A stretch of 64,000 bases of DNA from Rubellicoccus peritrichatus. GTDB taxonomy: Bacteria; Verrucomicrobiota; Verrucomicrobiia; Opitutales; Cerasicoccaceae. Below the pieces are notes generated by a model. That model did not search any database and had not been told where the DNA came from. It saw only the letters and a program-made list of their open reading frames with translations. The translations under genes and the position numbers were made by a program. Below are positions 1 to 64,000 of the stretch, piece after piece. Position 1 is the first letter of the stretch. Every line of letters begins with the position of its first letter. The DNA lies in NCBI RefSeq assembly GCF_033100135.1, contig NZ_CP136920.1:930001-994000 (forward strand). Direction: 5' to 3'.

Positions 1-3000
1 AATAGTCCCAATAACTAGGAATTTTATTTCTAGCTTTACATTTACCTTCTGGCATTCTACGTGACAACCCGAAGGGGTCGATAAAACGTATTGGATTATT
101 TCCAACATACGCATAGATATTTGGTCCATCCACAAAGCCCAGCGGGTCCCTGCTTAACCACCGTCCTAAGCCGGGATCATAGGCTCGGAACCAAGTCAGG
201 AATAAATTGCCTTCGGCATGATAGTAGTGCCCTGTATAAAGGAAGTCGCTTTCGACGCCTGTTCCACCAATTTTGATGGCTTCGCCCCATGGAGTGTATT
301 CATACTTGGACTCTACAGTGCTGCCATTATCTGCAACCACTTCGCGAATACTTCCTAAGTGATCTTTGGTGTAAAAGTAATCGTTTGCACCTTCGGTAAA
401 TCCATTGCCGAAGTATTGCCTTAGGACCGTTGCTCCGGTGCTATCGCGTTTCTCCACAATTGAAGAATCACTCCAGAGATAAATGTGGTTCGATTGCTCA
501 ACGCCATTATCTTTTTCAATGATGCGAGAGCGACGCGAAAGTCCATCGTACTCAAACTCGCTCCTTAGAGTCGTTCCTACATAGTTGATTGCGGTTAGGC
601 GATTCAAAGCATCCCACTCGTAGGTCTTTTCCAAATCAGCAACAAGGTTGCCATCATCATCGTAAAGGTAGGTTTGGGCGGCGATGATTGGAACTGTCAC
701 TTGATAAGTGTCGCTGGCGGTGTTGCCGGAACCGTCGGTGGCGACGATATCGACATCGTGGGTTCCGGGCGCGAGTTCCAACTCTGCTTCAAACGCACCA
801 TCAGGCAAGAGGCGTGCGGTGGTTCCGCCGACGGTGACGTTGGCAGGTTCGTCTAAAGTTCCGCTGAAGAGGGTCGGTCCACCTTCGCTGCCGGTGAGTT
901 GATTGAGATCGTTGTAGGCGGATGCTTGAGAGCTCATACCATCCTGGGCAAAGGTGCGGTTGCCCACGCGGTCGTAGCGCCAGGATTCGCTCGAAACGAC
1001 TGTGCCGTTGGAGACAGCTTTCTCGACTGCGCTCAAGAGCTGGTAGGCTTTATCATACCCGTAGTTCGTATTGGTCGCAGGATTGCCACCAAGCTGACGC
1101 CTCCAGTCGATGATGTTACCGGCCGGATCGTAGCTGTAATCGAACTGCGAAAGCATGCCACCCAACTTGTCTATATTCTTGATCTGCTGCAAGCGAAAGT
1201 CACCCGTTTCACCATACCAGGAATACTCAGTTTCCTGCTGGTTTGGATAAACCACCTTATCGAGCAAGCCAGGGGTTCCAGTGTATTGATAGTCGAAGGT
1301 ACCGAGCGTATTGGTCATGCTGTCGATCCGTCCAAGCGAATCATAAACCACACTGGCAGCGACCGAGTTGATCGAACGTCCGAGACTGCGCCCCAGCTCA
1401 TCATAATCGTAGTCGATCAAATCCGAAGCCCAGGGACCATCAACCGTATCAACACGGTTGTTATCATCATAGGTGAAAACCGTTGTGCCAAAACGATCAA
1501 TCATGGTATCCATCCGGTCCAGCGTATCATATGTGTAATCGACATCTCCGGCGGCAGTGTCAATGCTGGCGGTGTTACCATCGAGGTGCATGGCATCAAG
1601 GTTGCCGTTGGCATCAAAAACATACTTGATCGTCTGACCACGTGCGTTGGTGAAGTCAGTTACGTTGCCATTGCCATCATATGCGTACTGCACCTGTTTG
1701 TCGTCAGCATAAATTTTAAACTCAGGCCGATTGCGAGGATCATAAACCCAGCGGGTCAGATTGCCCTCGGCATCATGCAGGGTCTCAAGGTTGCCATTCG
1801 GCTCATAGCCAAAGTGCGTCACCCGGCCCTGCGCATCTTTGCGCGCAATCATGCGCTGATTGGCATCGTAATAAAAATCGGTCTGGTTGCCGTTGCGATC
1901 ACGTGAGTAATCGAGGTTGCAACAAGTCCAATTCCACGACTCATAGGTGCCATCGGGATAATCCACACGAGTCAGGCGGTTGAGACCATCGTAGGCCATA
2001 ATTCGCGTGTGATGCTCAACCGTTCCGCCAGTTGCCAACGGACCAACGGTATCGGTCTGCGAAGTAACGCGCCCGGCATCATCATAACCAAACTCTCTCA
2101 GCGTAATGCCTCCCTGCTCAATGCTTGAAATGCGATACGGGTAAGTCGGATCATTGCGAACGAAAGTGGTTGTTTCCAGCTTCGCGTTGACCACACTGGA
2201 AAGCATGTTGTTCACATCATAATAGAACTTGGTCAAATTGCCTTCCGCATCCTTGATCCCCAATAGCTTGCTGCCTACAGCAACGGAAGCCGTGCCAGAG
2301 GTCCCCGATGAACCGGAAGCCGCCAGAAGATCGCCTGTGTAATCCAACTCCATCTCAATCACACCCTCGTGGTTGGTCACTTTCCAAAGGTCCACGCCGT
2401 TGGAAGTGTAATCGTAAGTCGTGGTGTAACCTCGTGGGTTTTTGTAGGTCAAGACCGAGCCTTGATCGTTGTAAGTGTATGTGTGCGTTTCACCTCTTGC
2501 ATCGCGGACCGTTTGCGGCTGCATGGAGCTGGTGAAATTCGAAAACTCCTCATAATCGTCATTAGCATAGGTCACTTTGCTGATAGCCCCTTTGTTCCCG
2601 GAAACAATTTCGAAGTCAAATCGGGTCTTGGGGGCAGTATCCCATGGCAACGTAGAAAGCATTTGATTCTGGTCTCGGTACCAGGCATAATTGGAGAAAC
2701 CATTGAAGTAGTATTCTTGAACACCCTCAAGTGGGTCAGTAACGGTTATTCTGTAATTCTCCCACATATCAGCTCCGTAGTCTGGATATGGGTTCATGCC
2801 ATTAATAATGCCATCGGCAGGTTCAATATATATCTGAGTCGTTCCCGCCGGCATGGTGATTTCGCTGACGTAAACGGACTCAAGACTATCAACCAAGGTC
2901 TCGTCAGGTGCCCCCAAAGTTAGAATAAAATCAAGTGTCCCATTATCACCATCAACAGAATCAAGTGGTGCGGTAATTGAGCCATAACCAGCTTTTTCAG

Positions 3001-5116
3001 CTGTTAGAAAACGCTGAGGGAATCCTCCATATACCGTATACATGCCATTGCTATCTGTCACAGCACTACCACTGACCCCAGAAACAATATTTACGCCAGA
3101 GAGGGGATTGCCAAGTTCATCATGGACATACCCGCTGACGGTAAGAGCACTCAGAGAATATGCCAAAGCACTGTTCTGATCATAATCATACCCGTAGCTG
3201 ATACCGCCCATGTCGGTTTGACTTGTAAGATTATAAGACTGCCCATCCAAGGCTATGGTATAACCAAAGGTACAGGTCCGGCCAAAAGGATCACTCACCG
3301 TTTCGAGATAACCATTGGCGTTGTAGTCAAAATCCCATTCCCGGCTCAAGGCATCACGCACTTTGGTGATGTTGCCATTCGCGTCGTGGTCAATGAAAAC
3401 CGATTGCCCTTCCGGGTCCGTGATCCGGGTCAGGAGAAGGTTTTCCCCTGCGGGCATTCCGGTAGGGATGGAATAATAATATGTGTTACCATCGCCGAGA
3501 GTTAAATTATAAAAATTCTGGGTCCCTGGAGCCAACTTTAATGTGGAAGATTCACGTTCGGCGGGAGCGGTGTAAGTGACCGTGCCGCCGCTGTTGTTTT
3601 CCTGCCAGACATCACGGCGTCCGTTCGGCATGACCAGGGTGATCTCACCGTTTGGCCCCTGCATCATGTAAGAGGCGTAATTCAAAGTCCACTTGTTGCC
3701 AACCGGACGCAGTGAGTTAAGTGAATCCTGAGAGTTGTAGTTGATCCAGATTTCGATATCGGGACCCCGTTCGGTTTCATACCACATTGGCACGTCTTGA
3801 ATATAAAAATTCATGTTAATCGGATTGACCGACCAGACGGGCTTGCCTCGAGCACAACCCGATGGCTGGTCACAGTCATTGCCCAGATCCTCCTCCGGGC
3901 GGGGCAGTCCGCAGCAGCCACCCATTTGCATCAGCTCATCAGCAGTTGGATCACGAAAAACGGTGCCATTATCCTCAAAGACAACCGCCAACCCTGACCA
4001 TTGCTCGGCCAGTTCCGCCTCGGACATGATTACGAGTTGCTCCAAACGATTATCATAAACACTTAGATTGCCATCACTCAATTGCTCACGCACGACCACG
4101 TAGTGCTTATCTCCGTAGTGGGCGATAAAGGGAAGCGGCATGTCGCCAATTTGATTAAGGTCGGCATAAACCGCACGAGCCGGTAAACCTTCCTCCACTG
4201 CGACTGCGGCCAGTTCACCCAGGGAAAAACCAAACTCACCTGAGGCCGGCTCAAGACGCAAGCGCTTGGCTTTTTCGGTGTCGCCCTGCATTTCCAGAAC
4301 TTCAGCCAGACATTTGTTACCGCAATTGCGAATGCTGGCCAGATGGCCTTTGTAAAGACTCATCTGACGCATCCAGCTCTGGGCATAAGTCCTACGCTCC
4401 CACGAGGTTTCCGTTTCCAGCATCTGAGCAAAGGAATCAATACCGGTTTGGATTTCACCTTTCTCCAGATACATGACGGACAGACGTAACTTGGCCTTCT
4501 GGTAGATGTCGGAACCCACCTCCGTATTATCCAGTATCCACTGGAAGCACTGTTCTGCTTCACCCCAGCGACCATTGAACTGAGCCTCGCAGCCCATGTG
4601 CAGCTCGGACTCACCTGCCCAAGGGCTGTCATCTCCAAATTCCTTGCGGTGCTCTTTGAAGATTTCGACCGCATCCTTGTAGTCGTGCTTGTTCCAGTTT
4701 TCCATCGCATAGCCAAAGAGCCAGTTGTCCTCAGCCTGCTTTTTACGTTTCTTAGGATCTCTGATCTTGAGCGGTTCAGCATTGCCGGTTGGACTCAAAG
4801 GACTCCCCAACTGCCCGCACATCCGCAGCTCTTTCTCGCAAGGTATCTTGGTCAAATCCAAAGCCCGCAGCGTGATGCGGTCCCCATAAGCAGAGCGATT
4901 GCGCACGGTTTGTTCAACTGCCTGCAACTTCGTTTTTCGCTCGCTGGCCGTAACTGTGTCCTGCTCAAAACGGGCCAGTGGACCCCGCTCCATCTCGGCA
5001 CACTTGGCATGGATTTCCGCGCGGGTGATGCGCTCTTTTTTCTTAGCGTGCAGCCCGACAGAGACAAGGGCAAGCGAGGTAAAAACTAAAAACTTAATGA
5101 CGGCGTAACGATTCAT
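1..5116 (-). CDS. Exported TPR / C39-like / RHS (YD-repeat) protein, C-terminus beyond left edge
   Basis: Reading in one frame from ATG at 5116 gives at least 1705 codons with no stop before the window ends. The order is a signal peptide (about residues 1-24); a TPR-like helical region (about 120-280); a C39-peptidase-like domain with NCGNKCLAEVLEMQG as candidate catalytic-Cys segment and PFIAHYGDKHYVVV as candidate His segment; an RHS N-terminal module; a carboxypeptidase-regulatory-like insert near 3000-3150; then many YD repeats. The RHS core signature RAYDPGLGRWLSRDPLGFVDG and NIYAYVGNNPIRFIDPFGL lies at about 35-190. Everything after DPFGL should be the variable tip, of which only about 20 residues are visible. 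RHS proteins form a shell around a C-terminal toxin or effector and C39 enzymes cleave leader peptides; whether this domain processes the protein is inference. It follows the 5177-8695 gene after 60 bp on the same strand. Confidence 0.9.
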   Translation of the reverse strand, partial: MNRYAVIKFLVFTSLALVSVGLHAKKKERITRAEIHAKCAEMERGPLARFEQDTVTASERKTKLQAVEQTVRNRSAYGDRITLRALDLTKIPCEKELRMCGQLGSPLSPTGNAEPLKIRDPKKRKKQAEDNWLFGYAMENWNKHDYKDAVEIFKEHRKEFGDDSPWAGESELHMGCEAQFNGRWGEAEQCFQWILDNTEVGSDIYQKAKLRLSVMYLEKGEIQTGIDSFAQMLETETSWERRTYAQSWMRQMSLYKGHLASIRNCGNKCLAEVLEMQGDTEKAKRLRLEPASGEFGFSLGELAAVAVEEGLPARAVYADLNQIGDMPLPFIAHYGDKHYVVVREQLSDGNLSVYDNRLEQLVIMSEAELAEQWSGLAVVFEDNGTVFRDPTADELMQMGGCCGLPRPEEDLGNDCDQPSGCARGKPVWSVNPINMNFYIQDVPMWYETERGPDIEIWINYNSQDSLNSLRPVGNKWTLNYASYMMQGPNGEITLVMPNGRRDVWQENNSGGTVTYTAPAERESSTLKLAPGTQNFYNLTLGDGNTYYYSIPTGMPAGENLLLTRITDPEGQSVFIDHDANGNITKVRDALSREWDFDYNANGYLETVSDPFGRTCTFGYTIALDGQSYNLTSQTDMGGISYGYDYDQNSALAYSLSALTVSGYVHDELGNPLSGVNIVSGVSGSAVTDSNGMYTVYGGFPQRFLTAEKAGYGSITAPLDSVDGDNGTLDFILTLGAPDETLVDSLESVYVSEITMPAGTTQIYIEPADGIINGMNPYPDYGADMWENYRITVTDPLEGVQEYYFNGFSNYAWYRDQNQMLSTLPWDTAPKTRFDFEIVSGNKGAISKVTYANDDYEEFSNFTSSMQPQTVRDARGETHTYTYNDQGSVLTYKNPRGYTTTYDYTSNGVDLWKVTNHEGVIEMELDYTGDLLAASGSSGTSGTASVAVGSKLLGIKDAEGNLTKFYYDVNNMLSSVVNAKLETTTFVRNDPTYPYRISSIEQGGITLREFGYDDAGRVTSQTDTVGPLATGGTVEHHTRIMAYDGLNRLTRVDYPDGTYESWNWTCCNLDYSRDRNGNQTDFYYDANQRMIARKDAQGRVTHFGYEPNGNLETLHDAEGNLTRWVYDPRNRPEFKIYADDKQVQYAYDGNGNVTDFTNARGQTIKYVFDANGNLDAMHLDGNTASIDTAAGDVDYTYDTLDRMDTMIDRFGTTVFTYDDNNRVDTVDGPWASDLIDYDYDELGRSLGRSINSVAASVVYDSLGRIDSMTNTLGTFDYQYTGTPGLLDKVVYPNQQETEYSWYGETGDFRLQQIKNIDKLGGMLSQFDYSYDPAGNIIDWRRQLGGNPATNTNYGYDKAYQLLSAVEKAVSNGTVVSSESWRYDRVGNRTFAQDGMSSQASAYNDLNQLTGSEGGPTLFSGTLDEPANVTVGGTTARLLPDGAFEAELELAPGTHDVDIVATDGSGNTASDTYQVTVPIIAAQTYLYDDDGNLVADLEKTYEWDALNRLTAINYVGTTLRSEFEYDGLSRRSRIIEKDNGVEQSNHIYLWSDSSIVEKRDSTGATVLRQYFGNGFTEGANDYFYTKDHLGSIREVVADNGSTVESKYEYTPWGEAIKIGGTGVESDFLYTGHYYHAEGNLFLTWFRAYDPGLGRWLSRDPLGFVDGPNIYAYVGNNPIRFIDPFGLSRRMPEGKCKARNKIPSYWDY

Positions 5117-5176
5117 AATTTTTAAAATTGGAAATTTAAATATACTGAGACTATGGATTCTAGATACACACTCACG

Positions 5177-8100
5177 CTATAGCAGCACTGCACCAACTGG
5201 AGAATGGAGAGTGATGACAGGTGCAGTTGTGTCATTTGGATCGCTCGCAGGCAATGTGCTCAGCGTTGGATCAAGCGGCGCGATATCAAGACCATCATTA
5301 ACTCCATCGCCATCCGTATCCGCGACTAACAGGTCTGTCCCTGCCAGCCACTCCTGAGCATTCGTTAGCCCATCTCCGTCCGTATCGCCACTGGCTGGAT
5401 CAAGTCCTAGAATAACAGCAAAGCTATCAGACAGGCTGTCTCCATTTGAATCAAAGAGATCAGGATTTGTCCCATACGTGTATTCTTGAAGTGTATCAAA
5501 TCCATCATAATCCCTGTCTTGGGAAATATAGGAAATCGATGGATTTTCTTGATGAGCCACCTCCCAATCATCAGGCAATGTGTCTCCATCTGTATCTTCA
5601 AGTAGCGGATTTGCAGCATTCAGATATTCCTCTAGATTGGTGAGTGAATCAGTATCTGCATTACCCGATGGGTCGGTTATGTCGAAATAAACTTCCCAAG
5701 CATCGGCTAGGCCATTGGAATCAGCATCCACAACCTCATCAGCACCAATGTCAACGAGCCCATCCACACGTTCCTCGTTATGCATGTCATGCAGACTGAA
5801 AGCCTGATTGGTTCCTGCGTCTTTCGCAATTGAGTTATGATGGATACCATAGTATGCGGAAAGACCAAATTGAGTATCGCCAACACTGGTTCCATTTAAA
5901 AGAATATGGCCAGCATCGTTTTCTCGAATAATCGAATTTATATAGACATAGTTTTCTGAGTCATATCCTGCCTCCTCTATACCTGCTCCAGGATTCCAAA
6001 GTATCGAGTTAATAAAGGTAGCAATTCTGTCCACAGAGTGGCTTGATACTATTCGTATTGGTGTTCCGTCTCCTGAGGTGTTATTGGCAATTGTGCAAGA
6101 TACGAAATATGGGTTTCCTGATGAGATGTAGATTATCGAGCCGCTAGCGTAGGTTTTATTTTCTGCGATGACGCAACCAATGATTCTTGGCTTATCCCAA
6201 GTTGAACTTACCGAGAAATAAAGCGATGAGCCAAACCTGATACTGGTATTGTCTGTAGTTCCTCCATTTTTGAAAGTGAATCCCTGCACCACGGCTTCAG
6301 CATTAATGGAGACAGCACGGCCAGCACTTCCGGTGTTATCAACTATGGTTTCCTCCGCACCGTTACTTGAAAATAAATATACACGATAAAATATGCTGAT
6401 ACTTTCATCATAGCTTTCACTACTAGGTAAAACCTCAATGATGTCAAAATCCCTGGCGGCTGCCAATGCTGCACTTATTGTGCTTTTTTCATAATCCGTG
6501 TCCATTGCCAGAGACTTGTCCACGCGATAGTAATGAACCAATCCAATATCATGAGATGGACTTTCTGTTTCCTGAAGAGGGTCAGGGTCAAACAGAGGAA
6601 ATGAAGTAGCATCGTTTGGATTTGTCCCATGATGATACTCGAAAATATTGGGGAATCCATCGTTATCGAAATCGGCTGATGCTTCTTGAGAGAGGCCACC
6701 AAATAGAAGTGGGTCATTCTCCCATTCATCCGGCATCCGATCACTGTCCTCATCTGCTATTGCAATGACCGAAACAGGGTTGGAATCGCTTGTTGTTCCG
6801 TCATCCATAACCAGATGCGCGTAGACTTCATGGTTTCCTGCTGGTACATTGTTCCAGTTGAAATAATAAAAGTTGTTCCAGATTGGCCCTGTTCCTATTC
6901 CGATCAATCCGCTTTGGTTGTGAAATTCAACCTGTGTGATATCTGCTGGCGTGTCTGTAAAACGAGTACCGAGCCGGGTGCTAGTTTGGTTTAAATTTTC
7001 CCCCTCCCATATCGTATAACCCGCTACAGGCTGAGTCATATTTACATAAGGAATTTCAATTTCAACCGGAACGCTCCACGGCGTAGTCCCATTACCAGTA
7101 TGAGCAAACGAAAGGGAGCCCGTGTATGTTCCTGGGAAAACGTTATCTTTGTCAAAATCGACATCAAGCACGTCTATCGAAGAGGCGGCGATCGTGTCGG
7201 ATAACGGGAGTATATCAAAAAGCTGTTTGATAGGCTCAATCCGAACAGCAAGATTATCTTGTATGTAAGCGGTATCATGCACAATTTCCAACCCCTGTTG
7301 AAGGGTTGTATTCTGGATTCCAATGGTGCAAAGGTTTACAGTCCCATTCATCTGCTTGTAAAAGAAATCGATCGTTCCATCTGAGTGCAGCACTATCTGA
7401 AATGTCATTGTTCCAGTACCACTGTTTCTTATCGCCTGCTCGTATTGGACAGTAAATTTATCTGCCTCTTCATATACATGAACTTTGCCACCCTCGCTAA
7501 GATCCAGATAATCCCAAAAAGCTGCGATCAATCCTTTTGGCGTATTGTCTTTAGGCAGTGTCGTATTATTCACACTGTTTTTTTCTGCCACAAAATTCAG
7601 GTATCCATTTGTTGATACCCATATCTCAGAGTATTGCCTTCCATATAACGGAAAGCTAAATGAAGCAAAATTTACCAATGTGGAATCATTGGAAGTATTG
7701 GTCAGACTTGTTAATTCTGTATTCGGTATGGCGCTGATATCATTCCAAGCATATACTGCACTGCCTGTTAGTGAGTCTTCCCACGAATAGCCTGAAACCA
7801 AATCACCAGTTAAAGAGACAGTGTAATCAACAGCGGCCGTGGTATCATTATTGAAATAAAGAGATCGGGATTCCTGTCCGCCCCAATCGAGTTTGAGCAC
7901 TAACTTATGAGGGAATACAGATACTTCATTTGCATAGAATGCTTCCCAGTCATCAGGAAGATAGTTATCATTTAGGTCCACATCATTAACTGGATCTAAG
8001 CCTGCATAGTATTCTTCGCCATCCAACAGACCATTACCATCTGTATCAGGGTTATTTAAATCACTGCCAATGACGATTTCAATGGAGTCAGCAAGTCCAT

Positions 8101-8695
8101 CATTATCAGAATCGATTATAGCTGATGGTGGCGGCCAGTCTTCCAGGCTGAAGGAAAACACATATTTGAGCTGCCCGACGTTAACGGGGGCATAGTTTTG
8201 CTCAACGGGGGTGGCTGGGTCCCAAGGATAGGTGTTGTCCGCGATGATGGTGCCATCGGAAAGGGTGACGGTAAAATCCAGATCGTGGAAGTGGTCGTAG
8301 AAGGTCTTGGCCAGGGCTTTGACCTGGCCGGCATTGATGGGGACATAATTCGTTTCTGGCGTGGTGGAAAAGCCATTGACCAGGCTGGTGATGGTAGTGC
8401 CGGCGGAGCTGACTTGTTTGGCTTCCATTTCTAGCATCGCCTTTTCGGCCAAGTTCTTGGCCTGGCCTGCGTTGGCGGGGGCGAAATTCCCGGCCACCCA
8501 GGCATCCCATACTGCGGGATCGTGACCCGTTTCGCCCGGTGCAGCGGGTGGTTGCTGTCCATCCGTGATGACGCCCTGGTCGATCCACCACTGCGGGTAG
8601 GTCGCGGAGTGAGCTGGCGTGATGAAGCTGGTCACAGAGAGCACGGAGAAGGCACAGAGAGCGCGAAGGCTCGGTTTCCATTTTTCAATTATCAT
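5177..8695 (-). CDS. Exported protein with NxGQxK repeats, thrombospondin type 3 repeats and a beta-helix
   Basis: The frame is open from 8896, but I choose ATG at 8695, which directly opens a signal peptide (MIIEKWKPSLRALCAFSVLS, cleavage near AHS-A). This gives 1172 residues. The mature N-terminus has three spaced copies of an N-x-GQ-x-K motif (NFAPANAGQAKN, NYVPINAGQVKA, NYAPVNVGQLKY). Next come Asp-rich calcium-binding thrombospondin type 3 repeats (DNDGLADS, DTDGNGLLDG), a beta-sandwich stretch, a right-handed beta-helix-like stretch with isolated inverted-repeat-like strands, more type 3 repeats (DTDGDTLPDDWE, DTDGDGLTNAQE), and a short tail ending PVGAVLL. No enzymatic motif was seen. 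It is probably a calcium-stabilised extracellular protein. It lies between two other giant exported proteins on the same strand. The signal-peptide core is encoded by a dispersed repeat. Confidence 0.85.
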   Translation of the reverse strand: MIIEKWKPSLRALCAFSVLSVTSFITPAHSATYPQWWIDQGVITDGQQPPAAPGETGHDPAVWDAWVAGNFAPANAGQAKNLAEKAMLEMEAKQVSSAGTTITSLVNGFSTTPETNYVPINAGQVKALAKTFYDHFHDLDFTVTLSDGTIIADNTYPWDPATPVEQNYAPVNVGQLKYVFSFSLEDWPPPSAIIDSDNDGLADSIEIVIGSDLNNPDTDGNGLLDGEEYYAGLDPVNDVDLNDNYLPDDWEAFYANEVSVFPHKLVLKLDWGGQESRSLYFNNDTTAAVDYTVSLTGDLVSGYSWEDSLTGSAVYAWNDISAIPNTELTSLTNTSNDSTLVNFASFSFPLYGRQYSEIWVSTNGYLNFVAEKNSVNNTTLPKDNTPKGLIAAFWDYLDLSEGGKVHVYEEADKFTVQYEQAIRNSGTGTMTFQIVLHSDGTIDFFYKQMNGTVNLCTIGIQNTTLQQGLEIVHDTAYIQDNLAVRIEPIKQLFDILPLSDTIAASSIDVLDVDFDKDNVFPGTYTGSLSFAHTGNGTTPWSVPVEIEIPYVNMTQPVAGYTIWEGENLNQTSTRLGTRFTDTPADITQVEFHNQSGLIGIGTGPIWNNFYYFNWNNVPAGNHEVYAHLVMDDGTTSDSNPVSVIAIADEDSDRMPDEWENDPLLFGGLSQEASADFDNDGFPNIFEYHHGTNPNDATSFPLFDPDPLQETESPSHDIGLVHYYRVDKSLAMDTDYEKSTISAALAAARDFDIIEVLPSSESYDESISIFYRVYLFSSNGAEETIVDNTGSAGRAVSINAEAVVQGFTFKNGGTTDNTSIRFGSSLYFSVSSTWDKPRIIGCVIAENKTYASGSIIYISSGNPYFVSCTIANNTSGDGTPIRIVSSHSVDRIATFINSILWNPGAGIEEAGYDSENYVYINSIIRENDAGHILLNGTSVGDTQFGLSAYYGIHHNSIAKDAGTNQAFSLHDMHNEERVDGLVDIGADEVVDADSNGLADAWEVYFDITDPSGNADTDSLTNLEEYLNAANPLLEDTDGDTLPDDWEVAHQENPSISYISQDRDYDGFDTLQEYTYGTNPDLFDSNGDSLSDSFAVILGLDPASGDTDGDGLTNAQEWLAGTDLLVADTDGDGVNDGLDIAPLDPTLSTLPASDPNDTTAPVITLHSPVGAVLL
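8628..8671 (+). repeat. CACAGAG-family repeat inside the signal-peptide coding region
   Basis: The plus strand reads CACAGAGAGCACGGAG followed by GCACAGAGAGCGCGAAG. It matches the arms of hairpin elements at 15012-15125 and 21790-21863. On the minus strand it encodes residues 9-22 of the exported protein that starts at 8695. Confidence 0.7.
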
Positions 8696-8954
8696 TTGCC
8701 ATTTACCATTTGAGATTGGATGGACGCTGCATCCTGAAGTTTGTTCAGCGGGTAGCGGCCAGCATTCCTGCTGGCCGTGCAGTTTGCTTATCAGCCGCTG
8801 TGTCCAGCGGGGACGCTGGACGCTACCTATTTTGTATCCCAATCTGTGGGCAGAGGAGGATGCGATACTTCGACGGTTGAAGAGATTCATAACCATTTGC
8901 TGGATGAACTTTAGGGAATTTAGAGAAGGCTATGTTAAGGGATACGGGAACCGC
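8696..8954. other. Intergenic region packed with repeats
   Basis: This spacer between two giant exported-protein genes holds an AT-rich CATTTGCCATTTACCATTTG stretch (8693-8712) and the GGTAGCG palindromic element (8751-8827). The rest (8830-8954) shows no gene or recognised motif. An upstream extension of the downstream frame to 8896 translates these repeats and is not believed. Confidence 0.6.
8751..8827. repeat. GGTAGCG...CGCTACC palindromic element, copy 1
   Basis: The element begins GGTAGCGGCC and ends GGACGCTACC. Each half is its own hairpin: GGCCAGC-ATTCCT-GCTGGCC on the left and GTCCAGCG-GGGA-CGCTGGAC on the right. The same architecture occurs at 19713-19785, so this is a two-hairpin intergenic repeat of the REP/BIME type. 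Confidence 0.75.
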
Positions 8955-11900
8955 TCAAAGGCCACCACCGTAGTCACCCATGCTGAGGCCTCCCTGAGCC
9001 GGGATATGGGCAATGGTTACAGAGCCGTTGACCGTGAGATTTCCACCTACTTCAGCATGACCATTGACGACAAGGGCGCGGCCTTCAGAAGACTGGTTTC
9101 CAGCAATTGCTCCGTCTGGATCACCCGGAATGGTAGCTGGATCTTCACCCGCATCAATGATGCCGTTATCATTGGTATCCACTGCATCAAACCAGTATTT
9201 ATTCTCCAAGGTCGTCTGACCGTTTTTGAGGACTGTGACGGCGTTAGCTCGTTCAGTTGTAGAAGTTCCTATACCGATTTCGAAGAGCGGATCGAGTTCG
9301 ACCCATAGGGCTGAACCACTGTTACCCGCATCAACGCCACCTACGTTGTAACGACCAATTGCGGTGGAAAGAAATGATTCTGCGATAGTCCAAAAACCCC
9401 AGGCAGTTGAATTTGAACCAATAGCTTTACCGAAATAGCCCCAAGCGGTTGAATTTGCCGTCTGCGCTTCAGACCTATGACCCCAAGCAGTGGAGCGCTG
9501 ACCTTTCGCTGTAGTTTCTAATCCCCAAGCAGTGGAGTGAGAACTTTCTACGGTATTTCCATCGCCCCACACAGTGGATGAGCTTCCCAGAGCCGTTGTG
9601 CTATTGGTTCCCCAATCAGCATTATTCGTACTATCCTGAGTAAGGACATGAACCCCGGTGCTTGTGCTTGAATCCAAAACCGCATTTTGAAGATCATCTT
9701 TGGAGTTAATCGGGGTACCATCGGCCAGGATGATACTACCGCCGAAATCGGCATCTCCCGTAACGTTTAAGTCTTTGGTGTCGACGCTGCCATTCGGAGT
9801 TTTCAGACCAGCGCTGGATCTTATGTAACCTTGATTGACCGTTATTGTTTCCATGCTATCTGCATTGGCCGGATCGTCAAAACGGCCTCGGAAAAGGGTT
9901 CTCCCATCTTCATAGAATGCCACATTGTTTTTCCAACTACCGCCTACCCCATCAACATTGGTCCAGATCTCAAATTGGTTTCCCCTATGCAAAATCGAAG
10001 CTCGTTGGACACTGTTTTGCATAAACATGATATCGGCTTGGCCACCATCAACCTTTGTCGTGTTGACTTCAATTACGTGTGCATTACTAGAATTTGCTGA
10101 AAACTTTGCGGCCGGAACCCCATCAATTGTGGCCTCGACCATGAGCGGACGTGAGCCATCGGCATTCGGACCAATGCCAACATTGCCATTGAGCTGGCTA
10201 TGACCATTGACGACGAGGGCCTGACCTTCGGAAGCATCTGCATCAGAAGGAATCGTGAATGGGTCCAGAGCATCCCAGTAACGATTTTCCAGGGTCGTCT
10301 GACCATTTTTGAGAACAGTCACGGCGTTCGTACGGTCATTTTCATTCACGCCGTTACCAATTTCGAAGAGCGAGTCGAGTTCGACCCACGCCGTGTCACC
10401 ATTGTTAGCCGCATCAAAATCCCCAGAATTATATCGGCCCAATACCGTAGAGAGGTAGGAGTTGGCTTTGGTGTTGGCTCCTAGTGCAGTTGCATTATCC
10501 CCCACGGCTACATTATCAGAGCCTAGAGCAAGTGAATTATCCCCTTCGGCTAAACTGCGAGCTCCAAGTGCAATCGCATTATTCCCATCGGCAGAACTGC
10601 CATAAATGCTCAACCCCGTCTGACTAGGTACACTTGGTGAATAAGACTGAAGCCAATTGGAATCAAACGTGTAGAGGGAAGCGTCAAACCCGACCTGGCT
10701 GCCGAAATTCACTGCTGATCCCGTCAAGGTCGTTATACTGATCTTGTTATCAGGCGCAACGACAAGTGAGGTCAAAAGATCACCTTTGCTATCCCCAAAG
10801 GACCTTGCCCAGATCGGGGCTCCTGTGCTGCCGTTAAGACCTGCAACAAAGATATCAGTAGAGCCAGCATTTTGAAGCGGCTCACCAGGGACAATCTCTA
10901 GAGGAACAGCACTGCCAGAATAATACCCACCGACAATGACCTCACCGCTGCTCGCGACTGAAAGCGCAGTCGCTCGGTCATCTCCATTACCAGGGAATGA
11001 TTTCGCCCAGATCGGAGCTCCTGTGCCAGCACTGAGTAATGCGACAAACACATCAAAAGAACCCGTGCGAATAAGTGTCGTACTACCAAAGACAAGATCA
11101 GGCCCACCAAATCGCCCGCCGATAAGAACGTCTCCATTATTGTCGAGCGTTAAAGCATAAGGATATTCAAAACTGTCTGCACCTGAATAAGATTCAGCCC
11201 AAATCGTACTGCCATTGCTACCATCTAGACGAGCTACAAAAATGTCGGTTCTTGAAACCGCATTAAGCGTGATACTACCAATGTCAATGCTCGTTCCTCT
11301 AAAATAACCTGCAACAAAAACGTCACCACTAGTATTTGTTGAAAGGCCGCCAGAGAAATCATAGGTACTGTTATTGCTCGCGAACGATTTCGCCCAGACT
11401 GGAGCGCCATCACTAGCCGCCATACGTGCAACAAAGATGTTTTCAGTACTGACGTCGGTATTTACAAGAGTATCTGTGCCGATTTGGAGGGAATCACTTT
11501 TGAAATCCCCAGCTACTGTCACTGCCCCACTATCATTTACCGATATATATTCCGGAAGTTCGGTATCATTACCTCCAAAAGATTGAGCCCAAATTGGCGC
11601 ACCATTACTCGAATCAAGGCGGGCAACAAAGACTTCGAAGCCGCTACCGCCTGGACGGGGAAGCACTTGGCCAGGAACAATCTCAAGGTTAGCACTCGAG
11701 AAATGACCAGCGATGGCCAAGGTCCCATTGCTACTGACTGAGATGGCATCAGCAATATCCATACTGTTATCACCAAAAGAGACCGCCCAGAGGATCGTGC
11801 CATTAGCATCCAGTTTGATTACAAATATGTCAGTGTGACCAGCATTTGTGAGAATTGTGTCTCCTACAACCAGATTGTCTTTAAAAGATCCTGCAATATA

Positions 11901-14717
11901 ACGGTTATTGCTGGAATCAGCTCCGACACCAGCAACATATACATTCGAACCATAGAGATTCGTAACCCAGTCCTGCGCACCAGTATCAGGAAAGGCAAGT
12001 AACTCGCTAAGCTCTACAAGATTTGCCGCAGTTACCTCATCAATGGCGCTTGCATTTCCAATCTGGAGTGAGTCATTCGCCAGCACTGGCCCGCCAAAAG
12101 TAACCGTTGAGTCTATATCAATTGTCAGGTTTCCGCTACCGTCAACCGATGCTACCGGATTGCCCAGACTGTCTACGAGTTGCGTGGCATCTTGCAGATC
12201 ATCCGCACCATTGATGACTGTGCCGTCCTGAAGCGTGATATTTCCTTCAAATTCCGCATGGCCTTCTACGACAAGGGCGCGGCCGCCGGAGGCGTTGGCA
12301 TCAACAGGGACTGTTGTTGGGTTGGCGTTATCCCAATGCTTGTTTTCCAATGTCGTTTGGCCATTTTTCAGAACAGTCAAAGCATTGGAGCGATTCGCAT
12401 TATCAACACCGTTTCCGATTTCGAAGAGTGGATCCAGCTCAAACCATTGAGTGTCGCCATCATTGGTATCATCACCATCATCGATTGTAATGAAACCACC
12501 TTCATTAAAAAGCCCTAGTGCTGTCGAATAGCTAGATTCAGCAATGCTACGACCTCCCCAGGCAGTCGAGCGAAGGCCGCTAGCAGTACTGTAATAACCC
12601 CACGCAGTGGAGTCATCACCACTAGCTATCGTTCGATTATTCCAGGCAGTCGCACTTATACCGTTAGCAGCAGTGTTATCACCCCAGGCGGTTGCCTGAT
12701 TATTGGTGGCTTCGGTATTATAACCCCAAGCAGTTGAGCCCGAGCCAGTGGCTTCATTTGAAAATCCCCAGGCAGTGGAACGAGTCTTGTCTGCAACATT
12801 TGAATCTCCCCATGCGATCGCATCTGTTCCAGTAACAGTATGGCCATCGCCAATCGCAACCCTGTCGGAACTGTCTGCGCTGATCAAACTGCTACCACCG
12901 ATGGAAACTAAAACCGCATCTTGCAGGTCATCAGCACCATTGATGACTGTGCCATCCTGAAGGGTGATGTTCCCTTCGAATTCCGCATGGCCTTCTACGA
13001 CCAGAGCGCGGCCTTCGGAGGCGTTGACATCAACAGGGACTGTTGTTGGGTTGGCGTCATCCCAAAACTTATTTTCAAGGGTCGTCTGACCGTTTTTGAG
13101 AATGGTCAGAGCGTTGCTACGGTTGAGATTGTCATCGCCGATTCCAACCTCAAGAACAGGATCAAGGTCCAGCCAAACTGTCTCACCATTGTTCAGGCTA
13201 TCAACCCCACCTACGTTATATTGCCCCAAAGCCGTCGAATATGTAGATTCAGCTTTCGTGTAATGTCCCCAAGAGGTGGCATATGCGCCAAGTGCATCAG
13301 TAAAGTTACCCCAGGCAGTAGAGTAATCGCCGTAGGCATCAGTATGACGTCCCCAAGAGGTGGCATGTGAACCTGTAGCTTCTCCATAGCGACCCCAAGC
13401 GGTTGCTCCTGCATTTGTTGCCTCGTTGTGATAGCCCCAGGTTGTTGAGTATCTTGCAGCTGATTTATTATCAACGCCCCAAGAAACACTGTGGTCGCCA
13501 ATATTTGTATAATCCCAAACATCAGTTAGAAGCTCATGGCCTCCAAATCGAATAGCTCCCTTTTCTGGTATCCACATGAACCGATCTCCTGTTCCGGTTG
13601 GAATTTGATAAGTTGAATCAAAATCTGCGCCTTCGCCGGCCCAAATAACGCCATTATCCTCGACTTTGAAGTTTGTGATAACTGCCGGAGCCGTGACTGA
13701 AGTGTTGCTTTGCGCTTCGATACTGTTCGTCACCGTCAGTTTTCCAGAAATCTTGGCATCGCTGTTGATCCAGAAGTCTTCCTCGATGGTGGGGTTGACG
13801 GCCTCATCCCAACGAAATGCGAATTGGGAATTGGTTCCATCATTCTTCAAATACAATGAATGTTTTTGTGCGGTGGAAAACTTTCGGACTGAAAAATGAT
13901 CGGTATTCAAAAATGCAATACTTGGAGTTTGATAAGCACCACTTTGGTAGGTGCCCAGTGTGATTCTCAAATACTCTTCATAGTCGTCGGATGCATCCTG
14001 AAAACCCCAGAATGAAATGGTCTTTCCATCACCAAAGAGACCAGGGTAGTCAGCCCAACCACCGACTCCGGCTAAGGTTGGAGGTACTCCCAAGCCAATG
14101 CGGCCTATCTTTAATGATGTATCCGAAGCGAGAACGTCTCCGGTGGCTTGTGGACTCCCATCATTGTTGCCTAAGACAGTATCGTTGTCGGCATATAGGT
14201 TGGCAGAGAAAGTCGAGTCATTGAAAGTCAAGTTACCGTCAACATCAATAACGCCAGAAGGCGACTGTGTTACAACCTCGCTGCCATTGACAGTCAAGGA
14301 GCCGCCGCTGGTGGTATCCAGCACAATTGTGTCGCTATTGGCAGGATTGTACAAGGTGAGCACCCCGTTTTCGCTCAGTTGCATCAGCTGGGCTGCGGTG
14401 GCATTGGCATTTTTTTCCCAAATGAACTTCGCATCGGTTGGCAAGGCACTGAATTTGATTTCAGCTGGGTTCAGCACGCTGTCCGTCTGAATAAGAAGCG
14501 TGTTCACATCAGGATTGGGAGAAGTCCACGTCCCCAGCCAGAATTGGCTGCCGTTTACCTGAAGATCGTAGTCAACGGTGAGGCCACCTGTTCCTTCTAC
14601 AGTTAGATTGCCTGTGACGGAGTGATCACCCAGCAAGGGCGTCTGGGCCTGGATTGAAGCCAGTCCGGATAAGGAGGCCAGAGCGGCGATTTGGAGGATG
14701 CGCGTCGATTTTTTCAT
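8955..14717 (-). CDS. Giant exported fibre-like protein: YadA-head-type repeats around a beta-propeller
   Basis: I choose ATG at 14717, which opens a signal peptide (MKKSTRILQIAALASLSGLA, cleavage after IQA), rather than 14759. This gives 1920 residues. Four blocks of short repeats (about residues 404-500, 620-737, 1372-1430, 1705-1790) follow a 14-residue rhythm such as STAWGYNTEATNNQ and ATSWGRHTDAYGDY. They resemble YadA/Hep-Hag head repeats but have AWG where AIG or ALG is usual. Each block is followed by a conserved connector (NALTVLKNGQTTLENK, RALVVEGHAEFEGN). Residues about 920-1360 are six or seven SBBP-like propeller blades (DIFVARLD, GAPIWAKSFG). The C-terminus ends LSMGDYGGGL with no visible beta-barrel anchor. 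It is probably a surface or secreted adhesive fibre. It is the first gene of the three-gene minus-strand cluster. Confidence 0.85.
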   Translation of the reverse strand: MKKSTRILQIAALASLSGLASIQAQTPLLGDHSVTGNLTVEGTGGLTVDYDLQVNGSQFWLGTWTSPNPDVNTLLIQTDSVLNPAEIKFSALPTDAKFIWEKNANATAAQLMQLSENGVLTLYNPANSDTIVLDTTSGGSLTVNGSEVVTQSPSGVIDVDGNLTFNDSTFSANLYADNDTVLGNNDGSPQATGDVLASDTSLKIGRIGLGVPPTLAGVGGWADYPGLFGDGKTISFWGFQDASDDYEEYLRITLGTYQSGAYQTPSIAFLNTDHFSVRKFSTAQKHSLYLKNDGTNSQFAFRWDEAVNPTIEEDFWINSDAKISGKLTVTNSIEAQSNTSVTAPAVITNFKVEDNGVIWAGEGADFDSTYQIPTGTGDRFMWIPEKGAIRFGGHELLTDVWDYTNIGDHSVSWGVDNKSAARYSTTWGYHNEATNAGATAWGRYGEATGSHATSWGRHTDAYGDYSTAWGNFTDALGAYATSWGHYTKAESTYSTALGQYNVGGVDSLNNGETVWLDLDPVLEVGIGDDNLNRSNALTILKNGQTTLENKFWDDANPTTVPVDVNASEGRALVVEGHAEFEGNITLQDGTVINGADDLQDAVLVSIGGSSLISADSSDRVAIGDGHTVTGTDAIAWGDSNVADKTRSTAWGFSNEATGSGSTAWGYNTEATNNQATAWGDNTAANGISATAWNNRTIASGDDSTAWGYYSTASGLRSTAWGGRSIAESSYSTALGLFNEGGFITIDDGDDTNDGDTQWFELDPLFEIGNGVDNANRSNALTVLKNGQTTLENKHWDNANPTTVPVDANASGGRALVVEGHAEFEGNITLQDGTVINGADDLQDATQLVDSLGNPVASVDGSGNLTIDIDSTVTFGGPVLANDSLQIGNASAIDEVTAANLVELSELLAFPDTGAQDWVTNLYGSNVYVAGVGADSSNNRYIAGSFKDNLVVGDTILTNAGHTDIFVIKLDANGTILWAVSFGDNSMDIADAISVSSNGTLAIAGHFSSANLEIVPGQVLPRPGGSGFEVFVARLDSSNGAPIWAQSFGGNDTELPEYISVNDSGAVTVAGDFKSDSLQIGTDTLVNTDVSTENIFVARMAASDGAPVWAKSFASNNSTYDFSGGLSTNTSGDVFVAGYFRGTSIDIGSITLNAVSRTDIFVARLDGSNGSTIWAESYSGADSFEYPYALTLDNNGDVLIGGRFGGPDLVFGSTTLIRTGSFDVFVALLSAGTGAPIWAKSFPGNGDDRATALSVASSGEVIVGGYYSGSAVPLEIVPGEPLQNAGSTDIFVAGLNGSTGAPIWARSFGDSKGDLLTSLVVAPDNKISITTLTGSAVNFGSQVGFDASLYTFDSNWLQSYSPSVPSQTGLSIYGSSADGNNAIALGARSLAEGDNSLALGSDNVAVGDNATALGANTKANSYLSTVLGRYNSGDFDAANNGDTAWVELDSLFEIGNGVNENDRTNAVTVLKNGQTTLENRYWDALDPFTIPSDADASEGQALVVNGHSQLNGNVGIGPNADGSRPLMVEATIDGVPAAKFSANSSNAHVIEVNTTKVDGGQADIMFMQNSVQRASILHRGNQFEIWTNVDGVGGSWKNNVAFYEDGRTLFRGRFDDPANADSMETITVNQGYIRSSAGLKTPNGSVDTKDLNVTGDADFGGSIILADGTPINSKDDLQNAVLDSSTSTGVHVLTQDSTNNADWGTNSTTALGSSSTVWGDGNTVESSHSTAWGLETTAKGQRSTAWGHRSEAQTANSTAWGYFGKAIGSNSTAWGFWTIAESFLSTAIGRYNVGGVDAGNSGSALWVELDPLFEIGIGTSTTERANAVTVLKNGQTTLENKYWFDAVDTNDNGIIDAGEDPATIPGDPDGAIAGNQSSEGRALVVNGHAEVGGNLTVNGSVTIAHIPAQGGLSMGDYGGGL
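12187..13172. repeat. Pair of about 255-bp direct repeats inside the fibre gene
   Basis: Copies at about 12187-12445 and 12916-13172 are closely similar along their length. Shared runs include GCACCATTGATGACTGTGCC and ATTCCGCATGGCCTTCTACG. They encode the connector (NALTxLKNGQTTLENK to NGADDLQDA). More diverged copies lie near 10200-10400 and 9040-9300. The repeats could recombine and change the number of head blocks. Confidence 0.8.
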
Positions 14718-15129
14718 GACTTTGATTTTTAAATACAGATGGTTGAATGAATGGGACACAAAATTGTCTTACGATTTAGAGAGGGAACTTTAAATAGTGA
14801 TACATAACTGAAAAAGATGGCATTTGTGCACATGAACTAATAGGATGTTCAATTACACCGTCCTTTCGTATTTAAACTAAAGAAAGCATAGGTCAAGAAA
14901 GAACCTTTCCTTTCTTCTGATATAACCAGCGTCAAACTATTGCACCGGTCTCATGGAGGCACATACCCGCTGTATTACTAGTGTGGTGCCTCTAAATTTG
15001 CATTATAATTAAACCACAGAGAGCACAGAGCACGCTAAAGAATCATTGGTCATCTAACCCATAAAACTATTGCGGACCGTCATGTATCATAAAAATACTC
15101 TGCGGTCTTTGCGTGCTTTGCGGTTCAAA
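14718..15129. other. Intergenic region with hairpins
   Basis: No credible gene was seen. Two weak stem-loops are visible: AAGAAAG/CTTTCTT near 14895-14920, and GAGGCAC/GTGCCTC at 14956-14992. A CACAGAG-family element occupies 15012-15125. The promoter of the minus-strand fibre gene must lie in the right part, but I could not assign its boxes. Confidence 0.5.
15012..15125. repeat. CACAGAG-family inverted-repeat element
   Basis: The left arm is AACCACAGAGAGCACAGAG at 15012. The right arm, CTTTGCGTGCTTTGCGGTT ending at 15125, is its imperfect reverse complement. The arms enclose about 57 bp without coding potential. The same arms recur at 21790-21863 and, degenerated, at 17901-17995 and 36660-36690. 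Confidence 0.7.
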
Positions 15130-15384
15130 TTACAGCACCATGGTGGCCGTATTGGATGCAGCCGAAACTGCCGCCTGGGGCTCAACCACCTCATTGATGG
15201 CTGACATATGCTCGCTGATTGCCTCCTTCATGGCAGCACCCGATACCGGCGGATCCGAATAGACTTCGGCATTGGGCTCAAGCAGCGAGAATATGTCGCG
15301 GGCAATGGCAATGATGTCGGCTTCGTTAAAAACAATGACGCGGGAACTCGTGGTTCCCTGATCAAGGGCCAGTATCTGAGGCAT
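15130..15384 (-). pseudogene. Chimeric ORF: duplicated glpK 5' end joined to an unrelated tail
   Basis: From ATG at 15384 the 84-residue frame starts [20 protein letters not shown], nearly the same as the start of the glycerol kinase at 16312 ([20 protein letters not shown]). By hand count about 65 of the first 72 bases agree, including the 20-base run GATCAGGGAACCACGAGTTC. After about residue 29 the similarity stops and a tail without recognised homology follows (KEAISEHMSAINEVVEPQ). Kinase activity is impossible at this length. It lies on the opposite strand 70 bp from glpF, within the same glycerol locus. It may be a broken paralogue or a recombination product; it could also be a translated small protein, because the frame is intact. 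Confidence 0.7.
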
Positions 15385-15454
15385 TGTTAGCTTTCCCGGT
15401 TGCCTCGGTCGGTGAAAAATGTTTACATTCAAGGCACAACCTCTCGTTCGTTGC

Positions 15455-16210
15455 ATGTCGCCTTATTTCGCTGAATTTATTGGAACCATGATCCTGATTC
15501 TTTTCGGGAATGGAGTCGTGGCCAATGTCGTTCTGAAAAAGACCAAAGGCAATGATGCCGGCTGGATTGTGATCAGCTGGGGCTGGGGCATGGGTGTTGC
15601 GGTTGCAGTTTACACAGTTGGTCATATCAGCGGAGCACATATCAATCCGGCAGTCACCGTCTCCCTGGCAAGCATTGGTCATTTCGGTTGGGATCAAGTT
15701 GCCGGATACATCATTGCCCAAATGCTCGGCGCCATAGTCGGGTCGACGCTGGTCTGGTTGGTTTATCTCGCCCACTATCGCGAAAAAAACGACCCGGAAC
15801 TCATCCGTGCAACCTTCTGCACCTCACCCGCAATCCGCAAACCAGCTCTCAACTTCCTCACGGAATTCATTGCCACCGCCATGCTCATCTTTGGGATTCT
15901 TGCCATCGCGGAGAATGCAGCCCCCGGCAATAAGGAAAATCTGATCAATCTTGAGGATGCGTTCTCTACCTGGTTCAACCCGCTGCTTGTCGGCTTACTG
16001 GTTTTTGCGATTGGACTGTCACTTGGCGGCCCCACCGGCTACGCGATCAACCCGGCCCGTGACCTCGGTCCACGCATTGCCCATGCCCTGCTGCCCATTC
16101 CCAACAAAGGCGGCAGCGACTGGGGCTATAGCTGGATCCCAGTCGTCGCTCCCCTTCTCGGCGGCACCACTGGGGCTGTCCTTTTTCACATCAGTGGAAT
16201 CGCCACCTGA
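15455..16210 (+). CDS. glpF: Glycerol uptake facilitator (aquaglyceroporin)
   Basis: This is a 251-residue MIP-family channel. The start at 15455 (MSPYFAEFIGTMILILFGNG) fits the family better than the upstream ATG at 15419. Both pore half-helix motifs are present (HINPAVT and AINPARD), with six predicted hydrophobic segments and the glycerol-facilitator-type long loop (REKNDPELIRATF). It lets glycerol diffuse across the inner membrane, where GlpK traps it. glpK follows 101 bp later on the same strand. Confidence 0.93.
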   Translation: MSPYFAEFIGTMILILFGNGVVANVVLKKTKGNDAGWIVISWGWGMGVAVAVYTVGHISGAHINPAVTVSLASIGHFGWDQVAGYIIAQMLGAIVGSTLVWLVYLAHYREKNDPELIRATFCTSPAIRKPALNFLTEFIATAMLIFGILAIAENAAPGNKENLINLEDAFSTWFNPLLVGLLVFAIGLSLGGPTGYAINPARDLGPRIAHALLPIPNKGGSDWGYSWIPVVAPLLGGTTGAVLFHISGIAT

Positions 16211-16214
16211 GGGA

Positions 16215-16300
16215 AAGGCAGAAGTATGAAGAGATTCACCCTTTAACAGTAATCTATTATCAAAATCTTCTGCCTTCACACTTCTAACTTCTCACTTTAT
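16215..16300. repeat. AGAAG-family inverted repeat between glpF and glpK
   Basis: The left arm AAGGCAGAAGTATGAAGAG at 16215 is complementary to CTTCTGCCTTCACACTTCT at 16267-16285, followed by AACTTCTCACTTT. Related sequences lie at 45366-45459 and 49578-49650, always between genes. Confidence 0.6.
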
Positions 16301-16311
16301 TATCTCGAACT

Positions 16312-17805
16312 ATGCCTCACATACTAGCCCTAGATCAGGGAACCACGAGTTCCCGCGCCATTGTTTTTAATGAAGCCGGCAGCATTGTTGCCATGGCCCA
16401 ACAGGAATTCCCCCAGCACTTTCCGAAGAGTGGTTGGGTCGAACATGATGCCAATGATATCTGGAATTCGCAGGAGACGGTTGCCCGTGAGGCTTTAAAA
16501 AAGGCAAACCTGACAGCCACGGACATTGCCGCCATTGGCATCACCAACCAGCGGGAAACCACCTTGCTTTGGGACCGCAAGACAGGCGAGCCAATCGGCA
16601 ACGCCATCGTCTGGCAGGACCGGCGTACATCGAGCTATTGTGATGATTTGGAGCGTTCGGGCGGAGACATTCTTATCCGGCGTAAAACCGGACTATTGAT
16701 CGATCCCTATTTTTCCGGGACGAAAGTCAATTGGATGCTGGAGCACTACGACGGAGCCAGAAAGCGCGCCGAAGCTGGTGAGCTGGCCTTCGGCACAGTT
16801 GACACCTGGCTCGTCTGGAAACTAACCGGCGGAGCCGTCCATGCGACCGATCCAACCAATGCCTGCCGGACATTGCTTTATAACATCCATGAAGAACAAT
16901 GGGACGACGAGCTACTGCAATTGCTCGATGTGCCACATGAAGTGCTCCCCGAAGTAAAACCATCGTCCGGTGTCTTTGGCGAATGCGCAGCGGATAGCAT
17001 CGCACCGGGAGTTCCTATTGCTGGTATCGGTGGAGACCAGCAGGCCGCCCTTTTTGGCCAGACCTGCTACACCCCGGGTATGGCAAAAAACACTTATGGG
17101 ACAGGATGTTTCTTGCTAATGAATCTTGGTGAGGAGCCCAGGCCCTCAAAGCATAATCTGCTGACCACTATCGGCTGGAAGCTGGGAGAAGCTCCAACCC
17201 ACTATGCGCTGGAAGGCAGTGTGTTTATCGGTGGAGCTGCAGTCCAGTGGCTACGCGATGGGCTCGGCATCATAAAGTCAGCCCCCGAAGTCGAACCACT
17301 GGCGGCGAGCGTCCCGGACAGCGGCGGCGCCTACATGGTATCGGCTTTTGCCGGACTGGGCGCGCCCCACTGGGATCCTGAAGCCCGTGGCATGATTATC
17401 GGCATCGAGCGCGGAACCACCGCCGCTCATCTGGCAAGGGCCGCATTGGATGGAGTCGCCTTCAGGGTGGCAGACTTACTGACTGCGATGAATGAAGACG
17501 CTGGTGTTCCTTTGAAGGAACTAAGGGTCGACGGTGGTGCATCCGCCAACAACTTGCTCATGCAAATCCAGGCCGACCTGCTGCAAGTCCCGGTCGTTCG
17601 TCCGGAATGCGTGGAAACCACCGCCCTCGGTGCCGCCTACCTTGCAGGGCTGGCAACTGGTGTCTGGAGAAACACAGAAGAGCTCGCGGCTCATTGGAAA
17701 ATCGACCGCACCTTTGAACCTCAGATCTCCGCCGATGAGGCTGCTGAACGACACAGGCAATGGTCCCGCGCCATTGAACGTGCTAAAAAGTGGCAGGAAC
17801 TTTAA
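16312..17805 (+). CDS. glpK: Glycerol kinase
   Basis: The 497-residue FGGY-family kinase is full length. The N-terminal phosphate-binding segment is [15 protein letters not shown]. Further conserved segments are [19 protein letters not shown] and [11 protein letters not shown], the [12 protein letters not shown] region, and the C-terminal ATPase motif [19 protein letters not shown]. It phosphorylates glycerol to sn-glycerol 3-phosphate in the cytoplasm, using glycerol brought in by GlpF and passing product to GlpD. The start is clear, but no Shine-Dalgarno sequence precedes it. Confidence 0.97.
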
Positions 17806-18100
17806 TCTTAAAAACTATTAACAGTAAGTGCGGAAAGAACGGGAAGGATTCAAAGTCATGAACAAAGGTGCTATCAGATAAATTCGCATCACAAATACCT
17901 TTAGCCACAAAAGAACACAAAAAGACACAAAAGCAAGAAGGCTTCTGGGTTTGTTGAATTCGTTTTGTGAATTCTCGTGCCTTTTTTGTGGCTGAAAACG
18001 CATCACGAACTTTACCAAATGCTATACAAATAAACTGACGAAATATCATTTTTCCCGATCTTACCGTTCTTCCTGTTTTAACCCATTTACATCAATCATC
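17806..18100. other. glpK-glpD intergenic region with a degenerate CACAGAG-family hairpin
   Basis: Apart from the inverted repeat at 17901-17995 (AGCCACAAAAGAACACAAAA at left, CTTTTTTGTGGCT at right) nothing was recognised. A weak minus-strand frame here only translates the repeat. Confidence 0.5.
17901..17995. repeat. CACAGAG-family inverted repeat, degenerate copy
   Basis: The left arm starts TTAGCCACAAAAGAACACAA and the right arm ends TTTTTTGTGGCTGAA. The outer 12-13 bp pair, the inner part does not. The layout is that of the elements at 15012 and 21790. Confidence 0.55.
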
Positions 18101-19666
18101 ATGAAACGATCCACTGCAATAAATCGTCTTTCCAATAAATCTGAAATCTGGGATATCCTCGTCGTTGGGGGCGGCGCAACGGGGCTCGGCTGTGCCGTTG
18201 ATGCAGCAGCTCGCGGATACAAAGTCGCGCTGGTCGAGCAGGCCGACTTTGCCAAGGGGACTTCCAGTCGCAGCACAAAGCTGGTCCACGGCGGTGTGCG
18301 TTATCTGAAGCAAGGCAACATCTCGCTCGTCCTCGAAGCCTTAAAGGAACGTGGACTGCTTTGTGAAAACGCACCACATCTCGTAAGCCATCAGTCTTTC
18401 ATTGTTCCGAATTATAACTGGTGGGAAGGCCCCTTCTATGGCATCGGAATGAAAGTCTATGATGTCCTTGCCGGAAAGCTCGGACTGGAAGCTTCACGCA
18501 ATCTCTCCAAGCAGGAAACCCTTGAGCAAATCCCCACTCTGGAAGAAAAGGACCTGGTTGGCGGTGTTATTTATTATGACGGACAATTTGACGATGCCCG
18601 CCTTGCCACCAACCTCGCACAAACCGTTTGGGATCTCAGCGGAGTCGCTGTCAATTATGTCAAAGCCACTGGCTTGTTGCAGGAAGGTGGACTGACCTCC
18701 GGCGTTATGGCGCAGGATATGGAAAGCGGCGATGAACTGGAAATCCGTGCCAAATGTGTGATTAATGCCGCTGGTGTTTTCTCCGATGGATTGCGCCGCA
18801 TGGATGAGCCTGATGGCAAAGACATCATTGCGGCAAGTCGCGGTGTCCACCTGGTTTTGCCAAAGCAATTCGTTCCGAAAGACGCCGCCATCATGGTTCC
18901 GCACACGACCGATGGACGCGTCCTCTTTGCGGTTCCATGGCATGGTTATGTGGTCCTTGGAACGACCGATGAAAGCACGGAAGACATTTGTCTCGAACCA
19001 CGTGCAACCGAAGAAGAGATCGACTTCATTCTCGAAAATGCAGCACGCTACATGCACACCAACCCAACACGAGACGATGTGTTGAGTGTTTACGCAGGCC
19101 TCCGGCCCTTGGTCAAACATGGCGACAGTGGCAACACAGCAGCACTATCACGGGATCATACAATCATCATTTCCGAGACGGGTCTCATCACGATCGCTGG
19201 TGGTAAATGGACCACCTATCGCAAGATGGCGGAAGACGCGATTGATCATGCGGAAACCGTAGCCGGTTTCGACAAACGCGATTGCCGTACCCACCACTTG
19301 CCGATTCACGGCTGCACCACACGTAAGTTTGACGGCCCGGCTCTGATCAATCTATTCGGTTCTGATGCCGAGAAAATTCTCGACCTAACCCGTGAGCAAC
19401 CTGAGTTGATCGAGCCCCTTCACCCTCGCCTTCCCTATTGCAAAGGCGAAGCCATCTGGGCGGCGCGCGAGGAAATGGCGCGCAGCGTGGAAGACATCCT
19501 CGCCCGCCGAACGCGCAGCCTACTCCTCGATGCCCAAGCCTCAATCGAAGCCGCCCCACTCGTCGGCCAGCTCCTCGCCAAAGAGCTCGGTCAGGACGAA
19601 ACCTGGGGCAAGCAATCAGCGGACACGTTTATCGAAATCGCCAAGGGATATCTGGTGAAGGCGTGA
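18101..19666 (+). CDS. glpD: Aerobic glycerol-3-phosphate dehydrogenase
   Basis: The 521-residue FAD-dependent enzyme has the N-terminal Rossmann motif ILVVGGGATGLGCAVDAAARG (about residues 18-38) followed by FAKGTSSRSTKLVHGGVRYL, characteristic of GlpD/GlpA. A C-terminal helical DAO-C domain is also present. It oxidises glycerol 3-phosphate to dihydroxyacetone phosphate at the membrane and feeds electrons to quinone. It closes the glpF-glpK-glpD run on the plus strand. A palindromic repeat follows 46 bp downstream. Confidence 0.95.
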   Translation: MKRSTAINRLSNKSEIWDILVVGGGATGLGCAVDAAARGYKVALVEQADFAKGTSSRSTKLVHGGVRYLKQGNISLVLEALKERGLLCENAPHLVSHQSFIVPNYNWWEGPFYGIGMKVYDVLAGKLGLEASRNLSKQETLEQIPTLEEKDLVGGVIYYDGQFDDARLATNLAQTVWDLSGVAVNYVKATGLLQEGGLTSGVMAQDMESGDELEIRAKCVINAAGVFSDGLRRMDEPDGKDIIAASRGVHLVLPKQFVPKDAAIMVPHTTDGRVLFAVPWHGYVVLGTTDESTEDICLEPRATEEEIDFILENAARYMHTNPTRDDVLSVYAGLRPLVKHGDSGNTAALSRDHTIIISETGLITIAGGKWTTYRKMAEDAIDHAETVAGFDKRDCRTHHLPIHGCTTRKFDGPALINLFGSDAEKILDLTREQPELIEPLHPRLPYCKGEAIWAAREEMARSVEDILARRTRSLLLDAQASIEAAPLVGQLLAKELGQDETWGKQSADTFIEIAKGYLVKA

Positions 19667-19712
19667 TACAGTGCATTCATTATAAAACTACAAATCTGCC
19701 TAATTGCTATCA

Positions 19713-19785
19713 GGTAGCGTCCAGCGTCCTCGCTGGACATAGAACACTGCTGGATAAATGTCCGGCGAGGACGCCGGACGCTACC
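19713..19785. repeat. GGTAGCG...CGCTACC palindromic element, copy 2
   Basis: Each arm is a hairpin: TCCAGCG-TCCT-CGCTGGA on the left and TCCGGCG-AGGA-CGCCGGA on the right. The two arms differ from each other at two positions that are paired within an arm (A-T versus G-C), a compensatory change. The outer ends GGTAGCG and CGCTACC match the copy at 8751-8827. Confidence 0.8.
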
Positions 19786-19803
19786 CCAGTAAACCCGCGC
19801 TGA

Positions 19804-21330
19804 TCAGGGCACCTGAGTCACGCTAACGCGCACGAAACACTCAGTGTCATCACCAAGGCTGGCGGATGCGGTTCGATAACCTTCATCGTCCGGAGACGAA
19901 AGCACAATACCCGTATCATCCCAATTCACCAGATCCTTGCTGGTCTCGACGGTGTAAGTCACATCATCGCGGCCGCTATAGAAGTTGTATTCCAGTTGAT
20001 TGCCGTTCAGTCGTGGTGTGGGTGTATCTTGCATGTCAGGGGAAAGATTCAAAGCATATGACAGGAGCAATGGCATTCCCGCACTACCTGTGTCGGTTTC
20101 CAAATCGGCATCGTAGGCCAAACCGTTTTCAATCAGCCAGGTTTTGCCGGGGGTGCTGGGGCCCATGTTGACCGAAGGACGATCCATCCATGTTGGAGAT
20201 GTGAAACCGGTTTTGTCACTGAAATGAAAGATAGTTACAGGAGTATTATCAAACGCGAAAGGATCAACATCACCTGGAACGTCATCGAAAAAATAAATAC
20301 TCAATAAGTTACTGCAGTCTTCAAAAGCATTACTGCCGATCGAGGTAACACCTTCAGGTATTGTGATACTCGTAAATCCATCACAACTAAAAAAAGCGGA
20401 AGCACCGATGCTCTGCACACTATCGGCAATAGATACCGATGTAAGATTATCACAGTCATAAAATGCATATTCACCAATAGTAACAACAGTATCAGGGACA
20501 TGATAGTTCAAGCTTGAAACACCTTTCGGATAAGTGTGTAAAATACTAAGATCTTCATTGAAAAGAATGCCGTCCAAACTTGCATAATAGGCATTTGACC
20601 CATCGACTTGGATACTCGTCAATTTTTCACATAGAATAAAGGCATTACTTTTGATACTAGAAACACCACCTGGTATCGTGATACTATCCAACTGAGAACA
20701 AACCACAAATGCCGCATCACCGATTGACGTTAGGCTCTGGGGGAGTGTAACGTCAGTTAATTGAGGGCAGCCCAAAAAAGTTACATCTTCAATAATGATA
20801 ACTCCTTCGGGTATGACAATATTGACTATTCCAGAGTTAGCAAATGCCCTAGAGCCTATTGTTTCAAGAGTGGTTGGAAGATTTACAACAGCTAAACTTA
20901 TTGAAAGATTGAATGCTCCGTCCCCAATAGTAGTAACTCCCTCAGGTATTGTAACACTCTCTAGACCTGAGAAATAAAAAGCAGAATCGCCAATCGAAAG
21001 GAGAGAGAAAGGAAGATCGATACCTGCCAAACTTCGACAGAAATAAAAAGCCTCGTCTCCAATCATTGTAACGCCATCAGGAACGCTGACCCAGGTTATG
21101 GTAGCGCAATTTCCAAACGCCTGATTACCAATAATAGTAACAGGTTTACCATCTATGCTACTTGGAATAATGACCTCGCCAGTTGCGCCCTCGGGGTAAT
21201 CCGTAATCTCAATGTGATCACCATGGTCGGTGTAGGTAAAATCACCAAACTGAGCGGCATGACAGGATAACGCCATGCAAAGCAGGAGATTGAAAGTTAG
21301 AGACCGGAGGAATCGCTGAATCGTAGACAT
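19804..21330 (-). CDS. Exported leucine-rich-repeat protein (BspA-like)
   Basis: From ATG at 21330 the protein has 508 residues and a signal peptide (MSTIQRFLRSLTFNLLLCMA, cleavage after CHA). About twelve BspA/TpLRR-type repeats follow, for example VTIPEGVTTIGDGAFN and SITIPGGVSSIKSNAF. Each is about 23 residues, with the I-P-x-G-V-T-x-I-G-x-x-A-F pattern. The last 70 residues form a beta-rich module (NQLEYNFYSGRDDVTYTVET) often seen at the end of exported Verrucomicrobiota proteins. Such repeats usually mediate surface binding; the ligand cannot be told. The longer frame from 21405 adds an implausible Arg/His-rich leader. Confidence 0.88.
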   Translation of the reverse strand: MSTIQRFLRSLTFNLLLCMALSCHAAQFGDFTYTDHGDHIEITDYPEGATGEVIIPSSIDGKPVTIIGNQAFGNCATITWVSVPDGVTMIGDEAFYFCRSLAGIDLPFSLLSIGDSAFYFSGLESVTIPEGVTTIGDGAFNLSISLAVVNLPTTLETIGSRAFANSGIVNIVIPEGVIIIEDVTFLGCPQLTDVTLPQSLTSIGDAAFVVCSQLDSITIPGGVSSIKSNAFILCEKLTSIQVDGSNAYYASLDGILFNEDLSILHTYPKGVSSLNYHVPDTVVTIGEYAFYDCDNLTSVSIADSVQSIGASAFFSCDGFTSITIPEGVTSIGSNAFEDCSNLLSIYFFDDVPGDVDPFAFDNTPVTIFHFSDKTGFTSPTWMDRPSVNMGPSTPGKTWLIENGLAYDADLETDTGSAGMPLLLSYALNLSPDMQDTPTPRLNGNQLEYNFYSGRDDVTYTVETSKDLVNWDDTGIVLSSPDDEGYRTASASLGDDTECFVRVSVTQVP

Positions 21331-21451
21331 GGCTTTAATTTGAATATTGATTGTTATCACGGTATCCTCTTGGTGTCTAGCGCAGATTCGATTCCCACAC
21401 CTCAAACTTCCGACTTGAACCGCTTACGTGAAACTGCCGTATTGCTTGGCC

Positions 21452-21766
21452 ATGGAATTCAAGCAAGTTACCGCAGTCGCGAAGGCGAATGTCTATTTTG
21501 ACGGAAAAGTCGTGTCTCACAGTATTTTTCTGGAAGACGGTTCGAAGAAGACTTTTGGAATCATCTATCCGGGAACCTACCATTTCGATACGGAAGCCGC
21601 AGAGCTGATGGAAATCACTGATGGTGCCTGCAAGGTGCAGCTCGCTGGTGAGTCCGAGACCAAAGCGTATGCAACGGACAGCTCATTCAGCATTCCAGCT
21701 AATTCGGGCTTCGACATCACGGTCGAAGACGGGATTTGCCAGTATATCTGCAGTTTTTTAAGCTAA
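21452..21766 (+). CDS. ppnP: Pyrimidine/purine nucleoside phosphorylase PpnP
   Basis: From MEFKQVTAVAKANVYFDGKV the protein has 104 residues, close to the 94 of E. coli PpnP (formerly YaiE, DUF1255). It is a single cupin-like barrel. Matching segments are KTFGIIYPGTYHF, ELMEITDGACKVQLAGE and SSFSIPANSGFDITVE. The family cleaves nucleosides with phosphate to free base and ribose 1-phosphate. The ATG at 21428 would add eight unusual residues. It is divergent from the LRR protein gene with about 120 bp between starts. Confidence 0.9.
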   Translation: MEFKQVTAVAKANVYFDGKVVSHSIFLEDGSKKTFGIIYPGTYHFDTEAAELMEITDGACKVQLAGESETKAYATDSSFSIPANSGFDITVEDGICQYICSFLS

Positions 21767-21789
21767 AAGGCGCAGTCCAGCTCTATTTT

Positions 21790-21863
21790 AACCGCAGAGA
21801 GCGCAAAGCACGCTGAGTATCGGCCATTTCGCTTTCTTTGCGTGTCTTACGCTCTCTGTGGTT
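21790..21863. repeat. CACAGAG-family hairpin
   Basis: The left arm AACCGCAGAGAGCGCAAAG starts at 21790 and the right arm ends CGCTCTCTGTGGTTA at 21864. It can form a long stem with a short loop. Nearest relative in the window: 15012-15125. Confidence 0.7.
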
Positions 21864-22000
21864 ATACCCTTTCCTAAATTCCTGAAGAACAGGCACTTCA
21901 GCCTGACTTGAGTAATTTTGGCACAGCTTCGGCGGCTATAAGCTGAATTTCCTATTTGCATTTTGCGAAATCAGCACCAAATTCCTACAGTTCTCTTTGC

Positions 22001-22078
22001 AGGTTGGCGTAGAGAGATGCTGCGATCAAGGTTTGGCCCGGGGCTGAGTCGGGGGTGGTGTCTCTACTTCGCCAGCCT
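22001..22078. repeat. Large imperfect inverted repeat in the gltB leader
   Basis: AGGTTGGCGTAGAGAGATGC at 22001-22020 pairs imperfectly with TGTCTCTACTTCGCCAGCCT at 22059-22078. The enclosed part contains GGCCCGGGGC. It ends 45 bp before the gltB start. It may be another mobile repeat or an attenuator-like leader; the sequence does not decide. Confidence 0.5.
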
Positions 22079-22123
22079 ACACTCAGCACTTTAATAATAG
22101 AACAACAGAAAATCATTTTGCTT

Positions 22124-25100
22124 ATGGCAGACAGTCCAAAGACTCCATTGGGATGGCCCGCAGCACAGGGCTTATTCGACCCGAGCCGCGAGAAAGACTC
22201 TTGCGGCGTTGGCTTCGTCGCACACATGAAGGGCGTTCGCTCGCACCAGATTGTTCAGGATGCGATCATCATGAACGACAACATGATCCACCGTGGAGCT
22301 TGCGGCTGTGAACCGGAAACCGGCGATGGCGCTGGTATATTCCTGCAAATGCCGGACAAATTCCTCCGCAAGGAGATGGCCGAACGCGGCGTTGAGCTTC
22401 CAACCGAAGGTGATTACGGCTCCGGCATTTTCTTCCTATCCCCGAATGTTGCCGAGCGCAGTGCAGCAAAGGAAGTCTGTGAGCACATCATTCGCGAAGA
22501 AGGCCAGAAGCCTCTTGGATGGCGCCGTGTTCCTGTCGACAGTTCTATTCTAGGAAAGACCTCCGGCAGCTATGAGCCTGTCATGGAGCAGGTCTTTATT
22601 GGTAAGAAAAAGGAGTTTTCAGATGCCCTGGATTGGGAGCGCAAGCTCTACATCATCCGCCGACGGATGATGAATGCGATTCAGAACAATGACGTCCCAC
22701 AGCAAATGTACGATGTGCATGGGCTTTCGGACAAAACGTTTCCCGGCGCTGAGTATTTCTACATTTGCAGCCTCTCCGGGCGAGTCATGGTCTACAAGGG
22801 CATGCTCACACCCGAGCAGATCGGACCTTACTTTAAAGACCTGCATGACAAGGACTTCGAAAGCGCACTAGCCCTCGTTCACGCCCGTTTCTCGACCAAC
22901 ACCTTCCCGAGCTGGCCACGCGCACATCCAAATCGCTTCATGGCTCACAACGGTGAGATCAACACGGTGATGGGGAACGTTAACTTCATGAAGGCCCGTC
23001 AGGCCCTTTGTGAATCAGAGATTTTTGGAGACGAGATCGAAAAGATCTTCCCTGTCATCAACGAAGACGGCTCTGACTCCGCCCGTTGTGACAACGTTCT
23101 GGAATTCCTCCACATGGGTGGCTACACCCTGCCGCATGCCGTCATGATGATGATTCCCGAGCCGTGGGAAAATCATGAGTCCATGTCGAAAGAGAAGCGC
23201 GACTTCTATGAGTATCACGCTACCATGATGGAGCCGTGGGATGGTCCAGCTTCGATTACGTTCTCTGATGGCGTGGTTATTGGGGCAACGCTTGACCGTA
23301 ATGGACTCCGCCCATCGCGTTATTATGTCACCAGCGACGACCGTGTCATCATGGCGTCAGAAGTTGGTGTCGTCCCGGTTGATCCGGAGCTGGTGATCAA
23401 AAAAGGCCGCTTGCAGCCTGGACGCATGTTCCTGGTTGATACCAAAGAAGGTCGCATCATCGGCGACGAAGAGATCAAAATGGGCATCTCCACCGCCAAG
23501 CCTTACGGCGAGTGGCTGGAGCAGAACCGCGTTCACATCAATGAGCTCGAGGTTCCCAGCAAAATTCCGGCAATCGATGAAGCCGGCATTCTGCAGCGCC
23601 AACGTGCATTTGGTTACACTTATGAAGACATGCGCTTCATCCTTGGCCCAACCGCTGATAAAGCGATTCAGCCAATTGGCTCTATGGGCAATGACACACC
23701 GCTGTCCGTGTTGTCCAACAAGTCGACCTTGCTTTACACTTACTTCAAGCAGATCTTTGCTCAGGTAACAAATCCACCGCTGGATGCGATTCGTGAGGAA
23801 ATCATCACGGCGACCGATACCTTCCTCGGTTCCGAAGGTAACCTTCTGCAGCCCGATGCCGAGACTTGCCGGATGATTCGTCTCCGCTCTCCGCTGGTGG
23901 ACAACAAGCAACTCGAAACCATTCGCCAAATCAATCGCGAAGGTTTCAAGTCCGCAACGCTTCCGATTCTTTTTGACCCGGAAAGTGGTGGCGAAGGCTT
24001 GGAGGAAGCTCTCGAAGCTCTCTTCCAACTTTCGGATGAAGCAATCGAAGACGGCGTCAACCTCCTGGTCCTTTCAGACCGAGGCATTGATTCTGAAAAT
24101 GCAGCAATTCCTTTGGTCCTCGCCATGGGCGGTCTGCACCACCACCTGGTTCGCAGTGGAACCCGCACCAAGGTTTCCATTATTCTGGAATCCGGTGAAT
24201 GCCGCGAAGTGCATCACTTTGCCGTTCTACTGGGCTATGGCGCTGATGCCATCAACCCATACATGGCTTTCGAAAGTCTCTATGAGCTGATCCGCGAAGG
24301 CACACTCAAGCTGGACTTTGAAGACGCCGTAGCCCGCTACCTCAAGGGTTCCATCAAGGGTGTGGTCAAGACCATGGCCAAGATGGGAATCTCGACAGTG
24401 GCCAGCTATCGTGGAGCACAAATCTTTGAAGCGGTTGGACTCAGCACCAAGGTCGTCCAAAAATACTTCACTGGAACTGCCAGCCGGATTGAAGGTGTCG
24501 GCATGTCCCAGATTGCGGAGGAAGTTGTCATACGCCACCGTAAGGCATTTCCCGGACGTCACATTGAGGACGACGAAGTCGCTTTGGACCCAGGTGGTAT
24601 CTACCAATGGCGTAAAGAAGGAGAGTATCACCTCTTCAATCCACAAACCATTCACACGCTGCAAAAATCTGTCCGCCTTGGTGATTACGATGCGTTCAAG
24701 ATTTATTCATCGGCAGTCAACGACCACTCAAAGCAGTACTGCACCTTGCGTGGCCTGATGGAGCTGAAAAAGGCCCGCACTCCGATTGCCATTGATGAAG
24801 TCGAGCCAGCTGAAGCGATCCTCAAGCGCTTCAAGACCGGGGCCATGTCCTGGGGTTCGATTTCCAAGGAAGCCCACGAGACTCTGGCTATCGCCATGAA
24901 TCGTATCGGTGGTAAATCCAACACAGGTGAAGGCGGTGAAGATGCATCCCGCTTCACCCCAATGGAAAACGGTGACTCCAAGCGCAGTTCCATCAAGCAG
25001 GTGGCATCTGGTCGCTTTGGTGTAACCAGCCATTACCTTGTCAACTCAGACGAGATTCAAATCAAGATGGCTCAGGGGGCAAAGCCCGGTGAGGGCGGCG

Positions 25101-26791
25101 AGCTTCCAGGCAGCAAGGTCTACCCATGGATTGCCAAGGTCCGTCACTCAACTCCGGGTGTTGGACTGGTTTCACCTCCACCGCACCACGACATTTACTC
25201 GATTGAGGATTTGTCCGAGCTGATCCATGACTTGAAGAACGCCAACCACCATGCCCGCGTTAATGTGAAACTGGTTGCAGAAGTTGGCGTTGGCACGATT
25301 GCATCCGGTGTGGCCAAGGGTAAAGCTGACGTCATCCTGATCGCAGGTCATGACGGCGGCACTGGTGCTTCACCAATATCTTCGATTTACAACGCGGGCG
25401 TTCCATGGGAACTCGGCGTGGCCGAAACCAATCAGATTTTGCTCATCAATGATCTGCGCAGCCGCGTGGTCCTTGAAACAGATGGTCAAATGAAGACTGG
25501 TCGCGACATCGTGATTGGCGCCCTATTGGGTGCTGAGGAATTCGGTTTTGCAACCGCACCACTCGTCACAATGGGCTGCCTGATGATGCGTGTCTGCCAG
25601 AAGAACACTTGCCCGGTCGGCGTCGCAACTCAGGATCCGCGCTTGCGGGCCAAGTTCAGCGGCAAGCCCGAGCATGTGGTTAATTTCATGAAGTTCATCG
25701 CCGAAGAAGTGCGCGAACTGATGGCCGAACTCGGATTCCGCACCTTCAATGAAATGATTGGGCGTGTGGACAAGCTGGAAACCAAGGCGGCAATCAATCA
25801 CTGGAAGGCCAAGGGAGTTGATCTGACTTCAATCTTCCACAAGCCGGACGTCGCTCCTGAGGTCGGCACTTATTGCCAGCAAAAACAGGATCACGGTTTG
25901 GATGTTGCTCTCGACAACACGCACTTACTCGAATTGTGCAAGCCAGCGATTGACCATGGTCAAAAGGTCAAATTCACCTTGCCAATCAAGAGCACCAACC
26001 GAGTAACGGGAACGATTACTGGTTCGGAAATCTCCAGGAAATATGGTGCTGAAGGACTTCCTGAAGATACCGTATGGATGCATTTCCAGGGAAGCGCCGG
26101 CCAAAGTCTTGGTGCCTTCACACCAAAGGGTATGACTTTTGAACTGGAAGGCGACTCCAACGATTACCTCGGTAAGGGCCTCTCAGGTGGCAAGATCATT
26201 GTCTACCCACCGCGCGGTTCCAAATACAAGGCTGAGGATAATATCATAGTAGGAAACGTCTGCTTCTACGGAGCAACCCTCGGAGAGGCTTATATCAGCG
26301 GTATATCCGGTGAACGTTTCTGCGTTCGCAACTCAGGTGTTCGCACTGTGGTTGAAGGCGTTGGTGATCATGGCTGCGAATACATGACCGGTGGCCGTGT
26401 CGTTGTCCTGGGCAAGACCGGACGAAACTTTGCCGCAGGTATGTCAGGTGGTATTGCCTACATTTTCGATGAAGACGGTACCTTCCCGGATCGCTTGAAC
26501 ACCGAAATGGTCAATCTCTACAAGCTGGTAGAAGCTGAAGATGACGAGATCGCTGAAGTGAAGCAAATGATCGAAAACCACGTGAAGTATACGGACAGTG
26601 AGCGCGCCAAGCAGATCATCGCCAAATGGGATGAGAATCTGCCCAAGTTTGCCAAAGTCCTGCCACGCGACTTCGAACGCATGATGAAGTGGTTCAAGAA
26701 AGTCGAAGAACAAGGCCTCACCGGTGACGAAGCTGCACTGGCTGCCTTCGAAGGCAACATGCAGGAACTCGCTCAAGCCGCAGCCAAGTAA
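22124..26791 (+). CDS. gltB: Glutamate synthase, large subunit
   Basis: From ATG at 22124 ([15 protein letters not shown]) the protein has 1555 residues, the usual size. A propeptide precedes the N-terminal nucleophile in [11 protein letters not shown] (Cys27). The class II glutaminase domain is followed by the central domain, the FMN-binding synthase domain, the iron-sulfur motif [21 protein letters not shown], and the C-terminal beta-helix ([19 protein letters not shown]). It transfers glutamine amide nitrogen to 2-oxoglutarate, giving two glutamates. gltD follows after 29 bp. The frame upstream of 22124 translates part of the inverted repeat and is unlikely. Confidence 0.97.
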
Positions 26792-26820
26792 CTTTTAACC
26801 CCTAAATTTGAAATTATCAG

Positions 26821-28317
26821 ATGGGAAAACCTACAGGATTCCTCGAAGTAGAACGTAAGACCGTTGCAGAAAGCGATCCGCTTGAGCGGATCAAAAACTG
26901 GGACGAATTCAAGGAGCACCCACCAGCGGAACAACTGCAAAAGCAGGGCTCACGCTGCATGGACTGCGGAACACCGTTCTGCCACACGGGCATGACAATC
27001 AGCGGTATGGCCTCCGGCTGCCCGATTAATAACCTCATCCCCGAATGGAATGACCTGGTTTATAAAGGCCGTTGGGAAGAGGCTCTTGAGAGGCTCCACA
27101 AGACCAACAACTTCCCGGAATTCACGGGTCGCGTTTGCCCCGCTCCATGTGAGGGCTCCTGTGTTCTTGGCGTTATAGAACCACCGGTAACGATCAAAAA
27201 CATCGAAGCCTCAATCATCGACAGGGGTTGGGCAGAAGGCTGGGTTAAGCCAAATCCACCTGAAACGCGTACTGGTAAGAAGGTCGCAATTGTTGGATCT
27301 GGTCCTGCTGGTCTTGCTTGTGCAGATCAATTGAATCAGGCTGGTCACGAAGTTACAGTTTACGAACGTGCTGACCGCATCGGTGGCCTCCTCATGTATG
27401 GCATCCCCAACATGAAGCTTGAAAAGGAAGACGTTGTTCAACGTCGCGTTGACCTGATGGAAGCCGAAGGCATTAAGTTTGTTACTGGTGTTGAAATCGG
27501 TAAAGCCATACCGGCAAAGCAGCTCATGGATGAGTTCGACGCTGTCGTACTTGCCACTGGAGCAACCAAGCCGAATGACTTTCTGGCCAAGGCAGAAAAT
27601 CGTGATGCCAAAGGTATTCACTTTGCGATGGAGTTCCTGACCAAGAACACCAGTCACATCCTTGACACCAAGATGGATGGCTCAATTCCAGAGCTGAATG
27701 CCAAGGGCAAGGACGTTGTCGTTATCGGTGGTGGTGATACTGGTACAGACTGTGTCGGAACTTCGGTTCGACACGGCGCAACCAGCGTAGTCCAGCTTGA
27801 GATTATGCCGCAACCTCCTATGGAGCGCGCTGCAAACAATCCATGGCCGGAATGGCCCAAGGTTTACAAGCTCGATTACGGCCAGGAAGAAGCCAAAGCC
27901 AAGTGGGGTGACGATCCTCGTCAGTATCTCATCAATACCAAGCGCTTCATCAAAGACGAAGACGGCAATCTTTCCGGTATCGAAATCGTCAACATCTCTT
28001 GGGAACGTGGCGATGACGGTCGCATGAAGATGATTGAAGACAAGGACTCGATCCGCGTCCTGCCTTGCCAGCTCGCACTTTTCGCGATGGGCTTCAGTGG
28101 CCCCGAGCAAGTCATCGCCGAAGAGATTGGCCTTGAGACTGATGCACGCTCGAACTACAAAGCAGAGCATGAGAAGTACACGACTTCAATTCCAGGCGTC
28201 TTCGCGTCAGGCGATTGCCGTCGTGGACAATCTTTGGTCGTCTGGGCAATCAACGAAGGCCGTGGCGCTGCTCGCGAATGTGACCGTTATCTCATGGGCG
28301 TAACAACGCTTCCTTGA
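26821..28317 (+). CDS. gltD: Glutamate synthase, small subunit
   Basis: The 498-residue protein has N-terminal iron-sulfur Cys clusters ([33 protein letters not shown]). An FAD site ([21 protein letters not shown], about residue 155) and an NADPH site ([21 protein letters not shown]) follow. It supplies electrons from NADPH to GltB. It is the second gene of the gltBD operon, which ends at a strong terminator 23 bp after its stop. Confidence 0.97.
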
Positions 28318-28339
28318 TCTGATTGCTCCCAGCATTTGC

Positions 28340-28371
28340 AAAAAGCTGCCTCATTATGAGGCGGCTTTTTT
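28340..28371 (+). terminator. Rho-independent terminator of gltBD
   Basis: The stem AAAAAGCTGCCTCA pairs with TGAGGCGGCTTTTT around a TTA loop and ends in a T run. Confidence 0.9.
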
Positions 28372-28405
28372 ATTATCAGAAATGCAAGACGAAGTAGGGT
28401 AAGGA

Positions 28406-28828
28406 CTATCTGTTACTCCTACGCTTTGACGCTAGTGAGAACTGCTTGGTATTAAAGCCCGAGCCCTCTAAAAGAGTAATCGTACCCGACTGCACATACA
28501 CTTTATAACTCCGGCCCGAGATTGGAACCATTAACGGATATGCACCAGTAACTGCTGTTGTATGTCTTTCTTCGACAGTTACAGGACTATAGTCAATTTC
28601 ATACCTACGGCCTTCTGCGATACGGTCTGCAAATTGCTTTAGCCTGGGTCGAATCGAACCTCTGTCATAATGAGAAACCTCTGCCTCTCTTTTCACCTTT
28701 ATTGTAGTATCGTTAATGACATCCCAACTAAACTGGTTTTTGTTAATCTTTGGTTCCGACTGTATTTTTGTTGTTTCACAACCAACTAGCAATAAAGACA
28801 GGAGGAGTAAGACGATAATTCTCGGCAT
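28406..28828 (-). CDS. Small lipoprotein of unknown function
   Basis: From ATG at 28828 (MPRIIVLLLLSLLLVGCETT) it has 140 residues with a clear lipobox LLVGC, so the mature protein begins at Cys17. The rest is beta-rich and basic at the end (ASKRRSNR). No domain was recognised. The gene stands alone, convergent to gltD. Confidence 0.75.
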   Translation of the reverse strand: MPRIIVLLLLSLLLVGCETTKIQSEPKINKNQFSWDVINDTTIKVKREAEVSHYDRGSIRPRLKQFADRIAEGRRYEIDYSPVTVEERHTTAVTGAYPLMVPISGRSYKVYVQSGTITLLEGSGFNTKQFSLASKRRSNR

Positions 28829-28964
28829 GATTTTTATATTGGATGGCACATACCGACAATTCAGTATGATGTATCCAACAATAATCCTACAGATTCAAGG
28901 TGGATCAAGCATATATTTTCTGATTTACATCAAGTTTTCACTGACCTCGATAACCTCATTCACA

Positions 28965-29456
28965 TTACACTGAATTAAGAATATATCTTACTACTCGCTT
29001 CGGATCCACATCGAACGGAACATGGAGAAAGGCGAACGGAACACCAGTCCTCTTACTGTATTCGCACATCACATACATTGAAAAGTTACAAACATAGGTT
29101 CCGGCATCATAGGTTATCGTACTCAAATCATCATCCGGGATCTTCAAAGAAGTGTACCGATAGCGAGGCCCATTCTCCGCAATCATCTGTTCATTCAATT
29201 GATCATCTTTACGCCAATTAACAGCACGGCGCTCAATCCGAATCTTTTTGGCTCCAGGATGTTGTCCCATGCCAATGATAATATCCGGTCGATGATGCTT
29301 AATTGCATCTTCGAACATTTCCCGATCGAAACGTACATCAAAGACAATACCGGTTGCTAATCCAGTTTGATTAATTTCAGCGACAATATCTGAAGTAACA
29401 TTATGCCTATAGTTCTGAAACGGGCCAAAACCGTAAACTAACGCACGTGCGCTCAT
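28965..29456 (-). CDS. Compact pyroglutamyl-peptidase-like (C15 family) protein
   Basis: The 163-residue protein keeps the C15 landmarks: GFGPF near the N-terminus, DIIIGMGQ, the Glu segment RIERRAVN, the catalytic Cys segment AGTYVCNFSMY and the His segment FLHVP. Family members are usually about 215 residues; this one ends shortly after the His. Pcp enzymes remove N-terminal pyroglutamate from peptides. Its start overlaps the stop of the exported cyclophilin-like gene (ATGA, 29453-29456), so the two are probably translationally coupled. No signal peptide was seen, so it acts in the cytoplasm. Activity is likely from the intact triad, but the missing C-terminus leaves doubt. Confidence 0.8.
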   Translation of the reverse strand: MSARALVYGFGPFQNYRHNVTSDIVAEINQTGLATGIVFDVRFDREMFEDAIKHHRPDIIIGMGQHPGAKKIRIERRAVNWRKDDQLNEQMIAENGPRYRYTSLKIPDDDLSTITYDAGTYVCNFSMYVMCEYSKRTGVPFAFLHVPFDVDPKRVVRYILNSV

Positions 29457-30850
29457 TCAGAATCCAACTGGACAGACCAACGATAAAAACCAGGAGAGCT
29501 AGGCGTGAAACTACCGGTATTGATACGCAGTGTGATGGTATCGACATTATCATTTGTTAAACGACTGATTTCGCTAAAGGGAACAGATGCCCAAGCATCT
29601 GTCACACCAAGGTCTTCACTATACTCCAAATCATAAGAAAGCCCCGCAATATCATTACGAAACGGAAAAGTGAACTCAGGAACCGTAGAGTCGTTCGATT
29701 CAACAAATCCAACAACCACTGGACTTAATTGCAGCCCGGCTAGAGGAAGATTGTGCGCAAATAATTCAAGGTTGGTTACCCCATCCTTGTTCGCATCGAC
29801 ATCTGGGCCGCTGATGAGATCATCAGTGATATCATTTCCTGTAAAATTGGCACTTCTCCAGTCATCAAAAAAATCAGCCACGGTTATGGTAAAAGTGCTA
29901 TCAACGGCATTACCCACACTGTCCGTTGCTCTGACTGTAATGGTGGCACTTCCTAATGTATCAGCTGTAAATACCAGGTTGAATTCACTATCGTTGTCAA
30001 TGGTTGCAGCAACAAGCCCCGGATTGGAATTTGAACTGATGGCATAAGTCAAAGTGGTCAACTCACCAGCGTCGCCTGGGTCAACGGGCACAAGTGTCGC
30101 TGTTGTAAAAAGGTTCAGTTGGTTGGTTAGCGGATTGCCTCCAGTGTAAGTATTGAACAGTGGAATACTGGTGAAAGCTCCGCCAAGATTGAATATTGGA
30201 AAATTAGCTGTGGATGTCAGCACCGTGACATCATCTTGTGTCGATTGAAGTACCCGGGCAAATGCAGTGAAACCACCGTTTTGGTTATCCAAATTGGATG
30301 AGTTCGCTCCTAGATTGATGAACCACTGGCTCGTTGCACTATTGGGGTCACTGCCTAATTTTGCCATGGCAACCGTCCAGAGTGTATTTGAAATACCAAA
30401 TTCATTAACAACCGGAGCATCGGTCGGAATAGCACTTCCTGTTAGGTCGAAACCACCACCTTGGGCAACAAACCCTGGAACCGTCCGGTGAATAATCTGA
30501 TTATCGTAATCACCATCACTGACGTAATTGAGAAAATTCGCACGTGTTGCAGGGGTTCGGTTTGTAAAAAGAGCAAGATCAATAATCAACGGCACATCAC
30601 CGATAGAAAACTGAGACGTAAAACGCACCGCATTATCATCTATTTCTTCCGTACCAAAAACCGTATCTAGATCGATCTGGATAGGGGTCGAATTCGGACG
30701 AAGTGTTTGCGAATCGATGGGATCATTGAGGACAGGGAGAACCTTGGCGGCATGAGCATTACTAAATAACACACCAATAACAAAGCATGTGGCAATGCAG
30801 AGCCGGGAGGCTCCCGCCACCATAAGGCCAATGTGATTTTGGTTATGCAT
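29453..30850 (-). CDS. Exported cyclophilin-type peptidyl-prolyl isomerase with cadherin-like domain
   Basis: The 465-residue protein has a signal peptide (cleavage near NAHA-AK, residue 35). A cyclophilin domain lies at about 75-260 (NFLNYVSDGDYDNQIIHRTV, PGFVAQGGGFDLTG, SQWFINLGANSSNLDNQNGG, FAFARV-like FTAFARVLQ). Then come a cadherin/Ig-like domain (ATITVRATDSVGNAVDSTFTI, about 300-340) and a C-terminal beta-rich exported-protein module. Cyclophilins isomerise X-Pro bonds; here the site would be the periplasm or cell surface. It is the upstream partner of the C15-like gene. The signal peptide start overlaps a palindromic repeat. Confidence 0.85.
   Translation of the reverse strand: MHNQNHIGLMVAGASRLCIATCFVIGVLFSNAHAAKVLPVLNDPIDSQTLRPNSTPIQIDLDTVFGTEEIDDNAVRFTSQFSIGDVPLIIDLALFTNRTPATRANFLNYVSDGDYDNQIIHRTVPGFVAQGGGFDLTGSAIPTDAPVVNEFGISNTLWTVAMAKLGSDPNSATSQWFINLGANSSNLDNQNGGFTAFARVLQSTQDDVTVLTSTANFPIFNLGGAFTSIPLFNTYTGGNPLTNQLNLFTTATLVPVDPGDAGELTTLTYAISSNSNPGLVAATIDNDSEFNLVFTADTLGSATITVRATDSVGNAVDSTFTITVADFFDDWRSANFTGNDITDDLISGPDVDANKDGVTNLELFAHNLPLAGLQLSPVVVGFVESNDSTVPEFTFPFRNDIAGLSYDLEYSEDLGVTDAWASVPFSEISRLTNDNVDTITLRINTGSFTPSSPGFYRWSVQLDSE
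30797..30818. repeat. GAGCC-GGGA-GGCTC palindromic repeat in a signal-peptide region
   Basis: GCAGAGCCGGGAGGCTCCCG can fold in two alternative ways, GAGCC/GGCTC or CGGGA/TCCCG. On the minus strand it encodes residues 12-18 (AGASRLC) of the exported cyclophilin-like protein, just before its hydrophobic core. Confidence 0.5.
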
Positions 30851-30896
30851 AAGGGTATTCCTGGAAACTTGAGTAACGATACCTAGTCCTTATTCC

Positions 30897-32276
30897 CTAA
30901 GCTTTCAAGGCTACGAAACGCATCAGCTTGTTGGTTTCAGGATGGCGTTCCAGTTTATCTACCACTGAGACGTCAACCTTGGGTTCAAAGAGCCCGATAT
31001 TACTAAGTTTCGTGCGCAGGGTCTTTTCGATGATATTGCTGTCTATCGGCTGGTGTGTGATTAAGTCTACTTTCGCGCCGTTTTCGGTCTGATGGACCTG
31101 ATACTCAATGATCGAGGCATACTGACCCAATACCTCACGAAAAACCATGGGATGCACCTTATGCCCATCTGCGTAGGTAAACCAAATATCAGCGCGCCCT
31201 CGGATCTCTGTGATGCGACGGCACCCTGGTGCGTCCTTTCCACCAGGTGGTGTGATTATAGGTGAGTCCGTCAATACATAACGGATCATTGGCATCGTAG
31301 TGCCATAGAGGCGAGTAACGATCAAATGATCCGCCGGTCCTTCAGTGATAAGATTTCCGGCTTCATCAGCAGCTTCAAAGACGCAAAAGTCTTCGGCCAG
31401 GACAAGCCCCTCGAAGCCCTCTCCTTCTGAACCCGCAACCCCAACCTCAACTGAACCCCATTGATTATGGATATCTATACCCCAGGCCTTTTTTGCTGCC
31501 TCGCGTGCTTCCTCTGTCAAAGGCTCCGAATTTGCAGAAATACGATTAGGTGTAATGTTCAATCGGCCATCGACTGCCTCTGCACAAAGCTCCTCAAGGA
31601 CAGACGAATAGCTGATGATCCGATCCGGTTGATACGCATTCAACGCAGTCACGATTTGAGCGATTGGAGTTCCCGCAGGAATGACTTTTATTTCGCGCTC
31701 CGGATCATTTGAGCTTGGAAAAAGCATGCGACTGGCATGCAGGTAAGAGCCAGCGCAAATCACCGCAGTCCGCCGATTGCTCGTCGGTGGATTGAGTAAA
31801 TCAAGCTTGCTCTCCATACGGAAAGTAATTGCTGCACAGCATGCATACAATTCGGCATCCCAGACAAACAATCCACGATGACCGGAAGAGCCACCAGTCG
31901 CGCAAAGATAATATTTATCGAGGAAATAGGCATTGGTTTCTTTGCCATCCCGAACAGCTGCCAAATGTTCATTGGCTTTTTCAAGCGTCAGCGCAGGGTC
32001 CGTCACAATCCGGTCCCAGTTCTCCATCACTTCAGCTTTTGTTATAGGTGGTATCCTGGGCAAGTCAGCTAGTTCAAAGGTCGCCGGGTCGATCGCACTG
32101 AGGCGCTCAGCATAAAATGGTGAGTTCGCCTTTGCGTTGGCGAGAGTCAGGCGCAAACGACGGGTTTGCTCAGCCTGGATTTGATCACGGCTCCAATCCA
32201 ATTGCTCAATAGCACTTGGCAATACTTCTCGAAACTTCTGAATGTTCTTTGCCCGCAGTTTTTCGAAATGGTGCAT
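30897..32276 (-). CDS. Adenylate-forming enzyme, phenylacetate-CoA ligase (PaaK) type
   Basis: The 459-residue protein has the phosphate-binding loop CATGGSSGHRG (about residues 125-135), preceded by a PaaK-like N-terminus (ANAKANSPFYAERLSAID). It also has the adenylation segment NQWGSVEVGVAG, the RLYGTTMPMIRYVLTD stretch and the hinge region ITEIRGRADIWF. This family activates a carboxylic acid as acyl-AMP, usually for transfer to CoA. The substrate is not evident and no phenylacetate genes are nearby. No signal peptide. It follows the nucleoside-hydrolase-like gene by 38 bp on the same strand. Confidence 0.82.
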   Translation of the reverse strand: MHHFEKLRAKNIQKFREVLPSAIEQLDWSRDQIQAEQTRRLRLTLANAKANSPFYAERLSAIDPATFELADLPRIPPITKAEVMENWDRIVTDPALTLEKANEHLAAVRDGKETNAYFLDKYYLCATGGSSGHRGLFVWDAELYACCAAITFRMESKLDLLNPPTSNRRTAVICAGSYLHASRMLFPSSNDPEREIKVIPAGTPIAQIVTALNAYQPDRIISYSSVLEELCAEAVDGRLNITPNRISANSEPLTEEAREAAKKAWGIDIHNQWGSVEVGVAGSEGEGFEGLVLAEDFCVFEAADEAGNLITEGPADHLIVTRLYGTTMPMIRYVLTDSPIITPPGGKDAPGCRRITEIRGRADIWFTYADGHKVHPMVFREVLGQYASIIEYQVHQTENGAKVDLITHQPIDSNIIEKTLRTKLSNIGLFEPKVDVSVVDKLERHPETNKLMRFVALKA

Positions 32277-32314
32277 ACCCGAAAAGAGTGAATTCTTCCC
32301 AAGCTAATGACGAA

Positions 32315-33796
32315 TCAAAAAGTCTGCGTTTGGTCAGTGCTCAAGTTTTGAAAATAACGAATGCCATCGATGGTTTCGATAAAGTAATACCATGTCTGGT
32401 TGGAGTCACGATAAAGGAAAGGGTACAAACTGTTTGCCGTCCAAAAGTATCCCTGACTTGTGTCATCGTACATCCATATGTTGGTTTCATCTTCTCCGCT
32501 CAGGAAGAGAAAGCCCAAATCAAACTGGTAAATCCAGGGTGCAGGTTGAATAGAGAACTGCGAGAACCATGGCGAAAGGCGAATGGTTTCACTTAAGGCA
32601 AAGAGGTTTTCCAAAATACCAAATTGCCCTGTTCCGATCCGATTGTCTGTGGCGATCTTATCCAGTTTAAGTATTTCATTAAAACTGATTTGAGAGATGG
32701 CTGCAAAGCTGGACGGAGATCCAACGTCATCAGGATAGGAAGTAAAAGTCGCCTCTGGGAAAAGCTGAGGACTGCCAATCGAATTAATCCGGGTCACACA
32801 GACATCAACACCATTCACATTGCTACTGGTACTTCCTTCTTCGTTTAATTGAACTGTGAGTGTGCTCGTGCCCTCAACGTCAACCGATTCGATTTCGGGG
32901 TAAATGTCGATTGTCTCAACGGATACACCATCGCCAGGCATACAAAGCGCACAAACCAAATCCCAAAGATGGAATCCCTGTTCTTCCAGAACACTCATCC
33001 ATTGAGCCTGCCAGTGCTCTGAAAGAAAGGCCACCCGGCTACTGGCTGGACCATTGATTTGCCATAGGGAATCGATCATCGCAGGTGTGACCAAGCCAAA
33101 CCGCGCTGTATTAAAGGGAACAAAGCGAAACGGAGGACGGCTGGGAGCATCTTCAACCAACCATGACATCGCACTAGGATCGTTAATAAAATTCGCATCT
33201 CCTACTTCGGTCCCATTAATGTCAAAAGCACCATCGCCAGCCCATGTCCCGAAAAAGCCCATCAAAATAGTGATTTGGTCTATTTTTGTGATTTCTCCTG
33301 AATCATTCAAATCACGAACTATATAGGCTGGATCTGTAGCTGGCCCAATTGCCAGAACATCAACAGAGTCTAATTCCCGAATCATATCGATGACTGCAGC
33401 AGTGCCCACCGGCGTCTCCATCGATTCATCAAACTCACATATGCTGCCAACATAAACCGGGATGTCACGATTAGCCAGAGCGACAAACTCACGAGCTCTA
33501 TTAGCATTCTGCTCAACAATAGGACATTCGGTCGGACAAGGATCACCAAGAACATAGCCATCGCAAAAGGCATTGCCATAGCTAATCAAAATTGCAACCA
33601 CCTCAATATCTTCCTGATTCAGAAGCCAAATCATTGCCCAAAGGTCATCAACATCCCGCCAATTGTAGGTTTCGTTATTGCCCCATGCGTAGTCGCCAGC
33701 AGATATATCTGCGCAGAGAACAACTTTGCGCTTTTCCTCAGCATACAAGGATAGAGAAAGCAGAAAGAACAATAGGAAACAGAGAAAATTCTTCAT
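32315..33796 (-). CDS. Exported nucleoside-hydrolase-like (IUNH) protein
   Basis: From ATG at 33796 (MKNFLCFLLFFLLSLSLYAE) the protein has 493 residues with a signal peptide. The N-terminal 300 residues resemble inosine/uridine-preferring nucleoside hydrolases: IEVVAILISYGNA, LAIGPATDPAYIVRD, a GG-like MGFFGTW and NFINDPSAMSWLVED. The canonical calcium-binding DTDxGxDD is split here as DISAG, then about 13 extra residues, then RDVDDLWAM. The remaining 200 residues are beta-rich. It may be an extracellular nucleosidase, or a relative acting on other substrates. The frame begins at 33814, but MKN fits a signal peptide. Confidence 0.72.
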   Translation of the reverse strand: MKNFLCFLLFFLLSLSLYAEEKRKVVLCADISAGDYAWGNNETYNWRDVDDLWAMIWLLNQEDIEVVAILISYGNAFCDGYVLGDPCPTECPIVEQNANRAREFVALANRDIPVYVGSICEFDESMETPVGTAAVIDMIRELDSVDVLAIGPATDPAYIVRDLNDSGEITKIDQITILMGFFGTWAGDGAFDINGTEVGDANFINDPSAMSWLVEDAPSRPPFRFVPFNTARFGLVTPAMIDSLWQINGPASSRVAFLSEHWQAQWMSVLEEQGFHLWDLVCALCMPGDGVSVETIDIYPEIESVDVEGTSTLTVQLNEEGSTSSNVNGVDVCVTRINSIGSPQLFPEATFTSYPDDVGSPSSFAAISQISFNEILKLDKIATDNRIGTGQFGILENLFALSETIRLSPWFSQFSIQPAPWIYQFDLGFLFLSGEDETNIWMYDDTSQGYFWTANSLYPFLYRDSNQTWYYFIETIDGIRYFQNLSTDQTQTF

Positions 33797-33997
33797 TGGA
33801 TTGTAAACGCTCATGCCAAATTACGGTGTAATGAAACCTAGATTTAACTTCGGCTTCCAGCAATACGAATTAATCCGCCAGGGAATAAGCAACTGTCAGA
33901 TGCTTTTGCCAGCAGCAGATAGAACCTGATCTATGATGTGCGAAGCCAGACGTATATGGTCTGCTAACTCACCTGCCCCAATCGAAAGCTGGAAATA

Positions 33998-35041
33998 CTA
34001 CTGGCTCGCTGGTGCCAGGCGTCGCAACTTCAAATCGTTCATATCGTATGGTCCAAGGCCAACAGCTTTGGCATACTCAAAAAGCGGAGGGTCCTGCTCT
34101 GAAACAGGAAACTGCTGACTTTCCTTCAGGCGCTTGATGCGTTTCCACATGAGGTAATCCAGGGCAACCGGATTGGCGCTCATCCAAAGCTTCTTCTCCT
34201 GCGCAGTATACATCGCATTGTAACGCGGACCACCCATATATTGATAATTCTCCAAGGTGATGATATTGAAAACCCATGTATCGCGCAGCTCAGGGATGCC
34301 ACCGATTTCGGCAGCAGCCACAGGCGCATTGGCCGGACTTGCGAAAAAACGCTGGTTATTGCTCACATTCCACAAAGTCGCGTTACCGAGAGCCCCGCTG
34401 ACCCCAAGTGCGTCACTATCGGCGACCATGGGCAGATTGATCCAGAATTCCACATCGAGCAAAAGGGGCGTGTTAAGGAAACTTTTACGGTCGTTGGGAT
34501 CAGAATCGAACTGCATATTGTAGTTCGCGATAGCCTGGGCCAAACGCTCACGGGACGGCAAATTGCTGTCATAAAACCAGTTCTCGTTAAAATAATCTCC
34601 GGAATCCAATGCGATAACCGGAACCCCTTCAAAAGTGCGATCGGCTACACTCTCGCGAGGGAGATAACCTGCCTTCCGCATACGGCTCTCATCGTAATCG
34701 ATGATAAAAATGTCCGATTTGGCGAAACCGCGTTCCACCAAAGCTTCAATCACGGCCTTGACCAGATTTTTGGGAGTCGCCAAACCGGGCCCTGAAGCAG
34801 TATATATTTTAATACCGGCCTTCTTGCGCTCGCCTGGGCCAAGTTTCCTCGATGCGTGTTTCTCGTAAACGCGGAAAGATGTCTCAACGCCGGCATAATA
34901 ATCAGCCTCGGTGAAACCGTTCAAAGGATACTCCCATACATAAGCCTGCAAATCAGCGTCAGGCTTGTAGTCTGGTGCCGCTGTAAGCAGCGTGCCCCCA
35001 AGTGATAGGATCGGAAGGAAAAATTTAAACAAACGATGCAT
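33998..35041 (-). CDS. Exported DUF362-like protein
   Basis: From ATG at 35041 (MHRLFKFFLPILSLGGTLLT) it has 347 residues with a signal peptide ending near TAA. Segments such as LLLDVEFWINLPMVADSDAL and GVSGALGNATLWNVSN match the DUF362 pattern of a dedicated Asp/His metal or iron-sulfur region. The Cys ligands of a ferredoxin tail are absent. The function of DUF362 is not settled. It is divergent from the TPR lipoprotein gene, the two starts being 51 bp apart. Confidence 0.7.
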   Translation of the reverse strand: MHRLFKFFLPILSLGGTLLTAAPDYKPDADLQAYVWEYPLNGFTEADYYAGVETSFRVYEKHASRKLGPGERKKAGIKIYTASGPGLATPKNLVKAVIEALVERGFAKSDIFIIDYDESRMRKAGYLPRESVADRTFEGVPVIALDSGDYFNENWFYDSNLPSRERLAQAIANYNMQFDSDPNDRKSFLNTPLLLDVEFWINLPMVADSDALGVSGALGNATLWNVSNNQRFFASPANAPVAAAEIGGIPELRDTWVFNIITLENYQYMGGPRYNAMYTAQEKKLWMSANPVALDYLMWKRIKRLKESQQFPVSEQDPPLFEYAKAVGLGPYDMNDLKLRRLAPASQ

Positions 35042-35092
35042 GCTCAATTCTTGACAGCGAATGTCGCGCGAAAGAAAGTCCGAAACACTCGA

Positions 35093-36646
35093 ATGAAGTT
35101 TCAAACAGTCCAAAAGCTTTCGGTGATTTGTCTCATCGTGGCAACCCTTTTCATGACGGGTTGTGGACCATCCGAGGAATCACTGCAGCAAGCTCGGCAA
35201 AAAGAGGTCACCGATGGCCTAGATACCGCCAATCGATTACTCTTCAGCGGCCAGACCGATGAGGCAATTAATCGGCTTGAAATCCTGGACCAGGAAAATC
35301 CGAATAACCCCGAAATATTGGAAGCCCTGGCCTTTGCTTATGCGAAAAAGCCGGATCATGCGCTGGCTGCCTTTTATTTCGATACCGTCGTTCAATTGGA
35401 TCCGGGCCGTAGCGACCTTGCCCTGTATGCCGCACGGTCTCACTCTGAAACCGATGACCCGTCATCCGCAGCCAGAGCTTATCAAGCATATCTCAAAGAT
35501 TCACCCGAAGATGCCGCTGCCTGGCAGGCCCTGGCTCGAAATCTCGCAGCCGATAATCAACGCAAGCAGGCACTCAATGCATTTCACGAAGCCAGTAATC
35601 GATCAGGAAATCCTCCTGAAGCCTTGGATGCCGCAATCATTGGTGAATTGTATATAGATTTGGAAAATCAGGCTCAAGCAGAACGCTGGTTCGAAGCTTC
35701 CCTTCAGATGCCCAGTGAGGAAGATTCGGAACAACGTGCTTATCTGGGCTTACTCGAACTGGATTTACTGGGTAAAAACTGGGCGGAAGCAGAAAAACGG
35801 CTGGCTCAACTGGATCAAGTCGCCCCTGATGCCCTTGATAATAGTCCGCTGGCAGCAGCTCGCCTTGAGCTGGCCCAATGGCGAAAAGCGCAGGATGAGC
35901 TACAAGCCCAAAGCCAATTGAACCTGGCTGCAGTTGAGCCCGAAAGCCCAACGCCCGCTGAATCTGTCGAACCTGAGGTCCCACCAGCCGAAAGTACCAT
36001 TACCATTGATCGCACTGGAGAGACAATTTCCCTGGCCGATGGCGAACCAACACCCCTCCCGGATAAAGTGCTGCCCACAGCTGAAAACCCGGATGGAGCA
36101 ATTGAAGAAGGCGATATTGAGCCAACACCACTGGCGTCAGTCGAAACAGTCACGCCAACTCCGGAGCCTGAACCCGCACCTCCTGCCGAGCCGACTATGG
36201 CAGAACTGGCGGCGGCGGCCTACGAAGCTGAAGACTTTGACGAAGCCGTTCGCCTTTACCAGAGCGCCCTGGCAGAAGACCCGTCAAGTGCCCCCATCTA
36301 CTTCGAACTCTCACGAGCTTACTATAAAACGGAGAGCTGGCCGCAATCCGAGCTATACGCCTCCGAAGCCATGCGGCGTGACCCAGCCAATCTGCGTTAC
36401 ACGGTCAACTTTCTCCGAGCCATCCAAAAGACTCAACCGCGCGAACGCCTCATGGCGGAACTGATTCGTGCCAAAGAGCGCTTCCCTGAGAGCTCCGACG
36501 TCACACTCGCCCTCGCCCGGGGTTATGAGCGCATCTACAATAACCGCCGTAATGCGATTTTCTTGTACGAAGACTTTCTCAATCTCGCCCCCGCCCATCC
36601 CCAAGCCGATCAAGTCCGTCAGCATTTGCAGACTTTGCGGTATTAA
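35093..36646 (+). CDS. Lipoprotein with TPR repeats and a proline/glutamate-rich linker
   Basis: From ATG at 35093 (MKFQTVQKLSVICLIVATLF) the lipobox is MTGC, so the mature protein starts at Cys24. Tetratricopeptide repeats cover about residues 45-270 (NPEILEALAFAYAKKPDHAL, AAFYFDTVVQLDP, AARAYQAYLKDSPEDAAAWQ). A low-complexity Pro/Glu linker (about 280-385) follows, then more TPRs (AAYEAEDFDEAVRLYQSAL) to the end. It is probably an outer-membrane-anchored scaffold. The frame from 35036 overlaps the divergent gene and lacks a signal. Confidence 0.88.
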   Translation: MKFQTVQKLSVICLIVATLFMTGCGPSEESLQQARQKEVTDGLDTANRLLFSGQTDEAINRLEILDQENPNNPEILEALAFAYAKKPDHALAAFYFDTVVQLDPGRSDLALYAARSHSETDDPSSAARAYQAYLKDSPEDAAAWQALARNLAADNQRKQALNAFHEASNRSGNPPEALDAAIIGELYIDLENQAQAERWFEASLQMPSEEDSEQRAYLGLLELDLLGKNWAEAEKRLAQLDQVAPDALDNSPLAAARLELAQWRKAQDELQAQSQLNLAAVEPESPTPAESVEPEVPPAESTITIDRTGETISLADGEPTPLPDKVLPTAENPDGAIEEGDIEPTPLASVETVTPTPEPEPAPPAEPTMAELAAAAYEAEDFDEAVRLYQSALAEDPSSAPIYFELSRAYYKTESWPQSELYASEAMRRDPANLRYTVNFLRAIQKTQPRERLMAELIRAKERFPESSDVTLALARGYERIYNNRRNAIFLYEDFLNLAPAHPQADQVRQHLQTLRY

Positions 36647-36957
36647 AATATAACCGAATTTAGCCACAGAGGCACAAAGCAGGAAATAGCAACACCTCTT
36701 AGTAGACAAGCGTGTCATCCCTCCGTTGTTTAAGCCCCCCATCTTTGGAGATTCGGCTTAGGGAGAAACTTCGGATATTCTAATCCAGACAGGCACTATA
36801 ATCCGGGGTGGATTCCCTAAATTCATGTGCCATTCAGGTGCTGTGTGGTATTTTCCGCCGCTTGACAACCGTCTTGCGCGGCCTCTGACCAATCCAACAA
36901 AGATCCTCGAGGCGAACATGAGACAGAAACTTAGAACACCATCTTCGACAAGCACTT
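36647..36957. other. Intergenic region with a half CACAGAG-family repeat
   Basis: AGCCACAGAGGCACAAAGCA at 36662 is a single arm of the CACAGAG family; no right arm was found. The rest up to the ATG at 36958 shows no gene. Confidence 0.5.
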
Positions 36958-39849
36958 ATGACGTTTCGATTAGGAATCCTATTGGGTCTGTTTGTGCCCT
37001 CCATCGCTTTCTCTTATCCATTCGACGACACGCAGGCAGATCTGCCAAATTCGCTATATCTCGAAGGAGATGGTCAGCGCACAAGTGGCGTCGTCGAAAC
37101 TTATGTGATTCCAATATCAGATTGGCCGGCTACTCTTGAGTTTACTGCAATCGGGGCAGATGGTGGCCGAGCGAAAGCAAAAAGCGATGCCGGAGCAGAT
37201 AAAACTGGAGAGGGCGGCGGCGGAGCCTCGATTACGGCTACATTTACCGTCGATCCGTATGCGACAGACGCATTGCGCCCTGGCGGGGAGATTCGTTTCA
37301 TTGTTGGAAATAAAGGGGACTCTACGAGCAAAAATGGAGCTGCGTTCAGTGGTGGAGGTGGAGGCACCGGCATCATCTACCGCGCTCCGGTTGCCGGAGC
37401 TGGTTGGGACCCATTGATCATCGCTGGCGGAGGTGGCGGTGGCGCTGCCGAAGCAAATTTAGACGCATCATACGGTAAAAATGGCGGTAATGCGAATACG
37501 GAGACCTACGGAGATAATTCCGCAGTTGTAGGAGGCGACGACGGTTCTGGAGGCGGCAGTATTTTAAACGAAGCTGGCGGTGGCGGCGGATGGATACACT
37601 CATCCAGTACCCCTACTTACGCAGGGCAAGGTGGTAATGGCGGTGACGCGACTGGAGGAGCAGGCGGCACGGATGGGGCTTCTGATGGTGATGGAGGCTT
37701 TGGCTGTGGTGGCGGTGGAACTGGCTATAGAAATTCTCCTAACGGCGGCGGTGGAGGAGGCGGCGGCTACTCTGGAGGCGGTGCAGGAGATGTTGGCAAT
37801 AATAACGACGAAGCAGGCGGCGGAGGCGGAAGCTACATCGATTCGAGAGCCACGAACATCACTGCCGTTACCCGTAGTTCAGGTCAGGATCAGCAAGGGC
37901 GTGTTTACCTTGAATCGACGCCTGTAGCAGGGAACACACTTGATGATCCGACGATCACACTGGACCCAAGTGGAGACGTGGAGATTGCTTATGCAGACTA
38001 TCGAGATGGCGTGGTGGCTTCCCTACTACCCGAGTATTCCGCAGCTGATCTCTACAACAATTCAGTCGACGTAAGTCCGACCTACAATTCATATATGACA
38101 GATGGCATTCCCGGAAGCTATGTAACAGCCTACTATTCCTCCAGGGATCAATTCGGGAATAACACATTTACGGCTCAGACAATCACGCTATTAGCGCCAG
38201 AGCTTCCCACCTTTTCACTACTGGATGGACCGACTGTCGGTGAAGACAGCGGAGCCTATAGCAAGGACGATTTCGCTTACGATCTGGAAACCCACTACGA
38301 TGAAGTTTCGTTTTCCAGCTTTACCGTAACGAACAACAACAACGGATTGTTTTCTTCTCAACCGGCAATCAGTGCGGATGGCACATTGACCTTTACACCT
38401 GCTCCCGATGCCTACGGCACGGCACTGGTAACGGTTGTCGGAACCACTGACATCGCTCTTACCGATTATGCTGATTCTGATCCTGTAACCTTCACCATTG
38501 AAGTGACACATGATATAACCGATGACCCACCGACGGACATCTTGCTCAGCAAAAATACGATCAGTGAGAATAGTACTGCGGTCGGAACGGTAAGCGCAGC
38601 TGACCCGGCAGGTGGAACTTTAAGTTACAGCATTGGCACTGACAATGATTCTGCCTTCTTTACCATTGATGAGACGAGTGGCGCTTTGGCATTTCTGAAT
38701 GCTCCGAGCTTTGAGACACCTCAAGATGCGGACGTCGATAATACCTATCACGTCACCGTTGTCGTGACAGGAGGTGGGACAGCGAGCATCACTTTTGAAG
38801 TCACTGTGGAGGACGTTAACGAAGCACCAACGAATATCGCCCTTAGCAATGATAGTGTTACCGAAAACACCACCAATGTTGGCACAGTTAGCGGCGTTGA
38901 TCCCGCCGGGGGAACACTTAGCTATCTAGTCCTAGGTGACGATCGCCTTCTGTTCGAGATAAGCTCGAGTGGCCTGCTCAGTTTCATCGAAGCACCGGAT
39001 TTTGAATCACCTGGTGATGTAGACACTGACAATGTTTACTCTATAACAATCAGAGTAACTGGCGCTGAATCAAGCACCTATAAAGCTTACAACATTACCG
39101 TGACTAATGCGGTTGAAGGTCTCTACAACATTCAATTGAGTAACAATGAAGTAGCTGAGAATACGACCTCCGTCGGCGCCATCAGTGCAATAGACGAGGC
39201 TGGAGGCACTCCGAGATATATCCTCTCAGGCAGAAGTGGAGATAACTCGCTCTTTCAAGTCGGTTATTCCAGCGGAGAGGTCAGTTTCAAAACGGCTCCT
39301 GATTTTGAGGCGCCAGGCGATCAGAACGGCGACAATGTCTACGATATCACCGTTGCTATTTTCGGAAACAACGTAACGAAACAGCAGACGTTTGAAATCA
39401 CCGTGACCGACGCCGAAGAAAGTCCGTTAGACGAATTCCGCTCAACCTATAGCCTGGCGAGTGACGGCTCCGATAATGACGAAGACTGGTCGCAAAATGG
39501 TATTACAAACCTCATGTACCTTGCCTTTGGCCTGGGCGATCCGAACGAGATGAGCATTGATAACAGTCGATTGCCATACCTGGAAGCAGGCGAAGACCCG
39601 GATACCCTGATCTTCAGCTATGTGTGCCCGGAAGTCGTGGACAGCGGCCTAAGTTTTGAAATGGAAACATCTAACGACTTCTCAAGCTGGCATGCTCCGG
39701 AAGCACTTGGCTCCGAATACGAAGCTGTTGCAGAAACCGAAGAGTCATTAGGAGATGATTATAAGCGCGTAAAACTCACTTACATGATACAGCCTGCTGA
39801 AGCACAGCGCTTTTACCGCCTTTCTGTCAGTGAAAGCCCGGGATCTTAA
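36958..39849 (+). CDS. Exported glycine-rich protein with cadherin-like repeats
   Basis: The 963-residue protein starts with a signal peptide (MTFRLGILLGLFVPSIAFSY). Residues about 75-320 are Gly-rich with runs such as GGGGGGGYSGGGAGDVGNN in a GGAGGxGGxTG-like style. About three cadherin-like domains follow (DILLSKNTISENSTAVGTVS, NIALSNDSVTENTTNVGTVS, NIQLSNNEVAENTTSVGAIS), each with PDFExPGDxDxDNxY calcium-site-like segments. The C-terminal module (GITNLMYLAFGLGDP, SYDLE-like SFEMETSNDF) is the exported-protein end domain seen in other genes here. Probably surface-exposed and adhesive; no enzyme motif. Confidence 0.85.
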   Translation: MTFRLGILLGLFVPSIAFSYPFDDTQADLPNSLYLEGDGQRTSGVVETYVIPISDWPATLEFTAIGADGGRAKAKSDAGADKTGEGGGGASITATFTVDPYATDALRPGGEIRFIVGNKGDSTSKNGAAFSGGGGGTGIIYRAPVAGAGWDPLIIAGGGGGGAAEANLDASYGKNGGNANTETYGDNSAVVGGDDGSGGGSILNEAGGGGGWIHSSSTPTYAGQGGNGGDATGGAGGTDGASDGDGGFGCGGGGTGYRNSPNGGGGGGGGYSGGGAGDVGNNNDEAGGGGGSYIDSRATNITAVTRSSGQDQQGRVYLESTPVAGNTLDDPTITLDPSGDVEIAYADYRDGVVASLLPEYSAADLYNNSVDVSPTYNSYMTDGIPGSYVTAYYSSRDQFGNNTFTAQTITLLAPELPTFSLLDGPTVGEDSGAYSKDDFAYDLETHYDEVSFSSFTVTNNNNGLFSSQPAISADGTLTFTPAPDAYGTALVTVVGTTDIALTDYADSDPVTFTIEVTHDITDDPPTDILLSKNTISENSTAVGTVSAADPAGGTLSYSIGTDNDSAFFTIDETSGALAFLNAPSFETPQDADVDNTYHVTVVVTGGGTASITFEVTVEDVNEAPTNIALSNDSVTENTTNVGTVSGVDPAGGTLSYLVLGDDRLLFEISSSGLLSFIEAPDFESPGDVDTDNVYSITIRVTGAESSTYKAYNITVTNAVEGLYNIQLSNNEVAENTTSVGAISAIDEAGGTPRYILSGRSGDNSLFQVGYSSGEVSFKTAPDFEAPGDQNGDNVYDITVAIFGNNVTKQQTFEITVTDAEESPLDEFRSTYSLASDGSDNDEDWSQNGITNLMYLAFGLGDPNEMSIDNSRLPYLEAGEDPDTLIFSYVCPEVVDSGLSFEMETSNDFSSWHAPEALGSEYEAVAETEESLGDDYKRVKLTYMIQPAEAQRFYRLSVSESPGS

Positions 39850-39920
39850 TTCATTTAAACTTTATACAGTGTCATCAGGTCTTGCTGTCTTTTCGCTTTA
39901 ACAAAGCAGGCGACTTCGAA

Positions 39921-39938
39921 GCAGGCAGAAAAGCCTGC
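39921..39938. other. Hairpin GCAGGC-AGAAAA-GCCTGC
   Basis: A perfect 6-bp stem with a 6-base loop lies between the cadherin protein gene and dnaG. There is no T run, so it is not called a terminator. Confidence 0.35.
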
Positions 39939-40062
39939 GAGAAATCCTAGAATTCTGTTGAAGCGGAAAAGCATCCAGGGGCAAGGGTGAGGCCCAAACA
40001 ATCAAACCTCACTGCGAATAACTTTGCTTTGCCAAAATAGTCTCCTTGACTAAAGAGTTCTT

Positions 40063-41889
40063 ATGCCTCGGATAAAGCGCAGCAGCATTGAAGATATTCG
40101 CCAGCGAGTCAGCCTGGTTGATGTTGCCGGGGCTTACACTCAGATGAAACGGGCAGGTTCGCAATTCCGTGGACTTAGCCCCTTTAACTCGGAGAAATCA
40201 CCCTCTTTTTTCATCCACCCAGAGAAAAATGTTTTCAAGGATTACTCCAGTGGCAATGCCGGAGACCTCTTTCGTTTTATCCAACTCCGTGAAAATCTGA
40301 ACTTCCATGAAGCGGTTGAAACGGTGGCGCAGCGTTTTGGTATTCAGTTGGAATACGAAGACGATGGCATGCCTCCCGAAAGGATGTCACTCCGCAAAGA
40401 GCTCTTTGAAATCCATGAGGTCGCCACGGAGTATTTTCATAAGTGCCTGCAGGCAAACCGACCCGAAGCCGAGCAGATGCGCCAGTACTGGGTGGAAGGA
40501 CGCGGCTTTTCGATGGAGCTGGCTGAGGATTTCAAAATCGGATTTTCCCCGCCAACCGGCGACGGTTTCATCAAGTATATTGGAAAAAAAGGGTTCTCTA
40601 TCGATGCACTTCGAGAATCTGGTTTAGTTTATCTTCGCGATCATGACCGTGACCTTTCCAGGGCAAGGGCACGTTTTCGCGGAAGGTTGATGGTTCCAAT
40701 CCGTGACGTCCAGGGGCGGGTCATCGCGTTCACGGCTCGTGTGACCGATCAAACCCCTAAAGACGATCCATCGCACGAAGCAAAATACATCAATTCGCCA
40801 GAAACTCCGATTTTTTACAAAAGCCACGTCCTTTTTGGACTCGAAAGAGCGCGAACCGAAATCCCGGAAGGCGGGAGCCTGGTCATGGTTGAAGGGCAAT
40901 TGGATTGCCTGCGTTGCTGGGAACAAGGCATCCGCAATGCGGTAGCCCCACAGGGCACCGCCATTACTGAGCATCAGATGACGCTTGTCCGACGCTACAC
41001 CAGCAAGCTTGATTGCCTGCTCGACGGTGACTCCGCTGGTCAAAAGGCAGCACTCCGCACGCTACCGCTGGCGCTCAAGGCGGGTTTGGAGGTCACATTT
41101 CTGGTCTTGCCGGAAGGCGCTGACCCGGACGATCTCTTGCGTGAAGGCGGACCGGAAGCTCTGGAGAAACTCCGTGGATCGAGCCTTTCCGCCATGGATT
41201 ATCTTGCTGGAGCTTTGCTACCAAATCCTGCCGCTGCCACTGGTCGGGACAAATCCGAGGCTCTGGAGCGAGCTTTTACCATAGTCCGGGAATGCGAAAG
41301 CACCATAGTCCGGGAGGATTACCTGAGCCAACTCAGTCGCCTGATCCAAGTCGATCAGGAGGCAATTCGACGGGACTTCAATGCCTCCAGTAAGCCCAAA
41401 TCAAACACCAACCAGGCAAAAGAAGGAACAGCTCGATCCAAAACACTGTCGAATGAAAAATTGACAAACAAGGAAGCTGAGTTAGTTTCCTTGGCTCTTC
41501 ATCACGAATACATCGGCGAAAAAATATCAGAAATCATTGATAATGAGTGGATTGACACCTCTACAGCGCCAGGAGCCATGCTCCTTAGGATTTTAGCCGC
41601 ACACGTAGAGCACGAATGGCTCGGAAGTGATAATATCGATTCACTGCTTGAGAATGATGAAGAAAGGAACTTTATTTATAGATTACTTACTGAGGAACCA
41701 AAGGTAGAAGATCCGATAAAAGCCGCAAACGTATGCCTCCTGTATATATTTAACGTATTTTGGCTAAAACGCAGCAAAGAGATCGAAACCGCTATTTTAA
41801 ACGAAAAAGATACCGATAAGAAACAAAGACTTTTTGAAGAACGAATTCAGTTGCGAGCAATAAAAAGGACTCCCCCAACCATCGAATAA
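40063..41889 (+). CDS. dnaG: DNA primase lacking zinc ligands
   Basis: The 608-residue primase makes RNA primers for replication. The N-terminal fold is present (GLSPFNSEKSPSFFIHPEKN), but the four zinc ligands of E. coli DnaG (C40, H43, C61, C64) are replaced by S39, N42, D60 and S63. The catalytic core is normal: RFRGRLMVPIRDVQGRVIAF, the Toprim Glu in VMVEGQLDCL (about residue 275) and DGDSAGQKAALR (about 320). The C-terminal 200 residues are diverged helicase-binding sequence. rpoD follows after 27 bp, the conserved macromolecular-synthesis gene order. Confidence 0.95.
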   Translation: MPRIKRSSIEDIRQRVSLVDVAGAYTQMKRAGSQFRGLSPFNSEKSPSFFIHPEKNVFKDYSSGNAGDLFRFIQLRENLNFHEAVETVAQRFGIQLEYEDDGMPPERMSLRKELFEIHEVATEYFHKCLQANRPEAEQMRQYWVEGRGFSMELAEDFKIGFSPPTGDGFIKYIGKKGFSIDALRESGLVYLRDHDRDLSRARARFRGRLMVPIRDVQGRVIAFTARVTDQTPKDDPSHEAKYINSPETPIFYKSHVLFGLERARTEIPEGGSLVMVEGQLDCLRCWEQGIRNAVAPQGTAITEHQMTLVRRYTSKLDCLLDGDSAGQKAALRTLPLALKAGLEVTFLVLPEGADPDDLLREGGPEALEKLRGSSLSAMDYLAGALLPNPAAATGRDKSEALERAFTIVRECESTIVREDYLSQLSRLIQVDQEAIRRDFNASSKPKSNTNQAKEGTARSKTLSNEKLTNKEAELVSLALHHEYIGEKISEIIDNEWIDTSTAPGAMLLRILAAHVEHEWLGSDNIDSLLENDEERNFIYRLLTEEPKVEDPIKAANVCLLYIFNVFWLKRSKEIETAILNEKDTDKKQRLFEERIQLRAIKRTPPTIE

Positions 41890-41916
41890 ATTAAATCTAC
41901 CCAGCAGCACAACACC

Positions 41917-43839
41917 ATGCCGACCAAATCAAGCGCAGATAAATCGACCAAAAAAGCTCCGAAGAAGGCCGCGGCCAAGAAGAAGACTGCAGCCAAGAAA
42001 ACTGCGAAAGCAGATTCCAAAGCTTCAACCAAGGCCAGCAAGTCGGAGAGAGTCGCCAAAGCGATTGCTGCTGAAGCAGCCGCACCAACCGTGCCTACAG
42101 CAGAAGCAACCCCAGAAGCTACTGCCGGCGAGACTAAGGAAAAAAAGAAGGTTGTCCTTCCCCTTGATGACAAGGAGAACGCTCAGCTCAATGACCGCAT
42201 TGGTATCCTGATCCGCCACTCCAAAGAGCAGGGCTATCTGACGGTTCAGGACATCAACCGCGTCCTTCCCGAGAGTGTTAACAAGCCGGACGAAATCGAG
42301 AATGTCATCAACATCCTCGAAAACCTTGAAATCGACATCCTCGACAACGAGGAGGTCGAAAACTACAAGCAAAAGCTTGAGGCCAACGAGGAAGAACAAA
42401 GTCGCGCTGCTAACGCCGACATCCTCGACGATCCAGTTCGGATGTATCTCAAGCAAATGGGACAGGTTCCTTTGCTGACCCGCGAGCAGGAAGTCGCCAT
42501 CTCCAAGCGCATTGAAAAAGCTGAGCTCAAGGCCATGGACCTGTTGTTCTCAGTTGGCCTGACCACGACTTTCCAAATCGATCTGGCGAAAAAACTGATC
42601 GAACGCGACGAGCGTTTTGACCGCGTTGTCCTTGATAAGAAGGTCGACAGCCGCGAAAACTACTTCAAGAGCCTGCCAAAACTGCTTGAAGGCGCAGAAG
42701 ACCTCGAAGGTCGCTGTGAAAAGGCCTGGGCAGACATCCAGAAGCACGAAAATGACTCCACCAATCAAAAACGTGCCCGCACCCGCTTCCTCAAGTATGA
42801 GGGTCAACTAAAGCCGATTTTCAAGAAATACTGCTTCAAGCTGAAGGTCTTCGAAGAATTCCTCGATAACCTTTCACCAACACTCCGCGAGATCGAAGAC
42901 CATCTTGATCACCTCGAGATCGCCAAGAAAGTTCAGCAGCGCAAGCATAAGAAGCACGATCCGGAAACAATCAAAAAGCGCCTCCACGACATCGAGCAGA
43001 TGTATCGCCTGGAGCCAGGTGCAATGCTCGACCTGATCCGTAATGTTCGCAAAAACATGCGTGAAGCGCATCGGGCCAAGACCGAGATGGTTGAAAGTAA
43101 CCTCCGCCTCGTTATTTCGATTGCGAAAAAATACACCAATAGAGGCCTATCCTTCCTCGACCTCATTCAGGAAGGTAACATGGGCTTGATGAAGGCGGTT
43201 GAGAAGTTCGAATACCGTCGCGGTTACAAATTTTCAACCTACGCAACCTGGTGGATTCGCCAGGCCATCACCCGCTCAATCGCAGACCAGGCCCGGACCA
43301 TCCGTATTCCGGTCCACATGATCGAGACCCTTAACAAGGTGATGCAGGTCCAAAAGCAACTCCTGCAGGAACTTGGTCATGAACCAACTCCGGAAGAAGT
43401 CGCGATTGAGATGGATTTGCCGGTCGAGCGTGTTCAGGCCATCATGAAAATGGCCCAGCAACCAATTTCACTGCAAAGCCCGGTCGGTGACAGTGATGAC
43501 ACGAATTTCGGTGACTTTATCGAAGATAAGGGCGCAGAGAATCCTTACGACATGACCGCTTATTCGCTACTCCGCGAGAAGATCATGGACGTTCTTGATT
43601 CGCTGACAGAGCGCGAACGCCGCGTTCTCAGCCTGCGCTTCGGACTTCAGGACGGCTACAGCCGCACCCTTGAGGAAGTCGGCCGCCAGTTCAAGGTTAC
43701 CCGCGAACGTATCCGTCAAATCGAAGCCAAAGCACTGCGTAAGATGCGTCACCCAACTCGTATTCGTCAGCTACACGGCTTCTTCGAAGGCGAGCTGGAT
43801 ACTTCAGGCCCTGGTTTCGACAACTTCCGTCGCCAGTAG
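41917..43839 (+). CDS. rpoD: RNA polymerase primary sigma factor
   Basis: The 640-residue protein has a Lys/Ala-rich N-terminal extension (about residues 1-75). Region 1.1 follows ([20 protein letters not shown]), then region 1.2 ([20 protein letters not shown]), a non-conserved domain, region 2 ([40 protein letters not shown]), region 3 and region 4 ([40 protein letters not shown]). It directs RNA polymerase to housekeeping promoters. The basic tail before region 1.1 is longer than in E. coli and histone-H1-like in composition. Confidence 0.97.
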
Positions 43840-43855
43840 GCAGACGCTATTAGTT

Positions 43856-44743
43856 ATGCGTTGCAGAACGACGTCACTTGGATGGTTTTCTGCAGGATTA
43901 TTTCGTGCCCTAACAGCATGTCTGCTTGTAGCAGCCGCTTCTTTGGCTGTACATCATGTCGATGCTGCATCCAAAAGGAAGGGGACAACCAACACAAAAG
44001 CCTCAACAGAGACTCCAGAAAAAAGCGAAACCGAAGTTACTGAACGGGCAACACCAGTTGGGCCAATGGTCTTATCACGACGAATCGTTACCAAAATCGA
44101 TGGTGTCGTTGTGGAAGACCGCGAAGCCTCCGCAGTACCAGCACCGCAATTACCTGCTAGCATAAGCCTTCCCCAAGAAACTGTCTTTGAGCCTGGGGCG
44201 AGCGATACTGTAGCCCCAACAGACCCAATCGAATCTCCCGAGGAAGAGCCGCAAGAGCAACCGCCAGTCGAAGCAGACACTGGTGGTGGATTTTTCGACA
44301 ACTTCTTCAACCCACAACGAGATGCCAACTCAAGTGGCAATCGATATGGTAAACGGCGCGGAAAAAGAATTCAAAACGAGCAAGAGGCAGAAACCGTCGA
44401 ACTCCCTGTTTATGAACCATTTATCATTCCCGATGAGCCTGTCTTTATCAGCTCCAGCCCCAACCTCACTGTCGGCAGAATTGTTTCCATCAACCCTGTT
44501 GAGAGTATTGCCGTTGCCTGGATGGAGTCACGCTTCATCACGCTTGAGCGAGATGTTGTGACCCGGAATCACGAATTGGAAACGACCGGGGTGCTCAGCC
44601 CGACAAACTTCCGAAATGGCCGGGCCTATGGACTCAAAATCATGGGTGGAGCCCCTAGCGTAGGCGATGAAGTCATCTTACCCGAGCTTTTACAGACTGA
44701 GGATCTGGAAGTATCTGAAGACACACAGAGTAACCAGGGCTAA
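43856..44743 (+). CDS. Exported proline/glutamate-rich protein with a C-terminal beta domain
   Basis: From ATG at 43856, 16 bp after rpoD, the protein has 295 residues with a signal peptide (WFSAGLFRALTACLLVAAAS, cleavage near VDA-AS). A disordered Pro/Glu/Thr linker follows (residues about 40-190). A compact C-terminal domain (about 205-275) reads NLTVGRIVSINPVESIAVAW to GGAPSVGDEVILPEL, an OB/SH3-like pattern of the kind seen in MreC-type or PilZ-like modules. I do not recognise the family. Earlier in-frame ATGs lie inside rpoD. Confidence 0.7.
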   Translation: MRCRTTSLGWFSAGLFRALTACLLVAAASLAVHHVDAASKRKGTTNTKASTETPEKSETEVTERATPVGPMVLSRRIVTKIDGVVVEDREASAVPAPQLPASISLPQETVFEPGASDTVAPTDPIESPEEEPQEQPPVEADTGGGFFDNFFNPQRDANSSGNRYGKRRGKRIQNEQEAETVELPVYEPFIIPDEPVFISSSPNLTVGRIVSINPVESIAVAWMESRFITLERDVVTRNHELETTGVLSPTNFRNGRAYGLKIMGGAPSVGDEVILPELLQTEDLEVSEDTQSNQG

Positions 44744-44808
44744 AAAGGCTTCTGAGATACCATAAAATAGAGGTTTACTTTCTTACATTTCAGGATACAT
44801 TTATAAGT

Positions 44809-45084
44809 ATGGTAACAAGTTTGCCGAATATATCGCTTGGATTCTTGCAGAATCTAGGTCCGTGGGAAATCACTCTGATTGTAGTGCTGGCTCTCCTTTT
44901 ATTTGGAGGCAAGAAACTACCAGAGCTCGCACGTGGAGCAGGTAAAGCGATCAAGGAATTCCGTGGGGCAACTGCAGATGCAGAAAAGACCTTCAAGGAC
45001 GCCATGAATGAGGCCGAAGTGGCCCAGAAAAAACCGACCGACGAACCCAGCAAACCAGCAGGGAATTCAACGGCCACCAGCTAA
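44809..45084 (+). CDS. tatA: Sec-independent translocase subunit TatA
   Basis: The 91-residue protein has a periplasmic N-terminus and a transmembrane segment (ITLIVVLALLLFGG, about 20-33). The hallmark hinge FGGKKLPELARGAGKAIKEF and an acidic, amphipathic tail follow. It forms the pore of the twin-arginine translocon that exports folded proteins. Neither tatB nor tatC is in the window; a single TatA/E may serve both roles. Confidence 0.93.
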   Translation: MVTSLPNISLGFLQNLGPWEITLIVVLALLLFGGKKLPELARGAGKAIKEFRGATADAEKTFKDAMNEAEVAQKKPTDEPSKPAGNSTATS

Positions 45085-45141
45085 AAGTCGAGAACGACTT
45101 TACGGGGAACAAGTAACCTCTCAATTCAAAGCTGGAGCAAT

Positions 45142-45342
45142 TTAAGCATCGGGAGATTCACCACGCACAAAAGCAAGCGCTTTTTCGTAGCTACGCCTCT
45201 GTAAAAAATGGACCATCTTAGCATCCAATGAAGCTTTCTGAGTCTCCAGTATGCTGTCCAGTCTTACCAGCGTTTCACCCACTTGCTGACGCCGCTCGAC
45301 AAGATTCACTAAAAGTTCCTCCAACTGTTCATCCAAAGTCAT
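45142..45342 (-). CDS. Small coiled-coil protein of unknown function
   Basis: From ATG at 45342 (MTLDEQLEELLVNLVERRQQ) it has 66 residues, predicted as two helices with leucine heptads (LLVNLVERRQQVGETLVRLD). It is antisense to and between tatA and sucA. The codon use is compatible with a gene; no homologue is recognised. Confidence 0.5.
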   Translation of the reverse strand: MTLDEQLEELLVNLVERRQQVGETLVRLDSILETQKASLDAKMVHFLQRRSYEKALAFVRGESPDA

Positions 45343-45537
45343 TATTCGCACCCTTTATAACTGTTCAGACAGAAGTGAGAAGGAAGAAGTTAGAAGTAAT
45401 AGAAATCATCCCATCACATGGGCATTCAGTGATTTTAACTTTTACCATCTGTCTTCTTATATCGGCCTTTCAAATAAACTTGTAACATTACAACAGTGGC
45501 GTATCAATGCTCTTAGAGGCTTCTAAATAAAAATTAA
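45343..45537. other. Upstream region of sucA
   Basis: Contains the AGAAG-family inverted repeat (45366-45459). The last 75 bp before the sucA start are AT-rich with no Shine-Dalgarno sequence. No gene was seen. Confidence 0.45.
45366..45459. repeat. AGAAG-family inverted repeat upstream of sucA
   Basis: CAGACAGAAGTGAGAAG at 45366 pairs outermost with ATCTGTCTTCTT ending near 45459. The left arm continues GAAGAAGTTAGAAGT. Related to 16215-16300 and 49578-49650. Confidence 0.55.
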
Positions 45538-48294
45538 ATGAAAAACCTGAGTGTCGCAAATCGCTGGAACGCGGACTTGATTGATCAGAATTATGATCAA
45601 TGGCTCACTAATCCCGACTCACTTGAGCCGGAATGGCGTGCCTTCTTCGAAGGCTTTGAGTTAGCACAGAGTACAACGACTGGAGGGGCTTCGGGTGATA
45701 CCAGTTTTGAAACCGGCACAACCGATTCGATTGTCCAATCAAGAGTGATCGGAGCCATCTACGCTTACCGCTCGATCGGGCACACTCAAGCGGACTTCAA
45801 TCCGCTTAAGAAGGAAGTCACCGCCAACCCACGGCTCACGATGGAACGCCTCGGCCTGGCTGAAGCTGACCTTTCCAAGAGCTTTCACACAGGGAACTAC
45901 CTCGGTGGAAAATTCATGCCGCTCAAGGAGGTACTTGATAAACTGAGTCGCACCTACTGCGGGCACGTAGGCTGTGAGTACATCCACATTCAGGAAACCT
46001 CAAAGCGCCGCTGGATTCAGTCCAGAATAGAGCCGACCGAAAATCAACCCGACTTTTCAAGCGAACAGAAAGTTCGCATCCTGCGCAAGGTAATGGAAGC
46101 CGAAATGTTCGAACGCTTCCTCCACACCCGCTATGTAGGGCAAAAACGCTTCTCCCTTGAAGGTGGCGAAACAGCGATCGCCGCACTCGACACCATCATC
46201 GAAGCCTGTCCGCAATATGGTATCGATGAAGTCATCATGGGCATGAGCCACCGCGGGCGTCTCAATGCCCTGGCAAATATACTCGGGAAATCCTACGAAT
46301 TCATTTTCCGTGAATTCAGTGAGAATTACATCCCGGATACCATCCATGGTGATGGTGATGTCAAATATCACCTGGGTTACGAAAAGATACGTTCGACTGA
46401 AGCCGGCAAGGATGTCGAAATTCGCCTCGCCGCCAACCCAAGCCATCTCGAAGCCGTAGACCCAGTTGTTCAAGGCAAGGCCAGGGCCCGCCAGCGTATT
46501 CGTGATGATATGGAGCGCAAACGCGTCCTTCCACTCCTGGTTCATGGAGATGCCGCCTTTGCCGGACAGGGTGTCGTTGCTGAAACACTCAATCTTTCAC
46601 GGCTCAAAGGCTACACCACCGGAGGAACGGTCCACCTCATAATCAACAACCAGATTGGCTTCACCACCGATCCGCGCGATGCAAGATCCAGTCGTTACTG
46701 CACTGATATCGCCAAGATAATTGAAGTGCCCATTTTCCACGTCAATGGTGACGATCCTCTGGCAGTTGCCATGGTCATGCTGCTTGCTCTCGAATACCGC
46801 CAGACCTATGGCGACGATGTCGTTATCGACATGTATTGTTATCGCAAACATGGCCACAACGAATCAGACGAACCAGGCTTTACACAACCCGATCTTTATC
46901 GCCGTATTTCGCAACGCGAGTGCATCAGCGACATCCTTCGCAAACGTTTACTTGAAGAGGGTTCCCTAACGACAGAGCAAGCTGAAAAACTTAAGGAAGA
47001 ATATCAAAATACGCTGAACGAAGCCTTCACCAAGGTAAAGAACGGCGAACCAGAAAAGAAGAAAAGCCGCAGTAAAAAGCAAACCGAAGAATTCGTTGGC
47101 TCTTCTGCTGTCTTCCAAGCCCCTTACAACTTCAAGCCCGTAACGACAGGCGTAGCCAAAACCCGCCTGACACAGGTCGCTCAGGCGCTGACCACTGTGC
47201 CGCCCAACTTCACTCTCAACCCTAAGATCAAGCGGCAGCTCGAAAACAAATGGAAGAATTTTAAAGCTGGCGAGAACATCGACTGGTCCTTCGCCGAGCA
47301 GCTTTCCTTTGGCACGTTGATGCTTGATGGCACACCTGTGCGTCTATCCGGCCAGGACAGTGAACGCGGGACATTCAGCCAGCGCCACTGTGCCTTCTAC
47401 GATACGGAAAGTCGCATTCGCTACGTGCCATTGTTAAATCTGGGAGAAGACCAAGCTCGCTTCTGCGTCCACAATTCCAGCCTTTCGGAAGCAGCTGTTC
47501 TCGGTTTCGACTTTGGCTATTCGCTCGACTATCCGGAAATGTTAGGCCTCTGGGAAGCACAGTTCGGCGACTTTGCAAACGGCGCCCAGGTCCACATCGA
47601 CCAATTTATTACCAGCAGTGAATCCAAGTGGGCACGAGTCAGTGGTCTTGTTCTGCTCTTGCCACACGGCTATGAAGGCCAGGGGCCTGAGCACTCATCA
47701 GGTCGCCTCGAAAGATGGCTTCAGGCTTGCGCTGAGGACAATATTCAAGTCTGCAATCTGACGACTCCAGCGCAATATTTCCACGTGCTTAGACGTCAGA
47801 TGAAACGGGAGTTCCGTAAACCACTCATCATCATGGCTCCTAAAAGCCTGCTGCGCTCGAAAGATTGTGTCTCCAGTGTGGAAGACCTTTCAAAAGGACA
47901 TTTCGAGGAAATACTCGACGATCCAGAGGCACCAGAAAATCCGGAACGTGTAATACTCTGCGCTGGCAAGGTCTACTACGACCTGCTCAAGTATCGCAGC
48001 GCGCACAAAAAGGATAAGACAGCAATTCTGAGAATTGAACAGCTCTACCCAGTCAATAAAAAGCGCCTCAAGCAACTGGCTGATAAATATGCCAGTGCAA
48101 AGACGTTTGTCTGGTGCCAGGAAGAACCTCAGAACATGGGTTCATGGAGTTTTATCTTTCACTACCTGCTCGAAGCCACTGGTAAAATTCCTGAGTATGC
48201 AGGTCGTGGGTCAGCTGCCAGCCCGGCACCTGGCTCACTCGCAGTCCACAAGATCGAGCAGGAGGCCCTCGTCGAGCAAGCCTTCGTCAAATAA
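45538..48294 (+). CDS. sucA: 2-oxoglutarate dehydrogenase E1 component
   Basis: The 918-residue thiamine-diphosphate enzyme has the N-terminal E1o helix ([20 protein letters not shown]) and [20 protein letters not shown]. The ThDP motif begins with [19 protein letters not shown], followed by [20 protein letters not shown], and [19 protein letters not shown] lies further on. It decarboxylates 2-oxoglutarate and reductively succinylates the lipoyl group of SucB. The length is close to E. coli (933). sucB follows after 43 bp. Confidence 0.97.
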
Positions 48295-48337
48295 GTCGTA
48301 ATCACAAATTTCATCACTCCATACCTGCATTCCGAAA

Positions 48338-49567
48338 ATGCCCACCGAAGTCAAAGTCCCTGCAATGGGGGAGTCCATCTCCTCCGGAATCCTTGCCTCC
48401 TGGCATGTCGCCGATGGTGATTATGTCGAGAAGGAGCAAGTCCTATACGAACTAGAGACGGATAAAGTCACCTCAGAAGCCACTGCTGAAAACGCAGGTG
48501 TCATCAGCCTGAAAGCTGAAGAAGGCGACGAAGTCGAAATTGGTCAACTCGTCGCAGAGATCGACGAAAGCGCCAAGGCACCCAATGGTGAGGCAAAGGC
48601 GGAATCACCTGAGCCAGCTGCCAAGGTTGAAGCCAATGGTGCAGCCCAGACATCTCCAACAAGCACATCTGGAGCCGGCCTACCCCCCTCTCCTGCCGTT
48701 CGACGAATCGCAACTGAATCGGGAATCGATCCAGCAAGCGTTGCTCCCGGATCCGGCAAGGATGGTCGTGTCACCAAGGGAGATATGCTGGATGCAGCAA
48801 GCAAGCAAAAGCCGAGCGAAGCAAAACCAGCCAAAGCTCCGGCAACACCAGCCGTTCAGGATAACAGTGAACGCACCACGCGGAAAAAGATGTCGCCGAT
48901 GCGCAAGAAGATTGCTCAGCGACTCGTCTCCGCCACACAGGATGCAGCGTTACTCACAACCTTCAATGAAGTTGACATGTCAGCCGTGATGAAGGTTCGG
49001 AAAAAGTATCAGGAAGAGTTTGTAGCAAAACACGGTGTTAAACTCGGCTTTATGTCTTTCTTTGTCAAAGCAACCGTCGAAGCATTGAAAGCCGTCCCGC
49101 AAATCAATGTCCAGATCGACGGCGACTACTTCATTGAGAACAACTTCTATGATGTCGGTGTCGCAGTTGGAACGGATAAAGGCTTGATGGTCCCCGTTGT
49201 CCGTGACTGTGATAAAAAGAGCTTTGCCGAAATAGAGCAGGACATCATCGACTACGCCAAAAAAGCTCGCTCAAACAAAATCACACTTGAAGACATGCAA
49301 GGCGGCGTTTTCACCATTTCGAATGGTGGTATTTACGGCAGTATGCTCTCGACGCCATTGCTGAATATGCCACAAAGCGGAATCCTCGGTCTCCATAACA
49401 TCACGCAGCGCGCTGTCGTGGTAAATGGTGAAATCGTTGCCCGCCCAATGATGTACCTGGCCCTGAGTTATGACCACCGTGCAGTCGATGGAAAAGAAGC
49501 GGTGACCTTCCTCGTCAAAATCAAACAAGCAATTGAAGATCCCGAAAGGATGCTCTTCGGCGTTTAA
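48338..49567 (+). CDS. sucB: Dihydrolipoyl succinyltransferase (E2)
   Basis: The 409-residue core subunit has a lipoyl domain with the lipoyl Lys in [13 protein letters not shown] (Lys43). A linker and a peripheral-subunit-binding domain follow ([20 protein letters not shown]). The catalytic domain ends with the active site [19 protein letters not shown]. It transfers the succinyl group from lipoamide to CoA. The complex is completed by lpdA after 94 bp. Confidence 0.96.
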
Positions 49568-49577
49568 GTTTTGGTAT

Positions 49578-49650
49578 AAGTATGAAGTAAGAAGACAGAA
49601 GGGCTTCTGTCTGTTTTGCTTTCATTAGCCAATTCCCTTCTCACTTCCCA
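49578..49650. repeat. AGAAG-family repeat between sucB and lpdA
   Basis: AGAAGACAGAAGGGCTTCTGTCT at 49591-49611 is a near-perfect hairpin. Flanks read AAGTATGAAGTA on the left and CCCTTCTCACTTCCC on the right, like the copy before glpK. Confidence 0.6.
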
Positions 49651-49661
49651 ACAAATTTCCT

Positions 49662-51065
49662 ATGTCAGAAAAGACCTACGACCTGATAGTGATTGGTGCC
49701 GGCCCAGGCGGTTATGTCGCGGCTATCCGCGGTGCACAGCTGGGGCTCAAGACCGCATTGATCGACAAAGAAGAAAAACTCGGCGGCACATGCCTGCGAG
49801 TTGGTTGCATCCCCTCCAAGGCACTGCTCCACTCGACTGAGCAATATCACTTTCTAAAGGAAAAAAGCGAAGCCCATGGCATCAAGGTCGACAATGCCAC
49901 CGTCGACGTATCCACGCTGATGAAGCGAAAGGATGAGGTCGTCAATAAGCTCACCGGCGGTGTTGCCATGCTTACCAGCAAACGAGGCATCGACAATATC
50001 CATGGCGAAGCCAGGCTCGCTGGAGGCGGTAAAGTCATCGTCAAATCTTCTAAAGGTGATGAAAATCTAACTGCCAAAAACATACTCATTGCGACGGGAT
50101 CGAGCATCGTTGAGCTCCCCTTCCTCCCTGTGGATGGGAAGACCGTTGTAACGAGCGACCACGCAATCGCTTTTGACAGCGTGCCTGAAAAACTAGTCGT
50201 CGTCGGTGGTGGAGCCATCGGGCTGGAACTGGGTTCGGTCTGGGCAAGACTTGGCAGTGAGGTCACGGTAGTTGAGCTGCTTCCACAAATTGCGCCGACC
50301 TTCGACAGCGATATCTCCAAGCTCCTGCAGCGTTTGCTGAAAAAGCAGGGTCTGAAGTTTGAACTCGGCGCCAAGGTCACCGGTGTGAAGAAAGAAAAGA
50401 ACAAGCACTTCCTAACAGCTGAGAAGAATGGCAAAGAACTGACATTTGAAGCGGACAAGATTCTCTGCTCTGTCGGTCGCAAGCCAAACACCGAAGGATT
50501 GGGTGCCGCAGAGGTTGGGCTAAAATTAGACGAACGAGGACGAGTTCATGTCGATGATCATTTCCGAACAAACATCCCAGGTGTTTTTGCAATCGGTGAT
50601 GTTGTCAAAGGCCCCATGCTGGCACATAAGGCCGAAGAAGAAGGCGTCGCATGTGTTGAGCTGATTGCTGGTAAAGCCGGACATGTGAACTACGATGTCA
50701 TACCCAACGTCGTATACACTGACCCCGAAGTTGCATCAGTCGGACTCGGAGAAGAGGCTGCCAAGGAAGCCGGCATTGCCGTAAACGTAGGCAAATTTAA
50801 TCTCGCTGCCAACGGCCGAGCAATTGCAGTGGACTCAACGGACGGTGTGATCAAAGTTATCGCCGATAAGAAAACTGACCGCTTACTGGGTGTGCAAATG
50901 GTTGCCCACGGTGCATCTGAGCTAATTGCTTCAGCTGTTGCACACATGGAGTACAGCGGCAGTGCAGAAGACTTTGGCCGCACGATTCACGCTCACCCAA
51001 CAATCAGCGAATCCATGAAGGAAGCGGCACTGGCAGTGAGTGGCACCAGCATCCACCAACTCTAA
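49662..51065 (+). CDS. lpdA: Dihydrolipoyl dehydrogenase (E3)
   Basis: The 467-residue flavoprotein has the FAD site [20 protein letters not shown] and the redox disulfide in [13 protein letters not shown] (Cys44, Cys49). The NAD site is [20 protein letters not shown], and the C-terminal dimer motif is [14 protein letters not shown] with the active His. It reoxidises dihydrolipoamide of the 2-oxoglutarate dehydrogenase complex and possibly of others. Last gene before a terminator. Confidence 0.97.
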
Positions 51066-51083
51066 CTAGATACAACTCTCATC

Positions 51084-51128
51084 ATCCTAATCTTCATCCT
51101 GGGTAAAGTGATGAAGATTGGGATTTTT
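51084..51128 (+). terminator. Rho-independent terminator after lpdA
   Basis: The 15-bp stem ATCCTAATCTTCATC / GATGAAGATTGGGAT has one wobble pair, an 11-base loop, and is followed by TTTT. It ends the suc-lpd block. Confidence 0.75.
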
Positions 51129-51221
51129 GCTGTGATGAGTAAGCTTACCATTTTCAAAAATCGAATTACCTTGCCGTCACTGCTGTTTTTCAAATCCAAT
51201 TAATTTTCATATTTCAGACTT

Positions 51222-52766
51222 ATGGCTTTAACTCCGTTTAACGGTCGCATCATCGTCGACACTGGCATCAGCATGGGCGACGAAGGAAAGGGACGCTTGA
51301 TTCCCGATCTAATCATGGAACTTCAGGAAATGACCGGTCAGTCCGACCCGGCAGCGATGGTCCTGAAAGTGAATGGCGGAGCCAACAGTGGCCACACGGC
51401 AGGAGGCCTGAAGCTCAACCTGATGCCAGCCGGAGTCGTCGCCTCAAGCGTACGCTGGCTCGCAATCGGCTCAGGCGTTGTCGCAGACCCCAGAAAAGCT
51501 CTTTGGGAGGTTGAACCACTGGAAAAGCTGGGACATGCCCTACGCAAACGCCTGATTATTGATGAGCGAGCAATGGTAAGTGACCTGAGCCACAGGCTAC
51601 TTGACCTGGCCTGGGAGCACTACCGTGTGAATACACTCGGCGAAGCTCCACGTGGTTCAACTGGACGTGGAATTTCTCCAGCCTACATGGACGAAGTTGG
51701 ACAATTTCAAATCCACTATTCTGAAGTCCTGGGTGATCGCAGTACTTTGACTGAGCGGTTGAAGCGCCGTCTTGAACGTGCCATTGATACGATTCGTTAT
51801 GTCTGCCGCATTGATGCGGACACTTTCTCAAGCTTTTTTGAAACCCTGACCGCTGCCGAAAAGCGCGCCAATGCAGAATCGATTGAGCAAGGCATTTTCC
51901 CCGAAGAGGAATTTGACTTTAATCACTTTAAAGGAGCGAATGATTTCGAAATCAATGCAGACCTTATTGTCGAAGTCTACTTGAAGACATTGGACAATCT
52001 GAGCGGAAACATCGGCGATGTGCGTGAACTTGTCCATGAGATCATCGCTGAGGGCCGTTACGTCATCGGCGAGTTTGGGCAAAGCTACTGGCTGGACAAA
52101 CGGGCGGGCTTCCCACCCAATGTGACGGCATCTCACACTTACACAGCTGAGATTTTCCAATCTGCCGGGCTTCCTGTCCAACCCGTCCACACCATCGGCT
52201 GCTGCAAAGCCTACGACACGAAAGTCGGCACACACGTTTTCCTCACACAAATGCCGGATGACAATCTTTTGACTGCCAAACTCAAGCAGCTTGAATTTGG
52301 AACCAGTACAGGACGCCAGCGTATGGTCGGTTGGTTTGATGCAGTAGAAAAAGGTGATGCACTTCGCTACGGTGGCTTTGAAGATCTCGTGATCAACAAA
52401 CTTGACGCCCTGACCAACGATTGCGGCTACGACGGAAAACTCCTCGTCTGCACTGGCTACCGTGCTCCAGATGGTTCGTCAGTTAATTGTGTACCACGCA
52501 ATGATATTGTCCGAAAAGACCTGACACCAATCTACACAGAGCTGGACACATGGACAGAAGACATCAGTAGCGTTAGATCCTTTGCCGACCTTCCTAAAGC
52601 TGCCCAACACTATGTTGCCTTCAGCTTTAAGGCAGTCATCGAAATCGCAGAGCGTGGCGGACGGAATCTGCCAAGGCCTAATCTGCGCTACATTGGTGTT
52701 GGCCCTGACCCAGAGCAGATCATTAAGGACATTCCAGATACAGAAACACTATTGTCTCTGGCCTGA
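51222..52766 (+). CDS. purA: Adenylosuccinate synthetase, divergent and long
   Basis: The 514-residue protein has the GTP/IMP active-site loop as ISMGDEGKGRLIPDL (usual GxQWGDEGKGK), with catalytic Asp and Lys kept. The catalytic His is in NGGANSGHTAGG. Other matches are STGRGISPAYMD, PPNVTASHTYTAE, the IMP-binding STGRQRMVGWFDAV, NKLDAL and PIYTELDTW. It condenses IMP with aspartate using GTP on the way to AMP. Normal length is about 430; an extra stretch of about 80 residues lies at about 190-270. The Asp of GDEGKG is present, so it is not the phage PurZ type. Confidence 0.9.
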   Translation: MALTPFNGRIIVDTGISMGDEGKGRLIPDLIMELQEMTGQSDPAAMVLKVNGGANSGHTAGGLKLNLMPAGVVASSVRWLAIGSGVVADPRKALWEVEPLEKLGHALRKRLIIDERAMVSDLSHRLLDLAWEHYRVNTLGEAPRGSTGRGISPAYMDEVGQFQIHYSEVLGDRSTLTERLKRRLERAIDTIRYVCRIDADTFSSFFETLTAAEKRANAESIEQGIFPEEEFDFNHFKGANDFEINADLIVEVYLKTLDNLSGNIGDVRELVHEIIAEGRYVIGEFGQSYWLDKRAGFPPNVTASHTYTAEIFQSAGLPVQPVHTIGCCKAYDTKVGTHVFLTQMPDDNLLTAKLKQLEFGTSTGRQRMVGWFDAVEKGDALRYGGFEDLVINKLDALTNDCGYDGKLLVCTGYRAPDGSSVNCVPRNDIVRKDLTPIYTELDTWTEDISSVRSFADLPKAAQHYVAFSFKAVIEIAERGGRNLPRPNLRYIGVGPDPEQIIKDIPDTETLLSLA

Positions 52767-52789
52767 ACCGCCTTCCAAGAAAATCACCT

Positions 52790-52811
52790 AGAGCTACGAG
52801 CGGCTCTTTTT
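52790..52811 (+). terminator. Possible weak terminator after purA
   Basis: AGAGC pairs with GCTCT around an 8-base loop, followed by TTTTT. It overlaps the 3' end of the convergent gene. Confidence 0.35.
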
Positions 52812-54194
52812 CTTGTCCTCAGGCTCCTTCAGCTCCTTGCTGTTTAAGGTGCGGTACTTACTGCTAGGAAAGCCTTTTTGAAGACTTTTTAAATCATCTT
52901 CTGTTCTTTCTTCAACGCCATATCCAACAATATGAAATGAAGGAAGCCTTTGATCACGCTCCTTGTATAACTCGCGAGCCCTGGATCGGAGCATTTTATT
53001 AAGCTCAGGGAAGGTAAAATTATGATGGCTGAGGTAAGGACGCCATCCAATTGGCGGCACCGGAGGCCTGATGTTACCGACATGGCCTGTTTCGCGAACT
53101 TCTGGCGGAAGACCTTTCTTTTTTCGCTCCGCCTGATACTCAGCAACCTTTTTACGGTGCTCCACGAGCTTCTCCTCATAGTCCTTCCACTTACCATTCT
53201 TGACAAGTCGCTCTTTCTTTTTTTCCCAATCTGAAGCTCTATCGACAAAAGTCTCAAATGCACGCTTCTCGACACTTTTAGCAACACGAGGTGTGCCATC
53301 AGTGATAACAAAAACGTTGTCTGCACCATTCTCAAAAGCGGCCAATAGAGGCAGATCCATCCTGGAGCTTGAGTGATTACCAATACCCCATTGTGTTTCA
53401 GACAATGGTTCCAGGCGGGCCTCCCATTTCGTGCCAACACCAGTCTGGATGATTCGATTTCTGCGAATTGGCATCTTCTCCGTGTAAGTTGGGATATAGT
53501 TATTGGACTTTGCTCCCTGGCGACCCGTGATATTAGGACCGGTAAATGCCCAATACTGGTTAATCCACTTGATTGCCCGTTCTTTATTTTCAGTCGTTGC
53601 TGGTAGCGGCCTGGAGCTGAAAACATCAATTCCACGTTCGTAGGCATAAATGTTAAACAGAGTTCCCGGATTCAAACCATCAATCATTCGGCCAATCTCT
53701 TCTTTAACCCGATTGAAACCCCAAACATCACCGCGAGATGGCTCCAGCATACTGCGAGTTACATCTACAACAAAAACAATATTCTCACCGGTAGACTGAA
53801 TCCCGAAAAAATTAACCGCAGACTTTGCAATATCCAAACCGCCGGAGCCAAAACCACGCCCCAATCCGCCACCAGCACCTGCGCTAACTGAAACTTTCGA
53901 GTTAATGGTCGGCATGTCCAGGTCGAGGGAAGGCAAATTCAATTGACTGACATTAGTCACCTGAACCACCTGACGTGGCTGAGCACTGGACTTTTGAGCC
54001 TTCTTGATCTGGATTTTAATTTTCTGTGGCTCAATAGCCTCTTGAGGAACGACAGGCGCCTCGAACTCCGGCTCTTCTTCATGGACCATCTGCCAGACAG
54101 TCAATCCACCAAGAATAAACAAGCCAACGACATGAAGGATGACACTAATCCCAATGACCTCTAGGAGCGGAAGATTTACTTTTTTACGGGGCAT
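52794..54194 (-). CDS. Membrane-anchored von Willebrand factor A domain protein
   Basis: The 466-residue protein has one N-terminal transmembrane segment (about residues 12-34, VIGISVILHVVGLFILGGLT). A Pro/Glu/Lys linker (40-80) and a Gly-rich stretch (105-120) follow. A vWA domain with a modified MIDAS, VFVVDVTRSM (Asp144, Thr146, Ser148), and FVITDGTPR follows. A highly charged helical insertion (about 310-370) and a Lys-rich end follow. The N-terminal layout resembles TonB- or ExbD-linked proteins. Role unknown; metal-dependent ligand binding is likely. It is convergent to purA. Confidence 0.8.
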   Translation of the reverse strand: MPRKKVNLPLLEVIGISVILHVVGLFILGGLTVWQMVHEEEPEFEAPVVPQEAIEPQKIKIQIKKAQKSSAQPRQVVQVTNVSQLNLPSLDLDMPTINSKVSVSAGAGGGLGRGFGSGGLDIAKSAVNFFGIQSTGENIVFVVDVTRSMLEPSRGDVWGFNRVKEEIGRMIDGLNPGTLFNIYAYERGIDVFSSRPLPATTENKERAIKWINQYWAFTGPNITGRQGAKSNNYIPTYTEKMPIRRNRIIQTGVGTKWEARLEPLSETQWGIGNHSSSRMDLPLLAAFENGADNVFVITDGTPRVAKSVEKRAFETFVDRASDWEKKKERLVKNGKWKDYEEKLVEHRKKVAEYQAERKKKGLPPEVRETGHVGNIRPPVPPIGWRPYLSHHNFTFPELNKMLRSRARELYKERDQRLPSFHIVGYGVEERTEDDLKSLQKGFPSSKYRTLNSKELKEPEDKKKSRS

Positions 54195-54493
54195 AACCTA
54201 AGCTGAAAATATTGATGAAACCAACAGGCCAGTTCAAGGAAATAAACTAGCCTCGTGTAAGCAAAATCTATAATTACACGTATAAAGTTGTTTTAGAAGA
54301 GTGTTAAATAACATGATTCTGTTTTCAGAACCACATATACCGTTAGCATATATCGTTAACGTATGAATGTTTCACGGTCAATCACATTGATAGAATGTGG
54401 AAGAATTTGAACGAATGAACCGATATGCTAATTTTCGGAGAAATCAATTTCTTCAATTGAAATGTGTGATCCAAGGCGCCTTGATCAGAACTC
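54195..54493. other. Intergenic region with a short direct repeat
   Basis: CGTTAGCATAT (54341-54351) and CGTTAACGTAT (54354-54364) form an imperfect tandem. They may be an operator for the flanking VOC gene, but only two copies exist. Nothing else was recognised. Confidence 0.4.
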
Positions 54494-54856
54494 ATGAAAG
54501 TAACTGAAATCGCCTTCGTCGGAAATCCCGTAACTGACATCAAACGGGCTCGTGACTTCTATGAACGTATCCTCGGCCTTGATGCCGGAGAAATTGATGA
54601 AGAAATCGCTGAGGGCCAATACTGGATCGAATATGCGATTGGCGATCAAACCCTGGCGATCTCCAATACATGGGAACCATCAGGAGCAAGTGGCCCCTCT
54701 GCCGCACTGGAAGTCGATGATTTCGATGCTGCCATGGCACATCTTAAGCAAGAAGGCGTGAACATCATTCTGGAAAAGCTTGAAACACCAGTATGCTTCA
54801 TGGGGCTGATCACAGATCCCGATGGCAACGGTCTGACGATTCACAAGCGGAAGTAG
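54494..54856 (+). CDS. VOC (glyoxalase/dioxygenase) superfamily protein
   Basis: The 120-residue protein has the paired beta-alpha-beta-beta-beta modules of the vicinal oxygen chelate fold: AFVGNPVTDIKRARDFYERI and AALEVDDFDAAMAHLKQEGV. The end ITDPDGNGLTIHKRK is typical. Not all metal-ligand positions are obvious, so the chemistry is open. It ends 6 bp before the end of the convergent araC-type gene. Confidence 0.8.
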   Translation: MKVTEIAFVGNPVTDIKRARDFYERILGLDAGEIDEEIAEGQYWIEYAIGDQTLAISNTWEPSGASGPSAALEVDDFDAAMAHLKQEGVNIILEKLETPVCFMGLITDPDGNGLTIHKRK

Positions 54857-54862
54857 TTTCTG

Positions 54863-55786
54863 CTATCGATCATTTGGGCGCCGGACAACGCCACTGTTTT
54901 TCCTGAAAGTCCCTGGGCTGATTCCATAGTGTCGCCGAAAGACTTTGCAAAAGTGATTTGCATCGGCGAAACCGTTGTCACTTGCAATATGCTCCATCGT
55001 ATCGAGTGTCTCCCGCAATCGCCGCTCGGCCAAACGCAACCTTAGCAAAGTCATGTAGGTCGCAGGTTGGTGACCGGTTTTCTCCCTGAACCAGTGACTG
55101 AAATGACTCCGGGACATCCCATGAGAACGGGCAACCTCATCCACACTCAAGACGCCAGGCAATTCGGCGAGAACCATTTCCTCAAGTGTAGTCAATATTC
55201 TCTGGCTTTCATCGTCTTGGTAAATAGCGCTCCTCCAATGGCGCTCATAAGCAAACATCAGTCGGAACAAGTCCTCTTCAAGATCAATCGGACTCCGATA
55301 AGCATCGGCAGCCAGTTTCTTTAAAATCTCCGAGCATCGTAGCCATATTGGCGAATCATCCGCGCAGGAAAGAACGCGACTATAGCGATTAGCTGTCTCA
55401 GCAATACGTTTCACAACGTATGCATGTTGAATTACTAACCACATAAAACCCCAACCAGAGCTCTCAGCTGGAAGACAGTAAACGTGATTAGAAGGTACGA
55501 TCGCGGTGAAAGCTTTGCCGCGATCAATGACTCTCCTGTCTCCAGGCTCTTCGTAAATGCCCCAGCCTTCAAGCGTTACCTGAAAGACCAACAGAGGCGA
55601 AGATGCCACACCACCACGTTTCAATCCTTCCCAATGATACTCATCGCCAGCAGCTCGATATTCGTTGCAACCCATGACGCCTGCATCGCCAGGAAACTGG
55701 CAGGAGAACGATGTTTCATGATACAAAGCTTTCGACTGTTTCTTATTCACAAACAGACTATAAATCAAACATTCAGACTCTAGCAA
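54863..55786 (-). CDS. AraC-family transcriptional regulator
   Basis: The 307-residue protein has an N-terminal cupin-like sensor (LLVFQVTLEGWGIYEEPGDR) and a C-terminal double helix-turn-helix (about 205-300): LSVDEVARSHGMSRSHFSHW, and IASDNGFADANHFCKVFRRH followed by YGISPGTFR. It is divergent from the GH4 alpha-galactosidase gene with only 52 bp between starts. It therefore probably activates that gene in response to a galactoside. Self-regulation from the shared promoter is plausible. Confidence 0.9.
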   Translation of the reverse strand: MLESECLIYSLFVNKKQSKALYHETSFSCQFPGDAGVMGCNEYRAAGDEYHWEGLKRGGVASSPLLVFQVTLEGWGIYEEPGDRRVIDRGKAFTAIVPSNHVYCLPAESSGWGFMWLVIQHAYVVKRIAETANRYSRVLSCADDSPIWLRCSEILKKLAADAYRSPIDLEEDLFRLMFAYERHWRSAIYQDDESQRILTTLEEMVLAELPGVLSVDEVARSHGMSRSHFSHWFREKTGHQPATYMTLLRLRLAERRLRETLDTMEHIASDNGFADANHFCKVFRRHYGISPGTFRKNSGVVRRPNDR

Positions 55787-55838
55787 TTATTTTAGAGGGA
55801 TGTTATGATCCTCGTAATACTTCACATAAAGACTAATC

Positions 55839-57428
55839 ATGAAAAAAATTACTTTCATCGGAGCTGGCTCGATCGGATTTACCCGCCGACTCGTTGCTGA
55901 CATTCTAACTGTCCCCGAAATGGCGGATACACTTTTCGCTTTCACCGATATTTCGAAAGCCAACCTGGATATGGTCACACAACTATGCCGTCGTGACATC
56001 AAGGCAAATAAGCTTCCTGCCAAAATCCAGAGCACAACCAACCGTCGCAAGGCTCTGACAGATGCGGACTATGTCTTCTGCGTTGTCCGTCAGGGCGGGC
56101 TTGAGGCTTTCCAAACTGATATTGAAATCCCCCTGCAGTACGGTGTCGATCAATGCGTCGGCGATACGCTTTGCGCTGGTGGAATCATGTATGGCCAACG
56201 CACAATTCATACACTGCTCGAATTCTGTCGTGATATTCGCGAGGTTTCAAAGCCCGGAGCAATGTTTCTAAACTACTCCAATCCAATGGCGATGAACACC
56301 TGGGCCTGCAATAAGTATGGCGGCGTGAAAACCATTGGCCTCTGTCACGGTGTTCAGGGTGCACACCATCAGATCACCAAGTGCACTGAAATCTGGGCTA
56401 AAAAGAAGAAGCTGATTTCCAAAGACGTCACGCTAAGCACGAAGGATGTTGATGTCATCGCTGCTGGCCTCAATCACCAGACCTGGTTCACCAAAGCGGA
56501 ATGGAACGACATAGACCTGATCCCGATCATGCTCGAGCTCTTCGAGGGCAATCCCGAGTATGTTAAAACTGAAAAAGTCCGCATCGATGTCCTCAAGCGC
56601 TTCGGTTATTACAGTACGGAATCAAACGGCCACCTGAGCGAGTATCTCCCCTGGTATCGTAAAAGGGCCAAGGAAATCCCACAGTGGATCGATCTCGGCA
56701 ACTGGATCAATGGCGAAACCGGCGGCTATTTAAGAGCCTGCACGGAAAGCCGCAACTGGTTCGAACATGATTTCCCGAACTGGATGAAAGCCGATCCATG
56801 GGAATTCACTCCAGGAAATCGAAGTGAGGAACATGGTTCCTACATCCTGGAAGGCCTCGAAACCGGTCGAATTTATCGCGGCCACTTTAACGTCATGAAC
56901 GACGGTGTGATCACCAACCTGCCGGACGAATGCTGTATCGAAGTCCCTGGCTACGTTGACAAAACAGGCATCCAAATTCCAGTCGTGGGCGATCTCCCGC
57001 TAGCTTGCGCCGCAACCTGTTCCGTCTCAGCACGAGTTCAGCAGATGTCAGTCGAGGCCGCCGTCCACGGTGATGTTAATTTGCTCAAACAGGCGATGTT
57101 GCACGATCCGCTCACCGGCGCAGTTTGCAATCCGGAAGAAATCTGGCAGATGACCGATGACATGCTCATCGCTCAACAGCAGTGGCTGCCCCAATATAAA
57201 AGCGCCATACCTGCCGCGAAAAAACGCCTCACCGCCGCGACCCGGAACAAGACGCGTGTTAAGCTGCTTAAAAACAACGGCGCCGCTCGCCTGAAACTGA
57301 AAAGCGTAGATCAGATGCAGAAAAATGCCGAAGAACACCGGGCGATGGCCGCCGCTTCAGATAAGGGCAATATGACCAAAGGCGCGATGCGGAAGGTCGC
57401 CGTAAAACGCAAAGCCAAGGCAGCTTAA
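55839..57428 (+). CDS. melA: GH4 alpha-galactosidase (MelA type) with a basic tail
   Basis: The 529-residue NAD- and metal-dependent glycosidase has the NAD site ITFIGAGSIGFTRRLVADIL. Further landmarks are NYSNPMAMNTWACNKYGG, the metal-ligand segment IGLCHGVQGAHHQIT, AGLNHQTWF and YYSTESNGHLSEYLPWYRKR, which align well with E. coli MelA (451 residues). GH4 enzymes cleave by an oxidation-elimination route and act in the cytoplasm. The last 80 residues form a Lys/Ala-rich extension (KGAMRKVAVKRKAKAA) not seen in MelA. Regulated, by context, by the adjacent AraC-type protein. Confidence 0.9.
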   Translation: MKKITFIGAGSIGFTRRLVADILTVPEMADTLFAFTDISKANLDMVTQLCRRDIKANKLPAKIQSTTNRRKALTDADYVFCVVRQGGLEAFQTDIEIPLQYGVDQCVGDTLCAGGIMYGQRTIHTLLEFCRDIREVSKPGAMFLNYSNPMAMNTWACNKYGGVKTIGLCHGVQGAHHQITKCTEIWAKKKKLISKDVTLSTKDVDVIAAGLNHQTWFTKAEWNDIDLIPIMLELFEGNPEYVKTEKVRIDVLKRFGYYSTESNGHLSEYLPWYRKRAKEIPQWIDLGNWINGETGGYLRACTESRNWFEHDFPNWMKADPWEFTPGNRSEEHGSYILEGLETGRIYRGHFNVMNDGVITNLPDECCIEVPGYVDKTGIQIPVVGDLPLACAATCSVSARVQQMSVEAAVHGDVNLLKQAMLHDPLTGAVCNPEEIWQMTDDMLIAQQQWLPQYKSAIPAAKKRLTAATRNKTRVKLLKNNGAARLKLKSVDQMQKNAEEHRAMAAASDKGNMTKGAMRKVAVKRKAKAA

Positions 57429-57440
57429 AACATCAAGTGA

Positions 57441-57734
57441 TTGATCAGGATGACGATCCACAAAAAGCGGCTACGGGAGATTCTCGCAGCCGTTTCTTTT
57501 TGTGACGTGTTATACTCAAATCATCGAACACCACCGGGGGGTACGAGACCGGATAAACAACCGGCCCCGGCGCCAGCTCAGTTTAGCTTTGGAAACACAG
57601 CATCTGGCACAACCAACGTGCAGACTGGAATTAGCAAAGCGAAGGTTGAAGTCGTCAATACCTGGGAAGAAGCTTCCGAAGTACAGATCACTCCTTTTGT
57701 AGCTGCAGCAAGGATGATGGCCCCAAAACTATAA
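57441..57734 (+). CDS. Doubtful hypothetical ORF downstream of melA
   Basis: The 97-residue frame crosses the melA terminator, so at least its first 20 codons are probably not a gene start. Codons from about 57570 look coding-like (NTASGTTNVQTGISKAKVEV, AARMMAPKL). It could be a short gene with another start or a remnant. No homologue is recognised. Confidence 0.3.
   Translation: MIRMTIHKKRLREILAAVSFCDVLYSNHRTPPGGTRPDKQPAPAPAQFSFGNTASGTTNVQTGISKAKVEVVNTWEEASEVQITPFVAAARMMAPKL
57461..57502 (+). terminator. Rho-independent terminator of melA
   Basis: AAAAAGCGGCTACGGGAGA pairs with TCTCGCAGCCGTTTCTTTTT with minor mismatches and a short loop, ending in a T run. Confidence 0.85.
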
Positions 57735-57778
57735 TATTAAATGCTACTCGCCCAATAGACTGTCGACTGGTGCTTCGG

Positions 57779-58282
57779 TCAGGGTGCGCGGATGGCTTCT
57801 TGCAAAAGCTTCAGCTGAGCGTTTATGTCCGTAGAGGGAATGGTCGCGGCCGGTTCCCAGAGTTCACTGCTTACCTCATAGATTCGCAGGCTTGGTATGC
57901 CCGCTTCCAGGGCATCCTTGGCTCCAATTATTTTGTCATGTTTAATGCCCGGTTTGATGGCAAGACCCCGGTAGGCACTTTTGGCGTAATAGCGGGCAGC
58001 TTCAGCCGCAGAATAATCGAGTGAAACCCAGACGAAGCGAATGTCTGCGTCCGCTTTTTTAAAAGCAGATTTCATCTCAATCATTGCCTCTTCGATAGCG
58101 TGGCAGTTAGGGCACCAGGAGGCAGTATAATAAAAAACGACGTAACGGGCTTCCTTGGGCAATTCAGCAGGCTTTAGCTGGTAGCCAGCCACCTGAACCA
58201 GCCTGCCCGAAAGCTGCTCACTGAGCCCTTCGACTGGCGAAGTGGTCAGGAGTAGAATGGCTAGGGCAAACTGGTTGAGCAT
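57779..58282 (-). CDS. Thioredoxin-like exported protein
   Basis: The 167-residue protein has a short N-terminal hydrophobic segment (FALAILLLTTSP) and a thioredoxin fold with YYTASWCPNCHAIEEAM (Cys57 and Cys60, CPNC active site). The cis-Pro region is AGIPSLRIYE. It is probably a periplasmic disulfide reductase or oxidase. Its start lies 35 bp after the stop of the TonB-dependent receptor on the same strand, suggesting co-transcription. The receptor has a CxxC in its plug that could be its client. Confidence 0.85.
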   Translation of the reverse strand: MLNQFALAILLLTTSPVEGLSEQLSGRLVQVAGYQLKPAELPKEARYVVFYYTASWCPNCHAIEEAMIEMKSAFKKADADIRFVWVSLDYSAAEAARYYAKSAYRGLAIKPGIKHDKIIGAKDALEAGIPSLRIYEVSSELWEPAATIPSTDINAQLKLLQEAIRAP

Positions 58283-58317
58283 GGCTGTTTTACTAAATTA
58301 AATACAAAAAATTTAAA

Positions 58318-60570
58318 TCAGAAGGCGATTTCGCAGCCTGCATAATAGGTGCGGGGCAGGCGCGGGCCGTAAACAAAGTCGCTGTCCCGGTCCGGGCCGG
58401 ACTGCAAATCGTCTTGAAAACTGTCGAAGAGATTCTGGATGCCGACTTTCGGAGTTATTACGGACTGGCCCACTTCGAAAGATTTGCTCAGGCCGATGTT
58501 GACGACCACGAAATTCTGCGAGTTGATCACGGCGGGTGTGGGGGCCTCACGGGCAACCTTCATCGAGCCAGTCCAGAGCAAGGCGGCGAAGGCATTGAAG
58601 GTCTCCGGGTTCTCATAGTTTGCCTGAATGACACCAGACAAGTCGGGGACTTTGTTGTAATGGCGGGAGAAGATGCCGGTGGCCAGCTCCTGGTCATCAT
58701 CGAACCGTGCCTGAACGTAGGCCAGTCCGGCTTCGAGACTAAAATCACGCGTGGGTTGCCAATTGGTCGTCCACTCAGCACCAATCACGGTAGATCCGCT
58801 GGTATTGAAGCGAGTAACGAAGTCGCGTCCCGGGCGGTTGGGATTTGCCTGAGGTGTGGTCAGATCGAAAGAGTCCTGTAAAATGGTGTAGAAGAGCTGA
58901 ACCGAGGTCACCACTTTGTGGTCCAAAGCATGTGGCGAGTAGTCGAAACCCACCGAAAAGGAGTAGGAGCGCTCTTCCTTCAAGTTCGGGTCGTTGAAGG
59001 TATCCACCGGCGTACCACCAAGGTTATCAACGTGCAAATCCTCGTCAAAGACCTGTGGTGCCAGGAAGCCGGTGGAAAAGCTGCCCCGAAGGGTCCATTC
59101 CTCGCTGGCAGTGTAGCGAACCGCAGCTCGGGGAGAGACGACAACGTCGCTGAGAGTGTTAGCCTTGTCCACCCGGAAGCCCAAAGTGAATTCCAGGGAA
59201 GGGTCGACGATCCAGAGGTCTTGCAGGTAGCCACCTACATTCTCAAAGCGACTGTCGTGCAGGGTGCTCAGGCGCTGCCCCTGGAAGTTATTATTGTAGT
59301 CCTGGATTTCATCGGACTCATATTGCACGCCCCATGTAATGATGTGCTGGCCCATAAAGATGTCGCCCAGGTCATAGTTGAACTGACTATCGAGAAAGAA
59401 AGCTGTTTCATCGGAGTTACCATATTGGTTGAGCGTGCCGGCCACGGCGTCTCCATCGACAGTGCCCTGGCCAAAGATGGTGTTAGCCACAGCAGCATCT
59501 GTCCCGCCTGTGGCAGCGCTACCGGCGGCCACACCGTTGTAGGTACCAGCGCTCAGATCGACCAACGAAGGATCGATATTTTCCGTACCACTGCCACCGT
59601 AAAAGCTGAAGCGATCAAGATAAACGAAACTGCCGTCGATTTCGAAGTCGAATTCATCGTTGACCTTTTGAATCCACTGCAGGCCGCCCCATTGGTAATT
59701 GGTGCGCAAGCCCTCGGCGATGTTGGCCTGCCAGGCTGGAGAATCCAACAGATTACCTCCTCGACGATCTTCGTATAGGTACTGATAGTTGACCCGTAGT
59801 TGGGTATTCTCGAAAGGATTTGACCAGGCGTAAAAACCCGCAACACCGTCCTCGAGTTGGGAAAGATCGGTGTAGTTGTCATTATTCAAATCCGCCGAAG
59901 CTTGCAGGGTGCCACTGCCGTAGGCGGAAACCTTCTCGGTCAAGGACGGTGAGACCAGACTGCCGAGGAATTCCAAATTCTGCGAAGGGGATCCCTTGAT
60001 TGACATATAGTCGTAGGAAAGTTTCAGCTCGTCCTGAAAAGGTTCGCGAGGAATGAGATTGATCACACCAGCAACTGCACCCGGACCGTAAAGGGCGGAG
60101 CCACCGCCCTTGACCACCTCGATGCGATCGACGAAAATCGTCGGTATCTGGTCGATGCCGTAAACACTGGCCAGACCAGTAAAAAGCTGCTGACCGTCAA
60201 TGAGCAACTCATTATAGTTCCCAGGTAAGCCCAACAGCTGAATCTCGGCTGTGCCACAGTTCTGGCAATTGTTTTCCATGCGAATGCCGTTGAATAGCTC
60301 GAGGGCCTGACCAACGTTATTCGCGTTGGCGACGAAGAAATCCTCGTTCGTCATGACTTCGGTTTTTATCGCAACATCCTGTATACTACGTGGAATGCGC
60401 GTTGCGGTGACCGTCATGATGACTTCGTCAAGTTCCTCGAATTCGGCATCATAGGAATCCGTTGCATCCTCTTTTGAGGCGGGCGCGGATGGTTCATCCT
60501 CTTGAGCAATAGCCGGGCAAACCCCGATGGCGTTCGCAAGCATGACAGCTAGCAGGTGTCTTAATCTCAT
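58318..60570 (-). CDS. TonB-dependent outer-membrane receptor
   Basis: The 750-residue protein has a signal peptide (cleavage after AIA-QE). A TonB-box-like EVIMTVTATRIPRS is near residue 49. The plug domain (about 60-185) contains a CQNCGTAEIQLLG segment (Cys102, Cys105), ending in the typical IEVVKGGGSALYGPGAVAGV. A 22-strand beta-barrel follows, ending ...PRTYYAGCEIAF with the terminal Phe. No N-terminal carboxypeptidase-regulatory domain. It is divergent from an MntR-type gene with three palindromes between, so a metal complex, probably manganese, is the likely substrate. The CxxC plug also occurs in some Bacteroidota receptors. Confidence 0.93.
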   Translation of the reverse strand: MRLRHLLAVMLANAIGVCPAIAQEDEPSAPASKEDATDSYDAEFEELDEVIMTVTATRIPRSIQDVAIKTEVMTNEDFFVANANNVGQALELFNGIRMENNCQNCGTAEIQLLGLPGNYNELLIDGQQLFTGLASVYGIDQIPTIFVDRIEVVKGGGSALYGPGAVAGVINLIPREPFQDELKLSYDYMSIKGSPSQNLEFLGSLVSPSLTEKVSAYGSGTLQASADLNNDNYTDLSQLEDGVAGFYAWSNPFENTQLRVNYQYLYEDRRGGNLLDSPAWQANIAEGLRTNYQWGGLQWIQKVNDEFDFEIDGSFVYLDRFSFYGGSGTENIDPSLVDLSAGTYNGVAAGSAATGGTDAAVANTIFGQGTVDGDAVAGTLNQYGNSDETAFFLDSQFNYDLGDIFMGQHIITWGVQYESDEIQDYNNNFQGQRLSTLHDSRFENVGGYLQDLWIVDPSLEFTLGFRVDKANTLSDVVVSPRAAVRYTASEEWTLRGSFSTGFLAPQVFDEDLHVDNLGGTPVDTFNDPNLKEERSYSFSVGFDYSPHALDHKVVTSVQLFYTILQDSFDLTTPQANPNRPGRDFVTRFNTSGSTVIGAEWTTNWQPTRDFSLEAGLAYVQARFDDDQELATGIFSRHYNKVPDLSGVIQANYENPETFNAFAALLWTGSMKVAREAPTPAVINSQNFVVVNIGLSKSFEVGQSVITPKVGIQNLFDSFQDDLQSGPDRDSDFVYGPRLPRTYYAGCEIAF

Positions 60571-60595
60571 AACTGTTTAAATTTTTAAAAAAGCA

Positions 60596-60615
60596 TATGT
60601 AGCCAGGGCTACATA
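60596..60615. promoter_or_regulatory. MntR-like operator 1
   Basis: TATGTAGCCAGGGCTACATA has perfect 9-bp arms around two bases. It lies 26 bp upstream of the receptor start. The TAGC...GCTA core matches the gammaproteobacterial MntR box (CATAGCxxxxGCTATG, as I recall it). Confidence 0.8.
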
Positions 60616-60638
60616 AAGGGTTAAAAAATAAACGAATA

Positions 60639-60654
60639 AGTAGCCAAGGCTACA
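60639..60654. promoter_or_regulatory. MntR-like operator 2
   Basis: AGTAGCCAAGGCTACA has perfect 6-bp arms (GTAGCC/GGCTAC) around AA. Centre 41 bp from operator 1. Confidence 0.75.
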
Positions 60655-60665
60655 AAATCGTCGCG

Positions 60666-60683
60666 ATGTAGCATTGGATACAT
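60666..60683. promoter_or_regulatory. MntR-like operator 3 (degenerate)
   Basis: ATGTAGCATTGGATACAT agrees with operator 1 at 14 of 18 positions. Centre 28 bp from operator 2, about 50 bp upstream of mntR. Confidence 0.6.
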
Positions 60684-60724
60684 ATACAGCTTGTCAACCC
60701 CCCTTTTATTGCTTTTTTAAAGAC

Positions 60725-61156
60725 ATGCCCGAATCCCAAGCGCAACACACCGCTATGCATCATGAGCGAGTACGTCGCCAGCACTCCGATGAGCTCGCCG
60801 AGGATTACGTCGAGGCAATTTACGAATTACAGCGCCAAGGTCAGCTTGCCCGCGTCATGAATCTACAGGAAATTTTTGGAGTTTCTCACGTCTCGGTTAT
60901 TCGAGCCCTGAAACGATTTGAAGGTCGGGGACTACTGACTCGCTCTCGTACAAAAGGCATACAATTAACTACAGCGGGTCGTAAAATGGCTAAAAATGCA
61001 GCTGAACGTCATGCATTGGTCGTCAATTTTTTGCTCAAACTCGGTGTTTCAGGTAGCCAAGCACAAATTGATGCAGAAGGTATCGAACATCACATAAGTA
61101 AAGAAACGATCGAGGCGATGCGTAAATTCATCAGGACTAATCAAATAGACTGTTGA
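60725..61156 (+). CDS. mntR: Manganese-responsive regulator MntR (DtxR family)
   Basis: From ATG at 60725 the protein has 143 residues. The winged helix-turn-helix (LARVMNLQEIFGVSHVSVIR, RALKRFEGRGLL) and the metal-site helix DAEGIEHHISKETIEAMRKF align well with E. coli MntR (DAEGMEHHVSEETL). In that family, Mn(II) binding makes the protein repress uptake genes. The frame upstream to 60674 lies within operator 3 and is not used. No mntH or sitABC transporter is in the window; the divergent TonB-dependent receptor is the obvious target. Confidence 0.9.
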   Translation: MPESQAQHTAMHHERVRRQHSDELAEDYVEAIYELQRQGQLARVMNLQEIFGVSHVSVIRALKRFEGRGLLTRSRTKGIQLTTAGRKMAKNAAERHALVVNFLLKLGVSGSQAQIDAEGIEHHISKETIEAMRKFIRTNQIDC

Positions 61157-61330
61157 TAATCCCATCTTCGATTTCATCTGATCTAAGACATTAGCCACCA
61201 CGCCCGGTAAGTGGTAGGATCAAAACATCACCATCTTTTGCCTCCTATTATCGGTCGAGGTGGCAACGACTGAAGCTACTGCTTAAAGGGTAAATTAAAA
61301 TTAATAAATAATATTGAAACTTAACTGAAC

Positions 61331-62173
61331 TCAAGAATCAACACCGACCAAACGGATTCCGTCCGGCTCAATTTTTATCAGCTCTTGCTTATAGAGTTTT
61401 CCAATCGCCATTTTGTAAGCCTTTTTACTGGCTCCAAATTTCTGGGAAATAGCCTCAGGTGAGCTCTTGTCGTTGAGCGGAATAAAACCATTCGATGCGT
61501 CAAGTGCATCGAGGATTTCCCCAGCCAGGCCTGATACTTTACCGTAGCCAAGTTTCTTCAGAGATAAGTCAACCTTACCATCTTCACGGATCTTCTTAAT
61601 ATAGCCCGTAACCTTATCGCCCAAAGTCAGTTTTTCGAAGATATCACCTTTGTGAATCAGCCCCCAATGGGTTCCATTGATAACTGCATTTCTGCCAATA
61701 TCCGTCTCGTGGCATATAATGAGATCGACGGCGTCGCCTTCCCTGGCCTGAATTGGGTCATGCTGAAGAAATTTGTTGAGCTTACTGGACGCAACCAACC
61801 GGCCACTTCGCTCATCATAGAATACAACCACGACCTGCTTCTCGCCAACTTTCATCGGACTGCGTTGTTCGCGAAACGGGACAAGAATGTCTTTGGCTAA
61901 GCCCCAGTCCAGGAATGCGCCATAGTTACCGACGGAAACAACTTCCAACACGGTAACCTCACCAGCGACCGCCTTTGGCGTCTGCATGGTCGCAATGATG
62001 CGATCTTCCGAATCAAAATAAAGAAAGACATTGAGCTCATCGTAGAGCTTGCACCCCTCAGGCACCTCTTTACGCGGTAGCAGGATATCACCAAGCCAGT
62101 CTCCATCGACATAAATACCCCGGTCGAATATTTTCATAACGACGAGACGGTTCCATTCTCCAACAGCTACCAT
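61331..62173 (-). CDS. CvfB-type S1-domain RNA-binding protein
   Basis: The 280-residue protein starts MVAVGEWNRLVVMKIFDRGI like CvfB/YitL proteins, so the first ATG is kept. Several S1/OB modules follow: VLEVVSVGNYGAFLDWGLAK, INGTHWGLIHKGDIFEKLTL, YIKKIREDGKVDLSLKKL. The C-terminal winged helix is QKFGASKKAYKMAIGKLYKQ. CvfB proteins bind RNA and influence gene expression or virulence in Gram-positive bacteria; the role here is not known. Confidence 0.88.
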   Translation of the reverse strand: MVAVGEWNRLVVMKIFDRGIYVDGDWLGDILLPRKEVPEGCKLYDELNVFLYFDSEDRIIATMQTPKAVAGEVTVLEVVSVGNYGAFLDWGLAKDILVPFREQRSPMKVGEKQVVVVFYDERSGRLVASSKLNKFLQHDPIQAREGDAVDLIICHETDIGRNAVINGTHWGLIHKGDIFEKLTLGDKVTGYIKKIREDGKVDLSLKKLGYGKVSGLAGEILDALDASNGFIPLNDKSSPEAISQKFGASKKAYKMAIGKLYKQELIKIEPDGIRLVGVDS

Positions 62174-62294
62174 CTCCTCATCTAGCCGCTAAACGAAGCA
62201 AGGTTCAACCTCAGATATCAAAGTGAAGAGTCAAAAATACGACTGCAATGTCTTGGTTGCTAAATTCCGTAGTCTATTGATTCAGAATTGCTTC

Positions 62295-62543
62295 TTAATC
62301 GTGTTCCATATCCAACTTCTTATCATAAGCCATGGACCTTGCCATATTGTGTATTACGTTTCGGAAAAACGTATAGAGGACCACACCTGCGAGATTGGAG
62401 AGAATGCATACCGTAAGCCACCCAACTTTCTGAATAGAGTCCAATTCTTCAGACTTTACAATTCGGTAGAGAGTGATGAACCAAAAATAAAGCATCAGAC
62501 CGAAGAAAACCAGAGCTAGGAGAATTAATATATAATCAATCAT
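62295..62543 (-). CDS. Small two-helix membrane protein
   Basis: The 82-residue protein has two hydrophobic segments (ILILLALVFFGLMLYFWFIT and VGWLTVCILSNLAGVVLYTF) with a short loop. The pattern KVGWLTVCILSN is like PLDc-N-type small membrane proteins. Function unknown. Confidence 0.65.
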   Translation of the reverse strand: MIDYILILLALVFFGLMLYFWFITLYRIVKSEELDSIQKVGWLTVCILSNLAGVVLYTFFRNVIHNMARSMAYDKKLDMEHD

Positions 62544-62578
62544 TTTTCATCTACCCAACGCCTCAAAGAAGGGTCTCC

Positions 62579-63376
62579 CTAATTAGCCTCGGCTGATGCG
62601 GCAGGCGGAGGAGGCGGTCGCATATTGTCAGGAAATGGCGGTGGGATGAGCTCCGGCGGAGGTGGAACATCAATGTTCGGAGGTGGTGTTGGCGGGGTGA
62701 TTGAAATCCCGCTTTCACGTGCCTTAGCCAGCAATTCTTTGCGATAGGCATCACGTTCTTCAGGGGGCAAACTGCGTATCTTTTCTTTTTCCAGTTTTGC
62801 CTGCTCACGCGGCAAAGAACGCCAGTACATTCTCAATAGAAGCCGATCATGAACCGGGATTTGTTGAAACTCTTCCATCATGTGAGCGCGTCTTTCGCGC
62901 GTCATGGCGCGATAGCTCGCAATACGCTCCTTCATTGCCTCTTTTTCTTCCGGAGTCATTTGCTCCAACCGTTCGATCAAAGCGCGGATCATTGCCAGGC
63001 GCTCTGGTGGCATCTCTAAAAAGCGTTCAACAACATCCAGTGACTCGCCACCAGCCTGTGGCGGACTCATTCTATCCAATTCTCTTATCTCACGATTGGG
63101 CCCCATCACGTCCCCATGGCGTGAATGTTCTTTTCGATCTTTAAAGCGCGGATAACGCTCAGAACGTTCTCCACGCGACGGAGGAGGAGAACGGTCATCA
63201 GGAAAGACTCCGGAACCATCCCGCCTTGGTGGAGGGAAAGGCCTTTCCTCACGCTCCTGGTCTGGCTCATCCTGCTGCTGCGCATTAACCGCAGGCTGAA
63301 ACAAAGCAACAGCGAGGGCTGTCACAACAAAATGACGTGGGTGATGAACGATGAGAGAGAGAAAGTTCATGGTCAA
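62579..63376 (-). CDS. Exported proline/arginine-rich protein with a DUF3106-like helix region
   Basis: The 265-residue protein has a signal peptide (cleavage after VNA-QQ). A disordered acidic/proline region (35-120) is followed by helices with MTPEEKEAMKERIASYRAMT and PPERLAMIRALIERLEQMTP. The Pro-rich end is about 30 residues long. The helix pattern recalls DUF3106 and zinc-resistance-associated periplasmic proteins. Its start overlaps the stop of the next gene upstream (ATGA at 63373-63376), so it is coupled to the anti-sigma-like protein. Confidence 0.78.
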   Translation of the reverse strand: MTMNFLSLIVHHPRHFVVTALAVALFQPAVNAQQQDEPDQEREERPFPPPRRDGSGVFPDDRSPPPSRGERSERYPRFKDRKEHSRHGDVMGPNREIRELDRMSPPQAGGESLDVVERFLEMPPERLAMIRALIERLEQMTPEEKEAMKERIASYRAMTRERRAHMMEEFQQIPVHDRLLLRMYWRSLPREQAKLEKEKIRSLPPEERDAYRKELLAKARESGISITPPTPPPNIDVPPPPELIPPPFPDNMRPPPPPAASAEAN

Positions 63377-63978
63377 TTGGCCAGCATGGCCAGTGTTTGC
63401 CAGTGTTGGTTATCAGTCATGTCATCAAGATCGACAAGCGCAGCTTCCATCAGCAAAAGGTCTTCCCATTCGCTGAGGTCTGGTTCGGTGATAACCGGCA
63501 CTTTGACTGCATTGGTGTTGGATGCCACCATGGTGGCTTCTGGGACAATTGTTTTTGTTTGAGGCAGAATCTCGGGTTGGGCTTGAGATGCTGCTTCAAC
63601 AATTGCGGTCTGCTGGGCGAGAGTTTTCGTTGGCTGCTTGCCGCCTGAGTAAAAGATCATGGCACCAAAGGCAATCATGCCGACAAACAAGGTCGCTGCC
63701 ATGCCGCCAAGAGTGACTGCCCAGACCGGGAAGCCGACGACTTTGTCTTCACCTTTTTCCTGCCCGATACTTGCCATAGTGCGATCGGCAAAATCTGCCG
63801 ATGGCTGGATCGGGCTTTCTGCCAGAAACGTGTCCAGCGCATCATCCAGCGCTTCGGACTCATCCGATGCGGCGTAGATCTTCCCGAGGGTGTCCTCGCA
63901 GAAGTCCTTGCGAGGCTGAATCGGTTGCCCTGAAAGAAGCTTATCCAGCGGGTCTGGCTGGTTGTGTGATGGGTTCAT
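63373..63978 (-). CDS. Anti-sigma-factor-like single-pass membrane protein
   Basis: The 201-residue protein has a cytoplasmic N-terminus with two copies of a short motif (LDKLLSGQPIQPRKDFCEDT at 11 and LDTFLAESPIQPSADFADRT at 48). A transmembrane segment (about 84-110) and a periplasmic tail follow. This is the layout of membrane anti-sigma factors of ECF type. Its start overlaps the stop of the upstream gene (ATGA), which would suit a sigma-factor gene there, but that gene lies off the window. Confidence 0.65.
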   Translation of the reverse strand: MNPSHNQPDPLDKLLSGQPIQPRKDFCEDTLGKIYAASDESEALDDALDTFLAESPIQPSADFADRTMASIGQEKGEDKVVGFPVWAVTLGGMAATLFVGMIAFGAMIFYSGGKQPTKTLAQQTAIVEAASQAQPEILPQTKTIVPEATMVASNTNAVKVPVITEPDLSEWEDLLLMEAALVDLDDMTDNQHWQTLAMLAN

Positions 63979-64000
63979 TTTTTTGTCCGGAGTCCATTGT
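63975..64000 (-). CDS. 3' end of an upstream gene (possibly an ECF sigma factor)
   Basis: In the frame ending TGA at 63977-63975 the visible codons read NGLRTKK then stop, overlapping the ATG of the anti-sigma-like gene. The identity as a sigma factor is only inferred from the neighbour. Confidence 0.4.

Follow-up and report, generated by a model that had tools for sequence, protein, structure and literature searches.

The 154 bp between a TonB-dependent receptor gene and a divergent mntR gene in Rubellicoccus peritrichatus probably form a divergent, autoregulated promoter, through which a short E. coli-type MntR would control its own gene together with a receptor–thioredoxin operon for metal uptake under starvation. 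The region lies in a window of 64,000 nucleotides, the whole stretch of DNA that was analysed, which covers bases 930001–994000 of a single-contig genome; its features in window coordinates are:

57779–58282, minus strand: thioredoxin-fold protein, 167 aa, WCPNC motif, hydrophobic N-terminus (PF13905, E = 1.4e-7)
58318–60570, minus strand: TonB-dependent receptor of the CQNC type (750 aa), with CQNC in a plug loop at residues 102–105
60571–60724: divergent promoter region of receptor and mntR, 154 bp, delimited from the sequence and the ORF starts
60598–60613: predicted operator 1, TGTAGCCAGGGCTACA, no mismatch to TGTAGCCNNGGCTACA
60639–60654: predicted operator 2, AGTAGCCAAGGCTACA, 1 mismatch to TGTAGCCNNGGCTACA
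60667–60682: predicted operator 3, degenerate, TGTAGCATTGGATACA, 2 mismatches to TGTAGCCNNGGCTACA and 1 to TGTAGCNNNNGCTACA
60725–61156, plus strand: mntR, 143 aa from ATG, short E. coli-type homologue

From left to right the order is thioredoxin-fold gene, receptor gene, 154-bp region and mntR. We took the ATG at 60725 as the mntR start; the mechanically called ORF opens upstream, at a TTG at 60674. The co-oriented thioredoxin-like gene of the preliminary description does encode a thioredoxin fold and lies 35 bp downstream of the receptor gene on the same strand, a spacing and orientation that make it probable that the two genes form one operon. A simple scan of 60571–60724 found no sigma-70 consensus pair, and a search for tandem repeats at the locus returned none. 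A gene for a CvfB-like S1/winged-helix protein at window 61331–62173 heads towards mntR.

The three palindromes first described as TGTAGCC-N2-GGCTACA are all present in the region. They are best described as TGTAGC-N4-GCTACA, since the inner four bases vary among relatives, and in this form the copies carry 0, 1 and 1 mismatches. Within the window alone, allowing up to 3 mismatches gave 5 matches; shuffled sequences averaged 1.66, and 2 in 100 of them reached 5. These window-only statistics are weak, and we therefore relied on genome-wide and cross-genome tests. Exact GTAGCCNNGGCTAC occurs in only two places in the 5.8-Mb genome, both within 60571–60724. At up to one mismatch, TGTAGCNNNNGCTACA occurs in 7 places, three of them in these 154 bp (Poisson P about 1e-12) and the remaining four all within ORFs; at up to two mismatches there are 158 places versus 443 for the reversed control. 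The clustering of the palindrome at the receptor/mntR region is strong evidence against chance.

Sequence comparison confirmed that 60725–61156 encodes a short E. coli-type homologue of the MntR family. The 143-aa protein joins an N-terminal winged helix to a domain for metal binding and dimerisation, matched by Fe_dep_repress and Fe_dep_repr_C (PF02742, E = 3.6e-13; PF01325, E = 1.6e-7; both over cut-off), and has no third, C-terminal domain. Its score of 145.4 bits against NF008273, 'manganese-binding transcriptional regulator MntR', is under the cut-off of 153, so we class it as an MntR-family homologue and not as that equivalog. The motif DAEGIEHHIS, originally described as the metal-site helix of an MntR homologue, holds up in the alignment: EDYVE, RH and DAEGIEHH find their counterparts in 2h09, the E. 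coli MntR, and in 6kta. We take the Mn site to consist of an Asp and a Glu, both of the first helix, a His and an E-x-x-E-H motif, at positions known from B. subtilis MntR; the corresponding columns D, E, H, E, E, H are conserved, as judged by eye, in every one of the 16 short MntRs aligned. The search reports a single TAG inside the mntR match of locus L014 (G038:C2:1191324–1191731; G numbers denote genomes and L numbers loci).

Conservation of the palindrome in relatives is the main evidence that the sites are operators. In a sample of 54 related genomes, with short MntR counted at 100 bits or more, exact TGTAGCNNNNGCTACA was found in 12 of the 16 genomes that encode a short MntR and in 1 of the 38 that do not. 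The four short-MntR genomes lacking an exact box were G001, G008, G009 and G013, and the sole exact box in a genome without short MntR (G018) lay inside an ORF. Within 300 bp upstream of mntR, the box was present exactly in 9 of the 16 genomes and at up to one mismatch in 10, versus none for the reversed control; at that threshold it was absent from these 300 bp in the other 6. Exact boxes numbered 26, and 20 of them stood at mntR, porin/ytgABCD-like, feoB or homologous receptor genes; the other six comprised three at pstB–phoU, one before mutS, one before the gene of a 236-aa protein and one within an ORF (uptake genes were checked by tblastn; pstB, phoU and mutS were named by eye). Judged by this distribution, the box marks a regulon that follows short MntR across the order.

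The genes opposite mntR differ between genomes. They encode an OprB-type porin and ytgABCD-like proteins in G003, G005, G009 and G007 (in the last to the contig end), only ytgABCD-like proteins in G004 and G036:C47, and FeoB in G012:C26, where the box is exact. Away from mntR, exact boxes were found at porin/ytg-like genes (G006, G030), at ytgA (G038) and at homologous receptor genes (G012:C39, G036:C6). Sites with one mismatch in G001, G006 and G008 precede a DtxR–feoB pair with mntR next after it, and G013 has a boxless porin-like gene close to mntR. In R. peritrichatus itself, the receptor–thioredoxin pair occupies the place of the family's porin, ABC or FeoB genes. The uptake gene adjoining short MntR thus seems, from these arrangements, to be exchangeable between genomes, which is a reason to assign the receptor a role in uptake. 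Of the expectation that the palindromes would recur in orthologous divergent regions, the part concerning the sites stood, in that they are kept at several mntR genes of the same family and precede DtxR–feoB in G001, G006 and G008; the part concerning the partner did not, as these family partners are porin or ABC genes and not the receptor, and the divergent mntR–receptor pairs of Sphingomonas (L117, L121) and of G143 have no TGTAGC-type box. Similarity to the receptor homologue adjoining short MntR in G143 (L213) came in two separate matches.

Exact boxes also lie between pstB-like and phoU-like genes at L074:4022, L075:4010 and L076:3980 (G003, G005 and G007, all of one genus), a possible link between phosphate and manganese control. 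Two further exact boxes in G038 lie at the gene of the 236-aa protein, which has no Pfam match (L082:4028), and at the mutS-like gene (L080:4001).

Homologous receptor genes with box copies just 5′ of the start codon were found in G012, G036, G068 and G206. A box like TATAGC-N4-GCTATA lies near the mechanically called receptor start at L104, L107, L109–L111 and L114, loci from Stenotrophomonas, Xanthomonas massiliensis and Luteimonas; the four Stenotrophomonas loci (L107, L109–L111) have TATAGC-N4-GCTATA, with the core as in R. peritrichatus. The box core was found near the receptor start in 7 of 75 scanned loci versus 1 of 75 for the reversed control. Divergent mntR–receptor pairs with a box occur in Cephaloticoccus (L108), Ereboglobus (L116, 1 mismatch) and Luteimonas (L114). 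The suggested search of relatives thus yielded boxes at homologous receptors; at up to one mismatch, none of the 7 sites in the R. peritrichatus genome lies at either of its two Nramp-like genes (ORFs at C1:3884920–3886221 and C1:5694867–5696210, 554 and 569 aa). Searching with tblastn beside mntR in 15 relatives (up to 6–8 kb on each side, shorter at contig ends) gave no match to the receptor. Nine other genomes of the same family gave no receptor homologue at E 1e-20, so the pairing of mntR with the receptor would be young or often lost.

The agreement with the gammaproteobacterial MntR box also stood: the E. coli K-12 mntH promoter contains AAACATAGCCTTTGCTATGTTT, which has the TAGC-N4-GCTA core in common with our sites and is the target of a regulator of the same protein family. 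The flanks differ, being TG/CA in the window and CA/TG at E. coli mntH, and the predicted target in the window is a receptor operon. With the box tracking short MntR across the order and copies at the receptors of G012, G036, G068 and G206, the assignment of the sites at 60598, 60639 and 60667 as MntR-type operators, at which MntR would bind, is well supported.

The receptor assignment was borne out by PF00593 (E = 1.7e-28) and PF07715 (E = 7e-18), and the CxxC noted in its plug is the CQNC at residues 102–105. CQNC is invariant in 9 of 9 aligned receptors at the level of the order and in 13 of 13 from a broader set; the receptor homologue at L211 has no CQNC string. In an AlphaFold model built from 13 sequences (pLDDT 78.9, pTM 0.80), CQNC lies in a loop between plug strands 96–100 and 108–112, in a block with a pLDDT of 68. 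Fold searches placed Cir closest (2hdi, Z 40.6, 562 residues, 2.8 Å), then BtuB (1nqe, Z 39.8, 539 residues, 2.5 Å), with FyuA and many other TonB receptors close behind. The fold matches were to TonB receptors in general; OprC was among them, which is uninformative as to the ligand. An alignment-based genome scan recovered at least 523 receptor relatives among at least 593 candidate stretches, and the best 80 of these relatives range from Xanthomonadaceae and Sphingomonas through Acidobacteria and Bacteroides. Because the CQNC stretch was one of the two scan patterns, its frequency among those 80 loci is uninformative.

The residue two places past CQNC divides the receptors into CQNC-x-T and others. 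A short-type box or a nearby short MntR was found for 17 of 24 CQNC-x-T receptors versus 0 of 64 other CQNC rows, and an ORF with WCxxC follows directly after 18 of 25 CQNC-x-T receptors versus 4 of 65 others. The underlying 95 rows (25 CQNC-x-T and 70 others, 65 of which had enough downstream sequence) retain copies (L108 = L212; L122–L124, L126 and L127 repeat other loci) and near-identical Stenotrophomonas rows, which makes P values calculated from these counts too small. The window's thioredoxin-fold protein resembles the ORFs after receptors at Stenotrophomonas and Luteimonas loci; the thioredoxin domain was confirmed with Pfam for the window gene, L078 and L098 only. The proposal of a redox part in the same unit therefore stands as far as the association goes, and reduction of CQNC by the thioredoxin-fold protein would be its functional counterpart.

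A quick tree built from 54 receptors pairs the window protein with its sister in G041 (SH-aLRT 99), which has the second box described below and no short box; the pair groups with a clade of 10 boxless receptors (SH-aLRT 95). The label 'short-MntR linked' needs 5 changes on this tree, 4 of which starred branches make obligatory, whereas shuffled labels needed 14.6 on average, so linkage to MntR was gained or lost several times. The count was made without nine rows that were fragments or copies, and L105, L145 and L172 had no ORF.

A second palindrome, TTTTGA-N4-TCAAAA, lies at or near the mechanically called receptor start in G011, G041, Opitutaceae L113 and L115 and Pelagicoccus L118, at the receptors of two Acidobacteria (L158, L182) and, with 1 mismatch, in G075 (L215). 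The 25 CQNC-x-T receptors have the short box in 13 cases, the second box in 6, both in none and neither in 6; the six boxless ones lie in G143, G225, G233, G235, G236 and G237, all with a short MntR. Among other CQNC rows, 2 of 70 have the second box, each then followed by a WCxxC ORF, and the reversed second box matched 1 of 95 rows at up to one mismatch. Among 38 genomes compared, a short box at the receptor (10 genomes) always went with a short MntR of at least 78 bits, and none of the 8 genomes whose receptor has the second box gave a short-MntR match above 46 bits. Box type at the receptor follows short-MntR presence in 18 of 18 box-bearing genomes; the other 20 have a boxless receptor, no such receptor, or are copies, and the table of 10 versus 8, in which G206 and G227 are entered once, is uncorrected for kinship.

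Away from receptors, the second box stands before ytgABCD-like genes (G011, G075), ytgB–ytgCR-like genes (G234), feoA–feoB (G047) and, in G241, a DtxR–feoB pair downstream of long mntR. It also lies between ytgA and long mntR, as an exact copy in G035 and as a one-mismatch copy in G010, G052 and R. peritrichatus (CTTTGACAAGTCAAAA, L053:7648), whose one exact copy is within an ORF. In a set of 16 genomes there were 19 exact places versus 4 for the reversed control; 7 of the 16 had been picked for a second box already seen at the receptor. Within 250 bp upstream at 22 long-MntR loci, it was found exactly at 1, at up to one mismatch at 4 and at up to two at 5, and its reverse at 0, 0 and 3, respectively. 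Across 103 genomes of the order, 121 exact places compare with 50 for the reverse, a count skewed by one genome with 18 places and, in the control, one with 13. Of 30 loci listed from this even sampling of the order, 6 were at metal genes (ytgA 2, feoAB 1, long mntR 1, receptor 2), and the other 24 gave no strong match to the metal-gene queries. The second box alone is not specific. Since it occurs at ytgABCD-like, feoB and long-mntR genes, we propose it as the operator of long MntR, an assignment kept provisional by its lack of specificity and its presence, at up to one mismatch, at only 4 of 22 long-MntR loci. Judged by the boxes it carries, the receptor seems to have switched between two metal regulons, and this supports a role with metals.

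Besides the short MntR, R. peritrichatus has a long MntR of 221 aa and a permease–DtxR fusion. The latter, a permease with a fused DtxR-type domain, belongs to a ytgABCD-like ABC operon at about 5.1155–5.1204 Mb (L053:3485–8356), divergent from the long mntR. Chlamydia YtgABCD/YtgR has such a permease–regulator fusion layout, and its likeness is found in relatives too; unlike in Chlamydia, the ytg-like operons of several relatives are partners of the short-MntR box, and that of R. peritrichatus lies elsewhere, beside the long MntR. In R. peritrichatus the short MntR appears to serve the receptor as a local switch, with the ytgABCD-like operon adjoining the long MntR and another box.

A closely similar arrangement was described in 2026 in Stenotrophomonas maltophilia Sm18, where orf2357–orf2358 form an MntR-regulated TBDR-pTFP module of receptor and periplasmic thioredoxin-fold protein (PMC13217887). 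Both have a CQNC receptor, a thioredoxin-fold gene directly 3′ of it, an MntR-type box and mntR nearby; on these shared parts, the window unit is a predicted member of the same kind of module, and the legend to Fig 6 of that paper includes Opitutales among the loci in synteny. It differs in that mntR adjoins the receptor gene divergently, three sites lying between the two, in WCPNC in place of the CAPC given for the thioredoxin motif (PMC13217887), and in that our search of the genome found no MntP-family protein; the R. peritrichatus receptor also appears, on the quick tree with its SH-aLRT supports only, to fall outside the Stenotrophomonas branch. In S. maltophilia, the operon was derepressed in a ΔmntR strain, Mn still repressed it in part without MntR, and strains deleted for receptor and thioredoxin genes showed no growth phenotype in the conditions used (PMC13217887). 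That paper likewise proposes a redox role for thioredoxin and receptor, and calls CQNC receptors 'restricted', whereas our best 80 of at least 523 scan matches are spread more widely. Relative to its main text, as far as available, the divergent three-site layout, the partner exchange at mntR and the second box appear to be new. Our literature search for CQNC with TonB found only this paper, and the available part of PMC7315648, from the literature on Verrucomicrobia and MntR, does not name TonB. MnoT of Burkholderia thailandensis, compared here by description only, is likewise a TonB-dependent receptor assigned to Mn2+ uptake; it works, unlike the window receptor, together with a T6SS-secreted Mn binder (PMC8602904).

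The most serious alternative to Mn2+ import, which we rate a real if lesser possibility, is that MntR controls the operon and the receptor carries Fe2+, Zn, Cu or a metal–metallophore complex, in a joint answer to Mn and Fe starvation. The short box stands before feoB exactly in G012 and with 1 mismatch in G001, G006 and G008, and the second box does so in G047 and G241. The nearest solved folds, Cir and BtuB and then FyuA, are receptors with cargo other than Mn, and a pair of cysteines fits softer metals. The S. maltophilia reporter was active only when Mn and Fe were both low, a point for this alternative, but 80 nM Mn2+ abolished its expression (PMC13217887), and the short MntR has kept its residues at the aligned positions of the B. 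subtilis-type Mn site. The type of regulator and these expression data lead us to favour Mn as the cargo; it may instead be Fe2+ or a chelated metal, since feoB has both boxes.

It is very improbable that another regulator, such as the long MntR, governs the array and that the adjacent short mntR is incidental: R. peritrichatus does encode a second MntR-like protein and the permease–DtxR fusion, but TGTAGC-N4-GCTACA was absent from 250 bp upstream at 22 of 22 long-MntR loci at up to two mismatches, and the box type tracks short MntR in all 18 genomes with a box at the receptor. Nor is it credible, beyond a slight chance, that the palindromes serve as attenuator or terminator hairpins in the receptor's leader RNA and not as DNA operators. 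The leader does fold well, at −39 kcal/mol (z −4.0), and two of three terminator-like stems in 60500–60800 lie on these palindromes, but such folding is expected of any palindrome, no Rfam family matched, and the same box precedes several unrelated genes and follows MntR presence among genomes.

Under control by short MntR, as we prefer to read the locus, MntR dimers loaded with metal, most likely Mn2+, would occupy the two good sites and the weak one in a metal-replete cell and shut off mntR and the receptor–thioredoxin operon together. Metal starvation would open the operon, the receptor would carry free or weakly chelated metal across the outer membrane with energy from TonB, and the exported thioredoxin-fold protein would probably keep the plug CQNC pair in, or return it to, a reduced, metal-competent state. 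Cysteine is an unusual ligand for Mn2+, which we count against this explanation. Also against it stand the S. maltophilia deletions without phenotype and the partial repression by Mn there in the absence of MntR, the 6 of 16 short-MntR genomes with no box in the 300 bp before mntR, the 6 boxless CQNC-x-T receptors in genomes with a short MntR, the sister receptor in G041 with no short box, and the nine family genomes that gave no receptor homologue. A bolder version, which we hold doubtful, treats the CQNC-x-T receptor and its thioredoxin as a portable system that imports bare metal ions under redox gating and has been rewired repeatedly between the short-MntR box and the second box; in it the thioredoxin would reduce CQNC so that the pair can hold and then release Mn2+ or Fe2+.

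Few cases are known in which bare Mn2+ is passed across the outer membrane when porins are insufficient. The locus suggests that R. peritrichatus has a metal-starvation uptake unit of the kind first described in 2026, and it yields two testable operator sequences together with a simple cassette of mntR, operators, receptor and thioredoxin. With the switch between boxes, it would add a second phylum and a second kind of box to the evidence that CQNC receptors serve in metal starvation, evidence that is independent of S. maltophilia, where deletions gave no phenotype.
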